From: Aureimonas sp. AU12
GTDB lineage: Bacteria > Pseudomonadota > Alphaproteobacteria > Rhizobiales > Rhizobiaceae
Length of the DNA stretch: 64,000 nt
Direction of reading: 5' to 3'
Assembly: GCF_001463705.1 (NCBI RefSeq)
Contig: NZ_BBWH01000040.1
Span: forward strand, 62,001-126,000
Of the stretch, positions 1-64,000 are shown piece after piece. The position numbers were made by a program, and so were the translations under genes. Each line of letters begins with the position of its first letter. Positions within the stretch are counted from its first letter, which is position 1. The notes below the pieces were generated by a model. The model made no database searches and was not told the origin of the DNA. It was given only the letters and a program-made list of their open reading frames with translations.

Positions 1-1359
1 GGCACCGCTCGCACCAAGCGCGCCGCGATCGTCGGGCAATGGCCGGATTTCGCGGTGGCCCGCGAACGCGGCAAGGCGATCAAGGACCATGTCGTCGCCC
101 ATCTCAGCCATTACCTCGCCGAGTTCGAGCGCAATGCGGCGGCGAACGGTGCGGTGGTGCATTACGCCTCGACCGCCGACGAAGCCTGCCGGATCGTCGT
201 CGACATCTGCCGGTCCGTGGGGGCGCGCGAGGTGACGCGCTCGAAATCCATGCTCGGCGAGGAGATCGGCCTGCCGCACGCGCTGGAGGAGGCCGGCATC
301 GGGCGCACCGAGACCGATCTCGCCGAGCATATCGTGCAGCTCGCGGGCGAGCGCCCCAGCCACATCATCTGGCCCGCCATGCACAAGACGCGCGAGCAGA
401 TCTCGGTGCTGTTCAAGGCCCATCACGCGACGCCGCACACCGTCGAGACGCCCGAGGCCATGGCGACCTCGGCGCGGCGGCACCTGCGCCAGCGCTTTCT
501 CGATGCCGATGTCGGGATTTCCGGCGCCAACTTCCTCGTCGCCGACACCGGCTCGGTCTGCACCGTGACGAACGAGGGCAATGCCGAGATGACGACGACG
601 CCGCCGCGCGTCCACATCGTCACGGCCGGCATCGAGAAGCTGGTGCCCTCGGTGGGGCATGCCGCGATGATGCTGCGCCTCCTCGTGCGCTCGGCCACCG
701 GGGCAGCGCTGACGCAGTACACGACCTTCCACACCGGGCCGAAACGCGCCGGGGACCTCGACGGGCCCGACGCGTTCCACATCGTCCTCGTCGACAACGG
801 CCGCACCGAGATGCTGGCCGGCGAGGAGATGCGCGAGATGCTGCGCTGCATCCGCTGCGGCGCCTGCATGAACCACTGCCCGGTCTTCAACCATATCGGC
901 GGCCACGCCTATGGCGGCACCTATCCCGGCCCGATGGGCGCGGTGCTCACCCCCGTCTTCGACGGGTTGACGATGCAGACGCGCGACCTCGCCCATGCCT
1001 GCACCCTCAACGGACGCTGCCGCGAGGTCTGCCCGGTCGACATTCCCCTGCCGACCCTGATCAAGGGCTGGCGCACACGATCCTGGCGCGAGGGACTGGA
1101 GCCGCGCGCGATGCGATCCGGGCTCGGGCTCTGGCGCTTCCTCGCGCTGCGGCCGCGCCTCTTCCGGCTGGCCCTGGGGTCGGGGGCCACGGCGCTGCGG
1201 CTGCTCGGGCGCGGGCGCGGGCGCATCCACGCCTTGCCGGCGCTCGGCGCCGGCTGGACGCGCTACCGCGACATGCCCGAGCCCCCGCCCGGCCCGACCT
1301 TCCTGGAGGCCGAAGCGGCGCGCCAGCGGATCGCCGGTCGAGGAGAGAAAAGCCGATGA
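1..1359 (+). CDS. lutB: LutB-type iron-sulfur protein of lactate oxidation (5' end outside window)
   Basis: The reading frame is open from base 1, so the N-terminus lies upstream of the window. The visible 452 residues carry the LutB (YkgF) pattern: an N-terminal LUD-type domain, then two ferredoxin-like cysteine clusters, CIRCGACMNHCP and CTLNGRCREVCP, which should hold two 4Fe-4S clusters. LutABC oxidises L-lactate to pyruvate in the cytoplasm, with LutB as the electron-transfer subunit. The stop overlaps the start of lutC (ATGA), so the two are translationally coupled. LutA would be expected just upstream, outside the window. The family assignment is firm; the substrate is inferred from the family. 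Confidence 0.92.
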   Translation, partial: GTARTKRAAIVGQWPDFAVARERGKAIKDHVVAHLSHYLAEFERNAAANGAVVHYASTADEACRIVVDICRSVGAREVTRSKSMLGEEIGLPHALEEAGIGRTETDLAEHIVQLAGERPSHIIWPAMHKTREQISVLFKAHHATPHTVETPEAMATSARRHLRQRFLDADVGISGANFLVADTGSVCTVTNEGNAEMTTTPPRVHIVTAGIEKLVPSVGHAAMMLRLLVRSATGAALTQYTTFHTGPKRAGDLDGPDAFHIVLVDNGRTEMLAGEEMREMLRCIRCGACMNHCPVFNHIGGHAYGGTYPGPMGAVLTPVFDGLTMQTRDLAHACTLNGRCREVCPVDIPLPTLIKGWRTRSWREGLEPRAMRSGLGLWRFLALRPRLFRLALGSGATALRLLGRGRGRIHALPALGAGWTRYRDMPEPPPGPTFLEAEAARQRIAGRGEKSR

Positions 1360-1994
1360 GCGCGCGCGCCACGATCTTCGCGGCGATCGAGGCGGCGATC
1401 GGCCCGGCGGGCGATCCCGCCGCGATCCGGGCCGAGGCGCTTGCACTTCTCGCCGAACCCCAGCGCGTGCGCCCCGTCCTGCCCGCGGGCGACCTGCCCG
1501 ATCTCTTCGCCGCCGCGGTGACGCGCCTGCCGCCGGGCGCCTCGAGCGAGCGGATCGCGGACCTGTCCGACCTGCCGGCGGCCGTCGCACGGCATCTCGC
1601 CGGCCTGAGCCTGCCGCCGTCGCTGAAGATCCAGCCGGTGCCCGATCTCGCGGATCTCGACTGGGCGGCTTCCGGCCTGCAGCCGGTGGAGGCGGTGGAC
1701 GACTGCGTGTCGATCTCGCTCGCCGAGACCGCCATCGCCGAGACCGGCAGTCTCGTCCTGCGCTCGGGGCCGCGGATGGGGATCCTCGACGCGTTCCTGC
1801 CGCTGCATCACCTCGTCGCGGTGCGCGCCGCGCGGATCGTGCCCTATCTCGAGGACGCGGTGGCCGAGGCGGATCTGGCCAGCACGCGCAACCTCGTGGT
1901 GGTCACCGGCCCGAGCGGCACCACCGACATCGAGGGAAGCCTGGTGATCGGCGTCCACGGCCCGGCGACGCTGCACATTCTCGTGGTCGGCTGA
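1356..1994 (+). CDS. lutC: LutC-type lactate utilisation protein
   Basis: A 212-residue LUD-domain protein (DUF162, YkgG family) that pairs with LutB in L-lactate oxidation. The start is the ATG overlapping the lutB stop, preceded by GGAGAG at 1342-1347. The C-terminal half has the family pattern: an acidic SLAETAIAETGSLVL segment, then GTTDIEGSLVIGVHGP near the end. Length is normal for LutC. A terminator hairpin follows about 40 bases downstream, so lutC probably ends the operon. The molecular role of LutC within the complex is not well defined in the literature. Confidence 0.9.
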   Translation: MSARATIFAAIEAAIGPAGDPAAIRAEALALLAEPQRVRPVLPAGDLPDLFAAAVTRLPPGASSERIADLSDLPAAVARHLAGLSLPPSLKIQPVPDLADLDWAASGLQPVEAVDDCVSISLAETAIAETGSLVLRSGPRMGILDAFLPLHHLVAVRAARIVPYLEDAVAEADLASTRNLVVVTGPSGTTDIEGSLVIGVHGPATLHILVVG

Positions 1995-2032
1995 CGCGCA
2001 ACGGCTTCGCGGGCGCAGCCGAGCGGCGAACC

Positions 2033-2054
2033 CGGCGCTTCTCGCCGAGTTTTT
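2033..2054 (+). terminator. Intrinsic terminator after lutC
   Basis: Stem CGGCG (2033-2037), loop CTTCT, stem CGCCG (2043-2047), then AG and five T's (2050-2054). It lies between lutC and the convergent response regulator gene, and its T-run is on the lutC strand. Confidence 0.7.
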
Positions 2055-2064
2055 CCATAGATGG

Positions 2065-2463
2065 CTAAAGGCTGGACGGGGCGAGCAGCCCCTTCAGCGC
2101 GGCGTGCAGATCGGTCGCGGAATAGGGCTTGCGCAGGATCTCGGTTCCCGTCGGCGGGCCATCGGTGCCGTCGAGGAGATTAGGGTTTCCGGTGGCGAAC
2201 AGCACCGGCAAGGCCGGCAGGACCGCCCGCAACCGCCCAGCGAGCGCCGATCCGTCCATATCCGGCAGGCTGACGTCGAGGATCGCGGCGTGGAAGTGCT
2301 CGCCCTCTTCGACGCAGCCCAGCGCTTCCTGGCCATCGCCGACGTCGCGCACCTCGAAGCCGGCGTCCTCGATCCATTCGGCGGTGAGCGCGCGGATCAT
2401 CGGATCGTCCTCGACGAGAAGCACCTTGCCCAAACGCGTCGGCTCTTGTTCGGACCCTGTCAT
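2065..2463 (-). CDS. Single-domain response regulator (CheY-like receiver)
   Basis: A 132-residue receiver domain with no output domain. Visible key residues are the acidic pair D19/D20, the phosphoacceptor D63 in AILDVSLPD, and the conserved lysine K112 in LRKPYS. It is transcribed divergently from the LOV hybrid kinase, whose own C-terminal receiver ends in a similar NKPYS motif. The natural inference is that this protein takes part in the same phosphorelay, either as a phosphate sink or as the diffusible output. The partner is inferred from position only. Confidence 0.85.
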   Translation of the reverse strand: MTGSEQEPTRLGKVLLVEDDPMIRALTAEWIEDAGFEVRDVGDGQEALGCVEEGEHFHAAILDVSLPDMDGSALAGRLRAVLPALPVLFATGNPNLLDGTDGPPTGTEILRKPYSATDLHAALKGLLAPSSL

Positions 2464-2585
2464 CGCCGCATGCCATCCATATCTAGAAGCCGTCCGCGAG
2501 GACGCCCGGTTTCCTCGGGACCTTCGTGTGTCGGTGAGGCATAGGCCTTTCCCGGCGGGGAAGTAAACGACATCACAAGGCTTTC

Positions 2586-4214
<1,629 letters not shown>

Positions 4215-4306
4215 GCCTGGCAAGGCCGGTCGCCGCAGGCACACGGGCTGCCGTGCGCCGCGGCGCCGCTTTGACGAACGATCCCGGCTGGGGCATGGGA
4301 TCGGCC

Positions 4307-5716
4307 ATGTGGTCCGAACCCGTCGAATGCCCCGATCCGATCGAAGCCGCCGCGCGCCTTCGCGCGCTCGGCGGGCTGGCCTTTCTCGACAGCGCCGTGC
4401 CCGGCGGCGCGAACGGGCGTATGAGCATTCTCGCAGCCGCGCCCTGCGCCGAATTCACGGCCGACGGACACGGCGCGCGCTTTGCCGGCAAACCGCTGGC
4501 GGGCGCTCCCTTCGAAGCCCTCGACGCGCTCCTCGCCCGTTACCGCCTGGCGCCCGAACCCGGCTGGCCATCGTTCGCCGGCGGCTTTCTCGGCGTGATC
4601 GACTACGAGGCCGGCCATTGGGCCGAACCGCGGACGCAGGCCCCCGGCTTCGATCCCACGCGCACCCTCGTCTCGCTCGGCCTCTACGACACCGCGCTCG
4701 TCCTCGACCACACGGACGGATCGGCGCGGCTCGTCGCCACCGGCTTCTCGGCGACGCTCGACGCCGCCTCGCCGCGGAGCGATCGCCGCGACCGGGCGCA
4801 GGAGCGCCTTGCCCTCTTCCGCGAGGCACTGGCGCGCCCGGCGCCGGCGCACGCCCCGCAAGTCACACCCGAGCCGGACTGGCGCAGCGACCGCGACGAA
4901 CCCGCCTATGCCGCGATGGTGGAGCGGGTACGCGAGGCGATCCTGCGCGGCGACATCTTCCAGGCCAACGTCTCGCGCGAGATCGCGGCCCCCTGCCCGC
5001 CCGGCCTCGACCCCTTCGCCTTCTACCGGCGCCTGCGAACCGAGAACCCGGCGCCCTATGCCGCCTATCTCGAACGCCCCGGGTGCACGATCGCGTCGAG
5101 TTCGCCCGAACTCTTCCTGCGTCTGCGCGGCCGCGCCGTCGAGACCCGGCCGATCAAGGGCACGCTGCGCCGATCCGCCGACCCGCGGGAGGACGAGGCG
5201 CTAGGCCGCGCGCTGGCAGTGTCGGAGAAGGACCGCGCCGAGAACGTGATGATCGTCGATCTCTCGCGCAACGACCTTTCGCGCGTCTGCGAGGGCGACA
5301 GCATCGAGGTGCCGACGCTCTGCGGCCTCGAAAGCTTTGCCGGCGTCCATCATCTCGTCTCCGTCGTGACCGGCCGGCTGAAAGCCGATCTCGGGCCGGG
5401 CGCGCTCGTGGCGGCGACCTTTCCCGGCGGCTCCATCACCGGCGCACCGAAGATCGAGGCGATGATGGTGATCGCGCGCGAGGAAGGACGCCTGCGCGGC
5501 CTCTATTGCGGCTCGGTCGCCGCCTTCTCGGCGACGGGGAATGCCGACCTGTCGATCGCCATCCGCACCGTGACGTTCGAGGCGGGAACCGTGCGGTTCG
5601 CCGCGGGCGGCGGCGTCACGGTCCTGTCGGAGGGCGCGGCGGAGTACCGGGAGACGCAGACGAAGGCCGAGCGGATTCTCGCCGCCTTCCGCCCGCCGGT
5701 GCCCGCCGGTCGATGA
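4307..5716 (+). CDS. pabB: Aminodeoxychorismate synthase component I
   Basis: A chorismate-binding enzyme of about 469 residues that makes 4-amino-4-deoxychorismate for folate synthesis. The motif PIKGT, with the lysine used by PabB rather than the PIAGT of anthranilate synthase TrpE, supports PabB. Other family motifs are FQANVSREI, DLSRNDLSRV and GGSITGAPK. I chose ATG 4307, which has GGGA six bases upstream; ATG 4295 and TTG 4271 are in-frame alternatives. The stop overlaps pabA (ATGA), so the two subunits are coupled. No pabC lyase gene follows in this window. Confidence 0.9.
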   Translation: MWSEPVECPDPIEAAARLRALGGLAFLDSAVPGGANGRMSILAAAPCAEFTADGHGARFAGKPLAGAPFEALDALLARYRLAPEPGWPSFAGGFLGVIDYEAGHWAEPRTQAPGFDPTRTLVSLGLYDTALVLDHTDGSARLVATGFSATLDAASPRSDRRDRAQERLALFREALARPAPAHAPQVTPEPDWRSDRDEPAYAAMVERVREAILRGDIFQANVSREIAAPCPPGLDPFAFYRRLRTENPAPYAAYLERPGCTIASSSPELFLRLRGRAVETRPIKGTLRRSADPREDEALGRALAVSEKDRAENVMIVDLSRNDLSRVCEGDSIEVPTLCGLESFAGVHHLVSVVTGRLKADLGPGALVAATFPGGSITGAPKIEAMMVIAREEGRLRGLYCGSVAAFSATGNADLSIAIRTVTFEAGTVRFAAGGGVTVLSEGAAEYRETQTKAERILAAFRPPVPAGR

Positions 5717-6321
5717 TTCTCGTCCTCGACAATTACGACAGCTTCGTCTTCAACCTCGCGCGCTACCTGGAGCGGCTCGGCGCCGAGCCCCATGTCGTGC
5801 GCAGCGACGCGATCGATTGCGACGCTGTCGCCGCTTTGGCCCCGCAGGCGATCGTCATCTCGCCCGGCCCCTGCGGCCCCACTGAAGCCGGCATCTCGCT
5901 CGACGTCGTCAGGCGTTTTTCGGGCGTTCTCCCGATCCTCGGCGTCTGCCTCGGGCATCAGGTCATCGGCGCGGCCTTCGGCGGCTCCGTGGAACGCGCC
6001 GTCCAGCCGATGCACGGCCGGGCGTCGGACATTCGCCATGACGGCGCCGGGCTGTTCGCCGGCCTCGCCCAGCCGATGGTGGCCGGGCGCTACCACTCGC
6101 TGATCGTTCGCGAGACGGCGGCGATGGCGAACGCGCTCCATGTGGATGCCCGATCGAGAGAGGGCGAGATCATGGCGCTGCGCCACCGCCAGCATTCGAC
6201 CTTCGGCGTCCAATTCCATCCGGAATCGATCCTGACGCCTGATGGCGATCGCCTGCTTGCGGCCTTCCTGCGGCAAGTTGCCACGGCGTCGGAATCGGAT
6301 GAGGCACGTCATATTCCGTGA
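5713..6321 (+). CDS. pabA: Glutamine amidotransferase, aminodeoxychorismate synthase component II (PabA/TrpG type)
   Basis: A 202-residue class I glutamine amidotransferase that releases ammonia from glutamine for its partner. The nucleophile is C79 in GVCLGHQ, and the His-Glu pair is in FHPESIL. The start overlaps the pabB stop by four bases, which argues for partnership with PabB, though this family (TrpG/PabA) can serve both folate and tryptophan synthesis. Length is normal. Confidence 0.9.
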   Translation: MILVLDNYDSFVFNLARYLERLGAEPHVVRSDAIDCDAVAALAPQAIVISPGPCGPTEAGISLDVVRRFSGVLPILGVCLGHQVIGAAFGGSVERAVQPMHGRASDIRHDGAGLFAGLAQPMVAGRYHSLIVRETAAMANALHVDARSREGEIMALRHRQHSTFGVQFHPESILTPDGDRLLAAFLRQVATASESDEARHIP

Positions 6322-6741
6322 CGCGGCCGCCGAGGCGGCGAACCCCTTATCCACAGCACAGGTCTTAGCCGAGACCGGTTTTGGGCATCCTCTTCCAGCA
6401 ACGCTTCGAATACAGTGCTCCATCATGAGCCGCCGACAGTCCGGCCGGGGTCACGGCGAAGCATCGCTCCTTCCACCCATCGAACCCGATTGCCGTCAGT
6501 GCTCGAAACTATGGGCGACGGCGCGTAGCAACTTCCTCGCTCAGCATTCAGGTTCGCGCCGCTCTCACCTATGACGGTTCCACAGACTGGCACCCGCTTG
6601 AAAGCTGGCGGACGCCAGCGAGACGCCCCGCGCAACCCACCCGCGCAGGCTGTAACCACTGGCGCCAAAGGGCTTGGAGGTAGAATCGTTGGCCAGCTTA
6701 TAAATGGTTTAATGCGCATGCCGGCTGGCGTCGGGCATAGA
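6322..6741. other. Intergenic region without a supported gene
   Basis: Short open frames exist on both strands, but none has a convincing start, ribosome site or family motif. The stretch has a less GC-biased codon pattern than its neighbours. A perfect DnaA-box sequence TTATCCACA lies at 6347-6355, alone. TATAAA at 6699-6704 with TTGGAG at 6674-6679 (19-base spacer) is a weak promoter candidate for the MarR gene. Confidence 0.5.
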
Positions 6742-7254
6742 ATGAGAATGAACGAACGCCTCAGCCCCTCGGACATCGCCGTGCAGAATATCGCCACCGC
6801 TTCCGCGTCGCCAGCGGACACGGGCGGGGGTCTCGTGCCCTCGCTTCTCTCCATCTCGAAGTCCACGCGCGCCTATCTGGCGCTGCTTCTCGTGGAGATC
6901 GATCTTCACCCCGGCCAGGATCAGCTGATCGTGCGACTGGAGCCGGGTGAGGCCGTCAGCGTCTCGGCGCTGGCCGAGCTTCTTGCGGTGCGCCCGTCCA
7001 CCGTTTCGAAGATGCTCGACCGCCTCATCGAGAAGAACCTCGTACAGCGCGCCTCCAACAGCGCCGACGCGCGGCGCACGATGGTGTCGCTGACGCCGGG
7101 GGGCGAGGCGATGAAACTCCAGATCCGCAGCATCTGGAGCAAGCTCGAGGGCGAACTGTCCGCATCGATGGTCGCCGACGACTACCAGCGCATGATGGCG
7201 GCGTTGCAGCAGGCCGACGGGCTTCTCGCCACGAAGCTTCGACGCCTTCGCTAA
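6742..7254 (+). CDS. MarR-family transcriptional regulator
   Basis: About 170 residues with a winged helix-turn-helix: the recognition region SVSALAELLAVRPSTVSKML is followed by the wing SADARRTMVSLTPGG, typical of MarR. These proteins are dimeric DNA-binding repressors or activators, often responding to small aromatic ligands. Several in-frame ATGs lie upstream (6571, 6712, 6718). I prefer 6742 or 6748 because the residues before them look non-coding. No ligand or target can be read from the sequence. The glucan operon follows on the same strand but across a 280-base gap with a hairpin. Confidence 0.85.
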   Translation: MRMNERLSPSDIAVQNIATASASPADTGGGLVPSLLSISKSTRAYLALLLVEIDLHPGQDQLIVRLEPGEAVSVSALAELLAVRPSTVSKMLDRLIEKNLVQRASNSADARRTMVSLTPGGEAMKLQIRSIWSKLEGELSASMVADDYQRMMAALQQADGLLATKLRRLR

Positions 7255-7266
7255 AGCATCGTCGTG

Positions 7267-7299
7267 GGCTCGCTTGAGAGCGCGTACGCGCTTCGAGCC
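7267..7299 (+). terminator. Hairpin after the MarR gene
   Basis: Outer arms GGCTCG (7267-7272) and CGAGCC (7294-7299) enclose inner arms AGCGCG and CGCGCT around TA. There is no T-tract, so it may be a terminator-like or 3'-stabilising hairpin. Confidence 0.4.
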
Positions 7300-7534
7300 A
7301 ACAGACTGGAGACGCACCATCCGTAAATGACGGTGGATCGTCACATTTCTGCTGCCTCCCTGCGGCTTAAGACCTTTGACAGGCGACACGGGAGCGGCGA
7401 AGGGTTCCCGGCGCTCCAAGGATGCGGCCGGAGCGATCACGGTGGGTCGAACGGGCATGCTAGGCAGGTCCGGCCATCTCGCATATGCTCACGGTCGCGC
7501 GCCGACGAACAGGAAGAAGACTGCCATTTCCGTG

Positions 7535-9178
7535 ATGAGATCATCGCCTCCCTCGCGACGCACCCTGTTGAAATACGGCCTGAGCGGGACCCTTGCGCTC
7601 CTGTGGTCGCAGGCCCGCGCCCAGGAGCCGGCCGCAGCGCCGGCGCCGGCAGTGCCGGCGCCCGATGCGCCGGCCGCCCCGCCACCGGCCGCACCGCCTC
7701 CGACGTCGGTCGATCTCAACGCCTTCAGCTTCGACGCGCTGTCGGCGGCGATGCGCAACCGCGCCGCGGTCGCCTACCAGCCGCCGACCGACACGCTGCC
7801 CCAGCCGATCGAGGATCTCGACTACGACGGCTATCGCCGCATCCTCTATCGCCGCGACCAGACGATCTGGGCCAACGAAGCGCTGAACTTCCAGATGCAG
7901 GCCTATTTCCCGGGCTTCCTCTACAAGGACACGACGCAGCTCTTCATCGGCAACGGCACGCAGTTCCAGCCGCAGGTCTTCTCGGGCGCGAATTTCGAGT
8001 TCCTGGCGCCGCTCGACCCGTCGAACTACCAGTCGCTGCAGCTGCCGGGCGTCGCCGGGTTCCGCCTGAACTTTCCGCTCGACCGGCCCGACCTCTACGA
8101 CGAGCTCGTCTCGTTCCTCGGCGCCTCGTATTTCCGTGCGCTCGGCATGGACAACCGCTACGGGCTTTCCGCCCGGGGCCTTGCCCTCAACACCGCCACT
8201 GCCGCGGCCGAGGAGTTCCCGCGCTTCACCTCGTTCTACATCGTGAAGCCGCAGCCGGGCGAGGAGACGATCCAGATCTTCGCCGAGCTCGACAGCCCGA
8301 GTCTGGCCGGCGCCTACTCCTTCACGCTGAAGCCGGGCACGCAGACGATCATCGACGTCGTGGCGCGCCTGTTCTTCCGCAACGAGGTCGAGCGGCTCGG
8401 CGTCGCGCCGCTGACGAGCATGTATCATTTCGGCGAGAACGACCATAACGGGCGCGAGGACTTCCGCCCCGAGGTCCACGACAGCGACGGCCTGTTCCTG
8501 CTGCGCCCCAACGGCGAGCGGCTCTGGCGCCCCCTGAAGAACCCGGACGAGCTCGCCCTATCCTATTTCGGCGAGACCTCGCCGAAGATGTTCGGCCTTC
8601 TCCAGCGCGACCGCGACTTCTCACATTACGAGGACGTCGAGGCCCATTACGAGCTTCGCCCCTCGCTGATGATCGAGCCGATGGGCGACTGGGGCCGTGG
8701 CCTTGTGCAGCTCGTCGAGATCCCGACGGAGTCGGAGGTCAACGACAACATCGTCGCCTTCTGGGTGCCCGAGGAGAAGCCGAAGGCCGGCTCGCAGTTC
8801 GAGTTCCGCTACCGGATGCACTGGGGCTTCCTCGAGGAGGCGCAGACGCATCAGGCGATCGTCGCCGGCACCTATGCGGGGGTCGGCGGCAATGGCGCCG
8901 ACACCGCCGACACGGCGCTGCGCCGCTTCGAGATCAACTTCGCCGGAGGTACCGCCGCCAACCTGCCCGCCGATGCGGTGATCACGCCGATCGTCGACGT
9001 GCCGGAGACGGCGCGTCTCGTCCACAGCGGCATCGCGCGCCTGCCGGGTGGCGGCTGGCGCCTGTCGATCGAACTCGAGAAGCTCGACGCGACGCCGGTC
9101 GAGCTGCGCGCCAAGCTGTCGTTCAACCAGCGCATCGTCAGCGAAACCTGGCTCTACCAGTGGACCGGCCGCCCGTGA
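7535..9178 (+). CDS. opgG: Periplasmic glucan biosynthesis protein, OpgG/OpgD (MdoG/MdoD) family, Tat-exported
   Basis: A protein of about 547 residues acting in the periplasm to shape osmoregulated beta-glucans made by OpgH. The chosen ATG places a twin-arginine signal at the N-terminus: SRRTLLK (R8/R9), a hydrophobic segment, and a cleavage site after ARA. A Pro/Ala-rich linker follows, then the family core, which starts near SFDALSAAMRNRA and includes YHFGENDHNGREDFRPEVHD. A Tat signal is known for E. coli OpgD, whereas OpgG uses Sec, so the G versus D name is uncertain. The stop touches the next gene (TGATG). Longer in-frame starts upstream would bury the signal. Confidence 0.9.
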   Translation: MRSSPPSRRTLLKYGLSGTLALLWSQARAQEPAAAPAPAVPAPDAPAAPPPAAPPPTSVDLNAFSFDALSAAMRNRAAVAYQPPTDTLPQPIEDLDYDGYRRILYRRDQTIWANEALNFQMQAYFPGFLYKDTTQLFIGNGTQFQPQVFSGANFEFLAPLDPSNYQSLQLPGVAGFRLNFPLDRPDLYDELVSFLGASYFRALGMDNRYGLSARGLALNTATAAAEEFPRFTSFYIVKPQPGEETIQIFAELDSPSLAGAYSFTLKPGTQTIIDVVARLFFRNEVERLGVAPLTSMYHFGENDHNGREDFRPEVHDSDGLFLLRPNGERLWRPLKNPDELALSYFGETSPKMFGLLQRDRDFSHYEDVEAHYELRPSLMIEPMGDWGRGLVQLVEIPTESEVNDNIVAFWVPEEKPKAGSQFEFRYRMHWGFLEEAQTHQAIVAGTYAGVGGNGADTADTALRRFEINFAGGTAANLPADAVITPIVDVPETARLVHSGIARLPGGGWRLSIELEKLDATPVELRAKLSFNQRIVSETWLYQWTGRP

Positions 9179-9531
9179 TGGTCCGCACTCTACCGCCTCA
9201 GGGACCGGGCGCCTCCGTGGCGCTCGCCGAACCGGCCGAGCCGGGCCACGCGGTGGACCGGTTCTTCGACACGCGGCCGGTCGGCGCCCTCGTCGGACGC
9301 CCGGATCTGTCGGAAGAGGACGTGCTGGCGGCGATCGCCGAACGGCTCGCCTTCGACGGTCGCACCGGGCCGGAGCCGCAGGTGGTGATCGAGGCGGCAC
9401 GCCTCGGCAAGCGCAAGGCGCTGGCCTTCCTGCGCAAGCTGGTGCTGCCGCCGCCGCGCTCGCGGCTCGAGATGCCGGTGCAGCCGATCCTGCGCGAGCA
9501 CCTGACGAACGGAACCGGCGGCGCGCATTGA
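9178..9531 (+). CDS. Hypothetical 117-aa protein between opgG and opgH
   Basis: Starts one base inside the opgG stop codon (TGATG), so it is translationally coupled and likely part of the glucan operon. I recognise no domain. The protein is soluble, with charged helices around LSEEDVLAAIAERLAFDG and a basic AARLGKRKALAFLRK segment. E. coli OpgH has a long cytoplasmic N-terminal region that the OpgH encoded here lacks. This small protein could be a separated counterpart, but I see no clear sequence match, so that is speculation. Confidence 0.7.
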   Translation: MVRTLPPQGPGASVALAEPAEPGHAVDRFFDTRPVGALVGRPDLSEEDVLAAIAERLAFDGRTGPEPQVVIEAARLGKRKALAFLRKLVLPPPRSRLEMPVQPILREHLTNGTGGAH

Positions 9532-9616
9532 TCGCGCTGGCGACCGCGACCCTTTCCAAGCCATCGCCCGCCCCGACCGGCGCGGGCGACATGAGACCCA
9601 CCGAGCGAGACCGGCC

Positions 9617-11422
9617 GTGATTGCACTGGGTAGACTGTTCTTCGCCATCGCCGCCGTCATTCTGGCCGTCGTCGCCGGCGTGCTCTTCGCCGTGGTGATC
9701 ACCGCCAACGGCACGACATGGCTGCATGTCGTGCAGGTGCTTCTCCTCATCGTCTGCTGTCTCTGGCTCGCCTGGGGCTTCAACACCGCGGTGGTCGGCA
9801 TCTTCTCGCGTCGCGGCGTGCGCTGGACCGCCGAGCCCGCCGCGCGCCGCTCGACCAGCCGCACCGCGATCCTGATGCCCGTCTACAACGAGGACGCTGA
9901 GGCCGTGCTGGCCCGTGTCGCGGCGATGATCGAGGGGCTGCAGTCGATCCGCCGCCTGTCGAATTTCGACGTCCATGTCCTGTCGGATTCCACCAAACCC
10001 GAATGCGTCGTCGCCGAGCGGCGCGCCACCTTCCTCGTCGCGTCAGCGCTCGAATGCGGTGGCCAGATCTTCTATCGCAACCGTACGAAGAACACCGGCC
10101 GCAAGGCCGGCAACATCGCCGACTTCGTCACCAACAGCGGCGGCGCCTACGAGTACATGCTGATCCTCGACGCCGACTCGCTGATGCGGCCCGAGACGAT
10201 GCTCGAAATGGTCGCGCGCATGGATGCCGATCCCGAACTCGCCCTCCTCCAGACCCAGCCGCTCATCATCGGCCGCCGCACCCTGTTCGGCCGCGCGCTG
10301 CAGTTCTCGGCGGCGCTCTACTCGCCGATCTTCTCGCGCGGCATCGCCTCTCTGCAGGGCCGCGAAGGCCCCTTCTGGGGCCACAACGCCATCATCCGCA
10401 CCAAGGCGTTCGCCGATCATTGCGGCCTGCCGAACCTGTCGGGCAAGGCGCCCTTCGGCGGCCACATCCTCTCGCACGACTTCGTCGAGGCCGCGCTCCT
10501 CGCCCGCTCCGGCTTCCGGGTGCGCGTCGATCCCGACCTGCAGGGTTCCTTCGAGGAGGCCCCGACCAACCTCATCGAATACGCCAAGCGCGACCGGCGC
10601 TGGTGCCAGGGCAATCTGCAGCACGGACGGCTGATCCCCGCGCCCCGCATCCAGCTCTGGAGCCGGATCTCGATGATCTCCGGCATCATGGCCTATGCGG
10701 CCTCGCCGATCTGGCTGATGTTCCTCATCGTCTCGCTGCTCGATCCGATCATGGGACCGCAGCCGAACTACTTCCCGGCCGATTCGCTGTTTCCGGTGTT
10801 TCCGCAGCCCGAAACCGGCAAGGCGCTGCTGCTGCTGCTCGGCATCTTCCTTTTGCTCCTCCTGCCCAAGACCCTCATCGCCTTCTCCACCGCCTTCTCG
10901 CGGCGCGGGCAGACCTTCGGCGGTGTGGTGACGGTGCTGATGGGCGCGACGCTGGAACTGGCGATGACCAGCGCGCTGGCGCCGATCATGATGATGTTCC
11001 AGTCGAAGGCGGTGGCCGAGATCCTGCTCGGCCTCGACAGCGGCTGGCCCTCGACCGACCGCGACGACGAGGGCCTGCCGCTCGGGCCGGCCTTCCAGAG
11101 CTCGTGGTGGATGGTGATCGCCGGTGCGGCGCTCCTGTTCACCACCTTCTTCTACGCCTTCGAACTGTTCTTCTGGGTCTGCCCGATCGCCATCCCGCTG
11201 CTCGTGGCGCCTCTCTTCATCTCGCTGACCGGCGACCCGAAGCTCGGCGACCGCGTGCGCGCCAGCCGCCTGCTCTCGACGCCGTTCGAGATCGATCCCG
11301 AGCCGGTGATCCGCGCTTCCGAGGCCTGGCGCCGCCGGCTTGGGGCCGAGGTCGCCGCGCGCGAGACGCCGGCCCGCGAGGCCCCATCCGCGCCGTCGCG
11401 CGTGGCCGTTCCCGCCAGCTGA
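9617..11422 (+). CDS. opgH: Membrane glucan glucosyltransferase OpgH (MdoH)
   Basis: A 601-residue family 2 glycosyltransferase of the inner membrane that builds the beta-glucan backbone from UDP-glucose. Two membrane helices lie in the first 60 residues. The catalytic domain begins at TAILMPVYNED and has the metal-binding DADS, the acidic HDFVEAALL motif and a KRDRRWCQGN segment. Further helices fill the C-terminal third. Start is GTG 9617. At 601 residues it is much shorter than E. coli OpgH (about 847) because the cytoplasmic N-terminal region is missing. It is the last gene of the operon and is followed by a perfect 12-bp hairpin. Confidence 0.93.
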   Translation: MIALGRLFFAIAAVILAVVAGVLFAVVITANGTTWLHVVQVLLLIVCCLWLAWGFNTAVVGIFSRRGVRWTAEPAARRSTSRTAILMPVYNEDAEAVLARVAAMIEGLQSIRRLSNFDVHVLSDSTKPECVVAERRATFLVASALECGGQIFYRNRTKNTGRKAGNIADFVTNSGGAYEYMLILDADSLMRPETMLEMVARMDADPELALLQTQPLIIGRRTLFGRALQFSAALYSPIFSRGIASLQGREGPFWGHNAIIRTKAFADHCGLPNLSGKAPFGGHILSHDFVEAALLARSGFRVRVDPDLQGSFEEAPTNLIEYAKRDRRWCQGNLQHGRLIPAPRIQLWSRISMISGIMAYAASPIWLMFLIVSLLDPIMGPQPNYFPADSLFPVFPQPETGKALLLLLGIFLLLLLPKTLIAFSTAFSRRGQTFGGVVTVLMGATLELAMTSALAPIMMMFQSKAVAEILLGLDSGWPSTDRDDEGLPLGPAFQSSWWMVIAGAALLFTTFFYAFELFFWVCPIAIPLLVAPLFISLTGDPKLGDRVRASRLLSTPFEIDPEPVIRASEAWRRRLGAEVAARETPAREAPSAPSRVAVPAS

Positions 11423-11434
11423 GATCGAACTCCT

Positions 11435-11464
11435 CTCGCACCGCAGCACGAACTGCGGTGCGAG
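11435..11464 (+). terminator. Perfect hairpin after opgH
   Basis: CTCGCACCGCAG (11435-11446) and CTGCGGTGCGAG (11453-11464) pair over 12 bp around the loop CACGAA. No T-tract follows directly. Confidence 0.55.
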
Positions 11465-11537
11465 ACCGTCACGCACGCGATCTTTTCCGCCGAGAAGCGA
11501 TCACGTCGATGTGCAGGACCCGGTTTCGCCATTGAGA

Positions 11538-11577
11538 CCTCCCGCCCGAGATGAAACCGTCCCGGCCAAACGGGAGG
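11538..11577 (+). promoter_or_regulatory. Possible Shine-Dalgarno-sequestering hairpin
   Basis: CCTCCCG (11538-11544) is perfectly complementary to CGGGAGG (11571-11577). The latter contains the Shine-Dalgarno sequence of the MFS gene whose TTG start is at 11587. The loop is 26 bases and includes the in-frame ATG at 11551. Pairing would hide the ribosome site. Only the complementarity is seen; regulation is inferred. Confidence 0.4.
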
Positions 11578-11586
11578 ACCTACATC

Positions 11587-12972
11587 TTGGCATCGATCAC
11601 ACAGGACGGAACACGCGCCGGCTGGCTGTCGCGCGAGAGAACCGTCGCGGAGCCCGGCTTCAATCGCTGGATGGTTCCCCCGGCCGCGCTCTGCGTCCAT
11701 CTCTGCATCGGGCAGGCCTACGCCTTCAGCGTCTTCAACCTGCCGATGACGAAGCTTCTCGGGATCACCGAGCCGGCACCGGGCGACTGGGCGCTGACCG
11801 ACATCGGCTGGATCTTCTCGATCGCCATCGTCTTTCTCGGGCTCTCGGCGGCCTTCGGCGGCGCCTGGGTCGAGCGGGTCGGCCCGCGCCGCACGATGGC
11901 GACGGCCGCGGCCTTCTTCGGAGGCGGATTCCTCGTCGCCGCGATCGGCATTTCCACGCACCAGCTCTGGCTCGTCTTCCTCGGCTACGGGGTGCTCGGC
12001 GGAACCGGCCTCGGGCTCGGCTACATCTCGCCGGTGAAGACGCTGATGACGTGGTTTCCCGATCGGCCGGGCATGGCGACGGGGATGGCGATCATGGGTT
12101 TCGGCGGCGGCGCCTTCATCGCCTCGCCGCTGTCGGTCTGGCTGATGGGCCGGTTTGCCTCGCCCAGCAGCGTCGGCGTCTTCGAGACCTTCGTGACGCT
12201 CGGCATCGTCTACTTCCTGTTCATGATGGTCGGCGCCACCATCGTGCGCGTGCCGCGTCCCGGCTGGGCGCCGGCAGGCTACGTGCCGAAGACGACCTCG
12301 TCGGGCCTCGTCACCGCCGCCAACGTCCACGTCGACGAGGCGATGAAGACGCGCCAGTTCTGGCTCCTCTGGGGCATTCTCTGCCTCAACGTGACCGCCG
12401 GCATCGGCGTGCTCGGCCAGGCCTCGGCGATGATCCAGGAGATGTTTCCGGGCGTCATCACGGCGGCGGCCGCGGCCGGCTTCGTCGGCCTCCTGTCGCT
12501 CTTCAACATGGGCGGACGCTTCGTCTGGGCCTCGACCTCCGACTATATCGGCCGGCGCGCCACCTACATGATCTTCTTCGCCCTCGGCGTCGTGCTCTAT
12601 GCGCTCGTGCCGTCGTCGGGCCGGATGGGCTCGGTGGCCCTCTTCGTCGCCTTCTACGCCGTGATCATGTCGATGTATGGCGGCGGCTTCGCGACGATCC
12701 CGGCCTATCTCAAGGACATCTTCGGGGTCCGCTATGTCGGCGCCATCCACGGACGTCTTCTCACCGCCTGGTCGGTGGCCGGCGTCGCCGGGCCGGTGCT
12801 CGTCAACTACATCCGCCAGTACCAGATCGACCAGGGCGTCGCGAAGGCCGACGCCTACACGGTCACCATGTACATCATGGCCGGCCTCCTCGCGGTCGGC
12901 CTTGTGCTCAACCTGATGATGACGCCGGTGGATGCCAGGCACCACCTGCCCGCCGAACCGGTGCGCGCCTGA
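11587..12972 (+). CDS. Oxalate/formate antiporter (OFA) family MFS transporter
   Basis: A 12-helix inner-membrane transporter of about 461 residues in the OxlT-like OFA family of the major facilitator superfamily. Family signs are the long glycine-rich stretch GYGVLGGTGLGLGYISPVKT and PDRPGMATGMAIMGFGGGAF. Substrates of the family are small organic acids; the actual one is unknown. I chose TTG 11587 because GGGAGGA sits eight bases upstream, whereas ATG 11551 has no ribosome site. It is followed by a tiny membrane protein of the type described as the MFS small subunit, so the two probably form one transporter. Confidence 0.88.
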   Translation: MASITQDGTRAGWLSRERTVAEPGFNRWMVPPAALCVHLCIGQAYAFSVFNLPMTKLLGITEPAPGDWALTDIGWIFSIAIVFLGLSAAFGGAWVERVGPRRTMATAAAFFGGGFLVAAIGISTHQLWLVFLGYGVLGGTGLGLGYISPVKTLMTWFPDRPGMATGMAIMGFGGGAFIASPLSVWLMGRFASPSSVGVFETFVTLGIVYFLFMMVGATIVRVPRPGWAPAGYVPKTTSSGLVTAANVHVDEAMKTRQFWLLWGILCLNVTAGIGVLGQASAMIQEMFPGVITAAAAAGFVGLLSLFNMGGRFVWASTSDYIGRRATYMIFFALGVVLYALVPSSGRMGSVALFVAFYAVIMSMYGGGFATIPAYLKDIFGVRYVGAIHGRLLTAWSVAGVAGPVLVNYIRQYQIDQGVAKADAYTVTMYIMAGLLAVGLVLNLMMTPVDARHHLPAEPVRA

Positions 12973-12998
12973 TGCCCGCCGCGAACCGGAGAGAGACC

Positions 12999-13121
12999 AT
13001 GGCGCCCGAGACGAACACCACCAGCCCCCTGAAGATCGCCCTCGCCTGGGGCTTCGTCGGCATCCCGCTGCTTTGGGGCGTCGTGATGACGCTGCGCAAC
13101 GCCCTGCAGCTCTTCCAGTAG
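12999..13121 (+). CDS. MFS transporter small subunit (40 aa)
   Basis: ATG 12999 has GGAGAGAG just upstream. The 40-residue product has one membrane helix (ALAWGFVGIPLLWGVVMTL) and ends in NALQLFQ. This matches the very short proteins annotated as MFS transporter small subunit next to OFA-type carriers in proteobacteria, from memory of the pattern. It lies 26 bases after the transporter stop, in a different frame. A longer in-frame start at 12972 overlaps the transporter stop but has no ribosome site. Confidence 0.7.
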   Translation: MAPETNTTSPLKIALAWGFVGIPLLWGVVMTLRNALQLFQ

Positions 13122-13126
13122 AGGCT

Positions 13127-13160
13127 CCGGGCGGCGGGCCGCGTCACGCTCGCCGCCCGG
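13127..13160 (+). terminator. Perfect 10-bp hairpin after the small subunit gene
   Basis: CCGGGCGGCG (13127-13136) pairs with CGCCGCCCGG (13151-13160) around a 14-base loop, six bases after the stop codon. No T-tract. Confidence 0.45.
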
Positions 13161-13283
13161 CCCTTCACGATTGCGCGCATTGGCTCGCCCGATGGTGCAG
13201 GCGGGCGGGCGCAGGCTATAAGGGGCGATCGCACCGGCCGCTGGCGTCCAGGGGTCCTTGCTGCTTTGCCGAAGGTCGCCGCC

Positions 13284-13520
13284 ATGAAGGATCGAAACCA
13301 TCCGTTCTTCCGTCCGCTCTGGCGGCGGATCGCCATCGTCGTGGTGTGCCTCGTATGGGCGGGCGTCGAATGGTTCGGCGGCGATCCGACCTGGAGCTTC
13401 CTCACGCTCGGCATCGCCGCCTACAGCGCCTGGACCTTTCTCCTGCGCTACGATCCCGCGCCTGAGCCCGCAAACGAGGCCGTCTCGCCGGTGCCGCCTT
13501 CGGAGCGACCCGCGCCTTAA
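13284..13520 (+). CDS. Small membrane protein, DUF3329-like
   Basis: A 78-residue protein that starts MKDRNHPFFRPLWRR, with two hydrophobic segments (IAIVVVCLVWAGVEWFGG and FLTLGIAAYSAWTFLL) and a proline-rich polar tail. The layout and N-terminal HPFFRPLWRR pattern match the short DUF3329 proteins common in Hyphomicrobiales, as far as I recall. Function is unknown. It stands alone between the transporter pair and the phosphohexomutase on the same strand. Confidence 0.65.
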   Translation: MKDRNHPFFRPLWRRIAIVVVCLVWAGVEWFGGDPTWSFLTLGIAAYSAWTFLLRYDPAPEPANEAVSPVPPSERPAP

Positions 13521-13622
13521 CTCTGCCGAACGCTTGATGCCGCCGGGCCCTTCCGCGCGCTGGCGGCGCGCGCTATCGCTCTCGCCACGCGGCCGATCGG
13601 GCCTGCAGGGGGATCGGTGGCC

Positions 13623-15038
13623 ATGACGAGCCTGAAGTTCGGGACGAGTGGCCTTCGCGGTCTGGTCGGGGATCTCGAGGGAGCGCCCAGCCGAAGCTAC
13701 ACGGTGGCCTTCCTCGCGGTGATGCGCGAACGCGGCGCGCCGGCCCGGCTTCTCGTCGGCCGCGATCTTCGCGCCAGCAGTCCGGCCATCGCCGCGCAAG
13801 TGCTGGCCGCCGCGCGCGAGGCGGGTTTCGAGTCCACCGACTGCGGCGCCCTGCCGACCCCGGCTTTGGCGCTTGAGTCGCTGCGCGAAGGCGTCGCGGC
13901 GGTGATGGTCACCGGCAGCCACATTCCCGAAGACCGCAACGGCCTTAAATTCTATGCCCCCGGCGGTGAGATCACCAAGGCGGACGAGGCCGCGATCCTC
14001 GCGGCGCTGGACCTAGTCGCGGATGCGCCGATCGCGGCCGACGTCCCGCCGCTCGATCCCGCCAACGCCAATGGCGCGGCCCTTGCCCGCTACCGCGAGC
14101 GTTACGTCTCGGCCTTCGGCGACGAGGCGCTGGCGGGCCTGCGGATCGGCATCTACGAACACAGCACCGTGGCGCGCGATCTCCTCGCCGAGGTCGTCGA
14201 GGCGCTCGGCGGCACCGCCCTGCCCTTCGCCCGGTCCCGCTCTTTCGTGCCCGTCGACACCGAAGCCTATCGCGACGAGGACCGCGCGCTGCTGCGCAAG
14301 CAGGCGTCGGACGGATTCGACGCCGTCTTCTCGGCCGATGGCGACGCCGACCGTCCGCTGCTGGCCGACGAGCGCGGCGAGATCGTGCGCGGCGATGTAA
14401 TCGGCCTTCTTGCCAGCGCGTTTCTCGGCGTCGACACGCTGGTGACGCCGGTCACCTCCTCCTCGGCGATCGAGACGAGCGGGCTCGTCGGCGAGGTCCG
14501 CCGCACCCGCGTCGGCTCGCCCTTCGTGATCGCCGGCATCGAGGCCGCGATCGAGAGCGGTGCGCTGGGCGTTGCGGGGTTCGAGGCCAATGGCGGCTTC
14601 ATCCAGGGCACCGACGCCATCATCGACGGGCGCACGCTGCCGGCGCTGGCGACGCGCGACGCGCTGCTGCCGCTGCTCTGCGTCGCGGCGGCCGCGCGGC
14701 GGGCGGGGATCAGCATTTCCGCGCTCGTCGCCGGGCTCGGCATCCGCGCCTCCGCCTCGCATCGCCTGCAGAACGTGCCGGCGGAGCGCTCGGCCGCGTT
14801 CCTGGCGAGTCTGGCCGGCGACGAGGCTTTCCGTCGCACCTTCCTCCTGCCGCTCGGCGCCCCTATGGCAGTGGACGCGCTCGACGGTGTGCGGGTGACG
14901 CTGGCGGGCGGCGACGTCGTGCATTTCCGGGCCTCCGGCAACGCGCCGGAGTTGCGCTGCTATGCCGAGGCGCCCGGCGAAATCGAGGCGGCGGAGCTGG
15001 TCCGGCGGGGGCTTTCCCTAGCGGAAGCGCATCTCTGA
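13623..15038 (+). CDS. Phosphomannomutase/phosphoglucomutase (alpha-D-phosphohexomutase)
   Basis: A 471-residue cytoplasmic enzyme that interconverts hexose 6- and 1-phosphates, feeding GDP-mannose or UDP-glucose for polysaccharides. The phosphoserine loop is TGSHIPEDRNGLK with S99. The metal loop is DGDADR (residues 239-244) and the sugar-binding motif is FEANGGF. ATG 13623 has GGGGGAT eight bases upstream; GTG 13617 is too close. Mannose versus glucose specificity cannot be decided from motifs. Secretion genes and galE follow, so a role in surface polysaccharide supply is plausible. Confidence 0.88.
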   Translation: MTSLKFGTSGLRGLVGDLEGAPSRSYTVAFLAVMRERGAPARLLVGRDLRASSPAIAAQVLAAAREAGFESTDCGALPTPALALESLREGVAAVMVTGSHIPEDRNGLKFYAPGGEITKADEAAILAALDLVADAPIAADVPPLDPANANGAALARYRERYVSAFGDEALAGLRIGIYEHSTVARDLLAEVVEALGGTALPFARSRSFVPVDTEAYRDEDRALLRKQASDGFDAVFSADGDADRPLLADERGEIVRGDVIGLLASAFLGVDTLVTPVTSSSAIETSGLVGEVRRTRVGSPFVIAGIEAAIESGALGVAGFEANGGFIQGTDAIIDGRTLPALATRDALLPLLCVAAAARRAGISISALVAGLGIRASASHRLQNVPAERSAAFLASLAGDEAFRRTFLLPLGAPMAVDALDGVRVTLAGGDVVHFRASGNAPELRCYAEAPGEIEAAELVRRGLSLAEAHL

Positions 15039-15227
15039 CTGGCAATTCTGCTTGCGGTTGTCCATCATCGGACGTCCGGCTGCAAATTTAGAGTGTCGCC
15101 GCGCTTTTTAGGCACGGAGAAACCATGATTGGCTTCGATAGGGTGCCCTTAAGGGTGCGCTGACGCTCTGCATTCTAAGAACAGATACGATGTCGGGTGT
15201 CTCGCCTGGCGAAGACGGGTGGCTGGA

Positions 15228-17021
15228 ATGAATGCGATAGAGCGGGTTCGGAACGTCGTCTGGAGCGGGGTCCTCAGCTTGATGGTCTTCACCTTCGTGG
15301 TGAACCTGCTGCTCCTCGTCCAGCCCGTCTACATGCTGCAGGTGTACGACCGCGTGCTCTCCTCGGGCTCGCTCGACACGCTGCTCTACGTCTCGCTGCT
15401 CGCCGGCGCGGCTCTGCTCCTCCTCGGTATTCTCGACGCGGTGCGCAACATCATCGCCGGGCGCATCGCCTCGCGCATGGAGGTGGAGGCCGGCAACGAC
15501 ACGCTGATCGCCGCCATGCTCGGCCAGCGCGCCTCGATCGGCGACGTGCAGCCGCTGCGCGACCTGCAGACGGTGCGCGGCTTCGTCGGCAACCGCGCCA
15601 TCTTCGCCTATCTCGACCTGCCCTTCGCGCCGCTCTTCATCGCCATCCTCTGGTTCATCCACCCGGTGCTCTTCGCCCTGACGCTGGTCGGCGCCATCGT
15701 CCTCACCATCCTCGCCCTGCTCAACCAGTGGGCCAGCAACCGCGTGGCGCAGGAGGCGAGCGAGCATACGGTGACCGCGATGCTGTCGGCCCAGTCCTTC
15801 GTGCGCAATGCCGAGAGCATCCGCGCCATGGGCATGATGGAGAATGCGATCGACGCCTGGGGCGCGTCGGAAGCGCGCTCGCTGGCGGCGCAGGACCGCA
15901 TGAACCGCATCAATTCCTGGTTCTCCGGCATCTCGAAGACGCTGCGCATGGGCCTCCAGATCGCCATTCTCGGCGTCGGCGGCTATCTCGTGCTCCAGCG
16001 CGAGATGACCGGCGGCATGATCTTCGCCTCCTCGCTCATCTCCGGTCGCGGCCTGCAGCCGATCGACCAGGTGATCGGCGGCTGGAAGGGCTTCGTCGAG
16101 ACGCGCAAGTCCTGGGAGCGCTTGCAGCGCGCCCTCGCCTTCGTCGCCGACCGCCCGAAGGCGACCGAGCTGCCCGATCCCGTCGGGACCCTGTCCTTCC
16201 ACCAGCTCGTGGTCATGCCGCCGCACAATCCCAACGGCGATCCGCTGATCAAGAAGATCTCGGCCTATGTAAAGGCCGGCACCTGCATGGCGCTCATCGG
16301 ACCCTCGGGCGCGGGCAAGTCGACGCTGGTGCGCACCGTGGTCGGCGCCGTACCGATCCGCGCCGGCTCGATCCGCGTCGACGGCGCCGATATCCGCAAC
16401 TGGGATCCCGAGCAGTTGGGACGGCGCATCGGCTACCTGTCGCAGGACGTCGAGCTCCTCCCCGGCACGGTGGCGCAGAACATCGCCCGCTTCGATCCGC
16501 AGGCGAGCGACGCCGAGATCGTCGAGGCCGCCCGCAAGGCGCAGGTCCACGAACTGATCCAGCGCCTGCCCAAGGGCTACGACACGCAGCTCGGCCCCGC
16601 CGGCCACCAGCTCTCGGGCGGCCAGCGCCAGCGCGTGGGTCTCGCCCGTGCCTTTTACGGCTCGCCGCGCCTTCTCGTCCTCGACGAGCCCAACGCCCAT
16701 CTCGACTCTGAAGGCGACATGGCGCTCGAAAGCGCGCTGCTCCTCGCCAAGTCGCAGCAGGTGACGGTGGTGATCGTCACGCAGCGCCGCAACGTCGCCG
16801 AGTTCGCGGATTCGATCATGATCCTGCGTGACGGCATGATCGAGGATTTCGGCAGCAAGTCCGAGGTCTACGGCCGCCAGGCCGCTCGCAAGAAGGCCGA
16901 GGACGATGCCCGGCAGGCCGCGGCCGCCGCCGCAGCAGCCGCGCGTCCCGCCGACGGCGCCGTCGTGCAGGGCAAGTTCGGCGCCACAGCCCAGATCGAA
17001 CCGCAGGGGGCCATCGGATGA
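15228..17021 (+). CDS. Type I secretion system ATPase/permease (PrtD/HlyB-like)
   Basis: A 597-residue half-type ABC exporter: a membrane domain with about six helices in the first 320 residues, then an ATPase with Walker A GPSGAGKST, signature [13 protein letters not shown] and Walker B LLVLDEPNAHLD. There is no N-terminal peptidase domain, as in PrtD of protease/RTX exporters. It powers export across both membranes with the adaptor encoded next and an outer-membrane TolC protein. The C-terminal tail is rich in Ala/Lys. The stop overlaps the adaptor start (ATGA). No exported substrate or TolC gene is visible nearby. Confidence 0.92.
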   Translation: MNAIERVRNVVWSGVLSLMVFTFVVNLLLLVQPVYMLQVYDRVLSSGSLDTLLYVSLLAGAALLLLGILDAVRNIIAGRIASRMEVEAGNDTLIAAMLGQRASIGDVQPLRDLQTVRGFVGNRAIFAYLDLPFAPLFIAILWFIHPVLFALTLVGAIVLTILALLNQWASNRVAQEASEHTVTAMLSAQSFVRNAESIRAMGMMENAIDAWGASEARSLAAQDRMNRINSWFSGISKTLRMGLQIAILGVGGYLVLQREMTGGMIFASSLISGRGLQPIDQVIGGWKGFVETRKSWERLQRALAFVADRPKATELPDPVGTLSFHQLVVMPPHNPNGDPLIKKISAYVKAGTCMALIGPSGAGKSTLVRTVVGAVPIRAGSIRVDGADIRNWDPEQLGRRIGYLSQDVELLPGTVAQNIARFDPQASDAEIVEAARKAQVHELIQRLPKGYDTQLGPAGHQLSGGQRQRVGLARAFYGSPRLLVLDEPNAHLDSEGDMALESALLLAKSQQVTVVIVTQRRNVAEFADSIMILRDGMIEDFGSKSEVYGRQAARKKAEDDARQAAAAAAAAARPADGAVVQGKFGATAQIEPQGAIG

Positions 17022-18400
17022 GCTCGACCACACTGACACCGATCAACGCCTCCACCGCCGTCGGCATGCCGGCGACCGTCGTGCGCAAGGGTCCGCGCCG
17101 GCACTGGGCCGACACGGTCCAGACCAGCTCCTCGAAGATCACCCTCATCGGCATGATCGCCAGCCTCGCCTTCGTCGGTGGCTTCGGCATCTGGGCCGGC
17201 ACGGTTCCGCTCGCCGGCGCGTCGATCTCGCACGGCTACGTCGCCGCCTCGGGCCGCAACCTGCAGATCCAGCATCTCGAAGGCGGCATCATCCGCGCCA
17301 TCCACGTCAAGGAAGGCGACGCCGTGAAGGCGGGCCAGACGCTGTTCGACTTCGACCCCACCGCCGCGACGGCGCTGCGCAACCGCCTGTCCAACCAGCT
17401 CTTCGCGCTCCAGTCCCGCGCAGCCCGCCTCGAGGCCGAACGCGACGGCAACGGCGCGCTGGCCTTCTCGGCCTCGCTTCTGAGCCGTGCCGAGGATCCG
17501 GTCTTCGCCAGCATCCTGGAGGAGCAGCGCAAGGAGTTCACCACCAAGCTCGAGGGCCACCGCCGCGAGCTCGCTATCCTCGGCCAGCAGATCGCCTCGC
17601 TCAACGAGCAGATCACCGGCACGTCCGACCAGAAGGCCGCCGCCGAGAACCAGATCGCGGTGGTCACCGACGAGCTCGGGCGCCGCAAGTCGCTGCTCGA
17701 CAAGGGCCTCGCCAACCGGCGCGACTACACCGACTTCCTCCTGTCGCAGTCGCAGCTGACCGGCCAGATCGGCCAGCTCAGCGCCGGCATCCTCTCTTCG
17801 CGCACGCAGATCGCCGAAAAGGCCGAACAGGTCGCCCGGCTCGAAAGCCGCCGTGTCGAGGAGGCCGCGGCCGAGCTCAACGACGTTCGCACCAAGATCT
17901 CCGACATCGACGAGCAGCTCGCCGCCGCGCAGGAGGTGCTGGCCCGCAGCGAAGTTCGCGCGCCGAGCGACGGCGTGGTGGTCAAGCTGAACTACAACGC
18001 GCCGGGATCCGTGGTCTCCTCCGGCCAGTCGCTCGCCGAGATCCTGCCGACGAGCGAAAGCCTCATCGTCGAGACGCGGCTGACGCCGCAGGACATCGAT
18101 TCCGTCCACATGAACCAGGCGGCCGAGTTGCGCTTCACCGCCCTCAACCGCCTGACGCCAACGGTCGACGCGACCGTGACCTACGTGTCGCCCGACCGGC
18201 TGATGGACCAGCGCACCGACCAGCCCTACTACCTCGCCCGGCTTCGCATCACCGATGCCCTGCCCGCCTCGATCGACCGGGCCCAGATCTATCCCGGCAT
18301 GCCCGTCGAAACCTACATCCGCACGGGTGACCGAACCTTCTTCGAGTATCTGCTGAAGCCCCTCGAGGACTCCTTCTCTCGCGCCTTCCGCGAGAAGTAG
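17018..18400 (+). CDS. HlyD-family membrane fusion protein of type I secretion
   Basis: 460 residues: a cytoplasmic N-terminal stretch, one membrane helix around residues 42-62, a lipoyl/barrel-sandwich half (GGIIRAIHVKEGDAVKAGQTL), a long coiled coil (about residues 120-310), the second half-motif VRAPSDGVVVKLNYNAPGSVV, and a C-terminal barrel ending in a PrtE/HlyD-like YIRTGDRTFFEYLLKPL segment. It bridges the inner-membrane ABC exporter and the outer-membrane channel. Its start overlaps the exporter's stop by four bases. Confidence 0.92.
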   Translation: MSSTTLTPINASTAVGMPATVVRKGPRRHWADTVQTSSSKITLIGMIASLAFVGGFGIWAGTVPLAGASISHGYVAASGRNLQIQHLEGGIIRAIHVKEGDAVKAGQTLFDFDPTAATALRNRLSNQLFALQSRAARLEAERDGNGALAFSASLLSRAEDPVFASILEEQRKEFTTKLEGHRRELAILGQQIASLNEQITGTSDQKAAAENQIAVVTDELGRRKSLLDKGLANRRDYTDFLLSQSQLTGQIGQLSAGILSSRTQIAEKAEQVARLESRRVEEAAAELNDVRTKISDIDEQLAAAQEVLARSEVRAPSDGVVVKLNYNAPGSVVSSGQSLAEILPTSESLIVETRLTPQDIDSVHMNQAAELRFTALNRLTPTVDATVTYVSPDRLMDQRTDQPYYLARLRITDALPASIDRAQIYPGMPVETYIRTGDRTFFEYLLKPLEDSFSRAFREK

Positions 18401-18430
18401 GCGGCCTCGCATCCAGCTGGACGACCGCAG

Positions 18431-18475
18431 GGCGGGCGACGGGACCCTCGTCGTCCGCCTTGCCGCATTGCGGCA
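18431..18475 (+). terminator. Two successive hairpins between HlyD gene and galE
   Basis: The first has arms GGCGG and CCGCC (18431-18435, 18455-18459) with inner GACG/CGTC. The second is TGCCGC (18461-18466) with GCGGCA (18470-18475). No T-tract; possible terminator or mRNA stabiliser. Confidence 0.35.
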
Positions 18476-18555
18476 TCCTGCATAAGACTCGGCCGGAGAT
18501 CCCCGGGCGAGCGTCGCCCGATCCGCCGGTGAACGGCGGCGAGGAAGGACAGGCG

Positions 18556-19545
18556 ATGACGGTTCTGGTGACGGGCGGCGCAGGCTATATCGGCAGCCAC
18601 ATGGTGTGGGATCTCCTCGACGCGGGCGAGGAGGTCGTCGTCCTCGACCGACTGTCGACCGGCTTCGACTGGGCCGTGGCGCCGGAGGCCAAGCTGGTGG
18701 TCGGCGAAATCTCCGACCAGCCGCTCGTCGAGCGCATCATCCAAGAGCACGGCGTCCACGAGATCATCCATTTCGCGGGATCGATCGTGGTGCCGGAATC
18801 CGTCGCCGACCCGCTCGGCTACTATCTCAACAACACCGTCGCCTCGCGGGCGCTGATCGAGTCGGCCGTGCGCACCGGCGTGAAGCACTTCATCTTCTCC
18901 TCGACCGCCGCCGTCTACGGCTCGCCGCGACAGATGCCGGTGGACGAGACGCAGACCCCCGCGCCGGAATCGCCCTACGGCACTTCGAAGTGGATGACGG
19001 AGCTGATGCTGTGCGACACGGCGGCGGCCCATCCGCTGACCTTCGCGGTGCTGCGCTACTTCAATGTCGCGGGCGCCGACCCGAAGGGCCGCACCGGCCA
19101 GTCGACGAAGGGCGCGACGCACCTGATCAAGGTCGCCAGCGAGACGGCGCTCGGCAAGCGGCCTTTCCTCGAAGTCTACGGCACCGACTACGACACGGCC
19201 GACGGCACCTGCGTGCGCGACTACATCCACGTCTCCGATCTCGCGGCCGCGCATCGCCAAGCCCTGCGCTACCTGCGCGAGGGCGGGGCCTCGCTGATCG
19301 CCAATTGCGGCTATGGCCACGGCTATTCGGTGCTCGAAGTGTTGGATACCGTGCGCAAGGTCGTCGGTCACGATTTCGACGTGCGGGTCGCCGGACGGCG
19401 GGCGGGCGATGCCTCCGCCATCGTCGCCGACGCCTCGCTCGCCCGCGGCACGCTCGGCTGGGAGCCGGTCCACGACGATCTCGAGCGCATCGTCGAGCAT
19501 GCTTTCGCCTGGGAAGCCCATCTCGCGCGTCGCAACGCGCGCTGA
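18556..19545 (+). CDS. galE: UDP-glucose 4-epimerase
   Basis: A 329-residue extended short-chain dehydrogenase that interconverts UDP-glucose and UDP-galactose with bound NAD. The nucleotide fold opens with TGGAGYIGSHMVWDLL. The catalytic pair is Y141 and K145 (SPYGTSK), with the serine/threonine in FSSTAAVYG. RYFNVAGAD and CVRDYIHVSDLA are GalE signatures. ATG 18556 follows GAGGAAGGA. It ends 10 bases before the convergent cyclase gene. It may supply galactose for exopolysaccharide or LPS. Confidence 0.93.
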   Translation: MTVLVTGGAGYIGSHMVWDLLDAGEEVVVLDRLSTGFDWAVAPEAKLVVGEISDQPLVERIIQEHGVHEIIHFAGSIVVPESVADPLGYYLNNTVASRALIESAVRTGVKHFIFSSTAAVYGSPRQMPVDETQTPAPESPYGTSKWMTELMLCDTAAAHPLTFAVLRYFNVAGADPKGRTGQSTKGATHLIKVASETALGKRPFLEVYGTDYDTADGTCVRDYIHVSDLAAAHRQALRYLREGGASLIANCGYGHGYSVLEVLDTVRKVVGHDFDVRVAGRRAGDASAIVADASLARGTLGWEPVHDDLERIVEHAFAWEAHLARRNAR

Positions 19546-19555
19546 CGGCCGAGCC

Positions 19556-20788
19556 CTACGGGAGCGCCAGGCCGAAGATCCGGTGCGGCCGTGACACGCC
19601 GCGCAGCGGATGCTCCCCGAGCGCCTCGAACCGGCCCTCGCAGGCGCCGACGAAGCGCTCCGAGAGAAGCAGCGACCGGCCGAGCCGGTCGCACAGGGCC
19701 TCGATCCGCGCCGCCTCGTTCACCGCCGAGCCGATCACGGTGAAGTCGAGCCGCCGCGCCGCGCCGACATTGCCGTAATAGACCTCGCCGAGATGCAGGA
19801 CGATGTCGACGGCGATCGCGGGATGGCCGAGATCGCCGCGCCGCCCGTTCAGCGCCGCGGTGCCGGCGAGCGCGCGCTCGGCGGCGCGAAGCGCAGCGGC
19901 CGCAGCGGGGCCGTCCGCATCCCCGACCCCTTCCTCCACCGGGAAGATCGCCAGCACGCTGTCGCCCATGAACTTCAGGATTTCGCCGCCCTCCGCCGCG
20001 ACGGCCTCGCCCAGCACCTCGAAATGCTCGTTCAGCCAGCCGATGATGCTCTCGGCGGGATGGGCTTCGTTCAGGGCGGTGAAGGCGCGAAGGTCCGCGA
20101 GGAGGATCGCCGCCCGGATCGGGTGGCCGGTGCCGCGCAGGATCTCGCCTGCCAAAATGCGCTCGGCCGGCCGCGCCCCGACATAGATCCGCAGCGCTTC
20201 CGACGCCGAGCGCACGACGGCGATCGCATAGGCTGCAAGGCCCAGCGCCGGCAGCAGCGCGTCGATGCGCGCGAGCTCCTGCGGTGCGAAGCCGCCCGCC
20301 GCGTCGCTCGCCACCGAGACCGCCGCGCCACTGATCGCGGTTCCCGCGGGAAAGCCGAGCAGCGTCAGCCGGTAGTCGGTGCACCCTTGCGCCGCGAGAT
20401 CGGCCAGGAGCGCGAAATTATCCACCCCCTCGCGGTCGGCGAGCACCCAGCGGCTCTCCTTGAGGCCGGTCTCCAGGAGATGAAAAACCGGCGATCGTTC
20501 GAAGAGGGCGATCGCACTCTCGCCGTGATCGGTCGTCTCGATCCGCGCCGCCTGTCCGCGTCGCCAGACCACCGATTGCGAGCGGATGGTCGGATCGACG
20601 GCGGGCATGGCGAGCGACAGGCGGGCCAACGCGAGGCCCTCGCGCACCAGCGCCTCGCCGATCCCCGCCATGAGGGCCGTCAGCTCGCAGCCCGCCATCG
20701 CCTCGCGCAGGATCCAGTCGAGAAGCGCGTCCTGCGGAGGCGCGGGCGCCGACGGATGCGCGGCGGCGCCGGGTGCGGGTGTCGACAT
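19556..20788 (-). CDS. Class III adenylate/guanylate cyclase with N-terminal sensor region
   Basis: A 410-residue soluble protein. The C-terminal half is a class III nucleotide cyclase: metal aspartates appear in ILLADLRAFTALNE and in KFMGDSVLAIFPVEE, and the later DFTVIGSAVNEAARIE is the Asn/Arg transition-state region. The N-terminal 200 residues are GAF-like by pattern, without a clear ligand motif. ATG 20788 has GGGGAGG six bases upstream on this strand. The next upstream gene on the same strand, 97 bases away, is an EAL phosphodiesterase. cAMP is the likelier product by family, but this is not proven by sequence. Confidence 0.88.
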   Translation of the reverse strand: MSTPAPGAAAHPSAPAPPQDALLDWILREAMAGCELTALMAGIGEALVREGLALARLSLAMPAVDPTIRSQSVVWRRGQAARIETTDHGESAIALFERSPVFHLLETGLKESRWVLADREGVDNFALLADLAAQGCTDYRLTLLGFPAGTAISGAAVSVASDAAGGFAPQELARIDALLPALGLAAYAIAVVRSASEALRIYVGARPAERILAGEILRGTGHPIRAAILLADLRAFTALNEAHPAESIIGWLNEHFEVLGEAVAAEGGEILKFMGDSVLAIFPVEEGVGDADGPAAAAALRAAERALAGTAALNGRRGDLGHPAIAVDIVLHLGEVYYGNVGAARRLDFTVIGSAVNEAARIEALCDRLGRSLLLSERFVGACEGRFEALGEHPLRGVSRPHRIFGLALP

Positions 20789-20885
20789 CGAGAACCTCCC
20801 CGGATGGACGCTATGCCGATCATGGCCGATCGCGCCGGGCGAGGCGAGCCCCCCACCCCCCGCGGGGAAGCCGAAGGGGCGCGGC

Positions 20886-22181
20886 TCAGCGACTGGCGAG
20901 GAAGCGGCGGAACTCGGCGACACTGAGCGGCCGCGCGATGTGATAGCCCTGCGCGGCCTGGACGCCGAGCCGGCGCAGCGTCTCGAGTTCGCCCCCGCGC
21001 TCGACGCCTTCCGCCACGACGCGCCCGGCGAAGCCCTCCGCGAACTGCACGATGGCCGCCGCGAGCGAACGGCGCATGAGATCGGTGTCGATGTCATGCG
21101 TCAGGCTGATGTCGAGCTTGATGATGTCGGGCTTGGTGAAGAGGATATGGCGCATGCTCGCATAGCCCGAGCCGACATCGTCGATCGCCACCTTGACGCC
21201 GCGCGCGCGCAGCGGCGCCAGTGCCCGTTCCAGCTCGCCGTAATCCTCGACGAGTTCGTGCTCGGTGAGTTCGAGAACGATGCGGTCGGCGAAATCGTCG
21301 TCGAAGAGATCGTCCAAGGCACCCGAGACCACGGTCTGCGCCGAGCAGTTGAGGCCGAGTTGCAGACGATGATGCTGCCAGATCGGCTTCCAGAGCGCGA
21401 TCGCATTTTGCAGCGCTGCAAGCTCGAGCTCGACGCCGAGGCCGATCTCCGCGGCTTCGGCGAACCAGAGGTCGGGCGTGCGTTTCGGCTCGGCGGCGAA
21501 CCGTGCGAGCGCCTCGACGCCCGCGACCCGCCCGTCCGCCAGCAGCACGACCGGCTGGAACAGGATGTCGGGACCGCCGGCGTCGAGCACCGCGCGGATG
21601 CGCGCGGTCTTCGACAGAAGCAGGCGCCGCTCGGCATCCTCGGCCTCGACATGGCGGATCATCAGGTCCGCGACCACCCGCAGCGTATCCAGATCGCGGT
21701 TCGCCACAGACCCGTCTTGCCGGTGTCCAACGTAACAGAACGTTCCGTAGAGGCTGCCGTCCGACAGGACGAGGGGCACGCTGAGACGCGATCCGACCAC
21801 CCCCTCCGACATGGAAGGAAGGGCGACAGCCTCGGTGACCCCGGTGGTGTCGCGGCCCGCCTGCGGCAGCGTTCTGTCGGGAACACGCACAGGATCGTCA
21901 TCGTCGAGAAGGACGCCGTCGCCGGTTTGAACGAGTGCGACAGGCGACCCGGCATCGACAGGCCCGGCAATCCACGGCTCGCCGACGACGTTGGAGACGA
22001 AGGCGACGTCCATGCCGAGATGGCGCCGAAGACTGCTGAGGGTCTCGTCGACATCGTGGCGCACGATGCGACCGGTCCCGAACGCATCAGACGAAGGGAA
22101 GCGAGCGCGTTCCAAAAAAAACCCGACCTTTGCGTGATCCGGCTGATGAGGCGGTTTCGTCGAGAATGCCACGCAAGCCAT
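20886..22181 (-). CDS. EAL-domain cyclic-di-GMP phosphodiesterase with N-terminal GAF-like domain
   Basis: About 431 residues. An N-terminal GAF-like sensor (roughly residues 45-175) is followed by an EAL domain. Catalytic motifs look intact: EALARF, the asparagine in LNCSAQTV, the ELTEHE loop, the acidic pair IDDVGSGYAS, the lysine in IIKLDISL, VVAEGVE, and QGYHIARP near the end. It should hydrolyse c-di-GMP in the cytoplasm. The start is uncertain: ATG 22181 has only a weak ribosome site. It is likely co-transcribed with the cyclase gene downstream. Confidence 0.88.
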   Translation of the reverse strand: MACVAFSTKPPHQPDHAKVGFFLERARFPSSDAFGTGRIVRHDVDETLSSLRRHLGMDVAFVSNVVGEPWIAGPVDAGSPVALVQTGDGVLLDDDDPVRVPDRTLPQAGRDTTGVTEAVALPSMSEGVVGSRLSVPLVLSDGSLYGTFCYVGHRQDGSVANRDLDTLRVVADLMIRHVEAEDAERRLLLSKTARIRAVLDAGGPDILFQPVVLLADGRVAGVEALARFAAEPKRTPDLWFAEAAEIGLGVELELAALQNAIALWKPIWQHHRLQLGLNCSAQTVVSGALDDLFDDDFADRIVLELTEHELVEDYGELERALAPLRARGVKVAIDDVGSGYASMRHILFTKPDIIKLDISLTHDIDTDLMRRSLAAAIVQFAEGFAGRVVAEGVERGGELETLRRLGVQAAQGYHIARPLSVAEFRRFLASR

Positions 22182-22581
22182 GCTAATAACTTCAGGTTAT
22201 ATGCAAGCCCTTTAAAATCGAGAGTGTTTTCAAGCGGCGCGGGAAAATATCCGTTGCAAGGCAACGATGCGGCGTTCGCCGACCATCAGTCCCGTTGGCG
22301 ACTGTCGCGTACCGGAGCGCATCGGCCGCCCGTCGGGTTCACGTCCGGCAGCAAGTCCGGCCTATCGCTGCGGGCAGCTGAACGCGTGCATCCGGTCGAC
22401 CCGGCGTGCAGAATCATACGCTCGCGGCCGAGCCGGCTTGCCCGCTTCCGGCTCCGCATGAGCTTTGCCTGTTCCCCGTCATCATCGACCACACGGGATG
22501 CAACGCGCCGATCCCAGCCCGAACGCCCGGCGCACGCAACGCGTCGCCGGGCGTTCGGGTCCGATGTCGGGCGAAATGTCG
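22182..22581. other. 400-base gap upstream of the EAL gene and downstream of the aldolase gene
   Basis: No frame here has coding character on either strand. The part next to the EAL gene (about 22180-22260) is AT-richer than its surroundings and includes ATAAC/GTTAT arms, so it probably holds that gene's promoter. A strong hairpin lies at 22518-22559. Confidence 0.5.
22518..22559 (-). terminator. Perfect 15-bp hairpin after the aldolase-like gene
   Basis: CCCGAACGCCCGGCG (22518-22532) pairs with CGCCGGGCGTTCGGG (22545-22559); the 12-base loop has a further ACG/CGT pairing. It lies 23 bases downstream of the stop of the minus-strand gene ending at 22582. No T-tract follows. Confidence 0.6.
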
Positions 22582-23625
22582 TCAGGCGGCCTTGAGCATC
22601 CCCGCCGACTTCAGCGGCGCCTCGGTGATCGCACGGTCCTCGTCAAGCGAGCGGGTCGGCACGAAACCGCCCTTCTGCAGCTCGCCGTGATAGGCGCGCA
22701 CGCCCTCTTCCGGCGTCACCGCGCCGTCGGCGACCTGGCGCATGAGCGAGACCATCGCCAGCGGATCCTCGGCGAGGTTGATCTTGCGTCCGAACAGCGC
22801 GACGCGGGCGCCATAGCGTTCGGCCTGCGCCACCAGTTCGAACGTATCGCGGGTGGTGCCGACGCCGCCGCCGAGCACGCCGACGACGAGCGTCGAGTCG
22901 AAGCCGGCCAGTTCCTCCAGCGCCTTCGGGCCGTTGTAGACGATCTTGAGGAATTCCGGCCGGTTGGCCTTCGAGACGCCGGCGAGCGAGCGCAGGATGC
23001 AGTCGTTCATGAACTCGCCGAGGGCTTCGGGTGCGAGATCGGTCGGCACGTTCGGATTGAACACCTCGTAGAAATACTTGAAGCCGTTGGCCGCCGCGTC
23101 GCGCCGGAAGTCGGCGAAGGCCTCGAGCGAGCGCACGTCGGCGTCGAGATCGTTGTTGAAGGTGACGGAGTAGAGGCCGAGATCGGTGCCGGTGATCGGG
23201 GCGCCCGGCTGCGGCGTCTCGGTGCCGTACATGACCTGGGGCAGATAGGCGGTGCGGAAGGGCAGCGACATCGTCTGGACATAGCGATTGTGGCGCACGC
23301 CGCCCCAGCAGTCCGTCGTCTCGTTGGCGCGGATGGCGGGCTTGACCGCGCTTCCCTTGAAGGTGCCGCGCTCGTGCAGGAGGTCGAGGTTGGAGGCCGA
23401 CAGCAGCATGATGTCGACGATGTCCTGTTTCACCACGGCCTCGATGGCCTCGATGAACTCGTCGCGGGTCCGGCGGCGGCCGGGGCGCCCGTCGGCGCCG
23501 CGCAGGAAGCCGGTGCCGCTGACGCCCGACCCCATGTCGCTGTCCTTGGCGTCGGCGATGATGAAGTCCGAGCGCGTGTAGCGCCCCGACCGGATGTTGG
23601 CGAGTTTCTGGTCCAGCCTCAACAC
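22582..23625 (-). CDS. Class I aldolase-like beta/alpha-barrel protein (DeoC/FbaB superfamily)
   Basis: A 347-residue protein. FLKIVYNGP holds the likely Schiff-base lysine, and VGVLGGGVGTTRDTF followed by GARVALFGRKI matches the GG and phosphate-binding GR motifs of DhnA/FbaB-type class I aldolases. GTG 23625 has GGGAGAG five bases upstream. Longer frames upstream would run through the promoter. Divergent from the sugar-kinase gene, it probably cleaves the phosphorylated sugar made by this locus. The true substrate is unknown. Most of the N-terminal half is not like characterised aldolases that I recall. Confidence 0.7.
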   Translation of the reverse strand: MLRLDQKLANIRSGRYTRSDFIIADAKDSDMGSGVSGTGFLRGADGRPGRRRTRDEFIEAIEAVVKQDIVDIMLLSASNLDLLHERGTFKGSAVKPAIRANETTDCWGGVRHNRYVQTMSLPFRTAYLPQVMYGTETPQPGAPITGTDLGLYSVTFNNDLDADVRSLEAFADFRRDAAANGFKYFYEVFNPNVPTDLAPEALGEFMNDCILRSLAGVSKANRPEFLKIVYNGPKALEELAGFDSTLVVGVLGGGVGTTRDTFELVAQAERYGARVALFGRKINLAEDPLAMVSLMRQVADGAVTPEEGVRAYHGELQKGGFVPTRSLDEDRAITEAPLKSAGMLKAA

Positions 23626-23734
23626 GGCATCTCTCCCTGGCGGTTGCGGGACGGGGCGGCGCGGCGACGGCCGACGGTCCTGCCCTTTCCCATCCGGCGG
23701 CGACCCGACGAGGCGCTGCGGCCCGAACCCTATA

Positions 23735-23753
23735 ATTCCAAAATATTCCAAAA
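23735..23753. promoter_or_regulatory. Tandem direct repeat, candidate DeoR operator
   Basis: ATTCCAAAA occurs at 23735-23743 and again at 23745-23753, so the repeats are 10 bases apart, one helical turn. They lie about 110 bases upstream of the aldolase-like start and face the kinase operon on the other side. DeoR-family regulators often bind direct repeats, and a DeoR gene ends the operon. Binding is inferred. Confidence 0.4.
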
Positions 23754-23869
23754 GATAGGCACATTATCTCGAACGGGTTGCGGAGATGGCCGACGATGCG
23801 AATGCGCGCAATCCGTACCGTTCCGCCTCAAAGCACTTTACTGCATGGGTTTTCCATAAGGCGCGCAGA

Positions 23870-23880
23870 GTGCGACGCAC
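23870..23880. promoter_or_regulatory. Perfect palindrome in the divergent region
   Basis: GTGCG-A-CGCAC, five-base arms around one base, about 97 bases before the kinase start. It could be a regulator site; chance is not excluded. Confidence 0.25.
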
Positions 23881-23976
23881 CACGCCATGTTGCAGGACGA
23901 TGAACGTTTTTGATTGACGCTTGGATCATCTTGCAAACACATGAGACGCATTGAGGCCTCGTCTCGGAAGACCACC

Positions 23977-25242
23977 ATGTCCTCGCAGCCCCTGCTTCCC
24001 GACATGAAACTCCGCTACGAAGCGCTGGCCGGGCGGTTGCCGGATCTCGCCCGGACGGCTCCCGTGACGCTGTGCGGCATGAGCGCCTGCATCGATGCCC
24101 GGCTCGACATGAGCTCGATCGGGCCCCTTCTCGAAGCGCAGGAACCTCCCGAAGCCGCGGCGCTGGCGCGGCTGCTTCTCGAGCGCGCCGCGAGCGGCGT
24201 CGGCGGCGAGGTCCGGGTCGACTGGCCGGAGGGACCGGCCTGGCTCACCGAGCGACTGGCGCCGCGCACCGCGCTCGGCGGCGTCGGGCCACAGGCCGGC
24301 TGGGTGCTCGCGACGCTCGGCGCCGCCGCGCTGGTCAATCTCGAGGACCGCAGCGCTCACATGCTGGCGCATCTGCCGCCGCGCCTGCTCCTGGCGGAAG
24401 CCGGCGAGGCCGTGCGCGCCGATGGGGTCATACCCCATGGCGAGCGCCGGCCCGACATCTTCATCTTCGAATACACGGCGGGCGTCCCGGTCGGCCCGGT
24501 CGTGCCGGCGCGCTCCTCGCGCATCATCGTGCGCTTCGGCGATCCCGGCCTCGACCGGGACGAGGCGTTCGAGGCGCTGAGCGAGCGCGCGGCGGCCACC
24601 GCCGGCGCCGGACTGGTGGCCGGCTTCAACGGCGTCCCGCCGGCCGAGCTCGGCGGCGAGACCGCACGGATCTTCGCCCTGACGCGCCGCTGGCAGGCGG
24701 CGGGCCTTCGAACCGTCCATCTGGAGATGAGCGGCTTCGCCGATCCAACTTCGCGCGACACGGTGCTGGCGGCGGCCCGCGGCGCCGTCAGTTCGATCGG
24801 CATGAGCCTGTCGGAGTTCGACGATCTCGCCGGTCCCTGGAGCGGATCGGTGGCCTTCGGGCGGGCACTCGCCGCGCTCGGCGAACGGCTCGAATGCGGG
24901 CGCGTCTGCGTCCACGCCGATCACTGGGCCGCCAGCGCGACGCTCGGCGATCCCGGCACCGAGCACGAAGCGCTGATGACCGGATGCCTCGTTGCCAGCG
25001 CGCGCTCGGCCGCGGGCGTTCCCGTCATGCCGCACGGCGTGCCGGAGGGCGCGCGGTTCCACCCCTCGCCCTTCGAGCCCGGCGAGAGGCTGGGCCGCTG
25101 GCACCTCGTCTCCTGCCCCTCTCCCTATCTGGCGCAGCCGGCGACGACGCTCGGCCTCGGCGACAGCTTCACCGGCGGCTGCCTCCTCATCCTCGGTGCC
25201 GCGGCGTCGCGCGCGGCGATGCCCGTACGCAGGTCGGCCTGA
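23977..25242 (+). CDS. ADP-dependent phosphofructokinase/glucokinase-family sugar kinase
   Basis: About 421 residues in the ribokinase-like ADP-PFK/GK family known mainly from archaea. The catalytic GxGD motif is GLGDSFTGGCLL near the C-terminus, and the HxE motif is in TVHLEMSG. The usual NxxE magnesium motif seems to be SLSE in SIGMSLSEF, with Asn replaced by Ser. ATG 23977 has GGAAG six bases upstream; earlier ATGs at 23941 and 23914 are possible. As first gene of the polyol transporter operon it likely phosphorylates the sugar produced by the dehydrogenase. Nucleotide and sugar specificity are unknown. Confidence 0.75.
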   Translation: MSSQPLLPDMKLRYEALAGRLPDLARTAPVTLCGMSACIDARLDMSSIGPLLEAQEPPEAAALARLLLERAASGVGGEVRVDWPEGPAWLTERLAPRTALGGVGPQAGWVLATLGAAALVNLEDRSAHMLAHLPPRLLLAEAGEAVRADGVIPHGERRPDIFIFEYTAGVPVGPVVPARSSRIIVRFGDPGLDRDEAFEALSERAAATAGAGLVAGFNGVPPAELGGETARIFALTRRWQAAGLRTVHLEMSGFADPTSRDTVLAAARGAVSSIGMSLSEFDDLAGPWSGSVAFGRALAALGERLECGRVCVHADHWAASATLGDPGTEHEALMTGCLVASARSAAGVPVMPHGVPEGARFHPSPFEPGERLGRWHLVSCPSPYLAQPATTLGLGDSFTGGCLLILGAAASRAAMPVRRSA

Positions 25243-25325
25243 GACCGGCCAACCGTTCGAACAAGGCGGACGCTCAAGATCCGCGCAACCGCCGTCCGAC
25301 CGGACGGTGCAAACCGGAGGAAACG

Positions 25326-26639
<1,314 letters not shown>

Positions 26640-26645
26640 CGCCGA

Positions 26646-26678
26646 GCGCGGCGGCCGGCCCTCGGCGGGCCGCCGCGC
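26646..26678 (+). other. Intercistronic hairpin between binding protein and permease genes
   Basis: GCGCGGCGGCC (26646-26656) pairs perfectly with GGCCGCCGCGC (26668-26678) around an 11-base loop. It sits seven bases after the binding-protein stop, with no T-tract. Such hairpins commonly protect the 3' end of the highly expressed binding-protein message. Confidence 0.55.
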
Positions 26679-26757
26679 CCCATCGCCCCTGGCTTTCGTC
26701 CCCGGCCCCTGGCCGAGGCTGCCGAGGCCATCACCGCCGTCCCGGAAAACACCCGCC

Positions 26758-27654
26758 ATGCCCCCTCCCCCGCCCGGACCCAAGGACGGCCTCGGCCCCG
26801 CCGTCTCGACGCGCCCGCTGCTCGCGCCCGCCGTCGGCCTGCTGCTCGTCTGGTCGATCGTGCCGCTGGTGCTGACCCTGTGGTTCTCGGTGCAGCGCTA
26901 CAACCTTCTCGACTCGTCCGTCGGCGGCTTCGTCGGCTGGGGCAACTACGCCTTTCTCTTCTCCGACCCCAATCTCGGCAACGCGCTCCTCAACACGGTG
27001 CTGCTGGTGGGCGGCGTCCTCGTCGCCTCGGTCGTGTTCGGCCTCGCCTGCGCGGTGGCGCTCGACCAGTCCTTTCCCGGCCAGGGCATCGCCCGGCTTC
27101 TCTGCATCGCGCCCTTCTTCGTGATGCCGACGGTGAGCGCGCTGATCTGGAAGAACCTCCTGATGCACCCGGTGAACGGGCTCTTCGCCTATGTCTCGCG
27201 CAGCCTCGGCCTGCCGGTGATCGACTGGTTCGCGCAGTGGCCGCTCTTCTCGGTCGGCATCATCGTCGCCTGGCAGTGGATCCCCTTCGCGACGCTCATT
27301 CTTCTCACCTCGCTCCAGTCGCTCGACCGCGACCAGATCGAGGCGGCGCGCATGGACGGGGCGCGGGGCCTGCGCCTCTTCGCCTTCATCACGCTGCCGC
27401 ATCTCGCCCGCTCCATCACCATCGTGGTGATGATCGAGACGATCTTCCTCCTCTCGGTCTTCGCCGAGATCCTCGTGACCACCGCGGGCGGGCCCGGCAA
27501 CGCCTCCACGACGCTGCCCTTCCTCATCTACAAGACCGCGCTCCTCGACTACGACGTCGGCGGCGCCTCGGCGGGCGGCGTGCTGGCGATCGTCCTGGCC
27601 AACATCGTGGCGTTCTTCCTCGTGCGCACCATCGCCCACAATCTGGATCGCTGA
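26758..27654 (+). CDS. Polyol ABC transporter permease (SmoF/MtlF-like)
   Basis: A 298-residue inner-membrane protein with about six helices. The ATPase-contact EAA loop is EAARMDGARGLRLFAFITLP. It belongs to the MalF/UgpA class that pairs with a MalG-like partner, encoded three bases downstream. A proline-rich N-terminus precedes the first helix. Substrate is inferred to be a polyol from the associated binding protein. Confidence 0.9.
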   Translation: MPPPPPGPKDGLGPAVSTRPLLAPAVGLLLVWSIVPLVLTLWFSVQRYNLLDSSVGGFVGWGNYAFLFSDPNLGNALLNTVLLVGGVLVASVVFGLACAVALDQSFPGQGIARLLCIAPFFVMPTVSALIWKNLLMHPVNGLFAYVSRSLGLPVIDWFAQWPLFSVGIIVAWQWIPFATLILLTSLQSLDRDQIEAARMDGARGLRLFAFITLPHLARSITIVVMIETIFLLSVFAEILVTTAGGPGNASTTLPFLIYKTALLDYDVGGASAGGVLAIVLANIVAFFLVRTIAHNLDR

Positions 27655-27657
27655 CCC

Positions 27658-28479
27658 ATGGAAAAACCCCTGCGCCAGCGCCTTCTCGCCGCCTTCGCCG
27701 GATGGGGCGTGGCGCTCGTCATGTTCTTTCCGATCTTCTGGATGGCGCTCACCGCCTTCAAGCCCGAGCCGCTGGCGGTGGCGACGCCCCCCGTGCTCTT
27801 CTTCGAGCCGACGCTGCGCAACTTCCAGGTCGTGCTCGACCGGGCGAACTACCCGCACTTCTTCCTCAACAGCGTGATCGTCTCGGTCGGCTCGACGCTG
27901 CTCGGCCTCGCGGTCGGCCTGCCCGCGGCCTATGCGCTGGCCTTCTTTCCGGGCCAGCGCACGAAGGACATCCTCGTCTGGATGCTGTCGACGAAGATGA
28001 TGCCGGCGGTCGGCGTCCTCGTGCCGATCTACCTGATGTACAAGGCCGGCGGCCTCATCGACAGCCGGCTCGGGCTGATCCTCCTCTACATGCTGTCGAA
28101 CCTGCCGATCATCGTCTGGATGCTCTTCACCTTCTTTCGCGACGTGCCGAAGGAGATCCTCGAGGCCGCGCGGCTCGACGGCGCCAAGCCGTTGCGCCAG
28201 TTCCTCTATCTCCTCCTGCCGCTGACGGCGCCCGGCATCGCCTCCACCGCGCTGCTCTCGATCATCCTCGCCTGGAACGAGGCCTTCTGGAGCATCAACC
28301 TGACGGTGTCGCAGGCGACCCCGCTGACCGCCTTCATCGCCTCCTTCTCCAGTCCGCAGGGACTGTTCTGGTCGAAGCTCTCGGCCGCCTCGCTTCTCGC
28401 CATCGGGCCGATCCTCGTCTTCGGCTGGCTCACGCAGCGCCAGCTCGTGCGCGGCCTGACCTTCGGCGCCGTGAAATAG
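27658..28479 (+). CDS. Polyol ABC transporter permease (SmoG/MtlG-like)
   Basis: A 273-residue MalG-class inner-membrane permease with about six helices and the EAA loop EAARLDGAKPLRQFLYLLLP. It completes the membrane channel with the preceding permease. It starts three bases after that gene and ends nine bases before the ATPase gene, so they are clearly one operon. Confidence 0.9.
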   Translation: MEKPLRQRLLAAFAGWGVALVMFFPIFWMALTAFKPEPLAVATPPVLFFEPTLRNFQVVLDRANYPHFFLNSVIVSVGSTLLGLAVGLPAAYALAFFPGQRTKDILVWMLSTKMMPAVGVLVPIYLMYKAGGLIDSRLGLILLYMLSNLPIIVWMLFTFFRDVPKEILEAARLDGAKPLRQFLYLLLPLTAPGIASTALLSIILAWNEAFWSINLTVSQATPLTAFIASFSSPQGLFWSKLSAASLLAIGPILVFGWLTQRQLVRGLTFGAVK

Positions 28480-28488
28480 GATCCCGCC

Positions 28489-29616
28489 ATGGCCACCGTC
28501 ACCCTCGCCGACATCCGCAAGAGCTACGGCGCGCTCGAGGTCGTGAAGGGCGTCGACCTGACGATCGCCGACCGCGAGTTCATCGTGCTCGTCGGCCCCT
28601 CGGGCTGCGGCAAGACCACGCTCCTGCGCATGATCGCGGGGCTGGAGACGATCACCTCGGGCGAGCTTTCGATCGACGGGCGGCGCGTCAACGAGGTGGA
28701 ACCGGACGCGCGGGGCCTTGCCATGGTGTTCCAGTCCTACGCGCTCTATCCTCACATGAGCGTCGCCGACAACATGGGCTTCGCGCTGCGCATGGCCGGG
28801 GTCGGCAAGGCCGAACGGGCGCGCAAGGTGGGGGACGCCGCCCGCATCCTCCAGCTCGAACCCTATCTCGAGCGCAAGCCCGGCCAGCTGTCGGGCGGTC
28901 AGCGTCAGCGCGTGGCCATCGGGCGCGCCATCGTGCGCTCGCCCAAGGTCTTCCTCTTCGACGAGCCCCTGTCCAATCTTGACGCGGCGCTGCGCATGCA
29001 GATGCGCATCGAACTCGCCCGGCTGCACCGCGAGCTCGATGCCACGATGATCTACGTCACCCACGATCAGGTCGAGGCGATGACGCTCGCCGACCGCATC
29101 GTCGTGGTCAATGGCGGGCGCATCGAGCAGGTGGGCGCGCCGATGGAGATCTACGCCTCCCCCGCCACCGCCTTCGTCGCCGGCTTCATCGGCGCTCCGA
29201 AGATGAACCTTCTCGCCGGGCGGCTGCTGCGCCTCGCCGGCGGCGCCGCGGTGCTTCTCGAAGACGGCACCACGATCCCGCTGCCGCTCGCGCCCCCGCT
29301 GGCCGAGGGCGAGGCGGTGACGCTCGGCGTGCGCCCCGAGGCGGTGAGCGTCTCGGCCGCCGGCCCGCTTCCCGGCCGCGTCACGGTGGTCGAGCATCTG
29401 GGCGGCGAGACGCTGACCCATGTCGAGATCGCCGGCAACCGGCTCGTCACCGTCAAGACCGCCGAGACCGCGCCGGCCGGCGTCGGCGAGGCCGTGCGCC
29501 TCGCCTTCGACCCGGCCCGCCTGCATCTCTTCGGTCCGGACGGGCGCGCCGTTCCCCTCCACAGCCCCGCGGCATCCGGCGCCGCGATCCCCCTTCGCAC
29601 ACGGAAGCACGACTGA
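28489..29616 (+). CDS. Polyol ABC transporter ATP-binding protein (SmoK/MalK/UgpC-like)
   Basis: A 375-residue cytoplasmic ATPase. Walker A is [13 protein letters not shown], the signature [16 protein letters not shown], Walker [13 protein letters not shown], and the switch histidine is in [12 protein letters not shown]-terminal TOBE/regulatory domain (about residues 240-360) is typical for CUT1 sugar importers. The stop overlaps the dehydrogenase start by one base (TGATG). Confidence 0.93.
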
Positions 29617-30389
29617 TGTACAAGGACAAATACGACCTCACCGGCCGCGCCGCCTTCATCACCGGCGGCGGCCGCGGCATCGGGCTCTCGGCCGCCGAGG
29701 CCCTGCTCGAATGCGGCGCGACCGTCGTTCTCTCCGACCGCGACCCCGCCGTGCTCGAAGCCGGCCGGGCCGAGCTGGAGGCCAAGGGCTGGCGGGTGGA
29801 CACCGTGCCGCTCGACGTCACCGATTCCGCCGCCGTGGCCCGCGCGGCGGCCGCGGCCAACGAGCGCCACGGGGCGATCGACATCCTCGTCGCCAATGCC
29901 GGCATCGCCTGGCCCGATACGCCCGGCGAAAGCATGTCGGACGAGATCTGGCACAAGGTGGTCGATGTCGATCTCAACGGCTGCTACTGGTCGTGCCGCG
30001 AGTTTGGCCGCGCCATGCTGGCGCGCGGGCGCGGCTCGATCGTCACGATCGGCTCGATGTCGGGCCTCATCTCCAACAAGCCCCAGCGCCAGGTCCACTA
30101 CAACGCCGCCAAGGCCGGGGTGCACCACATGACCCGCTCGCTCGCCGGCGAATGGGCCGATCGCGGCGTGCGCGTCAACGCCATCGCGCCGACCTATGTC
30201 GACACCGCCATGTCGCGCGGCGGCTTCACCGACGACGCGTTGTTCCCGGTCTGGATGGACAGCACCCCGATGCGGCGCGTGGCGCGGGCCGACGAGATCG
30301 CCTCGGCCATCCTCTTCCTCGCCGTCGACGCCTCCAGCGCCATGACCGGCTCCGTGGTGGTGGTGGATTGCGGCTACACGATCTGGTAG
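29616..30389 (+). CDS. Short-chain dehydrogenase/reductase, probable polyol dehydrogenase
   Basis: A 257-residue classical SDR. The cofactor motif is TGGGRGIGLS, the NAG motif is VANAGIAWPD, the catalytic serine is in IGSMSGLI, and the catalytic Y and K are in VHYNAAKAG. Such enzymes oxidise sorbitol, D-arabinitol or similar polyols to ketoses with NAD(P). Overlap with the transporter ATPase gene strongly supports that it acts on the imported polyol. The exact polyol and the regiochemistry cannot be read from sequence. Confidence 0.9.
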   Translation: MYKDKYDLTGRAAFITGGGRGIGLSAAEALLECGATVVLSDRDPAVLEAGRAELEAKGWRVDTVPLDVTDSAAVARAAAAANERHGAIDILVANAGIAWPDTPGESMSDEIWHKVVDVDLNGCYWSCREFGRAMLARGRGSIVTIGSMSGLISNKPQRQVHYNAAKAGVHHMTRSLAGEWADRGVRVNAIAPTYVDTAMSRGGFTDDALFPVWMDSTPMRRVARADEIASAILFLAVDASSAMTGSVVVVDCGYTIW

Positions 30390-30466
30390 CGCCGCTTCTT
30401 CTCCGTTACGCGTGAGGCTTCCCGGCGGGGTGGCAGACCGCTTCCATTCAAGGCGAGGAGCATCCC

Positions 30467-31360
30467 ATCGACGCCAACCCGGACCCCGAGGCCGAGCCCC
30501 CTGCCGAGCCGGCGAACGCGGCCACCGGTCCGGTCGCCACGCGACGGATCGAGATCATCCCGGCCAAGCGCCGGGCGATGATCCTCGAATATCTGCGCGT
30601 CAGCGGCACCGCCTCGATCCAGGAACTGACCGACGCGATCGGCGGCTCGCAATCGACCATCCGGCGCGACCTCGAGCACCTGACGGAGGGCGGCTATCTC
30701 GAACGCACCCATGGCGGCGCGCTGCTCGTGCCCCTCGCGCGCGCCACGTTCGAGCGCGAGCCCTCGCTCAACGCCCATTTCCAGCATGCCCAGAAGGCCG
30801 CCATCGGGGGGCTCGCCGCCTCGCGGCTGAAGGGCGGCGAGAGCGTCATCTTCGATTCCAGCTCCACCGTGATCGAGGCGGTGAAGGCGGCGGCGCTGCG
30901 CGACCTGACGCTGACGGTGGTGACGAACAACCTCGAGATCGCGCGGATCGGATCGAGCGTCCCGCGCTGGCGGGTCGTGTGCACCGGCGGCACGGTGCGG
31001 CCGGGCTCCGACATCATGCTCGGCGAACCCGGCGAATCCTTCTTCGAGACGATCCATGCCGACATCTGCTTCACCGGCACCTATGCCGTGACCGGCACGA
31101 TCCTGACGGACGCCTCGATGGAGGTCGCCTCGATCAAGCGCGCGATGATCCGCTCGGCGCGGCGCACGATCGTGCTCGCCGACAGCGCCAAGTTCCAGGC
31201 GCCGGCCTTCTGCACCTTCGCCACGCTCTCGCAGATCGCGGAGGTGATCACCGACGACGGCATCGACGCGGACGTGGCGGCGAGTCTTCGCGCCGGCGGC
31301 ACGATCCTGTCGATCGCGGATGTCCCGGCGGCGGGATCGTTGCCGCGCGACAGGGGCTAG
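30467..31360 (+). CDS. DeoR-family transcriptional regulator of the sugar locus (possible ATC start)
   Basis: An N-terminal DeoR winged helix-turn-helix (SIQELTDAIGGSQSTIRRDL, then THGGAL) is followed by a sugar-phosphate-sensing domain (VIFDSSSTVIEAV, TVVTNNLEIA, CTGGTVR). The first ATG in this frame is 30578, which would cut off the residues PAKRRA that normally open the domain. Upstream, codons from 30467 have G or C in nearly every third position, and GAGGAG lies six bases before an ATC at 30467. No ATG, GTG or TTG occurs in that stretch. Either ATC is the start, or one base is miscalled. Last gene of the polyol operon; probably its repressor. Confidence 0.85.
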   Translation: MDANPDPEAEPPAEPANAATGPVATRRIEIIPAKRRAMILEYLRVSGTASIQELTDAIGGSQSTIRRDLEHLTEGGYLERTHGGALLVPLARATFEREPSLNAHFQHAQKAAIGGLAASRLKGGESVIFDSSSTVIEAVKAAALRDLTLTVVTNNLEIARIGSSVPRWRVVCTGGTVRPGSDIMLGEPGESFFETIHADICFTGTYAVTGTILTDASMEVASIKRAMIRSARRTIVLADSAKFQAPAFCTFATLSQIAEVITDDGIDADVAASLRAGGTILSIADVPAAGSLPRDRG

Positions 31361-31370
31361 AGCATTAGCA

Positions 31371-31394
31371 GTGAAAGTCCGTGTCGGCTTTCAC
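31371..31394 (+). terminator. Hairpin between DeoR gene and convergent carbonic anhydrase gene
   Basis: GTGAAAG (31371-31377) with CTTTCAC (31388-31394), extended by CCG/CGG across a single bulged T, loop TGT. It serves the end of two convergent genes. No T-tract. Confidence 0.5.
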
Positions 31395-31413
31395 GCCCGG
31401 ACAATGCGTCGAA

Positions 31414-31935
31414 CTAGGCCGGCCGCAAACCAGCCGCGAAGCGTCGAGCGTTCGCGACATAGGTGCGGGCCGAGCGCCTGAGGCCCTCGATCGCCTCGGC
31501 GTCGAGCGCGCGCACGATCTTGGCGGGCACGCCGACCACGAGGCTGCCGTCCGGGATCGCCTTACCCTCGGTGACGAGTGCCCCGGCGCCGATGAGGCAG
31601 TCGCGCCCGATGCGCGCGCCGTTGAGAATGGTGGCGCCCATGCCGATCAGCGTGTTGTCGCCGATGCTGCAGCCGTGGACGATGGCGCGGTGGCCGATCG
31701 TGCAGCCCTCGCCGATCGCGACGGGGTGGCCGGGATCGGTGTGGATCATCACCATCTCCTGGATGTTGGTGCGCGCGCCCACCGTGATCGGCTCGTTGTC
31801 GCCGCGCAGCACCGCGCCGAACCAGACACCGACCTCGGCGCCGAGCACGACCTGCCCGATCACGTCGGCGCTCGGCGCGATCCAGCCGCCTTCGCCGATC
31901 TGCGGCGCCGCGTCGCCCAGCCGATAGATGCCCAT
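31414..31935 (-). CDS. Gamma-class carbonic anhydrase-like protein (PaaY/YrdA family)
   Basis: A 173-residue left-handed beta-helix protein made of hexapeptide repeats ([20 protein letters not shown] and later [13 protein letters not shown]). Metal-site histidines are seen in MIHTDPGHP and IGHRAIVHG. Family members form trimers with metal at subunit interfaces; some are carbonic anhydrases, others have unknown activity. ATG 31935 has GGGAA upstream. It is convergent with the DeoR gene and divergent from the Tad genes. Confidence 0.88.
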
Positions 31936-32124
31936 GGCGCTTCCCTCTTCTCTCTCGTCTTCGCCCGCATAGACGCATGCCGGTGCGCGTTCCTCAAGGA
32001 TCGAAGCGGCAGCCGACGCCGGAGAACCGCTCGATTCCATCGCGTCCGATCCAGTCTCCTCCAAAGCTTTAAGTGGATCACAAGCTTTGTCAGCAAAGCT
32101 GATGGTCGGGGAGACGAACGTCGA

Positions 32125-33468
32125 ATGATCCAGTTGCATCGCATGATGAGGAGGTTTGCCAAGGGAACGCGCGCCAGCATTCCCGTGATGACCGCGCTCC
32201 TCATGATCCCGATGACGCTCGCCGCCGGCGGGGCGGTGGATTTCGTCGCCCACGAGAAGATCCGCGTCGCGCTGCAGGATGCGCTCGACCGGGGCGTCCT
32301 CGCTGCCGCCTCGTTGACGCAGACCGAGGACCCCAAGGCGCTGATCACCAGCTATCTCAAATCGGTTCCCGGAAGCGCCAGGGCGGTTCTCACCATCAGT
32401 GAAGAGCGGCGCACCAACTTCCGCAAGATCTCGGCCAGCGTCTCGATCCCCTACGAGACGACGTTCCTGAGACTGGCCAAGTTGCAGGCCCTGAACGTCG
32501 CAGCCAACGCTACCGCCCAGGAGGCGCGGCAGAACATTGAGATGTCGATGGTCCTCGATATTTCCGGGTCGATGCTCGACAATGGCGGCATCTACCAGCT
32601 GAGGCCGGCGGCCAAGAGCTTTCTCGACATCGTCCTGAAGGAGGAGGTGCGACCGGTCACCTCGGTGTCCATCGTTCCGTTCGCGGGAACTGTGAACCTG
32701 CGCAAGGGTGTCTTCGACCTCTTCGCCGGGCCCGCCTACCTGCGCAAGCACGGCTACTCGTCCTGCTTCGAGATGCTCGACGCCGACTTCTCGCCGGGGA
32801 CGCCGGCCTTCGCGCTGCGCGATCAGGTGCCGCACTTCACCTATTACAACTACAACGTCGCGGGAAAGCAGCCGTGGTGGTGCCCGACCGACGACGCTGC
32901 GATCACCTATCCGACGAACGATCTCACCTATCTCAAGGCGCAGATCGAGGCGCTGCGGCCCTTCGACGGAACCGGTACGGCCTACGGGATGAAATGGGCC
33001 GAACTCCTGCTCAATCCCTCGATGCGGGAGTCGATGAAGACGATCGGCGACAAGAACCTCGCCCCGATCCCCTCGGCCTTCCGGAGCCGCCCGGCCGCCT
33101 TCGACGACAAGGACACGCTGAAGTTCATCGTGCTCATGACCGACGGGCAGATCGGCTTCCAGCCGCGGACCAATGTCGGGACCTACGTCCTCACCGACCG
33201 CAACGCCAAGGACAGCGGCTACCACCGCGTCCCCGACCTCTACAGCGATACGCAGGCGATCGCCTTCTACAAGCGGGTCTGCACCTACGCCAAGAAGGAG
33301 GGGATCGTCATCTTCACCATCGCCTTCAAGGTGACGCCGGAGATTGCCGCCAACATCGCCACCTGCGCCAGCGATCCGTCCTACGCCTACAAGGTCGACG
33401 GGCTCGACATGGGTTCGGCCTTCCAGTCCATCGCCACGACGATGCAGAAGATCCGGCTGGTGAACTGA
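32125..33468 (+). CDS. TadG-like pilus-associated protein with von Willebrand factor A domain
   Basis: A 447-residue protein. An N-terminal membrane helix ([20 protein letters not shown]) with a Tad-like entry is followed by a periplasmic VWA domain whose metal-binding DxSxS is DISGSM (D145). A long insert with paired cysteines and aromatic residues precedes [11 protein letters not shown]. TadG proteins belong to the tight-adherence (Flp pilus) system. ATG 32125 has GGGGAG 11 bases upstream. Two TadE-like genes follow with overlapping codons. No Tad ATPase, secretin or Flp pilin gene is in this window. Confidence 0.85.
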
Positions 33469-34001
33469 TGCGCGGCTGCTTCACGGTCCGAACCGCGCTG
33501 GGCGACCGTTCCGGGGTCACCGCCCTCGAATTCGCGCTCGTCGCCCCGCTCTTCCTCGGTCTCGTCTTCTCAACCTTCGAGGCCGGCTGGATGATGACGA
33601 AGGCGACCCTGCTCGATCGGGCCCTCGACGTGACCGTGCGCGACATTCGCATCGGCGGCACCGGGGCGCCGCAGACGCAGAGCGAGATTCGCGACGCCGT
33701 GTGCGCCGAAGCTCTCGTCTTTCTCGATTGCGCGAAGTCGCTGACGATCGAGATGAATCCGGTCACGACGGCGGCCGACTTTCCTTCCACCGCCGCGACC
33801 TGCATCGATCGAGGCGCCGCGGTGCAGCCGGTGGTGAACTTCCGGGCGGCGCAACGGTCCGCGACCGTGTTCATCCGCGCCTGCGTCGTCTCCGATCCGC
33901 TGACCCCGCTTCTGGGACTGGCCTTGCACCTGCCGAAGGACTCGCGCGGCGGCTACCGCCTCGAGTCCTCGGGCGCCTTCGTTGCGGAACCCAGCACGTG
34001 A
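33468..34001 (+). CDS. TadE-like pseudopilin
   Basis: A 177-residue protein that starts on the TGATG overlap with the TadG stop. The N-terminus has the TadE pattern: a short basic leader, then [20 protein letters not shown], where the glutamate near the start of the helix is the prepilin-like position. The periplasmic part carries four cysteines. It is probably processed by a TadV-type peptidase encoded elsewhere. Confidence 0.85.
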
Positions 34002-34537
34002 TCGTGCCGCTTCTCCGCCTCGCCACGCGCGTCTGGCACGACAGGCGAGCCGTGGCGGGCATCGAGTTCGCGATCATCGGGCCGGTGGTCGTCGCCCTCC
34101 TCCTTGGCTGCGTCACGCTCTTCGCGCTATTCCGCGGCTCGCAGGACGCCGAGAAGGCGACCTTCACCGTCGCCGACATCGTGTCGCGCCAGACCAGCGT
34201 GAGCACCGCCTTCCTCGATACCCAGCACGCCCTGTTCCAGCGCATGCTCTCGGACGGCTCGACCGACAAGGGGTTTCGCATCAGCAGCATCCGGCGGGTC
34301 GGCACCGGCTTCACCGTGGCCTGGTCCTACGCGGTGGCGCCGCTCAACCCGTTGCAGGCGGCGGATATTCCGCTCGCCCAGTTGCCGCTCGTCGCCGACG
34401 GCGACTCGCTCGTGCTGGTGGAGACCCGCGTGCCCTTCGCGCCGATCTTCGCGGTGGCGGGCGTGTCGGGCGGCGAGCATCGCAACCTCGCCGCCAACCG
34501 GCCGCGCTTCACCGCCTCGATCGCCAAGTCGGACTAG
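33998..34537 (+). CDS. TadE/TadF-like pseudopilin
   Basis: A 179-residue protein with GTG start overlapping the previous stop (GTGA). The prepilin-like segment is AVAGIEFAIIGPVVVALLLG. It completes a TadG-TadE-TadE trio transcribed together. Probably a minor subunit of a Tad surface structure, by family only. Confidence 0.82.
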   Translation: MIVPLLRLATRVWHDRRAVAGIEFAIIGPVVVALLLGCVTLFALFRGSQDAEKATFTVADIVSRQTSVSTAFLDTQHALFQRMLSDGSTDKGFRISSIRRVGTGFTVAWSYAVAPLNPLQAADIPLAQLPLVADGDSLVLVETRVPFAPIFAVAGVSGGEHRNLAANRPRFTASIAKSD

Positions 34538-34550
34538 CGCCCGTCTTCGC

Positions 34551-34569
34551 GCGGGTTGCGAGAACCCGC
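34551..34569 (+). terminator. Hairpin after the TadE pair
   Basis: GCGGGTT (34551-34557), loop GCGAG, AACCCGC (34563-34569). Seven perfect base pairs, no T-tract. Confidence 0.4.
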
Positions 34570-34644
34570 AAGAGATCGGTCGCGCACGGCCGAAATGTCC
34601 TGTAGAGAAGGGCCATCGCCCGCTTATCCTCGACGAGATCCATC

Positions 34645-36483
34645 TTGCACGGCACCCACGACGAACGCCGCATCGAAGACGAGATCCACCAGAGCGGGCC
34701 TTCGACCGATCCGTTCGCCTCCGCCGTGCGGGCGACGCGCATGCCGATGGTCATCACCGACCCGGCCAAGACCGACAACCCGATCGTCTTCATCAACGAC
34801 GCGTTCACCAAGCTCACGGGCTATGCCCGCGAGGAGGTTCTCGGCCACAATTGCCGTTTCCTGCAGGGACCCGACACCGATCCGGACGTGATCGCCTCCA
34901 TCCGTTCGGCGACGGCGCGGCGCGAGCCGATCGAGACGGAGATCCTGAACTACCGCAAGGACGGCACCACGTTCTGGAACCGCGTCCTCGTCTCGCCGGT
35001 CTTCGACGAGGCCGGCAAGCTCGCCTATTTCTTCGCATCGCAGTTCGACGTGACGCGCGAGCGCGAGCAGCTGAGCGAGGCGCAGGCCGGCCGCGCACAA
35101 CTGGCGAGCGAGATCGCACGCCGCATGGACGAGTTGACCCGCAGCGAAGACCGCTTGCGCTTCACGCTGAAGGCCGGACGGCTCGGCGCCTGGACGCTCG
35201 ATCTCGCAACCCACCGGCTGGAAGCCTCGGCGCTGTGCAAGCGCAATTTCGGCCGGCAGGACGACGCCGTCCTGACCTACGAGGACCTGCTGCACATCAT
35301 CCATCCCGGCGACCTGCAGGTCTGGGAGCTTGCGGTGGCGACCTCGCTGATGCCGCCGGGCGAACTGGAGGTCGAGTTCCGGGTGCCCTTGCCCGGCGGC
35401 GAGATCCGCTGGGTCGAGATGCGCGGCCAGACGAGCTTTGCCGAGGACGGGACGGCGGGGTCCCTCGTCGGCGTCTCCCTCGACATCACCGACCGCAAGC
35501 GGGCCGAGGCCGATCTCCAGGAATTGCAGAACCGGCGAAACCTCGCGGTGGCGGTCGGCGACGTCGGCATCTTCGACATCGACCTCGTGAAGCGGTCTTT
35601 GTTCTGGGACGAGCAGGTCCGCCGCTTCTACGGGGTGGCGCCGGGCCGCACGCTGGACATGGCGATAGCCGTGACCGCCGCCCATCCCGCCGACCGGCCG
35701 ATGATCGACCGGCTGGTGCTCGACCTCAAGGCCGGACGCCTCGACGAGATCGACGCGCAGTACCGGGTGATCGGCGTCGACGACGGCGTGCTGCGCCACG
35801 TCTACATCAAGGGCCGGGTCGTGAAGGACGCGGCCGGCCAAGCGGTGCGGCTGGTCGGCGCGGTGCGCGACGTGACCGACCGCGTGCTCGCCGAGGACCA
35901 GCGCCTCTTCCTCAATGCCGAGCTCGCGCATCGCCTGAAGAACACGCTCGCCATCGTGCAGTCGATCGCCAACCAGACCCTGCGCCTCGCCACCGACACC
36001 GAGGTCGGACGCCTCGCGCTCAACCGCCGCATCCAGGCGCTGTCGACCGCGCACGACATCCTGCTGTCGGGCCATCGCGACGCTGCCGCCATCCGCAACG
36101 TTCTGGAGGGCGCGGTGTCGCTCCACGACATTGCCGGGCAGATCGACATGAAGGGTCCCGACGTGGCGCTCGGCGCGCAGGACTCCCTGTCGCTGGCACT
36201 CGTCGTCCACGAGCTCGCCACGAACGCCCTGAAATACGGCGCGCTGTCGAACCCCGACGGACGCGTGCTCATCGAGTGGGCCATGATCGGCTCGGGAGAG
36301 GCCGCACAACCGGTGCTGCAGATCGACTGGAAGGAAACCGGCGGTCCTCCGGTCGAGACCCCCTCGCGCCAAGGCTTCGGCAGCCGCCTGATCCGCGCTG
36401 GGCTCTCGGCGGGATCGTCGACGCTGGATTACGAGCCGGACGGCCTGCGCTGCCGTCTCGTGGCGACGCTGTCGCAGGGCTGA
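34645..36483 (+). CDS. LOV-domain blue-light HWE-type histidine kinase
   Basis: 612 residues with TTG start. A LOV domain at about residues 24-135 has GHNCRFLQG with C70 as the expected flavin-adduct cysteine. Two further PAS-like segments follow (about 155-285 and 290-415). The HWE kinase has H429 in [19 protein letters not shown], the N-box region [16 protein letters not shown], and the W-x-E motif [11 protein letters not shown]. The order resembles the LOV-HWE kinases of Brucella and Erythrobacter, which link blue light to stress or virulence outputs, with extra PAS domains. No adjacent regulator gene forms an obvious pair; RegA is convergent. Confidence 0.92.
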
Positions 36484-36485
36484 GC

Positions 36486-37019
36486 CTACTTCACCTGCCG
36501 CTTCTCGAGCTTTCGCGCCAGCGTGCGCCGATGCATGCCGAGCCGGCGCGCGGCCTCCGAGATGTTGAACTCGGTCTCCACCAGAACCTCGTGGATATGC
36601 TCCCACTCGAGCGTCTTGATTGAGGTCGGGCGCTCGGTGAGAGGCACGCGCACGTCCCCTTCCGCCTTCGAGAAGGCCGCCTCGATGTCGTCGGTGTTGG
36701 AAGGCTTGGCGAGATAGTGGCAGGCACCGAGCTTGATCGCCTCGACGGCGGTGGCGATCGAGGCGAAACCGGTGAGCACCACGATGAGCGTCGCGGGATC
36801 GTGGGCGTGGAGCGTTCGCACGCAGGCGAGACCCGAGGACGTCGCGAGCTTGAGGTCCACCACGGCATAGCCGGGCGTGCGGCGGGCGAGAAGCGCCGCG
36901 AGATCGTCGGGCGTTGCCGCCACCTCCACCTCGTAGCCGCGGCGCTCGAAGGAGCGCTTGAGCGAGGCAGCGAAGACCGCATCGTCGTCCACCACCACGA
37001 GAAAGCGTTCACGCGTCAT
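36486..37019 (-). CDS. regA: RegA/ActR/PrrA redox response regulator
   Basis: 177 residues: a receiver domain with D11-D13 and phosphoacceptor D55 in YAVVDLKL, a proline-containing linker, and a C-terminal Fis-type helix-turn-helix NISEAARRLGMHRRTLARKL, which is characteristic of RegA. ATG 37019 has GAGGAGGA upstream and overlaps the regB end by 11 bases; a longer start at 37034 is possible. In relatives it controls respiratory oxidases, nitrogen and carbon fixation genes in response to redox. It lies at the end of the cyo-SURF1-regB operon, so it probably regulates its own operon. Confidence 0.93.
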   Translation of the reverse strand: MTRERFLVVVDDDAVFAASLKRSFERRGYEVEVAATPDDLAALLARRTPGYAVVDLKLATSSGLACVRTLHAHDPATLIVVLTGFASIATAVEAIKLGACHYLAKPSNTDDIEAAFSKAEGDVRVPLTERPTSIKTLEWEHIHEVLVETEFNISEAARRLGMHRRTLARKLEKRQVK

Positions 37020-38391
37020 CGCCGTCCTCCTCATCCTCGATCACGAGCGCGGCGAGCGGCAGTCGCATCTCGATCTCGGCCCCGCCGCTCTCGCGGTTGC
37101 GCGCGGCGACGACGCCGCCGAGCTTGCGCACGACGTTGAAGACGAGGAACAGGCCGAGGCCTGCGGCGCGCCGGTCTTTCGTCGACTGATAGGGTCGGCC
37201 GATCTGCGAAAGGATCTCGGGCGCGAAGCCCGGTCCCCGGTCGGTCACGCGCAGGACCAGGGTCTCGCCGTCGCGCGAGGCGGCGAAGCACAGCCAGTCC
37301 GGCGAGACCTCGAACGCGTTGTCGAGGACGTTGAAGACGCCCTGGCGGAGCGTCGATTCCGAGACGATCGGCAGGTCTTCGTCGAAGCCGTTCTCGTAGA
37401 CGAGCCGCGCCTGCGGGCGCGTCGCCCCCCAGTCGGCGGCCAGCCCGTCGAGAAAGGCGAACATGGTGGTGACGGCTGCCGACTCGCCGCGCGCCTCGCC
37501 CGCCGCCAGCAGCACCCCCGTCACGATCGACTTGCAGCGCGCGACCTCGGCGCGCATCGCCTCGATCTCGCCGGCGAGTTCGGGATCGGCGGTGAGCTGG
37601 GGCATGCGCTGCCAGTCGCCGAGAATGATCGAGAGCGTCGAGAGCGGCGTGCCCAGTTCGTGCGCGGCGCCAGACGCCAGAAGCCCCATACGCACGATGT
37701 GATCCTCCTCGGCGGCGCGCTGTCGCAGGTAGGCGAGACGCTCGTCGCGCTCGCGCGCATTGCGGTTGATGCGGGTGACGAACACCACGAGCAGCACCGA
37801 ATTGATGACGAAGCAGATGAGCATGCCCAAGGTGTGCGGGCTGAGGAGACCGTAGCCCTGCGCCTCGAGCAGGTCGAGCGGCCGGTGGAAGCGCGACAGG
37901 GCAGCAAAGCAGAGGATGGCGAAGCCGACGAGCGCCCCCATCGACCAGGCTTCGAGCAGCACCGCCCCGAGCGTCACCTGGAGGAGGTAGAGGGGCGTGA
38001 ACGGGTTGTCGGTGCCGCCGCTGAGATAGAGCTGCACGGTGAGCCCGGCGACGTCGAAGAGGAGCGCGGCGAAGAGTTCGAGCGGGGTGACGCGGGTGCG
38101 CCGGTAGAGGCGCAGGAGGCTGGCGAGATTGAGGGAGATCAGCGCCCCGATCACCGCCGCCATCGGCGCCATCGGCAGTTCGGTGCCGAAGCCGTATCGC
38201 ACCACGAGGATGCTGAGGATCTGGCCGGCCACCGCGATCCAGCGAAGCTGGATCAGCAGCAGGAGGTTCTTGCGCCCGGTGTGGTCGATCGCCGAGGTGA
38301 CGACGGGGGCGGAGCGGCGCTGGGAAGCGTCCGCGAAGACGCGTGCCAGCGCCTCGCGCCACGGGGCCGGCGCCGGATCGGCGGCGCTCAC
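37009..38391 (-). CDS. regB: RegB/ActS/PrrB redox-sensing histidine kinase
   Basis: 460 residues with six membrane helices in the N-terminal part. The quinone-sensing motif GGTDNPF is intact. The H-box GAAHELGTPLSTL is typical of RegB, and the cysteine in EVARCKSIV corresponds to the redox-active cysteine described in Rhodobacter RegB. The ATPase domain shows VLDNAFEVSP and DRGPGFAPE. GTG 38391 overlaps the SURF1 stop (GTGA). It should report the state of the quinone pool that the co-encoded quinol oxidase drains. Confidence 0.93.
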   Translation of the reverse strand: MSAADPAPAPWREALARVFADASQRRSAPVVTSAIDHTGRKNLLLLIQLRWIAVAGQILSILVVRYGFGTELPMAPMAAVIGALISLNLASLLRLYRRTRVTPLELFAALLFDVAGLTVQLYLSGGTDNPFTPLYLLQVTLGAVLLEAWSMGALVGFAILCFAALSRFHRPLDLLEAQGYGLLSPHTLGMLICFVINSVLLVVFVTRINRNARERDERLAYLRQRAAEEDHIVRMGLLASGAAHELGTPLSTLSIILGDWQRMPQLTADPELAGEIEAMRAEVARCKSIVTGVLLAAGEARGESAAVTTMFAFLDGLAADWGATRPQARLVYENGFDEDLPIVSESTLRQGVFNVLDNAFEVSPDWLCFAASRDGETLVLRVTDRGPGFAPEILSQIGRPYQSTKDRRAAGLGLFLVFNVVRKLGGVVAARNRESGGAEIEMRLPLAALVIEDEEDGDDA

Positions 38392-39203
38392 CGCGCCCGC
38401 CCGGCGCCGGACGCAGGCGGTACCGAGGGCCGGCCCGGCGCGCTTCGGCGCCGTCGCTCGTCGCGGATCACCCAGACCATCGCGCCGGCCAGCATCGCGG
38501 CGAGACCATACCAGGTGAGCGCGTAGACGAGATGGTGGTTGCGGAAGGCGACGACGGTGAGCCCGCCCACCGGCCATCCGCCGGGATTGGGCGTGGCATC
38601 GGCATCGACGAAGAAGGGCGCGACCGCCTCGCCCGGCAGCTTGGCGGCGGCGATGGCCGCGACGTCGCGCGAGTACCAGCGACCGCCTGCGGGATCATTG
38701 GCGCGCAGGAAGCCGCCGCCGGGTTCGCTCAGGCGGAGCAGTCCGACGACGTCCACGGGGCCGCCCCCCTGCCCGGCGCTGCGGTTGGCGGGGTCGCGGC
38801 GCTCCGTCGGCACGAAGCCGCGATTGACGAGGGTGAACGAGCCGTCGGCACGGAGCAGCGGCGTCAGCACCCAGAAGCCGGCGCCGCGCTCGGTGACGGC
38901 CTGAACCAGGGTCTCGCGGTCGTGGAGAAAGGAGCCGGCGAGTTCGACGCGGCGATAGGCGTCGGCCTCCGCGGTAACGCCGGCCCAGTCGGCGGGACCT
39001 GGCGCCTCGACGGGCGCGGCGGCCAGACGCGCGTCGACGCGGGCGATGAGATCCATCTTCCAGGCGAGGCGCTCGACCTGCCAGGTGCCGAGCGAGACGA
39101 GGCCAGCGAAGACCGCAAGGGCGACAAGTCCCAGCGCCAGAAGGGCGCCGCGCGAGCTGCGGCGGGGCGCCGAACCTCCGCCTGGCGCCCGCGCGGTGGT
39201 CAC
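38388..39203 (-). CDS. SURF1-family oxidase assembly protein
   Basis: 271 residues with two membrane helices, one near each end. The first has the family motif LGTWQVERLAWKMDLI and the large loop contains VNRGFVP. SURF1 proteins help insert heme into heme-copper oxidases. Here the gene overlaps cyoD by four bases and regB by four bases, so it is dedicated to the bo-type quinol oxidase of this operon. Confidence 0.9.
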   Translation of the reverse strand: MTTARAPGGGSAPRRSSRGALLALGLVALAVFAGLVSLGTWQVERLAWKMDLIARVDARLAAAPVEAPGPADWAGVTAEADAYRRVELAGSFLHDRETLVQAVTERGAGFWVLTPLLRADGSFTLVNRGFVPTERRDPANRSAGQGGGPVDVVGLLRLSEPGGGFLRANDPAGGRWYSRDVAAIAAAKLPGEAVAPFFVDADATPNPGGWPVGGLTVVAFRNHHLVYALTWYGLAAMLAGAMVWVIRDERRRRSAPGRPSVPPASGAGRAR

Positions 39204-39658
39204 GGCATCTGGCTCATGTCGTGGCCGGGCATGGCGTCCATGCCCTGGCCCGTCATCATGCCGCCCTCGTTCATCTCATGGCCGGGCATCTGCATCATGT
39301 TGGTGTTGAGGTGGTACATGACCCAGAGCGAGCCCGCGATGGTGATCACCACGAGAACGAGCGTGAAGATCAGCGCCAGCATGTTCCAGCCGCCCTCCGA
39401 CTTCGTGTTCATGTGGAGGAAGTAGACCATGTGGACGACGATCTGCACCACCGCGAAGCCCATCACGAGGAAGGCGGTGACGCGGGGATTGGCGAACACG
39501 TCTCCCATCACCAGCGCGAACGGCATGACGGTGAGGATCACCGCCAGCACGAAGCCGGTGATGTAGCCCTTCATCGTGCCGTGGCCGACCTGATGCTCGT
39601 CGTGCAGGACGTGGACCTCGGCGCTGCCGCTGGCCGTGGTGGCGGTCTTGGCGCTCAT
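39200..39658 (-). CDS. cyoD: Cytochrome o ubiquinol oxidase subunit IV with Met-rich C-terminal tail
   Basis: 152 residues with three membrane helices, the small CyoD subunit. E. coli CyoD is about 109 residues and, as I recall, ends shortly after the equivalent of LNTNMM. Here a 32-residue tail (residues 121-152, bases 39203-39298) follows with ten methionines and two MPGH motifs. By the known topology the tail faces the periplasm. It might bind copper. ATG 39658 overlaps the cyoC stop (ATGA). The family call is firm; the tail's role is inferred. Confidence 0.92.
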
Positions 39659-40290
39659 TGCAGCACCCCCAGGAGGTAGACGAAGGAGAAGACGCCGATC
39701 CAGATGACGTCGAGGAAGTGCCAGAACAGCGACAGGCACATGAGGCGGCGGCGGTTTTCCGGAAGCAGGCCGCGCTGGGCCACCTGCACCATCAGCACCA
39801 CCAGCCAGATCACGCCGAAGGTGACGTGCAGTCCGTGGGTGCCGACCAGCGTGAAGAAGGCCGAGAGGAAGGCCGAGCGCTGCGGGCCCGCGCCCTCATG
39901 GATGAGATGGGCGAACTCGTAGAGTTCGAGCGACAGGAAGGCGAGGCCGAACAGGCCGGTGACCGCCAGCCAGACGAGCGTCCCCCGCTTGTTCTCCTTC
40001 TCCATCGCCAGCATGGCGAAGCCATAGGTGATGGACGAGAACAGCAGCATCGCCGTGTTGATGGCGACGAGCGGCAGGTCGAAGAGATCCGCCGGCGTCG
40101 GGCCGGCGGCATAGGAGCGCCCGTAGACGCCGTAGCAGGCGAAGAGCACCGCAAAGATGAGACAGTCGCTCATCAGGTAGATCCAGAAGCCGAGCAGCGT
40201 GCCGCCTTCGGCATGGCCGTCTTCCTCGGCCACGTAGAATTTCAGGTCTTCCTCGGCTGCGGGCACGCCCGTGGTGATCGCGTTCGCCAT
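39655..40290 (-). CDS. cyoC: Cytochrome o ubiquinol oxidase subunit III
   Basis: A 211-residue inner-membrane protein with five helices. [20 protein letters not shown] and [14 protein letters not shown] are subunit III signatures. It supports stability of the catalytic subunit in the quinol oxidase. It begins three bases after cyoB and overlaps cyoD by four bases. Confidence 0.94.
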
Positions 40291-40293
40291 GGT

Positions 40294-42297
40294 TCAGACC
40301 CTCGCCGCGAGCATGCTGGTGCGCTCGTTCTCCGCCCGCACCACGTCCTCGGCGGGAATGTGGAAGTCCCGGTCGTAGTTGAAGGAGTGGCCGATCGCCA
40401 CCGCGATGAGGGAGGCGAAGGAGAGCGCCGCCAGCCACCAGATGTACCAGATGACCGCGAAGCCGAAGACGACGCTGAGGCCGGCGAGGACGACGCCCGC
40501 GCCCGTGTTCTTCGGCATGTGGATCGCCTTGAAGCCTTCGAGAGGCCGCTTGTAGCCGCGACGCTTCATGTCCGAGAAGGCGTCGTGGTCGTGGATCATC
40601 GGGGTGAACGCGAAGTTGTAGACCGGCGGCGGCGAGGCGGTGGACCATTCGAGGGTCCGGCCGTCCCAGGGATCGCCGGTGTGGTCGGCCAGTTGGTCGC
40701 GGCGCAGGAACGCCATCACGATCGACATCAGGAAGGACAGGATGCCGAGCAGGATGAGGAAGGCGCCGAAGGCGGCGATGATGAACCAGATCTGCAGCGA
40801 GGGATCCTCGAAATGCTGCACCCGGCGCGTCACGCCCATCAGGCCGAGGATGTAGAGCGGCATGAAGGCGAACCAGAAGCCCGTCAACCAGAACCAGAAG
40901 CTCGTCTTGCCCCAGAAGGGATCTAGCTTGAAGCCGAAGGCCTTGGGGAACCAGTAGGTGGTGCCCGCGAACATGCCGAACAGCACGCCGCCGATGATGA
41001 CGTTGTGGAAGTGGGCGACGAGGAAGAGCGAGTTGTGGAGCACGAAGTCGGCCGGCGGCACGGCGAGGAGCACGCCGGTCATGCCGCCGATCGTGAACGT
41101 CACCATGAAGCCGAGCGTCCACAGCATCGGCACCTCGAAGCGGATGCGGCCCCGATACATGGTGAACAGCCAGTTGAAGATCTTCGCGCCCGTCGGGATC
41201 GAGATGATCATCGTGGTGATGCCGAAGAACGAGTTCACCGACGCGCCCGAGCCCATCGTGAAGAAGTGGTGCAGCCAGACGAGGTAGGAGAGGATGGTGA
41301 TGACGACGGTGGCGTAGACCATCGAGGCATAGCCGAAGAGGCGCTTGCCCGAGAAGGTCGAGACGACCTCGGAGAACACGCCGAAGGCCGGCAGGATGAG
41401 GATGTAGACCTCCGGGTGGCCCCAGATCCAGATGAGGTTCACGTACATCATCGGGTTGCCGCCGAGATCGTTCGTGAAGAAGTTGGTGCCGACATAGCGG
41501 TCGAGCGTCAGCAGCGCGAGCACCGCCGTCAGCACCGGGAAGGCGGCGACGATGAGGACGTTGGTGCAGAGCGAGGTCCAGGTGAAGACCGGCATCTTCA
41601 TCATCGACATGCCCGGCGCGCGCATCTTGACGATGGTGACGACGAGATTGATACCCGAGAGCAGCGTGCCGATGCCCGCGATCTGCAGCGCCCAGATGTA
41701 GTAGTCGACGCCGACGCCCGGCGAGTAGGCCGCGCCCGACAGCGGCGGATAGGCGAGCCAGCCGGTGCGCGCGAACTCGCCGACGAAGAGCGACATCATC
41801 ACGGTCACGGCGCCGGCCGCCGTCATCCAGAAGGAGAAGTTGTTCAGGAAGGGGAAGGCGACGTCACGCGCGCCGATCTGCAGCGGCACCACGAAGTTCA
41901 TCAGGCCGGTGACGAAGGGCATCGCCACGAAGAAGATCATGATGACGCCGTGAGCGGTGAAGACTTGGTCGTAGTGATGCGGCGGCAGGTAGCCCTCGAC
42001 CTGACCGAAGGCCATCGCCTGCTGCGCGCGCATCATCAGCGCGTCGGCAAAGCCGCGCATCAGCATGATGAGCGCGAGGATGATGTACATGATGCCGATC
42101 TTCTTGTGATCGACGCTCGTGAACCACTCGGCCCAGAGATAGCCCCAGAGTTTGAAGTAAGTCAGCGCGCCGACGAGCGCGAGCCCGCCGAGCGCCACCA
42201 CCGCGAAGGTGATGAGCAGGATCGGCTCGTGATAGGGGATCGCCTCGAGCGTCAGGCGCCCGAAGATCAGCTGCTGGAGATCCGTGTTGGCAAACAT
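40294..42297 (-). CDS. cyoB: Cytochrome o ubiquinol oxidase subunit I
   Basis: The 667-residue catalytic subunit with about 15 helices. It reduces oxygen to water and pumps protons. Metal ligands are visible: [10 protein letters not shown] (heme), [13 protein letters not shown] with the His-Tyr cross-link pair, HHFFTMG (copper), and [11 protein letters not shown] (both hemes). Length matches E. coli CyoB (663). It is preceded by cyoA with a 39-base gap. Confidence 0.96.
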
Positions 42298-42336
42298 GGT
42301 GGACCCGTTCTTCGATCGTTGCCGTTTCGGGCGGAC

Positions 42337-43590
42337 TTACTGGTTCAGCTGCGCGGGAGCGGGCGAGGACGACCCCGTCTCGCCGGACCCGGCATCCGGC
42401 ATCGGCCTGTCGTGCGACATGCCCGGCATCGCGTGGCCTTCATGGCCCTGTCCGGCCGGCGCCGCGGACGATCCGGCAGCAGCCGGAGAGGCCGCGGCCG
42501 GCTGCATGCCCTCGGGCTGGACCTCGGACTTCGGCGTGCGGCCCGAGGCCGGGAACGTGGCGCCCGGCGCCTCCGACCCTTCGCCATGCGCCAGACCGTG
42601 GCCGAAGCCCTCGTGCGAACCGGAGCGATCATGCACCAGCCGCTCGCGGTTGCCTTCATGATTTTCGACGCCGCCGCCGGCCGCGTCGATCTGCATCATC
42701 TCGGCCATGCACATCTTGCCGGGCTCGACGCAGAGACCGAGAATGGCGTCGTAGAGCCCGTTCTCGACCGAGGCGTAGTAATGTACAGGCTCGGCTTCGC
42801 TCGGCTTCTCGACCTCGAGATAGCGGGCGCGGTCGAGCGTCTGGCCGTCGGCCTTCACCTTCGCCACCCAGGCGTCGAAGCCCGCGGTGTCGAGCCCGTG
42901 GAACTTGAAGCGCATGCGCGAGAAGCCCGAGCCGCTGTAGTTGGCCGAGAACCCGTCGTAGATGCCGGGCTTGTTGATGACGGCGTGGAGCTGCGTCTGC
43001 ATGCCCGGCATGGCGTAGATCTGGCCGGCGAGCGCGGGCACGAAGAACGAGTTCATGATCGCCGCCGAGGTCAGCTTGAAGGCGATGGGGCGATCCACCG
43101 GTGCGGCGAGCTCGTTGACCGTGGCGATGCCGTATTCCGGGTAGAAGAACATCCACTTCCAGTCGAGCGCCACGACCTCGACCGTCAGCGGCTCCATCTC
43201 GGCCGTCACCGGGCGCGCGGCGTCGATGCGCCCGATCGGCCGGTAGGGGTCGAGGAGATGGGTCGAGATCCAGGTCAGCGCGCCGAGCGCGATGATGATC
43301 ATCAGCGGCGCCGTCCAGATCAGCACTTCCAGGCCGGTCGAGTGGTGCCAGTCGGGATCGTAGGTCGCCGTCTTGTTCGAGGCGCGGTAGCGCCAGGCGA
43401 ACAGCAGCGTGGCCGCGATCACCGGCACGATGATGAGCAGCATCAGGATGGTGGAGACGACGATGAGGTCGCGCTGCTGCGAGGCGACGTCGCCCGACGG
43501 GCTCATCACCACCATGTTGCAGCCGCCCAGCAAGCCGAGAAGCGGAAGCATCCCGAGGATGCGCAGAATTTTCGCGCGCAAAACGACCAT
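42337..43590 (-). CDS. cyoA: Cytochrome o ubiquinol oxidase subunit II, extended C-terminus
   Basis: 417 residues. A lipoprotein signal ends in LLGLLGGC, then two membrane helices and a periplasmic cupredoxin fold that lacks the CuA cysteines, as expected for quinol oxidases (FSANYSGSGFSRMRFKF). About 100 residues longer than E. coli CyoA. The extra C-terminus is His/Met/Pro-rich (GHEGHAMPGMSHDRPM). E. coli CyoA also has a shorter His/Met tail, as I recall. ATG 43590 has GGAGG four bases upstream, stronger than ATG 43617. First gene of the cyo-SURF1-regBA operon, divergent from an MFS gene. Confidence 0.93.
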   Translation of the reverse strand: MVVLRAKILRILGMLPLLGLLGGCNMVVMSPSGDVASQQRDLIVVSTILMLLIIVPVIAATLLFAWRYRASNKTATYDPDWHHSTGLEVLIWTAPLMIIIALGALTWISTHLLDPYRPIGRIDAARPVTAEMEPLTVEVVALDWKWMFFYPEYGIATVNELAAPVDRPIAFKLTSAAIMNSFFVPALAGQIYAMPGMQTQLHAVINKPGIYDGFSANYSGSGFSRMRFKFHGLDTAGFDAWVAKVKADGQTLDRARYLEVEKPSEAEPVHYYASVENGLYDAILGLCVEPGKMCMAEMMQIDAAGGGVENHEGNRERLVHDRSGSHEGFGHGLAHGEGSEAPGATFPASGRTPKSEVQPEGMQPAAASPAAAGSSAAPAGQGHEGHAMPGMSHDRPMPDAGSGETGSSSPAPAQLNQ

Positions 43591-43769
43591 CTCACCTCCA
43601 ATGCGATAGACTGCCATCTACTGGCACGAGGCATGGAATGGGATTGGACGTTTTGTCCACCCCGGATCGTTTGACGAGGGCCCGCCCGCGGCCCTATTCG
43701 AAACCACTACAAGATGCCGCAGCCGGCGCCGTCCGGCGCGGCGCGTCGGAACGGCAGGAGGATGCGGCC

Positions 43770-45110
43770 ATGGCGGCGACAACTCAAGGGATGGCCTCGT
43801 CGACCGGCCTGGAGGACGACGCAAGACAGGTCTCGTCCGACGGCCACGTCTCGCCCACCGAGATCGCCATCGGCGTGGTGATCGGTCGCGCCTCGGAAGC
43901 CTTCGACTTCTTCGTCTTCGGCCTCGCCTGCATCCTCGTCTTCCCGGCGCTGATCTTTCCCTTCGCCGACCACCTGACGGGAACGCTCTATTCCTTCGCC
44001 ATCTTCGGCCTCGCCTTCGTGGTGCGCCCGGTCGGTTCGATCCTCTTCATGGAAGTGGATCGCCGTCACGGGCGCGGCGTCAAGCTGACGATCGCGCTCT
44101 TCCTTCTCGGCGGCTCGACGGCGGCCATCGCCTTCCTGCCGGGCTACGAGACGATCGGCTCCTGGGCCATCGTCTCGCTCATCGTCTTCCGCGCCGGCCA
44201 GGGCTTCGCGCTCGGCGGCGCCTGGGACGGCCTCGCCTCGCTGCTGGCGCTCAACGTGCCGGAGAACCGGCGCGGCTGGTACGCCATGGTGCCCCAGCTC
44301 GGCGGCCCCATCGGCTTCATCATCGCCAGCGGGCTCTTCGCCTTCTTCGTGCTCAACCTCTCGACCGAGGACTTCATCGGCTGGGGCTGGCGCTATCCCT
44401 TCTTCGTCGCCTTCACCATCAACGTCGTGGCGCTCTTCGCGCGGCTGCGCCTGATCGCGACGGAGGAGTTCGTGCAGCTCTTCGAGCGCCGCGACCTCGT
44501 GCCGGTGCGGGTCTTCGAGCTCCTGCGTGAACAGGGGCGCGCCATCCTGCTGGGCGCCTTCGTGCCGCTGGCGAGCTTCGCGCTCTTCCATCTCGTGACG
44601 ATCTTCCCGCTCTCCTACATCGACATCTATTCCGACCGCTCGCCCGGCGAGTTCCTGCTTACCCAGATGGCCGGCGCGGTTCTCTGCCTCGTCTGCACCG
44701 CGCTGTCGGGCACGATCGCCGACCGGATCGGACGCCGGAAGCTGCTCGGCATCTGCGCCGTGGGGATCGGCGTCTTCTCGATCGTCACGCCCTTCCTGCT
44801 TGGCGGCGGCACCGCCGGACAGACCACCTTCGTCTTCGTCGGCTTCGCGCTGCTGGGCTTCGCGCACGGACAGGCGGCGGGCTCGGTCGCGTCGAACTTC
44901 TCGAACCAGAACCGCTACACCGGCTCGGCACTGACCACCGACCTCGCCTGGCTGATCGGCGCCGGCTTCGCGCCGCTCGTGGCGCTCGGCTTCTCCTCGC
45001 GGTTCGGCCTCGTGGCGGTGGGCGTCTACCTCTTCTCGGGCGCCGCCTGCACGCTGGCGGCGCTGGCTTACAACAAGCGCATGGGTCTGAAGGACAGCGG
45101 CGCCGCCTGA
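43770..45110 (+). CDS. MHS-type MFS transporter (metabolite:proton symporter)
   Basis: A 12-helix transporter of about 446 residues. The start of the membrane domain, GRASEAFDFFVFGLACILVFP, and FVVRPVGSILF with the following DRRHGRG loop fit the MHS (ProP/ShiA) family of small organic acid or osmolyte symporters. ATG 43770 has AGGAGG about eight bases upstream. It is divergent from cyoA with 179 bases between, so it may share redox control. Substrate unknown. Confidence 0.85.
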   Translation: MAATTQGMASSTGLEDDARQVSSDGHVSPTEIAIGVVIGRASEAFDFFVFGLACILVFPALIFPFADHLTGTLYSFAIFGLAFVVRPVGSILFMEVDRRHGRGVKLTIALFLLGGSTAAIAFLPGYETIGSWAIVSLIVFRAGQGFALGGAWDGLASLLALNVPENRRGWYAMVPQLGGPIGFIIASGLFAFFVLNLSTEDFIGWGWRYPFFVAFTINVVALFARLRLIATEEFVQLFERRDLVPVRVFELLREQGRAILLGAFVPLASFALFHLVTIFPLSYIDIYSDRSPGEFLLTQMAGAVLCLVCTALSGTIADRIGRRKLLGICAVGIGVFSIVTPFLLGGGTAGQTTFVFVGFALLGFAHGQAAGSVASNFSNQNRYTGSALTTDLAWLIGAGFAPLVALGFSSRFGLVAVGVYLFSGAACTLAALAYNKRMGLKDSGAA

Positions 45111-45292
45111 CGGCGCCGTTCCCCCCGGCGATATTCGCCGACGCCAACGCGCCGCCTGCTCCCGAGCGATCCGCATCGCCCGCCGGGCCCGCGGCGTTTT
45201 CGTGCCGATGGCCGAGCCATGCGCACGATCGCCCCTTTCCAGCGGCCGCCGCTTCGCGCTTATGGGCCGGGCAACTTCAAGGAACACGCGCG

Positions 45293-45538
45293 ATGCCCGT
45301 CCAGACCCTCTACATCGTCCAGCAGTTCGAGAAGATGGGAAAGCGGCTCGTCGCGGGACGCCAGATGAGCTTCAAGACGCCGGGCGAGGCCGCCGCACGC
45401 GCCGACCGGGACGCCTCGCGGGTGGTGGGTGTCGTCGCCATCCAGCAGACCGTGGACACCGACACGGGCGAGGTGCTGGAGGAGCCCGCGGTTCTCGCCC
45501 GTCACGGCGAATTGCCGGCCGAGTTCAGCGAGGCCTGA
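45293..45538 (+). CDS. Hypothetical 81-aa protein
   Basis: A small soluble protein, MPVQTLYIVQQFEKMGKRL at the N-terminus, with a central KTPGEAAARADRDASRVVG helix and an acidic C-terminus ending in RHGELPAEFSEA. I do not recognise a named domain. The layout recalls short proteins of unknown role found widely in Hyphomicrobiales. AAGGAA precedes the ATG. Codon use matches the chromosome. Confidence 0.7.
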   Translation: MPVQTLYIVQQFEKMGKRLVAGRQMSFKTPGEAAARADRDASRVVGVVAIQQTVDTDTGEVLEEPAVLARHGELPAEFSEA

Positions 45539-45673
45539 TCGCGCCGAGGCGAGAGCCGCGCGGCCTGGAACGCCGCGCTTCGTCGATGGCCGAAAGAACG
45601 CAAGTCATTCTTCGAAACCGACTTTAATCGATTGCGAAAGACTTCGATCGACTGCGCATCCATCAGTTTTTCT

Positions 45674-45684
45674 GGTTTCAAACC
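45674..45684. promoter_or_regulatory. Perfect palindrome in AT-rich leader region
   Basis: GGTTT-C-AAACC inside the AT-rich stretch upstream of the CsbD-like gene. Candidate operator; chance is not excluded. Confidence 0.25.
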
Positions 45685-45700
45685 GAATATTATGATTTTC

Positions 45701-45728
45701 TTGTATTTTTGCGCAACTGTCCCATATT
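45701..45728 (+). promoter_or_regulatory. Candidate promoter of the CsbD-like gene
   Basis: TTGTAT (45701-45706) and CATATT (45723-45728) with a 16-base spacer, within a stretch (about 45600-45735) far richer in A/T than the rest of the window. The transcript would start about 85 bases before the ATG at 45819, and its leader contains the hairpin arms GCGGCC/GGCCGC. Confidence 0.35.
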
Positions 45729-45818
45729 CATGATGTGAGCGAATTTACGCCGAAGCGGCCGGATCGAGGCCGCCTCGGTCGCAGGGCCTCCGGCCGACCG
45801 CTCGCCAGGACCAACATC

Positions 45819-46037
45819 ATGTTCGGATATCAAGGTGGCGAAAGCGACGAGACGGTCGCCCGCAAGCGCGTCTACATGGGCGAAGCCCGGATCCGCTGGC
45901 CCTTCCTGACCAAGTTCGACGTCACCACCATCCACAACGAGCAGCAGCTCGCCACGATGGTCCGCGACCGCCTGCACCTGTCGCGCACCGCCGCCGATGC
46001 CGAAGTTCATGAATGGACGAGAGGCAAGACCTTCTGA
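45819..46037 (+). CDS. CsbD-like small stress protein
   Basis: 72 residues. The pattern RWPFLTKFDVTTIHNEQQLA then RDRLHLSRTAADAEVHEW follows the CsbD family layout (W..LT..D...I...L then a helix ending in V.EW), although the usual N-terminal part of CsbD is replaced. CsbD proteins are small, abundant general-stress proteins of unknown mechanism. ATG 45819 has AGGA eight bases upstream; a longer in-frame start at 45735 lacks one. The family call rests on pattern only. Confidence 0.6.
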   Translation: MFGYQGGESDETVARKRVYMGEARIRWPFLTKFDVTTIHNEQQLATMVRDRLHLSRTAADAEVHEWTRGKTF

Positions 46038-46135
46038 GACGCCGTGCTCGCGCCGCTCGCCGCGGCTGACACCAGGAGAACGCTGCGCTGAAGCTCCAGC
46101 CCAAGCGCTGACGACCATCCCCGGAAGGACCTGCC

Positions 46136-46354
46136 ATGATTAAGTCGACGCCGATCCTCGCCTCGCGCGCCAAGCCCGCCGCCGCGCCCGCAACTTCCGC
46201 CTTTGCCAGCGTCGTCACGGGCGCTGCCGCGATCCGCGCCCGCAACATGCGGCTTCGAACGCTGCGCATGGCCGTCGAGGATCAGGCGAGCGCGATCCGG
46301 CTCCCCGCTCCGCCCCCTGTCGGACCAGCCCTCCCGGAGACGAACGACCGATGA
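46136..46354 (+). CDS. Hypothetical 72-aa Ala/Arg-rich protein
   Basis: ATG 46136 has GGAAGGA eight bases upstream, which is the main support for it being real. The product is rich in Ala, Pro and Arg (KPAAAPATSAFASVV, RARNMRLRTLRM) with no recognisable domain. Its stop overlaps the start of the next gene (ATGA), so the two are coupled. Confidence 0.6.
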   Translation: MIKSTPILASRAKPAAAPATSAFASVVTGAAAIRARNMRLRTLRMAVEDQASAIRLPAPPPVGPALPETNDR

Positions 46355-46899
46355 CCGCCTCCCCCCGCACGCTCGCCCCGACCGCAGCCGCGCCCGCCGC
46401 GCTCGATCTCAGCCCCCTGCCCGGCGACGGTGAGGCGGTCCCGATCCTGGTCGACTTCACCGTTCCCGCCGACGTCTTCTGGTCGTCCTCCGCCCGCCGC
46501 CTGACGCGGCAGGGGTCGATGCGCTTCAAGAGCTTCGACACGCTGTCGGAGGCCGTGCGCTTCGTGATCGACGACAAGAGCGAACAGCGCTTCCGCTGCG
46601 CCGTGGATACCGCCGACGACCGCTACGAGGACGATGCGATCGAAGCCCTCTACGGGCGCGACGATTTTCCCGCCGGCTTGAAGGCGACCGGTCCGCGCGT
46701 CGCAGCGATCGTGGCGGCCACCGCCTACGACCTGCGCCACGAAGAGCGGGGCACCTGGACCGTCTACGAGGTTCGCACCGGCGAGGCCGTCATCATCAAC
46801 GGTGTCCTGATGACCCGCATGGGGCTCGTCGAGGCCGGGAACATGGCCCGTGCCCTCAACGGGCCCGACCGGCAGGACATGCTGGCCATGGGCCCCTGA
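46351..46899 (+). CDS. Hypothetical 182-aa protein
   Basis: A soluble protein whose start overlaps the previous stop. The centre has FKSFDTLSEAVRFVIDD and YEDDAIEALYGRDDFP, then a C-terminal strand-rich part ending in AGNMARALNGPDR. I do not recognise the family. It belongs to a run of small uncharacterised genes between the MFS transporter and the Nudix gene. Confidence 0.7.
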   Translation: MTASPRTLAPTAAAPAALDLSPLPGDGEAVPILVDFTVPADVFWSSSARRLTRQGSMRFKSFDTLSEAVRFVIDDKSEQRFRCAVDTADDRYEDDAIEALYGRDDFPAGLKATGPRVAAIVAATAYDLRHEERGTWTVYEVRTGEAVIINGVLMTRMGLVEAGNMARALNGPDRQDMLAMGP

Positions 46900-46910
46900 A
46901 ACGGGATCGG

Positions 46911-46924
46911 CGGGCTTCAGCCCG
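46911..46924. terminator. Short bidirectional hairpin between convergent genes
   Basis: CGGGCT-TC-AGCCCG, 11 bases after the stop of the 182-aa gene. The nearest T-run (TTTT) is about 12 bases further on, so it is weak. Confidence 0.35.
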
Positions 46925-47012
46925 TCGCTTCCGTTTTGCGACCAACCCGATCAGCGCACGCGTGACCGGCCGCACGACCTCGTCCGGTAGGGCGTAGCTC
47001 CTCCCGCGGCGC

Positions 47013-47579
47013 TTAGAACTCCTCCGTCGCCAGCCGTCGACCGTCGGGCATCCGGTCGCCCGACGCGTCGCCGGGATTGCCGAAGGGCACGGGCGACGCG
47101 CCGCCTTGCGCCTCGCGTTCATGGTTCAGCGCCCAGTGGACGGAGGGAAAGGCCAGATCCTCCCAGGGGATCTCGTCCCAGCCAAAGAGCCTCACTTCGA
47201 GGCTCTCGATGCCCGCTTCGATACGGGGATCGGCGAGTTCGGCCCGGAAGATCAGCTGGACCTGGCTGATGCGCGGCACCGAATAGACCGCCAGCAGCCG
47301 CTCGATGCGAAGGTCGGCGCCAGCCTCCTCGCGCGCCTCGCGACGGGCGCCCTCCTCCGGCGTCTCGTTCAGTTCCATGTAGCCGGCAGGGATCGTCCAG
47401 AACCCCGAGCGCGGGTCGATGGCGCGCCGGCACAGCAGCACTTGGCCCCCAAACCGCACCACCGAGCCTACGACGATCTTGGGATTGTCGTAGGCGACGA
47501 AGCCGCAATGGTCGCAGACCTTGCGGGGCAGGCCGTCGCCTTCGGGAATGCGGAGCGAGAAGGAGGGGGTCGTGTCCAT
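47013..47579 (-). CDS. Nudix hydrolase
   Basis: A 188-residue enzyme that hydrolyses a nucleoside diphosphate linked to another group. The Nudix box GYMELNETPEEGARREAREE is complete. An N-terminal CDHCGFVAYDNPKIVVG segment resembles half of the zinc ribbon and the linker of NudC-like ADP-ribose or NADH hydrolases. Substrate cannot be fixed. It lies downstream of ccmG on the same strand with a 77-base gap. Confidence 0.88.
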   Translation of the reverse strand: MDTTPSFSLRIPEGDGLPRKVCDHCGFVAYDNPKIVVGSVVRFGGQVLLCRRAIDPRSGFWTIPAGYMELNETPEEGARREAREEAGADLRIERLLAVYSVPRISQVQLIFRAELADPRIEAGIESLEVRLFGWDEIPWEDLAFPSVHWALNHEREAQGGASPVPFGNPGDASGDRMPDGRRLATEEF

Positions 47580-47656
47580 GAGTCTCTAGATGGCGCAGCC
47601 GTGTGGGTCGGCGACGTCGGCGGCGTAAAATCGCCGGGGCCGCGAAGGCCCGCCCG

Positions 47657-48292
47657 TCAGTTCGGGGGCGCCGCGTTCCCGGCGCTCGCCGCGCGCAGGG
47701 CCGGCAGCAGTCCGTCCGCCACCGCCCGAGGCGTCAGCGGCCCCGTCTGCTTCCAGAGGATGGTGCCTCCCGGCGAGACGAGGAAGGTTTCCGGCACGCC
47801 GTAGACCCCCCAGTCGATCGTCGAGCGCCCGGCATCGTCGACCCCCACGGCATCAAAGGGATTGCCGAGATCGCGCAGGAAGCCGGCGGCGTTTTCCGGC
47901 TTGTCCTTGTAGTTGATCGCCGAAATCTCCAGCCCCGTGGCCTCGAGCGCGGGATCGCGCGACAGCTGGAGCAGCAGCGGATGCTCCTCGCGGCAGGGCA
48001 CGCACCAGGACGCGAAGACATTGACGAGGCGCGGCCGCCCGTCGCCGCCCGCCGCGATCGCGAGGCCCGGCACCGGCATCCCGTTCGCACCCGTCAGGCC
48101 GGCCAGCGGCGGCAGCACGGTGGCCGGCGCGGGCTGGCCGATCAGCGCCGAGGGCAGCGTCTGCGGATCGTGGCCGGAGGCCAGCTGGTAGAGGAACAGC
48201 CCGGCGAGCGCCGCAAAGATCGCGACCGGCGCGAAGGCGATCCAGGGCCGGCGACGGCGCAGCGGCGAGGCGGTCTCGTCCGGCGCGCTCAC
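47657..48292 (-). CDS. ccmG: Cytochrome c maturation thioredoxin CcmG (DsbE)
   Basis: A 211-residue periplasmic thioredoxin anchored by an N-terminal helix (IAFAPVAIFAALAGLFLYQL). The active site is SWCVPC and the family segment YGVPETFLV is present. It reduces the heme-binding cysteines of apocytochrome c. It overlaps ccmD by four bases. An extra Pro/Ala-rich stretch sits between the anchor and the thioredoxin core. Confidence 0.92.
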   Translation of the reverse strand: MSAPDETASPLRRRRPWIAFAPVAIFAALAGLFLYQLASGHDPQTLPSALIGQPAPATVLPPLAGLTGANGMPVPGLAIAAGGDGRPRLVNVFASWCVPCREEHPLLLQLSRDPALEATGLEISAINYKDKPENAAGFLRDLGNPFDAVGVDDAGRSTIDWGVYGVPETFLVSPGGTILWKQTGPLTPRAVADGLLPALRAASAGNAAPPN

Positions 48293-48456
48293 GGAAGCGG
48301 CGCCGCCGGGCGCTTGCGCGGGCTGGACGCCTCCAGCTCGGCCAGCCGCGCCTTCGTGCGCCGCGCGTCGCGGGCGATCCAGGCGACGAGCCCGACGAGC
48401 GCGAGGGCCGACATGCCGTAGGCGGCGGCGACGAAGGCGGCGTAGTCGGCCGCCAT
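48289..48456 (-). CDS. ccmD: Heme exporter protein CcmD
   Basis: 55 residues with one membrane helix (AAYGMSALALVGLVAWIA) and a basic tail (RDARRTKARLAEL), the usual CcmD layout. It helps the CcmABC complex release heme-loaded CcmE. The start overlaps the ccmC stop (TGATG). Confidence 0.88.
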   Translation of the reverse strand: MAADYAAFVAAAYGMSALALVGLVAWIARDARRTKARLAELEASSPRKRPAAPLP

Positions 48457-49208
48457 CAGACGACGCTCAACGCCTGCCGGCGCGCCAGCGACAGGCAGCG
48501 GCGACGGCGGATCTCGGTGCGCATCGCCGTCAGGTGCAGGGCGAAGAACAGCGCGGTGAAGCCGGCGGCGCAGAGAAACAGCGGCCAAAGATAGGTGGCG
48601 GGCATCGAAGGCCCGCCCATGCGCAGCACGCTGGCGGGCTGATGCAGCGTGTTCCACCAGTCCACCGAGAACTTGATGATGGGGATGACAACGAAGCCGA
48701 CCACGACGAAGACGGCGGCCATCCGCCCGCCGCGCTGCGGCTCCTCGAAGGCGCGCGTCAGCGCGATCAGCCCGAGATACATCAGGAAGAGCACGAAGAC
48801 CGAGGTCAGCCGCGCGTCCCAGACCCACCAGGTGCCCCACATCGGCCGGCCCCAGATCGAGCCGGTGAAGAGGCAGAGAAAGGTGAAGACCGCGCCGATC
48901 GGCGCCGCCGTGCGGATGGCGACTTCCGCGATCGGATGACGCCAGACGAGGAGGCCGAGCGCCGAGACGCTCATCACCGTCCACACCATCATCGACAGCC
49001 AGGCGAAGGGCACGTGGATGAAGAGGATGCGAACCGTGATGCCCTGCTGGTAGTCTTCCGGCGCCTGCAGCGCGTAGAGGAGCCCGAAGCCCAGGCACGC
49101 GATCGCCAGGGCATAGACCCACGGCACCAGCTTACCCGTCAGCTCCAGGAAGCGCGTCGGGTTGGCGAGGAGGGCGAAACGGGAGGGGCGTGCGGCGAGG
49201 TCGCTCAT
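48456..49208 (-). CDS. ccmC: Heme exporter protein CcmC
   Basis: A 250-residue protein with six membrane helices. The tryptophan-rich heme-handling motif is WGTWWVWDARLTSV, flanked by conserved histidines. It loads heme on CcmE in the periplasm. Length is normal for CcmC. An acetyltransferase gene separates it from ccmB. Confidence 0.94.
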   Translation of the reverse strand: MSDLAARPSRFALLANPTRFLELTGKLVPWVYALAIACLGFGLLYALQAPEDYQQGITVRILFIHVPFAWLSMMVWTVMSVSALGLLVWRHPIAEVAIRTAAPIGAVFTFLCLFTGSIWGRPMWGTWWVWDARLTSVFVLFLMYLGLIALTRAFEEPQRGGRMAAVFVVVGFVVIPIIKFSVDWWNTLHQPASVLRMGGPSMPATYLWPLFLCAAGFTALFFALHLTAMRTEIRRRRCLSLARRQALSVV

Positions 49209-49295
49209 GGGGGCTTCGGCTGAGGTCCGTATCCCAGCGGTTTAGAACGACTCGAGCCCAGCGTCCATGACGGCGGCGCTCAACTTTGCGTCGGC

Positions 49296-49736
49296 TTAGC
49301 CCTCGCCGGCCCGACCGCCGATTCGCAGCGCCATGCCGATCGAGGCCGGCATCACCGGCTCGAAGCCGAACTTCGCATAGAGATGGCGCGCCTCGCCGTC
49401 GGCGACGAGGCTGACATAGGCGCTTTCGGGGGCGTTCTCGTGCAGCCACGCCATGAGGTCGCCGAAGATCCGCTTGCCGAGGCCGTGGCCCTGGTGCGCC
49501 GGCTCCACCGCCATGTCGACCACCTGGAAGAAGCAGCCGCCGTCGCCGATCACCCGGCCCATCGCCACCGCGCGGCCCTCGAAGCGCACGACGACGCCGT
49601 GGCAGGTGCCCGGCAGGCCGCGAAGCGCGGCGTCCTGCGTCTTCGGGCTGAGGCCGGACACGGCGCGAAGGCGGCGATAGTCGTCGACCGGGGGCGTCTC
49701 GGCGGTGAATGTGTAAAGCGCGGGATCGAAGGGCAT
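49296..49736 (-). CDS. GNAT-family N-acetyltransferase inside the ccm cluster
   Basis: 146 residues. The acetyl-CoA motif A is VVDMAVEPAHQGHGLGKRIFG, followed by LYAKFGFEPV. It begins 20 bases after ccmB and is followed by ccmC after 87 bases, so it is probably co-transcribed with cytochrome maturation genes. The substrate is unknown; many such enzymes acetylate small amines or drugs. Confidence 0.88.
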   Translation of the reverse strand: MPFDPALYTFTAETPPVDDYRRLRAVSGLSPKTQDAALRGLPGTCHGVVVRFEGRAVAMGRVIGDGGCFFQVVDMAVEPAHQGHGLGKRIFGDLMAWLHENAPESAYVSLVADGEARHLYAKFGFEPVMPASIGMALRIGGRAGEG

Positions 49737-49756
49737 GGGCTGTCGGGTCCGTCAGG

Positions 49757-50416
49757 TCAGTCGGCGGAAAGGCGGAGCGCGGCGGCGGCGGCGATCGTGC
49801 CGAGGACGCCGTAGAGAAGCGTCAGCGCCAGGAGAATGAGGAACGGCGCGCGAAACGGCTCGGCGTCGTTCACCGCACCATAGGTCGCGGCGACGCCGAA
49901 GATCAGCACCGGCAGCACCAGCGGCAGCACCAGCACCGAGACCAGCACGCCGCCGCGCGGCAGCGCCGCCGCCACCGCGGCGCCGACCGCACCGATGAGG
50001 ACGATCGCCGGCGTGCCGACGAGAAGCGTCAGCGCCGTGGCCAACAGCGCGCGTGGCTCGATCGCCAGGAGAAGGCCGAGGAGCGGCGAGGCCAGCACCA
50101 GCGGCAGGCAGGCCGCGCACCAGAGCGCGCCCGCCTTCGCGAGCACCACGAGCGGCAGCGGCAGCGGCCCGGCGAGATAGAGATCGAGCGTGCCGTCCTC
50201 GCGGTCGGCCTGGAACAGCCGGTCGAGCGTCAGCAGCGTCGCCAGCAGCGCCCCGATCCAGAGGATCGCCGGGCCGATGCGCGTCAGAAGCGCCAGATCC
50301 GGGCCGACGCCGAAGGGGATCGTCGCGACCACGGCCAGAAAGAACACGATGCCCGCCATGCCGCCGCCCGAACCCGACAGCTGCAGCCTGAGATCGCGCA
50401 GGAACAAGGCCCGCAT
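49757..50416 (-). CDS. ccmB: Heme exporter protein CcmB
   Basis: A 219-residue permease with six helices. It opens with [12 protein letters not shown], and FQADREDGTLDLYLAGPLPL is the typical CcmB loop. It partners the CcmA ATPase. It overlaps the ccmA stop by one base. Confidence 0.93.
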   Translation of the reverse strand: MRALFLRDLRLQLSGSGGGMAGIVFFLAVVATIPFGVGPDLALLTRIGPAILWIGALLATLLTLDRLFQADREDGTLDLYLAGPLPLPLVVLAKAGALWCAACLPLVLASPLLGLLLAIEPRALLATALTLLVGTPAIVLIGAVGAAVAAALPRGGVLVSVLVLPLVLPVLIFGVAATYGAVNDAEPFRAPFLILLALTLLYGVLGTIAAAAALRLSAD

Positions 50417-51096
50417 CACCCGATCTCGTCCCACGATCCGGGTTCGCCGGGTGCGGAACTCGCGAAAGCGTTCGGCGCGATCGCCTCCAGCCGCAGTTCC
50501 ACCGGCGCGTCGAGTTCCAGCGGCTGGTGCGTCGCGGCGATCACGATGCCCCCCGATCGCTGGCGCTCGCGGCAGAGCGAAGAGAACCGCGCCTGCGCCG
50601 CCCCATCGAGCGCCGCCGTCGGTTCGTCGAGGATCCAGACCGGCCGGTCGCTCACCAGCAGCCGCGCCATCGCCGCCCGCCGCCCCTGCCCCGCCGACAG
50701 GACGCCCGCCGGCAGGTCGCCGGCTCCCGCCAGATCCACCGCTTCGAGTGCCTCGCGCACGCCGAGCCCCGTGCCGCCGAGAAACCGCCGCCAGAAGCCC
50801 AGCTCCTCCGCCACGGTGCGCCCCGCCTTCAGCGCGTTGCGATGGCCGAGATAATGCGCGACCTCCGCCACGGCCCAAGCCGGTTCACCATCCGCCGCCA
50901 CCGCGCCCTCGACCCTCACAGATCCCGCCAGCGCCGGCAGCAATCCGGCGATCGTTCGCAGCAGCGTCGACTTGCCCGCCCCGTTCGCCCCCGTCACCAA
51001 CAGCGCCGACCCCGCCGGCAGCACGAGATCGATCGGCGGCACGACCACGCGCCCGCCCCGCCCCGCCGCCAGTCCCGTCAAACGCAGCGTGATCAA
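50416..51096 (-). CDS. ccmA: Cytochrome c biogenesis ATP-binding protein CcmA
   Basis: 226 residues. Walker A is [13 protein letters not shown], the signature is the CcmA-like [15 protein letters not shown], and Walker B is [12 protein letters not shown]. It powers release of heme-loaded CcmE. TTG 51096 has GAGGAGG about eight bases upstream; longer frames run into the repeat region. Divergent from acnA. ccmE, ccmF and ccmH are not in this window. Confidence 0.92.
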
Positions 51097-51225
51097 CGGC
51101 CCGGCCTCCTCGGTATGTCCTCCCCGCGTTCTGTCGCGCGGCGGGGGCGTTGGCAAGACGGAGCTTCGCCCTCGACCCACCCTTAGGGCGAGCCACGGGT
51201 CTCGCCCGTCCTGACGGACGGCCTC

Positions 51226-51363
51226 GAGGCCCTTGGAACCCCATCTGCTGTTTCCATCATCAGGGAAGGCCGGCGGCCCTCCCTGATGATGGACAAAAGA
51301 AAAGGAGGGTCCGGGACTTCTGTCCCGGACGAGGCACGGGGCGGCAGCCCCGCCATGCCACCC
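51226..51363 (+). repeat. Multi-hairpin intergenic repeat, copy 1
   Basis: Shares GAGGCCCTTGGAACCCCATC, a central hairpin, GGGTCCGGG and GGGGCGGCAGCCCCGCCATG with copy 2 at 59547. The central stem pairs TCCATCATCAGGGA (51253-51266) with TCCCTGATGATGGA (51280-51293), then an A-C mismatch, GGCC/GGCC and loop GGC. A second hairpin is TCCGGGAC/GTCCCGGA and a third is GGGGC/GCCCC. Confidence 0.75.
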
Positions 51364-51429
51364 GCTGGTCCCGCAGCGCACGCGAAGTTGACGCGAGGCC
51401 GGATTTTCGGGGGTCGCAGGCGTGCTGGG

Positions 51430-51463
51430 GCCTTTATAGCCATTACAAACTTGCCTATAAGGC
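51430..51463 (+). promoter_or_regulatory. Imperfect inverted repeat upstream of acnA
   Basis: GCCTTTATAG (51430-51439) pairs with CTATAAGGC (51455-51463) over nine base pairs with one bulged T and a 15-base loop. It is AT-rich against its surroundings. Candidate regulator site or leader hairpin, about 190 bases before the acnA start. Confidence 0.35.
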
Positions 51464-51652
51464 GCTCAACCACTCCAGCGACCGGCGTGGAGTCATCAGC
51501 GCCGATCTCAAGTGGCCTGCCTGCGTGGCGGGTCCCGGGGCGGACGGGCGGAAATGGTCGTACCCGCATCTTCCAACGTGCCCGCGTCTCGCGGGTGCGG
51601 CGGTCGTTCGCCTTTCGGACATGTCATGGTTCGAGAAGGAACGAGAGCCCCA

Positions 51653-54406
<2,754 letters not shown>

Positions 54407-54446
54407 AAACGGCTTGGGGGCCGCTTCTCGGCCCCTCGCCTCATCG

Positions 54447-54482
54447 CGCCGCCGCCCTCCCGACCGGGGGCGGCGGCGTTTT
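54447..54482 (+). terminator. Intrinsic terminator of acnA
   Basis: CGCCGCCGCCC (54447-54457) pairs with GGGCGGCGGCG (54468-54478) around a ten-base loop, followed by TTTT (54479-54482). Confidence 0.85.
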
Positions 54483-54726
54483 CATGCCGCGATCACGTCC
54501 AGCGAACATGGGTTTGCCGGATGTGATCGAGGTCTCGTTTGGTCCGCCGGGTCCGACGACGAAGCCTGTCCGCTTCGTCTGCCGATGCCTTGGCGCAACC
54601 CGCGGAGCCGGCGGCGCCCGGCGCATCACCCCCAAGTGAAGCCGGCGCGATGGCGCGGGCGGTTGGGTTCTGCGAGGGATGTGCCATCTCTCGATGCGAC
54701 GAAGACGAACAGGAGCGATCGCCATC

Positions 54727-55518
54727 GTGCGCAACACGGCCGCCACCGCGCTGACCATCGGCTTCCTGGCTTGGGCGACCATCGTGCGCCCCGGCCCGGC
54801 GCTGGCCGGTGACAGCACCGCGACGAGCCGCGGCGTCTCGGGGGTGGTGGAGCTTTTCACCAGCCAGGGCTGCGCCTCCTGCCCGCCCGCCGACACGCTG
54901 CTCGCCCGCCTCTCGGGGCCGGGCATCGTCGCCCTCGCCTATCACGTGGACTACTGGGACTATATCGGCTGGGAGGACCCGCTGGGCTCGCGCAACAATG
55001 TCGAGCGCCAGAAGACCTATGCCAAGCGCCTGCGCACCGGCGCCCTGACGACGCCGCAGGCGGTGGTCAACGGCGTCGCGGCCGTGGCGGGCGGCGACGA
55101 GGCGGCGATCCGGCGGATCCTTGAGACCGAGCCGCTGGCCGGCGGGCCGGGCTCGGGCGGCACCGTGCCGGAGGTGCGCCTGGAAACGCAGGGGGACACG
55201 CTGCATGTCTTCGCCCGCAGCGGCCCGCTCGCGCCGGGCGACCGCCCGCCGGTGCTGATCTTCGTGACCTTCATCGACGAGACGCGCACCGCCGTGACGC
55301 GCGGCGAGAACACCGGGCACGAGCTCGTCAACACCCATGCGGTGCGCGACTGGCGGGTGGTGGGCACCGTGACCGACGAGGACATGCGCATCGACATGCC
55401 GATCGGGCTGCTGGCCGACCCCGATGGCCTGCGCACCGGCTGCGCCGCGCTGCTCCAGGCGGTCGGCCCCGGCAACAAGCCGGGCCGTATCCTCGCGGCG
55501 GCCTCGCTCGAATTCTGA
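54727..55518 (+). CDS. DUF1223-family secreted thioredoxin-like protein
   Basis: About 263 residues. An N-terminal signal (TALTIGFLAWATIVRPGPALA) precedes a core that opens with VELFTSQGCASCPPADTLL, the DUF1223 signature with a CxxC pair, then YHVDYWDYIGWEDP. The fold is thioredoxin-like; the function is unknown but it is exported. GTG 54727 has AGGAG 11 bases upstream; ATG 54694 and 54679 are in-frame alternatives that would lengthen the signal. It follows acnA after its terminator, so it is a separate unit. Confidence 0.88.
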   Translation: MRNTAATALTIGFLAWATIVRPGPALAGDSTATSRGVSGVVELFTSQGCASCPPADTLLARLSGPGIVALAYHVDYWDYIGWEDPLGSRNNVERQKTYAKRLRTGALTTPQAVVNGVAAVAGGDEAAIRRILETEPLAGGPGSGGTVPEVRLETQGDTLHVFARSGPLAPGDRPPVLIFVTFIDETRTAVTRGENTGHELVNTHAVRDWRVVGTVTDEDMRIDMPIGLLADPDGLRTGCAALLQAVGPGNKPGRILAAASLEF

Positions 55519-55681
55519 TCCGAACCAGCGCGTTGCGACGCCCGCCGCCGCCACGCGGCGCGATGCAGTCGGAACCGCCACCAGCGGCGCGTTGCAACGA
55601 ACGTCGCGGTCCCCATCTTCATGACAGGATGATGTCGCACTCTTGCCGGAGACCGGGTGCGACCCTCGAAGGGGAAGACGA

Positions 55682-56053
55682 TTGACCGAAGTGACGAACG
55701 AGCGTTCCGCCGCCCTCATCGATCTCGCCGAGATCCGGGGGGCGAACGCGCTTCCCGTGGTCTCCTTCGATCGGCACGAACTCGGGCAGATCCTGCGCGT
55801 CTACGGGCGCATGGTCTCGGCCGGCGAATGGCGCGACTACGCGATCGACACCCTGCGCGACCGCGCGGTGTTCTCGATCTTCCGGCGCTTCAGCGAGATG
55901 CCGCTCTACCGCGTCGAGAAGAACCCCAAACTCGCCCGCAAGCAGGGCGCCTACAGCGTGGTGGCCGCGGGCGGCCTCGTGATGAAGCGCGGCCACGACC
56001 TCGCCCTCGTGCTGCGCGTCTTCGACAAGTCGCTGAAGCTCGTCGAAGACTGA
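55682..56053 (+). CDS. DUF2794 protein
   Basis: A 123-residue soluble protein with VSFDRHELGQILRVYGRMVS, GEWRDYAIDTLRDRAVFSIF and NPKLARKQGAYSVVAAGGLV, the pattern of DUF2794 proteins of Alphaproteobacteria. No function is known. TTG 55682 has GGGGAAG five bases upstream; GTG 55691 is possible. It is convergent with the efflux pump gene. Confidence 0.85.
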   Translation: MTEVTNERSAALIDLAEIRGANALPVVSFDRHELGQILRVYGRMVSAGEWRDYAIDTLRDRAVFSIFRRFSEMPLYRVEKNPKLARKQGAYSVVAAGGLVMKRGHDLALVLRVFDKSLKLVED

Positions 56054-56072
56054 AGCGTTACGCCCTGCGGCG

Positions 56073-57563
56073 CTACCGGGTGTGTTCGAGGCTCTCGCTG
56101 ACCTCGGCCGCCGGCCGCTTCACGGTTTCGGCGATCCGGCCGTGGCCGCTGATCTCGCGGCCGGCATCGGCGGCAAAGCGCAGGTTCCAGACCGTCGCCG
56201 CCAGCGAGATCGCCACCACCACCGCAAAGGCCGCCGAGAAGTCCGAGAGCTGCGGCTCGCCGTGCCCCTGGACGCGCATCGAGCCGTTCAGCGCCAGCGC
56301 GGCGACGCAGATGCCGAGCGACAGCATCAGCTGCTGGAAGGTCGTGTAGAAGCTCGTCGCCGAACTCATCTGCGCCGGGGAGATCCGGTCGTAGGCCACC
56401 GTGTTGTAGGCGGTGAACTGGAACGACATCGAGAAGCCGCAGCAGACCAGCACCCCGAAGATCAACGGCAGCGGCCAGTCCGGCCGGAAGAAGGCGCAGG
56501 CGCCGTAAAGCAGCGCCGCGACGATCCCGTTCGCCGCCAGCGCGTTGCGGAAGCCGAAGCGCCGCAGCAGCCGGGGCGCCAACGCCTTCATCATCAGCGA
56601 GCCGATCGCGGTGGCGATGGTGATCAGACCGCTCGTCGCCGCCGAAAGCCCGAAGCCGAGCTGCATCATCAGCGGCAGCAGGAACGGATGCGCCCCTTGC
56701 GTGATGCGCGTCAGCGATCCCGCGATCACCGAGGTTCCGAACGAGGGCACGCGCATCAGGGCGGGATCGAGGATCGGCGCGGGGTGACCCTTCGCATGGC
56801 GAAGATAAAGACCGCCGGTGACGAGACCCACCGCGATCAAGGCCAGCGCCATCAGCCCCTCGCCGTCGCGGCTGGCGCTCTCGAAGCCGAAGAGGAGCGA
56901 GCCCAGCGAGACGCCCGACAGGACCATGCCGACGGCGTCGAACGGACCGGTGCGCTCGCCCTTCGTCTCGTCGATGAAGAGGCTGACGAGCACCATGCCG
57001 ATGAGGCCGATGGGCACGTTGATGTAGAAGATCCAGCGCCAGTCCGCATAGGTGACGATGAGGCCGCCGACCGGCGGTCCGAGGATCGGCCCGATGAGCG
57101 CGGGCACGAGGAGCCAGGACATCGCCGAGACGAGGTCGCGCCGCTCCACCGAGCGCAGCAGCACGAGGCGCCCGACCGGCATCATCATCGCCCCGCCGAG
57201 GCCCTGCAGCAGCCGCGCGACCACGAGGAAGCCAAGCGAGGGTGCCTGCGCGCACAGAACCGAGCCGACGACGAAGACCCCGATCGCGGCGCGGAACACG
57301 GTGCGCGAGCCCCAGCGGTCGGCCACCGCGCCGCTGACGGGAATGAACACCGCGAGGCTGATCAGGTAGGAGGTGAGCGCGATGCTCATCGAGGGCGCGC
57401 CGACGCCGAAATCACGCGCCATCGTGGGCAGCGCCGTCGCCAGGATGGTGGCGTCGAGCTGCTCCATGAACATGGCGCTGGCGACGATGAGGGCGACGGT
57501 GCGAAAGTTGCGCCGGGCGGGCGCGATGCCGGCAAGGCCGACGCTGGGAGACTGAACCGACAT
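56073..57563 (-). CDS. DHA2-family (EmrB/QacA-like) MFS drug efflux transporter
   Basis: 496 residues with about 14 membrane helices. The first helix has EQLDATILATALPTMARDFG (motif D1 of DHA2), the loop GAVADRWGSRTVFRA is MFS motif A, and GPILGPPVGGLIV is antiporter motif C. It exports hydrophobic compounds in exchange for protons. No adjacent membrane fusion protein (EmrA) gene is present, so it may act alone. Substrates unknown. Confidence 0.92.
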   Translation of the reverse strand: MSVQSPSVGLAGIAPARRNFRTVALIVASAMFMEQLDATILATALPTMARDFGVGAPSMSIALTSYLISLAVFIPVSGAVADRWGSRTVFRAAIGVFVVGSVLCAQAPSLGFLVVARLLQGLGGAMMMPVGRLVLLRSVERRDLVSAMSWLLVPALIGPILGPPVGGLIVTYADWRWIFYINVPIGLIGMVLVSLFIDETKGERTGPFDAVGMVLSGVSLGSLLFGFESASRDGEGLMALALIAVGLVTGGLYLRHAKGHPAPILDPALMRVPSFGTSVIAGSLTRITQGAHPFLLPLMMQLGFGLSAATSGLITIATAIGSLMMKALAPRLLRRFGFRNALAANGIVAALLYGACAFFRPDWPLPLIFGVLVCCGFSMSFQFTAYNTVAYDRISPAQMSSATSFYTTFQQLMLSLGICVAALALNGSMRVQGHGEPQLSDFSAAFAVVVAISLAATVWNLRFAADAGREISGHGRIAETVKRPAAEVSESLEHTR

Positions 57564-57830
57564 GGGATCGAAACGAACGCTTCACGGGCGGCGACGAGCC
57601 GGGCCGCCGGACGGCGTGACACCTTCGATGGGAATCGCAAGGGGGACATACGGTTTCGGGTCGCCGATGGCCAGTCCTTCGCCGGTCACAATCGTCGCGT
57701 CTGCGAAATGCCGCTGCGAGCGCCGAGCGGCCGGAGGGATGGCAGCCGGCGAGATCGCGACGGGTTCGGGCAACCGACAAACGGCAGAACGGAGGGCGTG
57801 CGCGGGTTTTCCGGCAAGGGCGAGGGTTCG

Positions 57831-58238
57831 ATGAGCAACGGCGACGAGACACCCCAGGCGGAGCGCAACCCGCCGACGATCCGCACGATCGCCATGCCGG
57901 CCGACACCAACCCCGCCGGCGACATCTTCGGCGGATGGCTGCTGGCGCAGATGGATCTCGCCGCCGGCGCCGCGGCCGCCCGGCGCGCCCGCGGCCGCTG
58001 TGCCACGATCGCCATCGACGCCATGCAGTTCCTCAAGCCCGTCTATGTCGGCGACGAGGTCAGCCTCTATGCCGAGGTGGTCGCGGTCGGCCGCACCTCC
58101 ATGCGCATCGCCGTCGAAGCCTGGCGCCGCTCTCGCGAAAGCGAAGACACCGAGCAGGTGACGCGCGGCCAGTTCACCTTCGTTGCCATCGACGCCGACC
58201 GGAAGCCCCGCTCGATCGAGCCACGCGGCCTCCCCTGA
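57831..58238 (+). CDS. Acyl-CoA thioesterase, YciA-like hotdog protein
   Basis: 135 residues. The hotdog helix motif NPAGDIFGGWLLAQMDLAAG and the following MQFLKPVYVGDEV are typical of YciA acyl-CoA thioesterases, which release free CoA and fatty or short-chain acids in the cytoplasm. ATG 57831 has GAGGG four bases upstream. The 267 bases before it, divergent from the efflux gene, hold no recognisable gene. Confidence 0.92.
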   Translation: MSNGDETPQAERNPPTIRTIAMPADTNPAGDIFGGWLLAQMDLAAGAAAARRARGRCATIAIDAMQFLKPVYVGDEVSLYAEVVAVGRTSMRIAVEAWRRSRESEDTEQVTRGQFTFVAIDADRKPRSIEPRGLP

Positions 58239-58260
58239 GGCCAAGTGCAGGGTCGCCGGG

Positions 58261-58833
58261 TCAGGCCGCCTCGATCGAGCGCCAGCGATGCAGCACGGTG
58301 CCGGTCTCGCGCTCGAACCGGAAGACATGGCCTTGGGCCCGCTGATCCTCGGCCCGCGTGATCGCAAGCCCCAGGAGGTGACAGAGCAGCAGCGTGCCGA
58401 CGCCGCCATGGGTGACGATCACGACGTCTCCCGCGGGCGAGGCCCGCAGCACCGACGCAACGGCCGCTCGCATGCGCGCCTGCGCATCCACCGCCCGTTC
58501 CCAGCCCCGCACGCTCTCGTCCGGCGTTGCGAAGAAGGCATCCGCCGTCCGTTCGAACTCCGGTGCGGGCAGGAAGCCCGTCGCGGAGCGATCGTTCTCG
58601 CCGAGATCCTCGTCCACCCCAACCGGCAGGCCGAAGGGCGCTGCCAACAGACCCGCGGCTTCGATCGCCTTCACTTCCCGGCTCGCCCAGACCGCCGCCG
58701 GTGGCTCGAACCCGGGACGCTCCGCCAGGCCGCGCATGCGCGCGATGCCGCGCTCCGACAAGCGCCATGACGGCACCGGCCGTGCGGGATCGACGATCAC
58801 CTCCGGATGGGTGACGATCATCACCGTCGCCAT
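58261..58833 (-). CDS. Histidine phosphatase-like protein with altered RHG motif
   Basis: 190 residues in the phosphoglycerate mutase/histidine phosphatase fold. The usual RHG at the N-terminus is THP (MIVTHPEV), so the histidine is kept but the arginine is lost. Later motifs look normal: VWASREVKAIEAA, the GENDRS region, and the second histidine in VTHGGVGTLLL. Activity may be weakened or changed. It is convergent with the thioesterase gene. Confidence 0.82.
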   Translation of the reverse strand: MATVMIVTHPEVIVDPARPVPSWRLSERGIARMRGLAERPGFEPPAAVWASREVKAIEAAGLLAAPFGLPVGVDEDLGENDRSATGFLPAPEFERTADAFFATPDESVRGWERAVDAQARMRAAVASVLRASPAGDVVIVTHGGVGTLLLCHLLGLAITRAEDQRAQGHVFRFERETGTVLHRWRSIEAA

Positions 58834-58870
58834 CGATCGGACTTCCCGCGCTCGGCCCGCGCCGGTCCCG

Positions 58871-59428
58871 TCAGCCCAGCGTGCCCGGAAACACCGTCTC
58901 GTCCGGCATCGTCCCGTTTCCGTCGCCGAGCCGGTACTGCATGAACACCGTGTCGATCCAGCGGCCGAACTTGAACCCCGAACCCTCGAAGAGACCGATG
59001 TGCCGGAAGCCGACGCGCTCGTGCAACTTGATCGAGGGCTGGTGATCGGAGCCGCCGATCACCGCGATCATCTGACGGAACCCCTTCTCCTGGCACAGCT
59101 CCACGAGCCGTCGCAGGAGCGCCGTGCCGATGCCCTGGCCCTTGGCCTGCGGCAGCATGTAGATCGAATCTTCCACCGACCAGCGATAGGCCGGCCGCGC
59201 CCGGAACGGCCCCGCATAGGCATAGGCCACCACCTCCCCATGCGCGTCGACCGCGACGATGTAGGGGTAGCCCTGCCCCGTCAGGTTGCGAAACCGCACC
59301 GTCATCTCCGCTTCGTCCGGCGGCATCAGTTCGTAGGTCGCCGTGCCGTGCAGAACCGCGTCCTCGTAGATCCGCTGCAGCGCCGGCACGTCGTCGAGAC
59401 CGGCGTCGCGGAGGGTGAATGCACTCAT
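58871..59428 (-). CDS. GNAT N-acetyltransferase, phosphinothricin acetyltransferase-like
   Basis: 185 residues. The pattern follows the PAT/MnaT subgroup: IRDAGLDDVP-like start, YAYAGPFRARPAYRWSVEDS, the acetyl-CoA motif QAKGQGIGTALLRRL, and HERVGFRHIG. Such enzymes acetylate phosphinothricin or methionine sulfone/sulfoximine. I chose ATG 59428; GTG 59458 adds ten residues. An intergenic repeat lies just upstream. Confidence 0.88.
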   Translation of the reverse strand: MSAFTLRDAGLDDVPALQRIYEDAVLHGTATYELMPPDEAEMTVRFRNLTGQGYPYIVAVDAHGEVVAYAYAGPFRARPAYRWSVEDSIYMLPQAKGQGIGTALLRRLVELCQEKGFRQMIAVIGGSDHQPSIKLHERVGFRHIGLFEGSGFKFGRWIDTVFMQYRLGDGNGTMPDETVFPGTLG

Positions 59429-59546
59429 GAACCAAGGACCTCGCCTGTCGGGAATCACTGCCGCCGACCATAGGCGCGCCGCCCGGGCGGCTCAACGTAG
59501 TCGGTGGGTGGAAAGACGGGGCGCTGCCCCGACCCGCCAAGGGCCT

Positions 59547-59686
59547 GAGGCCCTTGGAACCCCATCACTTCCATCCTCCATCGGGAAGGGCCGGCGGCCC
59601 TCCCCGATGGAGGATCAAAAGAAGCGGGGGTCCGGGGGCGCCAGCCCTCGGGCGGGGGCCGGGGCGGCAGCCCCGCCATGACACCC
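59547..59686 (+). repeat. Multi-hairpin intergenic repeat, copy 2
   Basis: Same order of elements and same orientation as copy 1 at 51226. The central stem pairs ATCCTCCATCGGG (59573-59585) with CCCGATGGAGGAT (59603-59615), then an A-C mismatch, AGGGCC/GGCCCT and loop GGC. Arm sequences differ from copy 1, yet pairing is perfect in both. Confidence 0.75.
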
Positions 59687-59696
59687 ACCGCCCACG

Positions 59697-59723
59697 AAAA
59701 AGGGCGGCCCAAGGGCCGCCCTT
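59697..59723 (-). terminator. Intrinsic terminator of the Bax inhibitor-1 family gene
   Basis: GGGCGGCCC (59702-59710), loop AA, GGGCCGCCC (59713-59721). Read on the minus strand the stem is followed by five T's (59701-59697). It lies 26 bases after the stop of the gene ending at 59749. Confidence 0.85.
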
Positions 59724-59748
59724 CGATCGTCCGGTATGGCCGTCCGCG

Positions 59749-60531
59749 TCAGGAGTTGCGGTTGCCGAAGAGCTGCAGCATGAACATGAACATGTTGATG
59801 AAGTTCAGGTAGAGCGACAGGGCGCCCATGATGGCCTTACGACCGGCGACGAGCGCGTCGTCGCCTTCGAAGTACATTTCCTTGATGCGCTGCGTATCGT
59901 AGGCGGTGAGGCCGGCGAAAACGAGGACGCCGATCACCGACACGGCGAAAGCGAGCGCCGAGGACTGCAGAAAGATGTTGACGATCATCGCGATGACGAT
60001 GCCGACAACGCCCATGATCAGGAACGAGCCCATGCCCGACAGGTCGCGTTTCGTCGTGTAGCCGAAGAGCGAGAGGGCTCCGAAAGACGCGGCGGTGATG
60101 AAGAAGACCTGCGTGATCGAATCCTGCGTGTAGACGAGGAAGATCGTCGACAGCGAGACGCCGACCAGGGCGGCATAGGCCCAGAAGGTCGCCTGAGCGG
60201 CCTGCGTGCTCATGCGGTTGATGCGCATCGACAGGAAGAACACCATGGCAAGCGGGGCCAGCATCAGCACCCACTTCAGCGGCGAGGTGTAGACCGTCGC
60301 GCCGAACTGCGTGAGCATCACGCCGTTGAGTTCACCGACCGAGTTCGAGGCGACGGTGGTGGTCGCCAGCGAATAGACGCCGTAGGCCGCGGCACCCGTG
60401 ATGGCGAGACCCGCCGCCATCAGGTTGTAGACCTTCAGCATGTAGGCGCGAAGGCCCTGGTCGATCGTCGCGTCGGTGCGGCTTCCGGCAGCGGGTACGC
60501 TTCGCAGACCCGCATTCCATTTGTCAGCCAT
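59749..60531 (-). CDS. Bax inhibitor-1/YccA family membrane protein
   Basis: A 260-residue inner-membrane protein with seven helices. AYDTQRIKEMYFEGDD near the C-terminus, with the Asp of the proposed pH-sensing/calcium-leak site, and YMLKVYNLMAAGLAITGAAAY at the first helix are family signatures. E. coli YccA modulates the FtsH protease; the role here is unknown. It is a single-gene unit with its own terminator. Confidence 0.92.
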   Translation of the reverse strand: MADKWNAGLRSVPAAGSRTDATIDQGLRAYMLKVYNLMAAGLAITGAAAYGVYSLATTTVASNSVGELNGVMLTQFGATVYTSPLKWVLMLAPLAMVFFLSMRINRMSTQAAQATFWAYAALVGVSLSTIFLVYTQDSITQVFFITAASFGALSLFGYTTKRDLSGMGSFLIMGVVGIVIAMIVNIFLQSSALAFAVSVIGVLVFAGLTAYDTQRIKEMYFEGDDALVAGRKAIMGALSLYLNFINMFMFMLQLFGNRNS

Positions 60532-60659
60532 GGCAATTTCCCTTTCCTCGGAGTTCCGACCGGTGTCGGGGCGCCTCTCGTGGCTCTCCCATGCGCCGCT
60601 GGCGGAACGCCCAGCAAGCCTTGACCCCGAATATGCGAAGGTCCGCCCCCTCCCACAAG

Positions 60660-60698
60660 GGCCGGGGCCAGATCCGGCCGAGGATTCGGGCCCCGGCC
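60660..60698 (-). terminator. Hairpin between the ABC permease gene and the Bax inhibitor-1 gene
   Basis: GGCCGGGGCC (60660-60669) pairs with GGCCCCGGCC (60689-60698) around a 19-base loop, 37 bases after the stop of the permease gene. No T-tract on that strand. Confidence 0.4.
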
Positions 60699-60734
60699 GA
60701 TTAATTTTGCGTTATGCGACGCCGATTGCGCCGG

Positions 60735-63332
60735 TCACAGCTCCCGCAGCACCGGTGCCGCCTTCTGGCCGAGCACGCGCCAGGTTCCCGCCAGCCCGAA
60801 GCCGACGGTGAGGACGAGCGAGCCCACCAGCGTCGCGATCGCCACCGTCCAGTCGAAATGGAAGGGAAGCTGCATGATGCGGGCGACGACATACCAGGAG
60901 GCGAGCGCCCCGGCCGCCACCGCAAAGATGGCGGTGACGGCGCCGAGCGAAAGATATTCGAGCACGTAGGCGCGGATGAGCGTCGCCCGCGTCGCGCCAA
61001 GGGTCTTCAGCACCACCGCGTCGTGGACGCGCGCCCGGTTTCCGGCGGCGAGCGCTCCGGAAAGGACGAGCACCGAGGCGACGAGCGCCACGGCGGCAGC
61101 GGCCCGGATCGCCAGCGCCAGTTGCGCCACGAGCGCGTTGACGGCGTCGAGCGCATCCTTCACCCGCACCGTCGTCACCGCCGGGAACGTGTTGGAGATG
61201 CCGCGCAGCACGCCGCGCTCGACCTCGGCGGTGTCGTCGGGGATCTGCAGCGTCGCCAGCCAGGCGTGCGGCGCGCCCCGGAAGGTGTTGGGCGAGAACA
61301 CCATGACGAAGTTGATCGACAGCGATTCCCACTCCACCGTGCGGAAGTTGGCGATGCGTGCGGTGATGTTGCGGCCGAGCACGTTGACGGTCAGCGTCTC
61401 GCCGACCTTGAGGCCGAGTTCGCCGGCCTCCTTGGCCGAGAAGGAGACGAGCGGCTCGCCCTCATAGTCCGCCGACCACCATTCGCCTTGCGTGATCGTC
61501 GTGTTCTCGGGCCGCTCCGTCGCGTAGGTCACGCCCCGGTCGCCACGCAGCACCCAAGCGCCTTCCGGCGGCACGGTGATCTGCGAGACGTCGACGCCGT
61601 TCAGCTGGACGATGCGCCCGCGCAGCATCGGCGCGGCGTCGAGGCTGGAGCCCGGCGCGAGGCGATCGACCTCGGAGCGGAACGTGTCGATCTCGGCCGA
61701 CTGGATATCGACGAAGAAGAAGTTCGGCGCGCGCGCCGCGATCCCGCTGCCGATCTCGCGGCGCAGATCCGTGTCGATCGTGGCCAGCGTGACGAGCAGC
61801 GTCAGGCCGAGGCCGAGCGAGAGCACGACCGAAGAGGTGAGCGCGCCGGGACGGTGGATGTTGCCGATGGCGAGGCGCAGCGGCGTCGAGCGCACGCGCG
61901 GCAGGCGCGCAGCGCCCTTGCGGATGGCGAAGGCGACGAGGCGCAGCACCGCGAAGGCGACGGCCGTGGCGACGAGGAAGACCCCGGCGACGCCCTTGTC
62001 GCTCGCCATGAAGAGCGCCAGGCCCGCGATGCAAGCCGCGAGAACGAAGGCTGCGGCGGCATAGGTCCAGCGGATGCGCATCGAGCCCGGCTGCTCGTTC
62101 GAGCGGAACAGCGCGGTCGCCGCGACGTCGCGCGTGCGCCCGAGCGGCAGGATCGCGAAGGCCAGCGCCGTCAGGTAGCCGAACAGCGTCGCGACGAGGA
62201 GCGCGCCGGGATAGACCGAGGCGTTGGCGGCCACGGGGATGTAGGCTTCGAGGAAGCCGGCGGTGGCGAAGGGCGCGAGCGCCCCCAGCACGAGGCCGGC
62301 GAGGATGCCGACGGTGGCGAGCACCAGGATCTGGATGAGATAGATCGTCACCACGAAGGAGCCGCCGGCGCCCAGACTCTTGAAGGTGGCGATGACCGAA
62401 CGCTTGGAATCGAGATAGGCGGCCACCGCATTGGCGACGCCGACACCCCCGACGATGAGCGCGGTGAGCCCGACGAGCGTCAGGAATTGCGAGAAGCGCT
62501 CGATGTTGCGCTGGAGCGAGGGCGCGGCTTCGCCGGCGTCGCGAATGCTCCAGCCGGCCTGCGGGAACTGCTGCCCTGCCTGCGCCTCGACCGCCGCGGG
62601 ATCGGTGCCGTCCTCGGTGAAGCGGACCTTGTAGTCGTATTCGACAAGCGAGCCGGGCTGCACGAGGGCGGTGGCGTCGAGCGCATCAAGCGAGACCATA
62701 AGGCGCGGCGCGAAGATGAAGCCGTCCGAGAGGACGTCGGGCTCGCGGTCGAGAACGCCGCGAATCTCGATCTCGGCCGAGCCGAGCCGGATCGTGGCGC
62801 CTACGCTCAACCCCAGCCGGTCGAGGAATTCGGGCGCCACCACCGCGCCGAAGCGGCCGTTGCGCTCGGCCAGCAGAAGCGGCAGCGGATCGGACGGGCT
62901 CGTCTCGGCAGCACCGTAGAGCGGATAGCGCGCGTCCACCGCCTTCACCTCGGCGAGCGTCTGGTTCGAGCCGTCGGGCAGGCGCGCCATCGAGCGCAGC
63001 GACGCGCTTTCGGCGACCTGGCCCAAGCCAGCGAGGAAGGCGCGTTCATCGGGGCTCGCGCGACGCTGGTTGAGACCGAAGCGCATGTCGCCGCCGAGAA
63101 TCGTGCGCCCCTCGCGCTCGATGCCGCCGGTCATCATCTGCGACACCGAATTGACCGCGGCGATCGAGGCGACGCCGAGCGTCAGGCAGAGGAGGAAGAT
63201 CACGAAGCCGCGCAGCCCGCCGCGCATCTCGCGCAGCGCGAACCGCAGGGCGAGGCGCAACTCGCCGGCCCGCCCGCGCGAGCCCGCTCGCACCGCCGGC
63301 TGGACGAGGCCCGCCTCGGTCGCGGCGCTCAA
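60735..63332 (-). CDS. MacB/FtsX-type ABC transporter permease (YbbP-like)
   Basis: 865 residues with two FtsX-like units: a membrane helix at the N-terminus (FVIFLLCLTLGVASIAAVNS), a large periplasmic domain, a block of helices in the middle, a second large domain, and three C-terminal helices. Such proteins pair with a LolD-like ATPase and act as mechanotransmitters or lipoprotein/lipid handlers rather than classic importers. TTG 63332 overlaps the ATPase stop (TTGA). The substrate is unknown; YbbP-like members are often near esterases, none seen here. Confidence 0.88.
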   Translation of the reverse strand: MSAATEAGLVQPAVRAGSRGRAGELRLALRFALREMRGGLRGFVIFLLCLTLGVASIAAVNSVSQMMTGGIEREGRTILGGDMRFGLNQRRASPDERAFLAGLGQVAESASLRSMARLPDGSNQTLAEVKAVDARYPLYGAAETSPSDPLPLLLAERNGRFGAVVAPEFLDRLGLSVGATIRLGSAEIEIRGVLDREPDVLSDGFIFAPRLMVSLDALDATALVQPGSLVEYDYKVRFTEDGTDPAAVEAQAGQQFPQAGWSIRDAGEAAPSLQRNIERFSQFLTLVGLTALIVGGVGVANAVAAYLDSKRSVIATFKSLGAGGSFVVTIYLIQILVLATVGILAGLVLGALAPFATAGFLEAYIPVAANASVYPGALLVATLFGYLTALAFAILPLGRTRDVAATALFRSNEQPGSMRIRWTYAAAAFVLAACIAGLALFMASDKGVAGVFLVATAVAFAVLRLVAFAIRKGAARLPRVRSTPLRLAIGNIHRPGALTSSVVLSLGLGLTLLVTLATIDTDLRREIGSGIAARAPNFFFVDIQSAEIDTFRSEVDRLAPGSSLDAAPMLRGRIVQLNGVDVSQITVPPEGAWVLRGDRGVTYATERPENTTITQGEWWSADYEGEPLVSFSAKEAGELGLKVGETLTVNVLGRNITARIANFRTVEWESLSINFVMVFSPNTFRGAPHAWLATLQIPDDTAEVERGVLRGISNTFPAVTTVRVKDALDAVNALVAQLALAIRAAAAVALVASVLVLSGALAAGNRARVHDAVVLKTLGATRATLIRAYVLEYLSLGAVTAIFAVAAGALASWYVVARIMQLPFHFDWTVAIATLVGSLVLTVGFGLAGTWRVLGQKAAPVLREL

Positions 63333-64000
63333 GAGGCGGCCCCGGCGAGATCGGAAACGCGGCTCGGTGCGGCGACACCGCCGCCGATCTCGCCGGAGCG
63401 CACCGCGACCTCGCGCCCGCAACGCGCGGCGAGCGACTTGTCGTGGGTGACGAGGACGAGCGTCATGGCGCGGCGGCGCTGCTCGGCGAAAAGCAGGTCG
63501 GCGATCTGCTGGCCGGTCTCGCCGTCGAGATTGCCGGTGGGCTCGTCCGCGATGAGAATGGCGGGCTCGGGCGCCAGCGCGCGGGCCAGCGCCACGCGCT
63601 GCTGCTCTCCGCCCGACAGCTCGCCGGGATAATGCGTCACGCGGTGGCCGAGGCCGACGGCCGCCAGTTCCTGTTCGGCCCGCGCGAAAGCATCGCGATG
63701 GCCGGCGAGTTCGAGCGGCACGGCGACGTTCTCGAGCGCGGTCATGTTGGGGATGAGATGGAAGGACTGGAAGACGATGCCGATGTGGCGGCCGCGAAAG
63801 GCGGCGAGCTGGTCCTCGCTCAAGGAGCCGAGCGCCTGTCCGGCGATCTCGACCAGCCCTTCGTCGGCCCGCTCCAGACCCGCCAGCACCATCAGCAGCG
63901 TTGATTTGCCCGATCCCGACGGACCGACGATACCGACGGACTCGCCGCGTGCGACGTCGAGATCGACGCCCTTGAGGACATGGACGGCGCTATGGCCCGA
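63329..64000 (-). CDS. MacB/LolD-type ABC transporter ATPase (N-terminus outside window)
   Basis: The frame is open to the right edge, so the N-terminus is cut. The visible 223 residues have Walker [12 protein letters not shown], the Q-loop [16 protein letters not shown], signature [15 protein letters not shown], Walker [13 protein letters not shown] and the switch histidine LVTHD, all typical of the LolD/MacB/YbbA class. It is coupled to the permease by a TTGA overlap. Confidence 0.93.

What the first reader, a model, noticed from the sequence alone, without database searches (positions are those of the whole stretch)
22582..31360. Possible uncharacterised polyol pathway using an ADP-dependent-family kinase and a class I aldolase
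Seen: a DeoC/FbaB-type aldolase-like gene divergent from an operon of ADP-PFK/GK-family kinase, SmoE-like binding protein, two permeases, ATPase, SDR and DeoR. Known: classical sorbitol/mannitol loci use a dehydrogenase with a ribokinase- or FGGY-type kinase, and ADP-dependent kinases are mostly archaeal glycolytic enzymes. Inference: the polyol is imported, oxidised to a ketose, phosphorylated by an unusual kinase and split by a distinct aldolase. I do not know a described bacterial pathway with this set.
Basis: partly seen in the sequence, partly recalled or inferred. Interest (0 to 1): 0.7.

Follow-up and report, generated by a model that had tools for sequence, protein, structure and literature searches.

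The report
Polyol operon with archaeal-type sugar kinase
A bacterium related to Aureimonas carries a sugar-alcohol uptake operon that appears to oxidise the alcohol to a ketose, tag it with phosphate using a kinase of a family best known from archaeal glycolysis, and cut it with an aldolase that the family databases searched do not recognise; the order of steps is inferred, not assayed.

Summary
The kinase belongs to the ADP-PFK/GK family (PF04587; profile against PDB E=2.8e-39; model pLDDT 95.6). The aldolase matches no Pfam, NCBIfam or PHROGs model, but its model folds as a class I aldolase, with an invariant lysine on the sixth strand. The binding protein is close to 4RYA, a D-mannitol-binding protein; the SDR is closest to polyol and galactitol dehydrogenases. 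Coupling is strong: of 78 kinase loci from a public genome scan, 47 carry this aldolase within 8 kb, 15 a LacD/YihT-like one and 7 a class II GatY-like one. Conversely, 17 of 25 aldolase loci without the kinase have a PfkB kinase within 1 kb. Most likely: hexitol to ketohexose to ketohexose phosphate (probably 1-phosphate) to DHAP plus glyceraldehyde. The polyol front end is an add-on: 49 of 79 loci lack a close SDR. Not shown: the ketose, the phosphorylated carbon, ADP versus ATP, aldolase activity. Nine searches of an open-access library listed no such pathway.

The parts
22582..23625 (-). class I-type aldolase of an unnamed family (ALD); likely start GTG 23625; candidate Schiff-base lysine K259 in the numbering of the 379-aa translation of 22582-23721
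   Evidence: no Pfam, NCBIfam or PHROGs hit; profile weakly hits LsrF E=0.003; model mean pLDDT 77.8; Foldseek best hits LacD, archaeal FBP aldolase, YihT; K259, E219, G284, G285, G311, R312 identical in 42 of 42 rows
23626..23976 (.). intergenic region between the divergent genes, probable divergent promoters
   Evidence: ATTGACAGA occurs in 15 of 23 chosen related intergenic regions, against at most 5 for any 9-mer in 20 shuffled sets, relatedness not controlled; the window itself has ATTGACG
23977..25242 (+). sugar kinase of the ADP-dependent PFK/glucokinase family (KIN); start 23977, possibly 23941
   Evidence: PF04587 E=3.9e-8; 56-row profile against archaeal ADP-kinases E=2.8e-39; model pLDDT 95.6; first 22 Foldseek rows are ADP-dependent kinases
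25326..26639 (+). periplasmic hexitol-binding protein of a CUT1-type ABC transporter
   Evidence: 573.6 bits to 4RYA over 419 residues; 4RYA is called a D-mannitol-binding protein in PMC12718374 (passages)
26758..27654 (+). ABC transporter permease 1
   Evidence: PF00528 9e-15
27658..28479 (+). ABC transporter permease 2
   Evidence: PF00528 1.8e-14
28489..29616 (+). ABC transporter ATPase (UgpC/MalK type)
   Evidence: PF00005 1.5e-32, TOBE_2; NF008653 493 bits, cut-off 432
29616..30389 (+). short-chain polyol dehydrogenase
   Evidence: best solved relatives 3awd putative polyol dehydrogenase E=4e-75 and 2wdz galactitol dehydrogenase E=1.6e-58
30578..31360 (+). DeoR-family regulator, probable repressor of both transcription units (inferred)
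   Evidence: PF08220 and PF00455; a relative of at least 50% identity lies within 8 kb of the kinase in 37 of 79 loci, window included

Best explanation
This is an inducible hexitol (mannitol- or sorbitol-like) catabolic operon. The CUT1 ABC transporter imports the polyol; the SDR oxidises it to a ketohexose; the ADP-PFK/GK-family kinase phosphorylates the free ketose, probably at C1; the new class I-type aldolase splits the ketose 1-phosphate into DHAP and glyceraldehyde; DeoR represses until a phosphorylated intermediate appears. In effect it is a bacterial counterpart of liver fructolysis (ketohexokinase plus aldolase B) that needs no 6-phosphofructokinase. Shown here: gene identities, kinase family and fold, aldolase fold, and conserved kinase-aldolase coupling with swaps on both sides. 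Inferred: the polyol, the ketose, the phosphorylated carbon, the nucleotide, the products and the regulation.
For: Coupling: of 78 kinase loci 47 have ALD within 8 kb, 15 a LacD-like aldolase, 7 a GatY-like class II aldolase, 9 none by these searches. Of the 9, L050 shows a 53-aa ALD piece at a contig edge, L109 a DhnA-like aldolase fragment upstream, read by eye, and L090, L112 and L118 lie on contigs that end near the kinase. On the kinase tree ALD partners appear in three separate places: an 11-row clade, the window's 40-row clade, and L084. Reverse swap: 17 of 25 ALD loci without the kinase have a PfkB kinase within 1 kb, 15 of them within 200 bp; L128 and L129 have an FGGY kinase. Free-sugar acceptor: E90 of an ancestral ADP-PFK, conserved in glucokinase-type and bifunctional enzymes, corresponds to E79, kept in 63 of 65 rows; K179 and N181, contacts of the F6P phosphate, fall on position 160 (P in 49 of 65) and 162 (H 36, I 27) (passages of PMC7948494; the mapping is mine). 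Ketose 1-phosphate: the LacD-like replacement is nearest, among named aldolases, to the sulfofructose-phosphate aldolase YihT (99.7 bits, LacD 85.7), after an uncharacterised DUF2090 protein (146 bits). Polyol. The genome has no PF00365 phosphofructokinase.
Against: No enzyme assay. ALD shows no profile-profile relation to the LacD-like family, so the catalytic lysine is placed by strand order and invariance only, and the ALD model is moderate (pLDDT 77.8). None of the eight genes looks like an enzyme for glyceraldehyde. LacD and GatY type enzymes are best known for 1,6-bisphosphates. R187 of the kinase (58 of 65) could bind a phosphate. 49 of 79 loci lack a close SDR, so the polyol cannot be the general substrate. 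In G050 and G071 kinase and ALD are apart. L111, L115, L119 and L121 have sequence around the kinase but I saw no aldolase there (by eye, not scanned with Pfam). For 6 of the 25 ALD loci without the kinase no sugar kinase was identified.
Confidence: 0.57

Rival explanations
1. Bisphosphate route: another kinase makes the ketose 6-phosphate, the ADP-PFK/GK-family kinase adds the second phosphate as ADP-PFK does, and the aldolase splits a ketose 1,6-bisphosphate into two triose phosphates (tagatose-pathway logic).
For: Archaeal ADP-PFKs act on F6P; LacD and GatY type partners are best known for bisphosphates; in Aureimonas L048 a PfkB kinase and a GatZ-like protein lie one ORF beyond DeoR.
Against: The window operon has one sugar kinase and an ABC importer, which does not phosphorylate; glucokinase-type E79 is kept and the K179/N181 contacts are not; loci such as L083, L087 and L095 hold little more than ABC, kinase, aldolase and DeoR.
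Confidence: 0.17
2. Ketose 6-phosphate route: the kinase phosphorylates the ketose at C6 and the aldolase works like fructose-6-phosphate aldolase, giving dihydroxyacetone and glyceraldehyde 3-phosphate.
For: ADP-glucokinases phosphorylate glucose at C6 (recalled); a furanose ketose could bind either way.
Against: ALD keeps glycines after strand 7 and a G-R after strand 8, the usual site of the DHAP phosphate in class I aldolases (recalled; residues); the listed Foldseek hits are mostly DHAP-type aldolases; no dihydroxyacetone kinase among the eight genes.
Confidence: 0.1
3. Kinase and aldolase belong to one regulon but not consecutive steps: the kinase feeds a ketose 6-phosphate to the Entner-Doudoroff route, and ALD does an unrelated reaction, for example an LsrF-like thiolysis.
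For: ALD is divergent, not in the kinase operon; it occurs without this kinase in 17 of 26 ALD-bearing genomes; its best PDB profile hit is LsrF, E=0.003.
Against: Replacement of ALD by other aldolase families next to the same kinase, and of the kinase by PfkB next to the same aldolase.
Confidence: 0.1

Closest known systems
Rhodobacter sphaeroides smo/mtl polyol operon and SDR196C sorbitol dehydrogenase clusters (passages of PMC3458964)
   Same: ABC transporter, polyol dehydrogenase, often a sugar kinase and a regulator together
   Different: kinases named in the passages are ribitol, fructose, hexo-, tagatose-6-phosphate and similar kinases; no ADP-PFK/GK-family kinase there; the aldolases named are KDPG and tagatose-bisphosphate aldolase
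Haloarcula hispanica mannitol/sorbitol pathway (abstract and conclusion of PMC11519228)
   Same: CUT1 uptake, oxidation to fructose, phosphorylation to fructose 1-phosphate
   Different: uses ketohexokinase, then 1-phosphofructokinase and an FBP aldolase; here one kinase of another family and an aldolase that would cut the 1-phosphate directly
Archaeal ADP-dependent PFK/glucokinase (PF04587; abstract and passages of PMC7948494)
   Same: family profile, fold, GXGD, HXE, (N/S)XXE, glucokinase-type E79
   Different: 15-18% identity in the structural matches, bacterial polyol context, no F6P-phosphate lysine
Sulfoglycolytic YihV/YihT pair
   Same: one kinase making a ketose 1-phosphate for a class I aldolase (recalled); YihT is a fold match of ALD and a sequence relative of the replacement aldolase
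   Different: different kinase family, substrate and aldolase family
Galactitol/altritol pathway with GatZ-like enzyme in Agrobacterium (recalled)
   Same: a PfkB kinase and a GatZ-like protein neighbour the locus in Aureimonas L048
   Different: those genes are not in the window operon

Membership tests
ADP-dependent PFK/GK family (PF04587) | profile match above curated cut-off | tested here: met
   32.8 bits, cut-off 27; alignment profile against archaeal members E=2.8e-39
ADP-dependent PFK/GK family (PF04587) | two-domain ribokinase-like fold nearest to known members | tested here: met
   Foldseek E=1.4e-25 to 4.9e-18 for ranks 1-22, next 1.0e-8, a guanosine kinase
ADP-dependent PFK/GK family (PF04587) | GXGD, HXE and NXXE/DXXE motifs | tested here: met
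   G394, L395, G396, D397 each 65/65; H249 59/65 and E251 65/65; position 278 S 42 or N 23 and E281 65/65; the window has S at the N position
ADP-dependent PFK/GK family (PF04587) | ADP as phosphoryl donor | not testable with these tools
   needs an assay
ADP-PFK subgroup | F6P-phosphate ligands K179 and N181 | tested here: not met
   aligned positions 160 (P 49 of 65) and 162 (H 36, I 27 of 65); mapping is mine
Class I aldolase superfamily | TIM barrel nearest to class I aldolases | tested here: met
   85 Foldseek matches at E<=0.001, 50 listed, all class I aldolases or relatives such as ADH synthase and LsrF
Class I aldolase superfamily | Schiff-base lysine on strand 6 | tested here: inconclusive
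   K259 invariant in 42/42 on strand 257-261, the sixth listed; no superposition made
DeoC/LacD family (PF01791) | sequence profile match | tested here: not met
   no Pfam hit at E<=0.01; hhalign against a 13-row LacD-like family E=0.96
Classical smo/mtl polyol operon | CUT1 transporter plus polyol dehydrogenase | tested here: met
   the only sugar kinase among the eight genes is PF04587

The most novel reading that the evidence does not exclude
Bacteria in several phyla run a ketose kinase-aldolase shunt with a kinase that truly spends ADP, not ATP, and in Hyphomicrobiales pair it with a new family of class I aldolase specific for ketose 1-phosphates. It would let organisms without 6-phosphofructokinase turn hexitols directly into trioses.
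Probability: 0.25. Interest if true: 0.8.

Novelty: new variant of a known kind. Interest (0 to 1): 0.6.

Why it matters
It would give a function to a bacterial branch of the ADP-dependent kinase family, name an aldolase family that Pfam and NCBIfam do not hold, and add a liver-like fructolysis route to bacteria that lack 6-phosphofructokinase. The swapping of aldolases beside one kinase, and of kinases beside one aldolase, makes the pathway directly testable with two purified proteins and a panel of ketoses.

Tried and rejected
Single-sequence PDB searches with kinase and aldolase gave nothing meaningful; profiles were needed. Aldolase as DeoC/LacD member: rejected by sequence. A class-wide sample held the kinase in none of 384 genomes besides the window's own, yet the named scan found it in Acetobacteraceae, Verrucomicrobiota, Bacillota and others, so the first impression of a narrow spread was wrong. 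Palindromic DeoR operator: none stood out; only a promoter-like element. Paper searches for a described pathway, for PF04587 or for 4RYA (listings) showed no such pathway; the library lacks most subscription papers, and the abstract of PMC7948494 says that ADP-dependent kinases were reported in bacteria. Passages of PMC12203962 did not mention one either. PHROGs gave nothing. The own-genome SDR search showed six weaker paralogues. The binding protein of the Verrucomicrobiota locus L083 is nearest to trehalose/maltose-binding proteins, which does not name its ketose.

Rows dropped and limits: the 78 loci are the distinct loci among the best 80 of 93 relatives found by two peptide patterns. One search left out 12 rows (4 kinase, 8 aldolase) whose best stretch ran through a stop, and short rows, and collapsed the rest at 90% identity; I left L078 out of A3 and A5 by hand. 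The tree holds 79 of 90 kinase places: those dropped, a short one, one without a hit, and five duplicate genomes are missing. Two of its five ALD changes are L050 (aldolase cut by a contig end) and L124 (aldolase elsewhere in the genome), and the branch that parts the two ALD clades is not starred (90/93). The LacD, GatY and PfkB queries were chosen after seeing the neighbourhoods; no random-neighbourhood control was run. Of 26 aldolase places without the kinase, 25 were fetched; the partial match in G175 was not.
Full report
What is there. The window (contig C40 of a 4.67-Mb genome) holds ALD 22582-23625 (minus) divergent from KIN 23977-25242, SBP 25326-26639, two permeases, ATPase, SDR and DeoR up to 31360. 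Pfam confirms every gene except ALD, which matches nothing in Pfam or NCBIfam. The nearest named relatives of the kinase are in Aureimonas, so the host is probably in or near Aurantimonadaceae (inference).

The kinase. One sequence alone finds no meaningful PDB relative. A profile of 56 sequences finds 14 distinct archaeal, ancestral or mouse ADP-dependent kinase sequences at E=3.7e-22 or better, best 2.8e-39. The model is excellent (pLDDT 95.6) and Foldseek ranks 1-22 are ADP-dependent kinases. D397, E251 and E281 are invariant in 65 rows. Using the residue roles in PMC7948494 (abstract and passages), E79 corresponds to the glucose-orienting E90, kept in 63 of 65, while the positions of the F6P-phosphate contacts K179 and N181 hold mostly P, and H or I; this favours a free sugar as acceptor. 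The mapping rests on the printed profile alignments and is mine. Donor specificity cannot be read from sequence.

The aldolase. A 22-row profile weakly hits LsrF, E=0.003. The model (pLDDT 77.8) matches LacD, archaeal FBP aldolase, M. jannaschii ADH synthase, YihT and animal class I aldolases, E=1.1e-6 to 6.5e-5 for the 50 rows listed. D57, K59, E219, K259, G284, G285, G311 and R312 are identical in 42 of 42 rows. K259 lies on the sixth strand, after E219's strand, as the Schiff-base lysine does in class I aldolases (recalled). Against close kinship: no profile-profile relation to the LacD-like partner family.

Coupling. In 249 genomes of the order the kinase is in 11, the aldolase in 26, both in 9. 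In seven of the nine the two genes are within 2 kb in at least one place (coordinates); in G050 and G071 they are apart. In the named scan, 78 loci divide into 47 with ALD, 15 with a LacD-like aldolase (PF01791), 7 with a class II aldolase (PF01116) and 9 with none found within 8 kb. Some of the nine are cut by contig ends or show an aldolase fragment; in L111, L115, L119 and L121 I saw none. The kinase tree (79 rows) needs 5 changes for ALD, against a shuffled mean of 23.6; two of the five are L050 and L124, which are not true losses. ALD partners sit in an 11-row clade, in the window's 40-row clade and at L084, the first collinear with the kinase (for example L095, L101) and the second mostly divergent from it; the branch between the two clades is 90/93, short of the starred level. 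Kaistia has two kinase copies about 9.5 kb apart (G099), one beside LacD and one beside ALD. The reverse also holds: of 25 fetched ALD loci without the kinase, 17 have a PfkB kinase within 1 kb, and L128 and L129 an FGGY kinase; for the other six no kinase was identified, not all their genes being scanned.

The polyol part. Among 79 loci (78 and the window), all 10 with an SBP at least 50% identical to the window's also have the SDR and ALD; 20 more have the SDR without that SBP, one of them (L050) with its ALD cut by the contig edge; the remaining 49 lack an SDR of 60% identity or more, 41 of these having an aldolase partner (19 ALD, 15 LacD-like, 7 GatY-like). Some of the 49 carry a more distant SDR, for example L108 and L122. 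The SBP scores 573.6 bits to 4RYA, described as a D-mannitol-binding protein in PMC12718374 (passages); a WSW stretch of 4RYA, probably the two tryptophans named there, is kept in the window. The SDR is nearest to a putative polyol dehydrogenase (3awd) and galactitol dehydrogenase (2wdz). So this copy probably handles a hexitol, and the module elsewhere probably takes a sugar directly.

Mechanism and limits. The best reading is hexitol, ketohexose, ketohexose 1-phosphate, DHAP plus glyceraldehyde. The genome has no PF00365 phosphofructokinase, which would make such a bypass useful; a PfkB-type enzyme was not excluded. Each chemical step is inferred. The ketose could be D-fructose, L-sorbose or a tagatose; nothing here decides.

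Comparison with what is known. Haloarcula hispanica degrades mannitol and sorbitol through fructose 1-phosphate but phosphorylates it again before an FBP aldolase (PMC11519228, abstract and conclusion). Alphaproteobacterial polyol clusters described earlier name other kinases (PMC3458964, passages). Nine paper searches listed no description of a bacterial ADP-PFK/GK-family kinase with this aldolase; the library is open-access only.

Verdict. A real, conserved kinase-aldolase module, assembled with different partners, with a polyol front end in this genome; a new variant of a known kind of pathway, with an unnamed aldolase family as the most original part.

Noticed in passing
genome G000 contig C4:237202-238191 (L142): The window's genome has a second copy of the unnamed aldolase, 51% identical, directly beside a PfkB-family kinase gene.
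   Followed up: partly
L048:14001-16309: In Aureimonas phyllosphaerae a PfkB kinase and a GatZ/KbaZ-like gene lie one ORF downstream of DeoR, a possible tagatose branch in the same region; the GatZ-like cluster occurs in four Aureimonas loci.
   Followed up: partly
L126:4465-11138: In one family of the order (f50) the aldolase sits a few genes from enolase and beside a DeoR relative, with no ADP-type kinase nearby.
   Followed up: no
L132:2950-14914: Kaistia carries two ADP-PFK/GK-family kinases in one cluster, one next to a LacD-like aldolase and one next to the new aldolase.
   Followed up: partly
L113, L114, L117, L120, L122: Bacillota have distant members of the kinase family (22-24% identity, 21% for L117) with GatY-like class II aldolases within 5 kb; four of these five also have CUT1-like permeases.
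   Followed up: no
window about 31414-31940 (minus): Next to the operon an ORF reads like a gamma-carbonic-anhydrase-type hexapeptide protein; judged by eye only.
   Followed up: no
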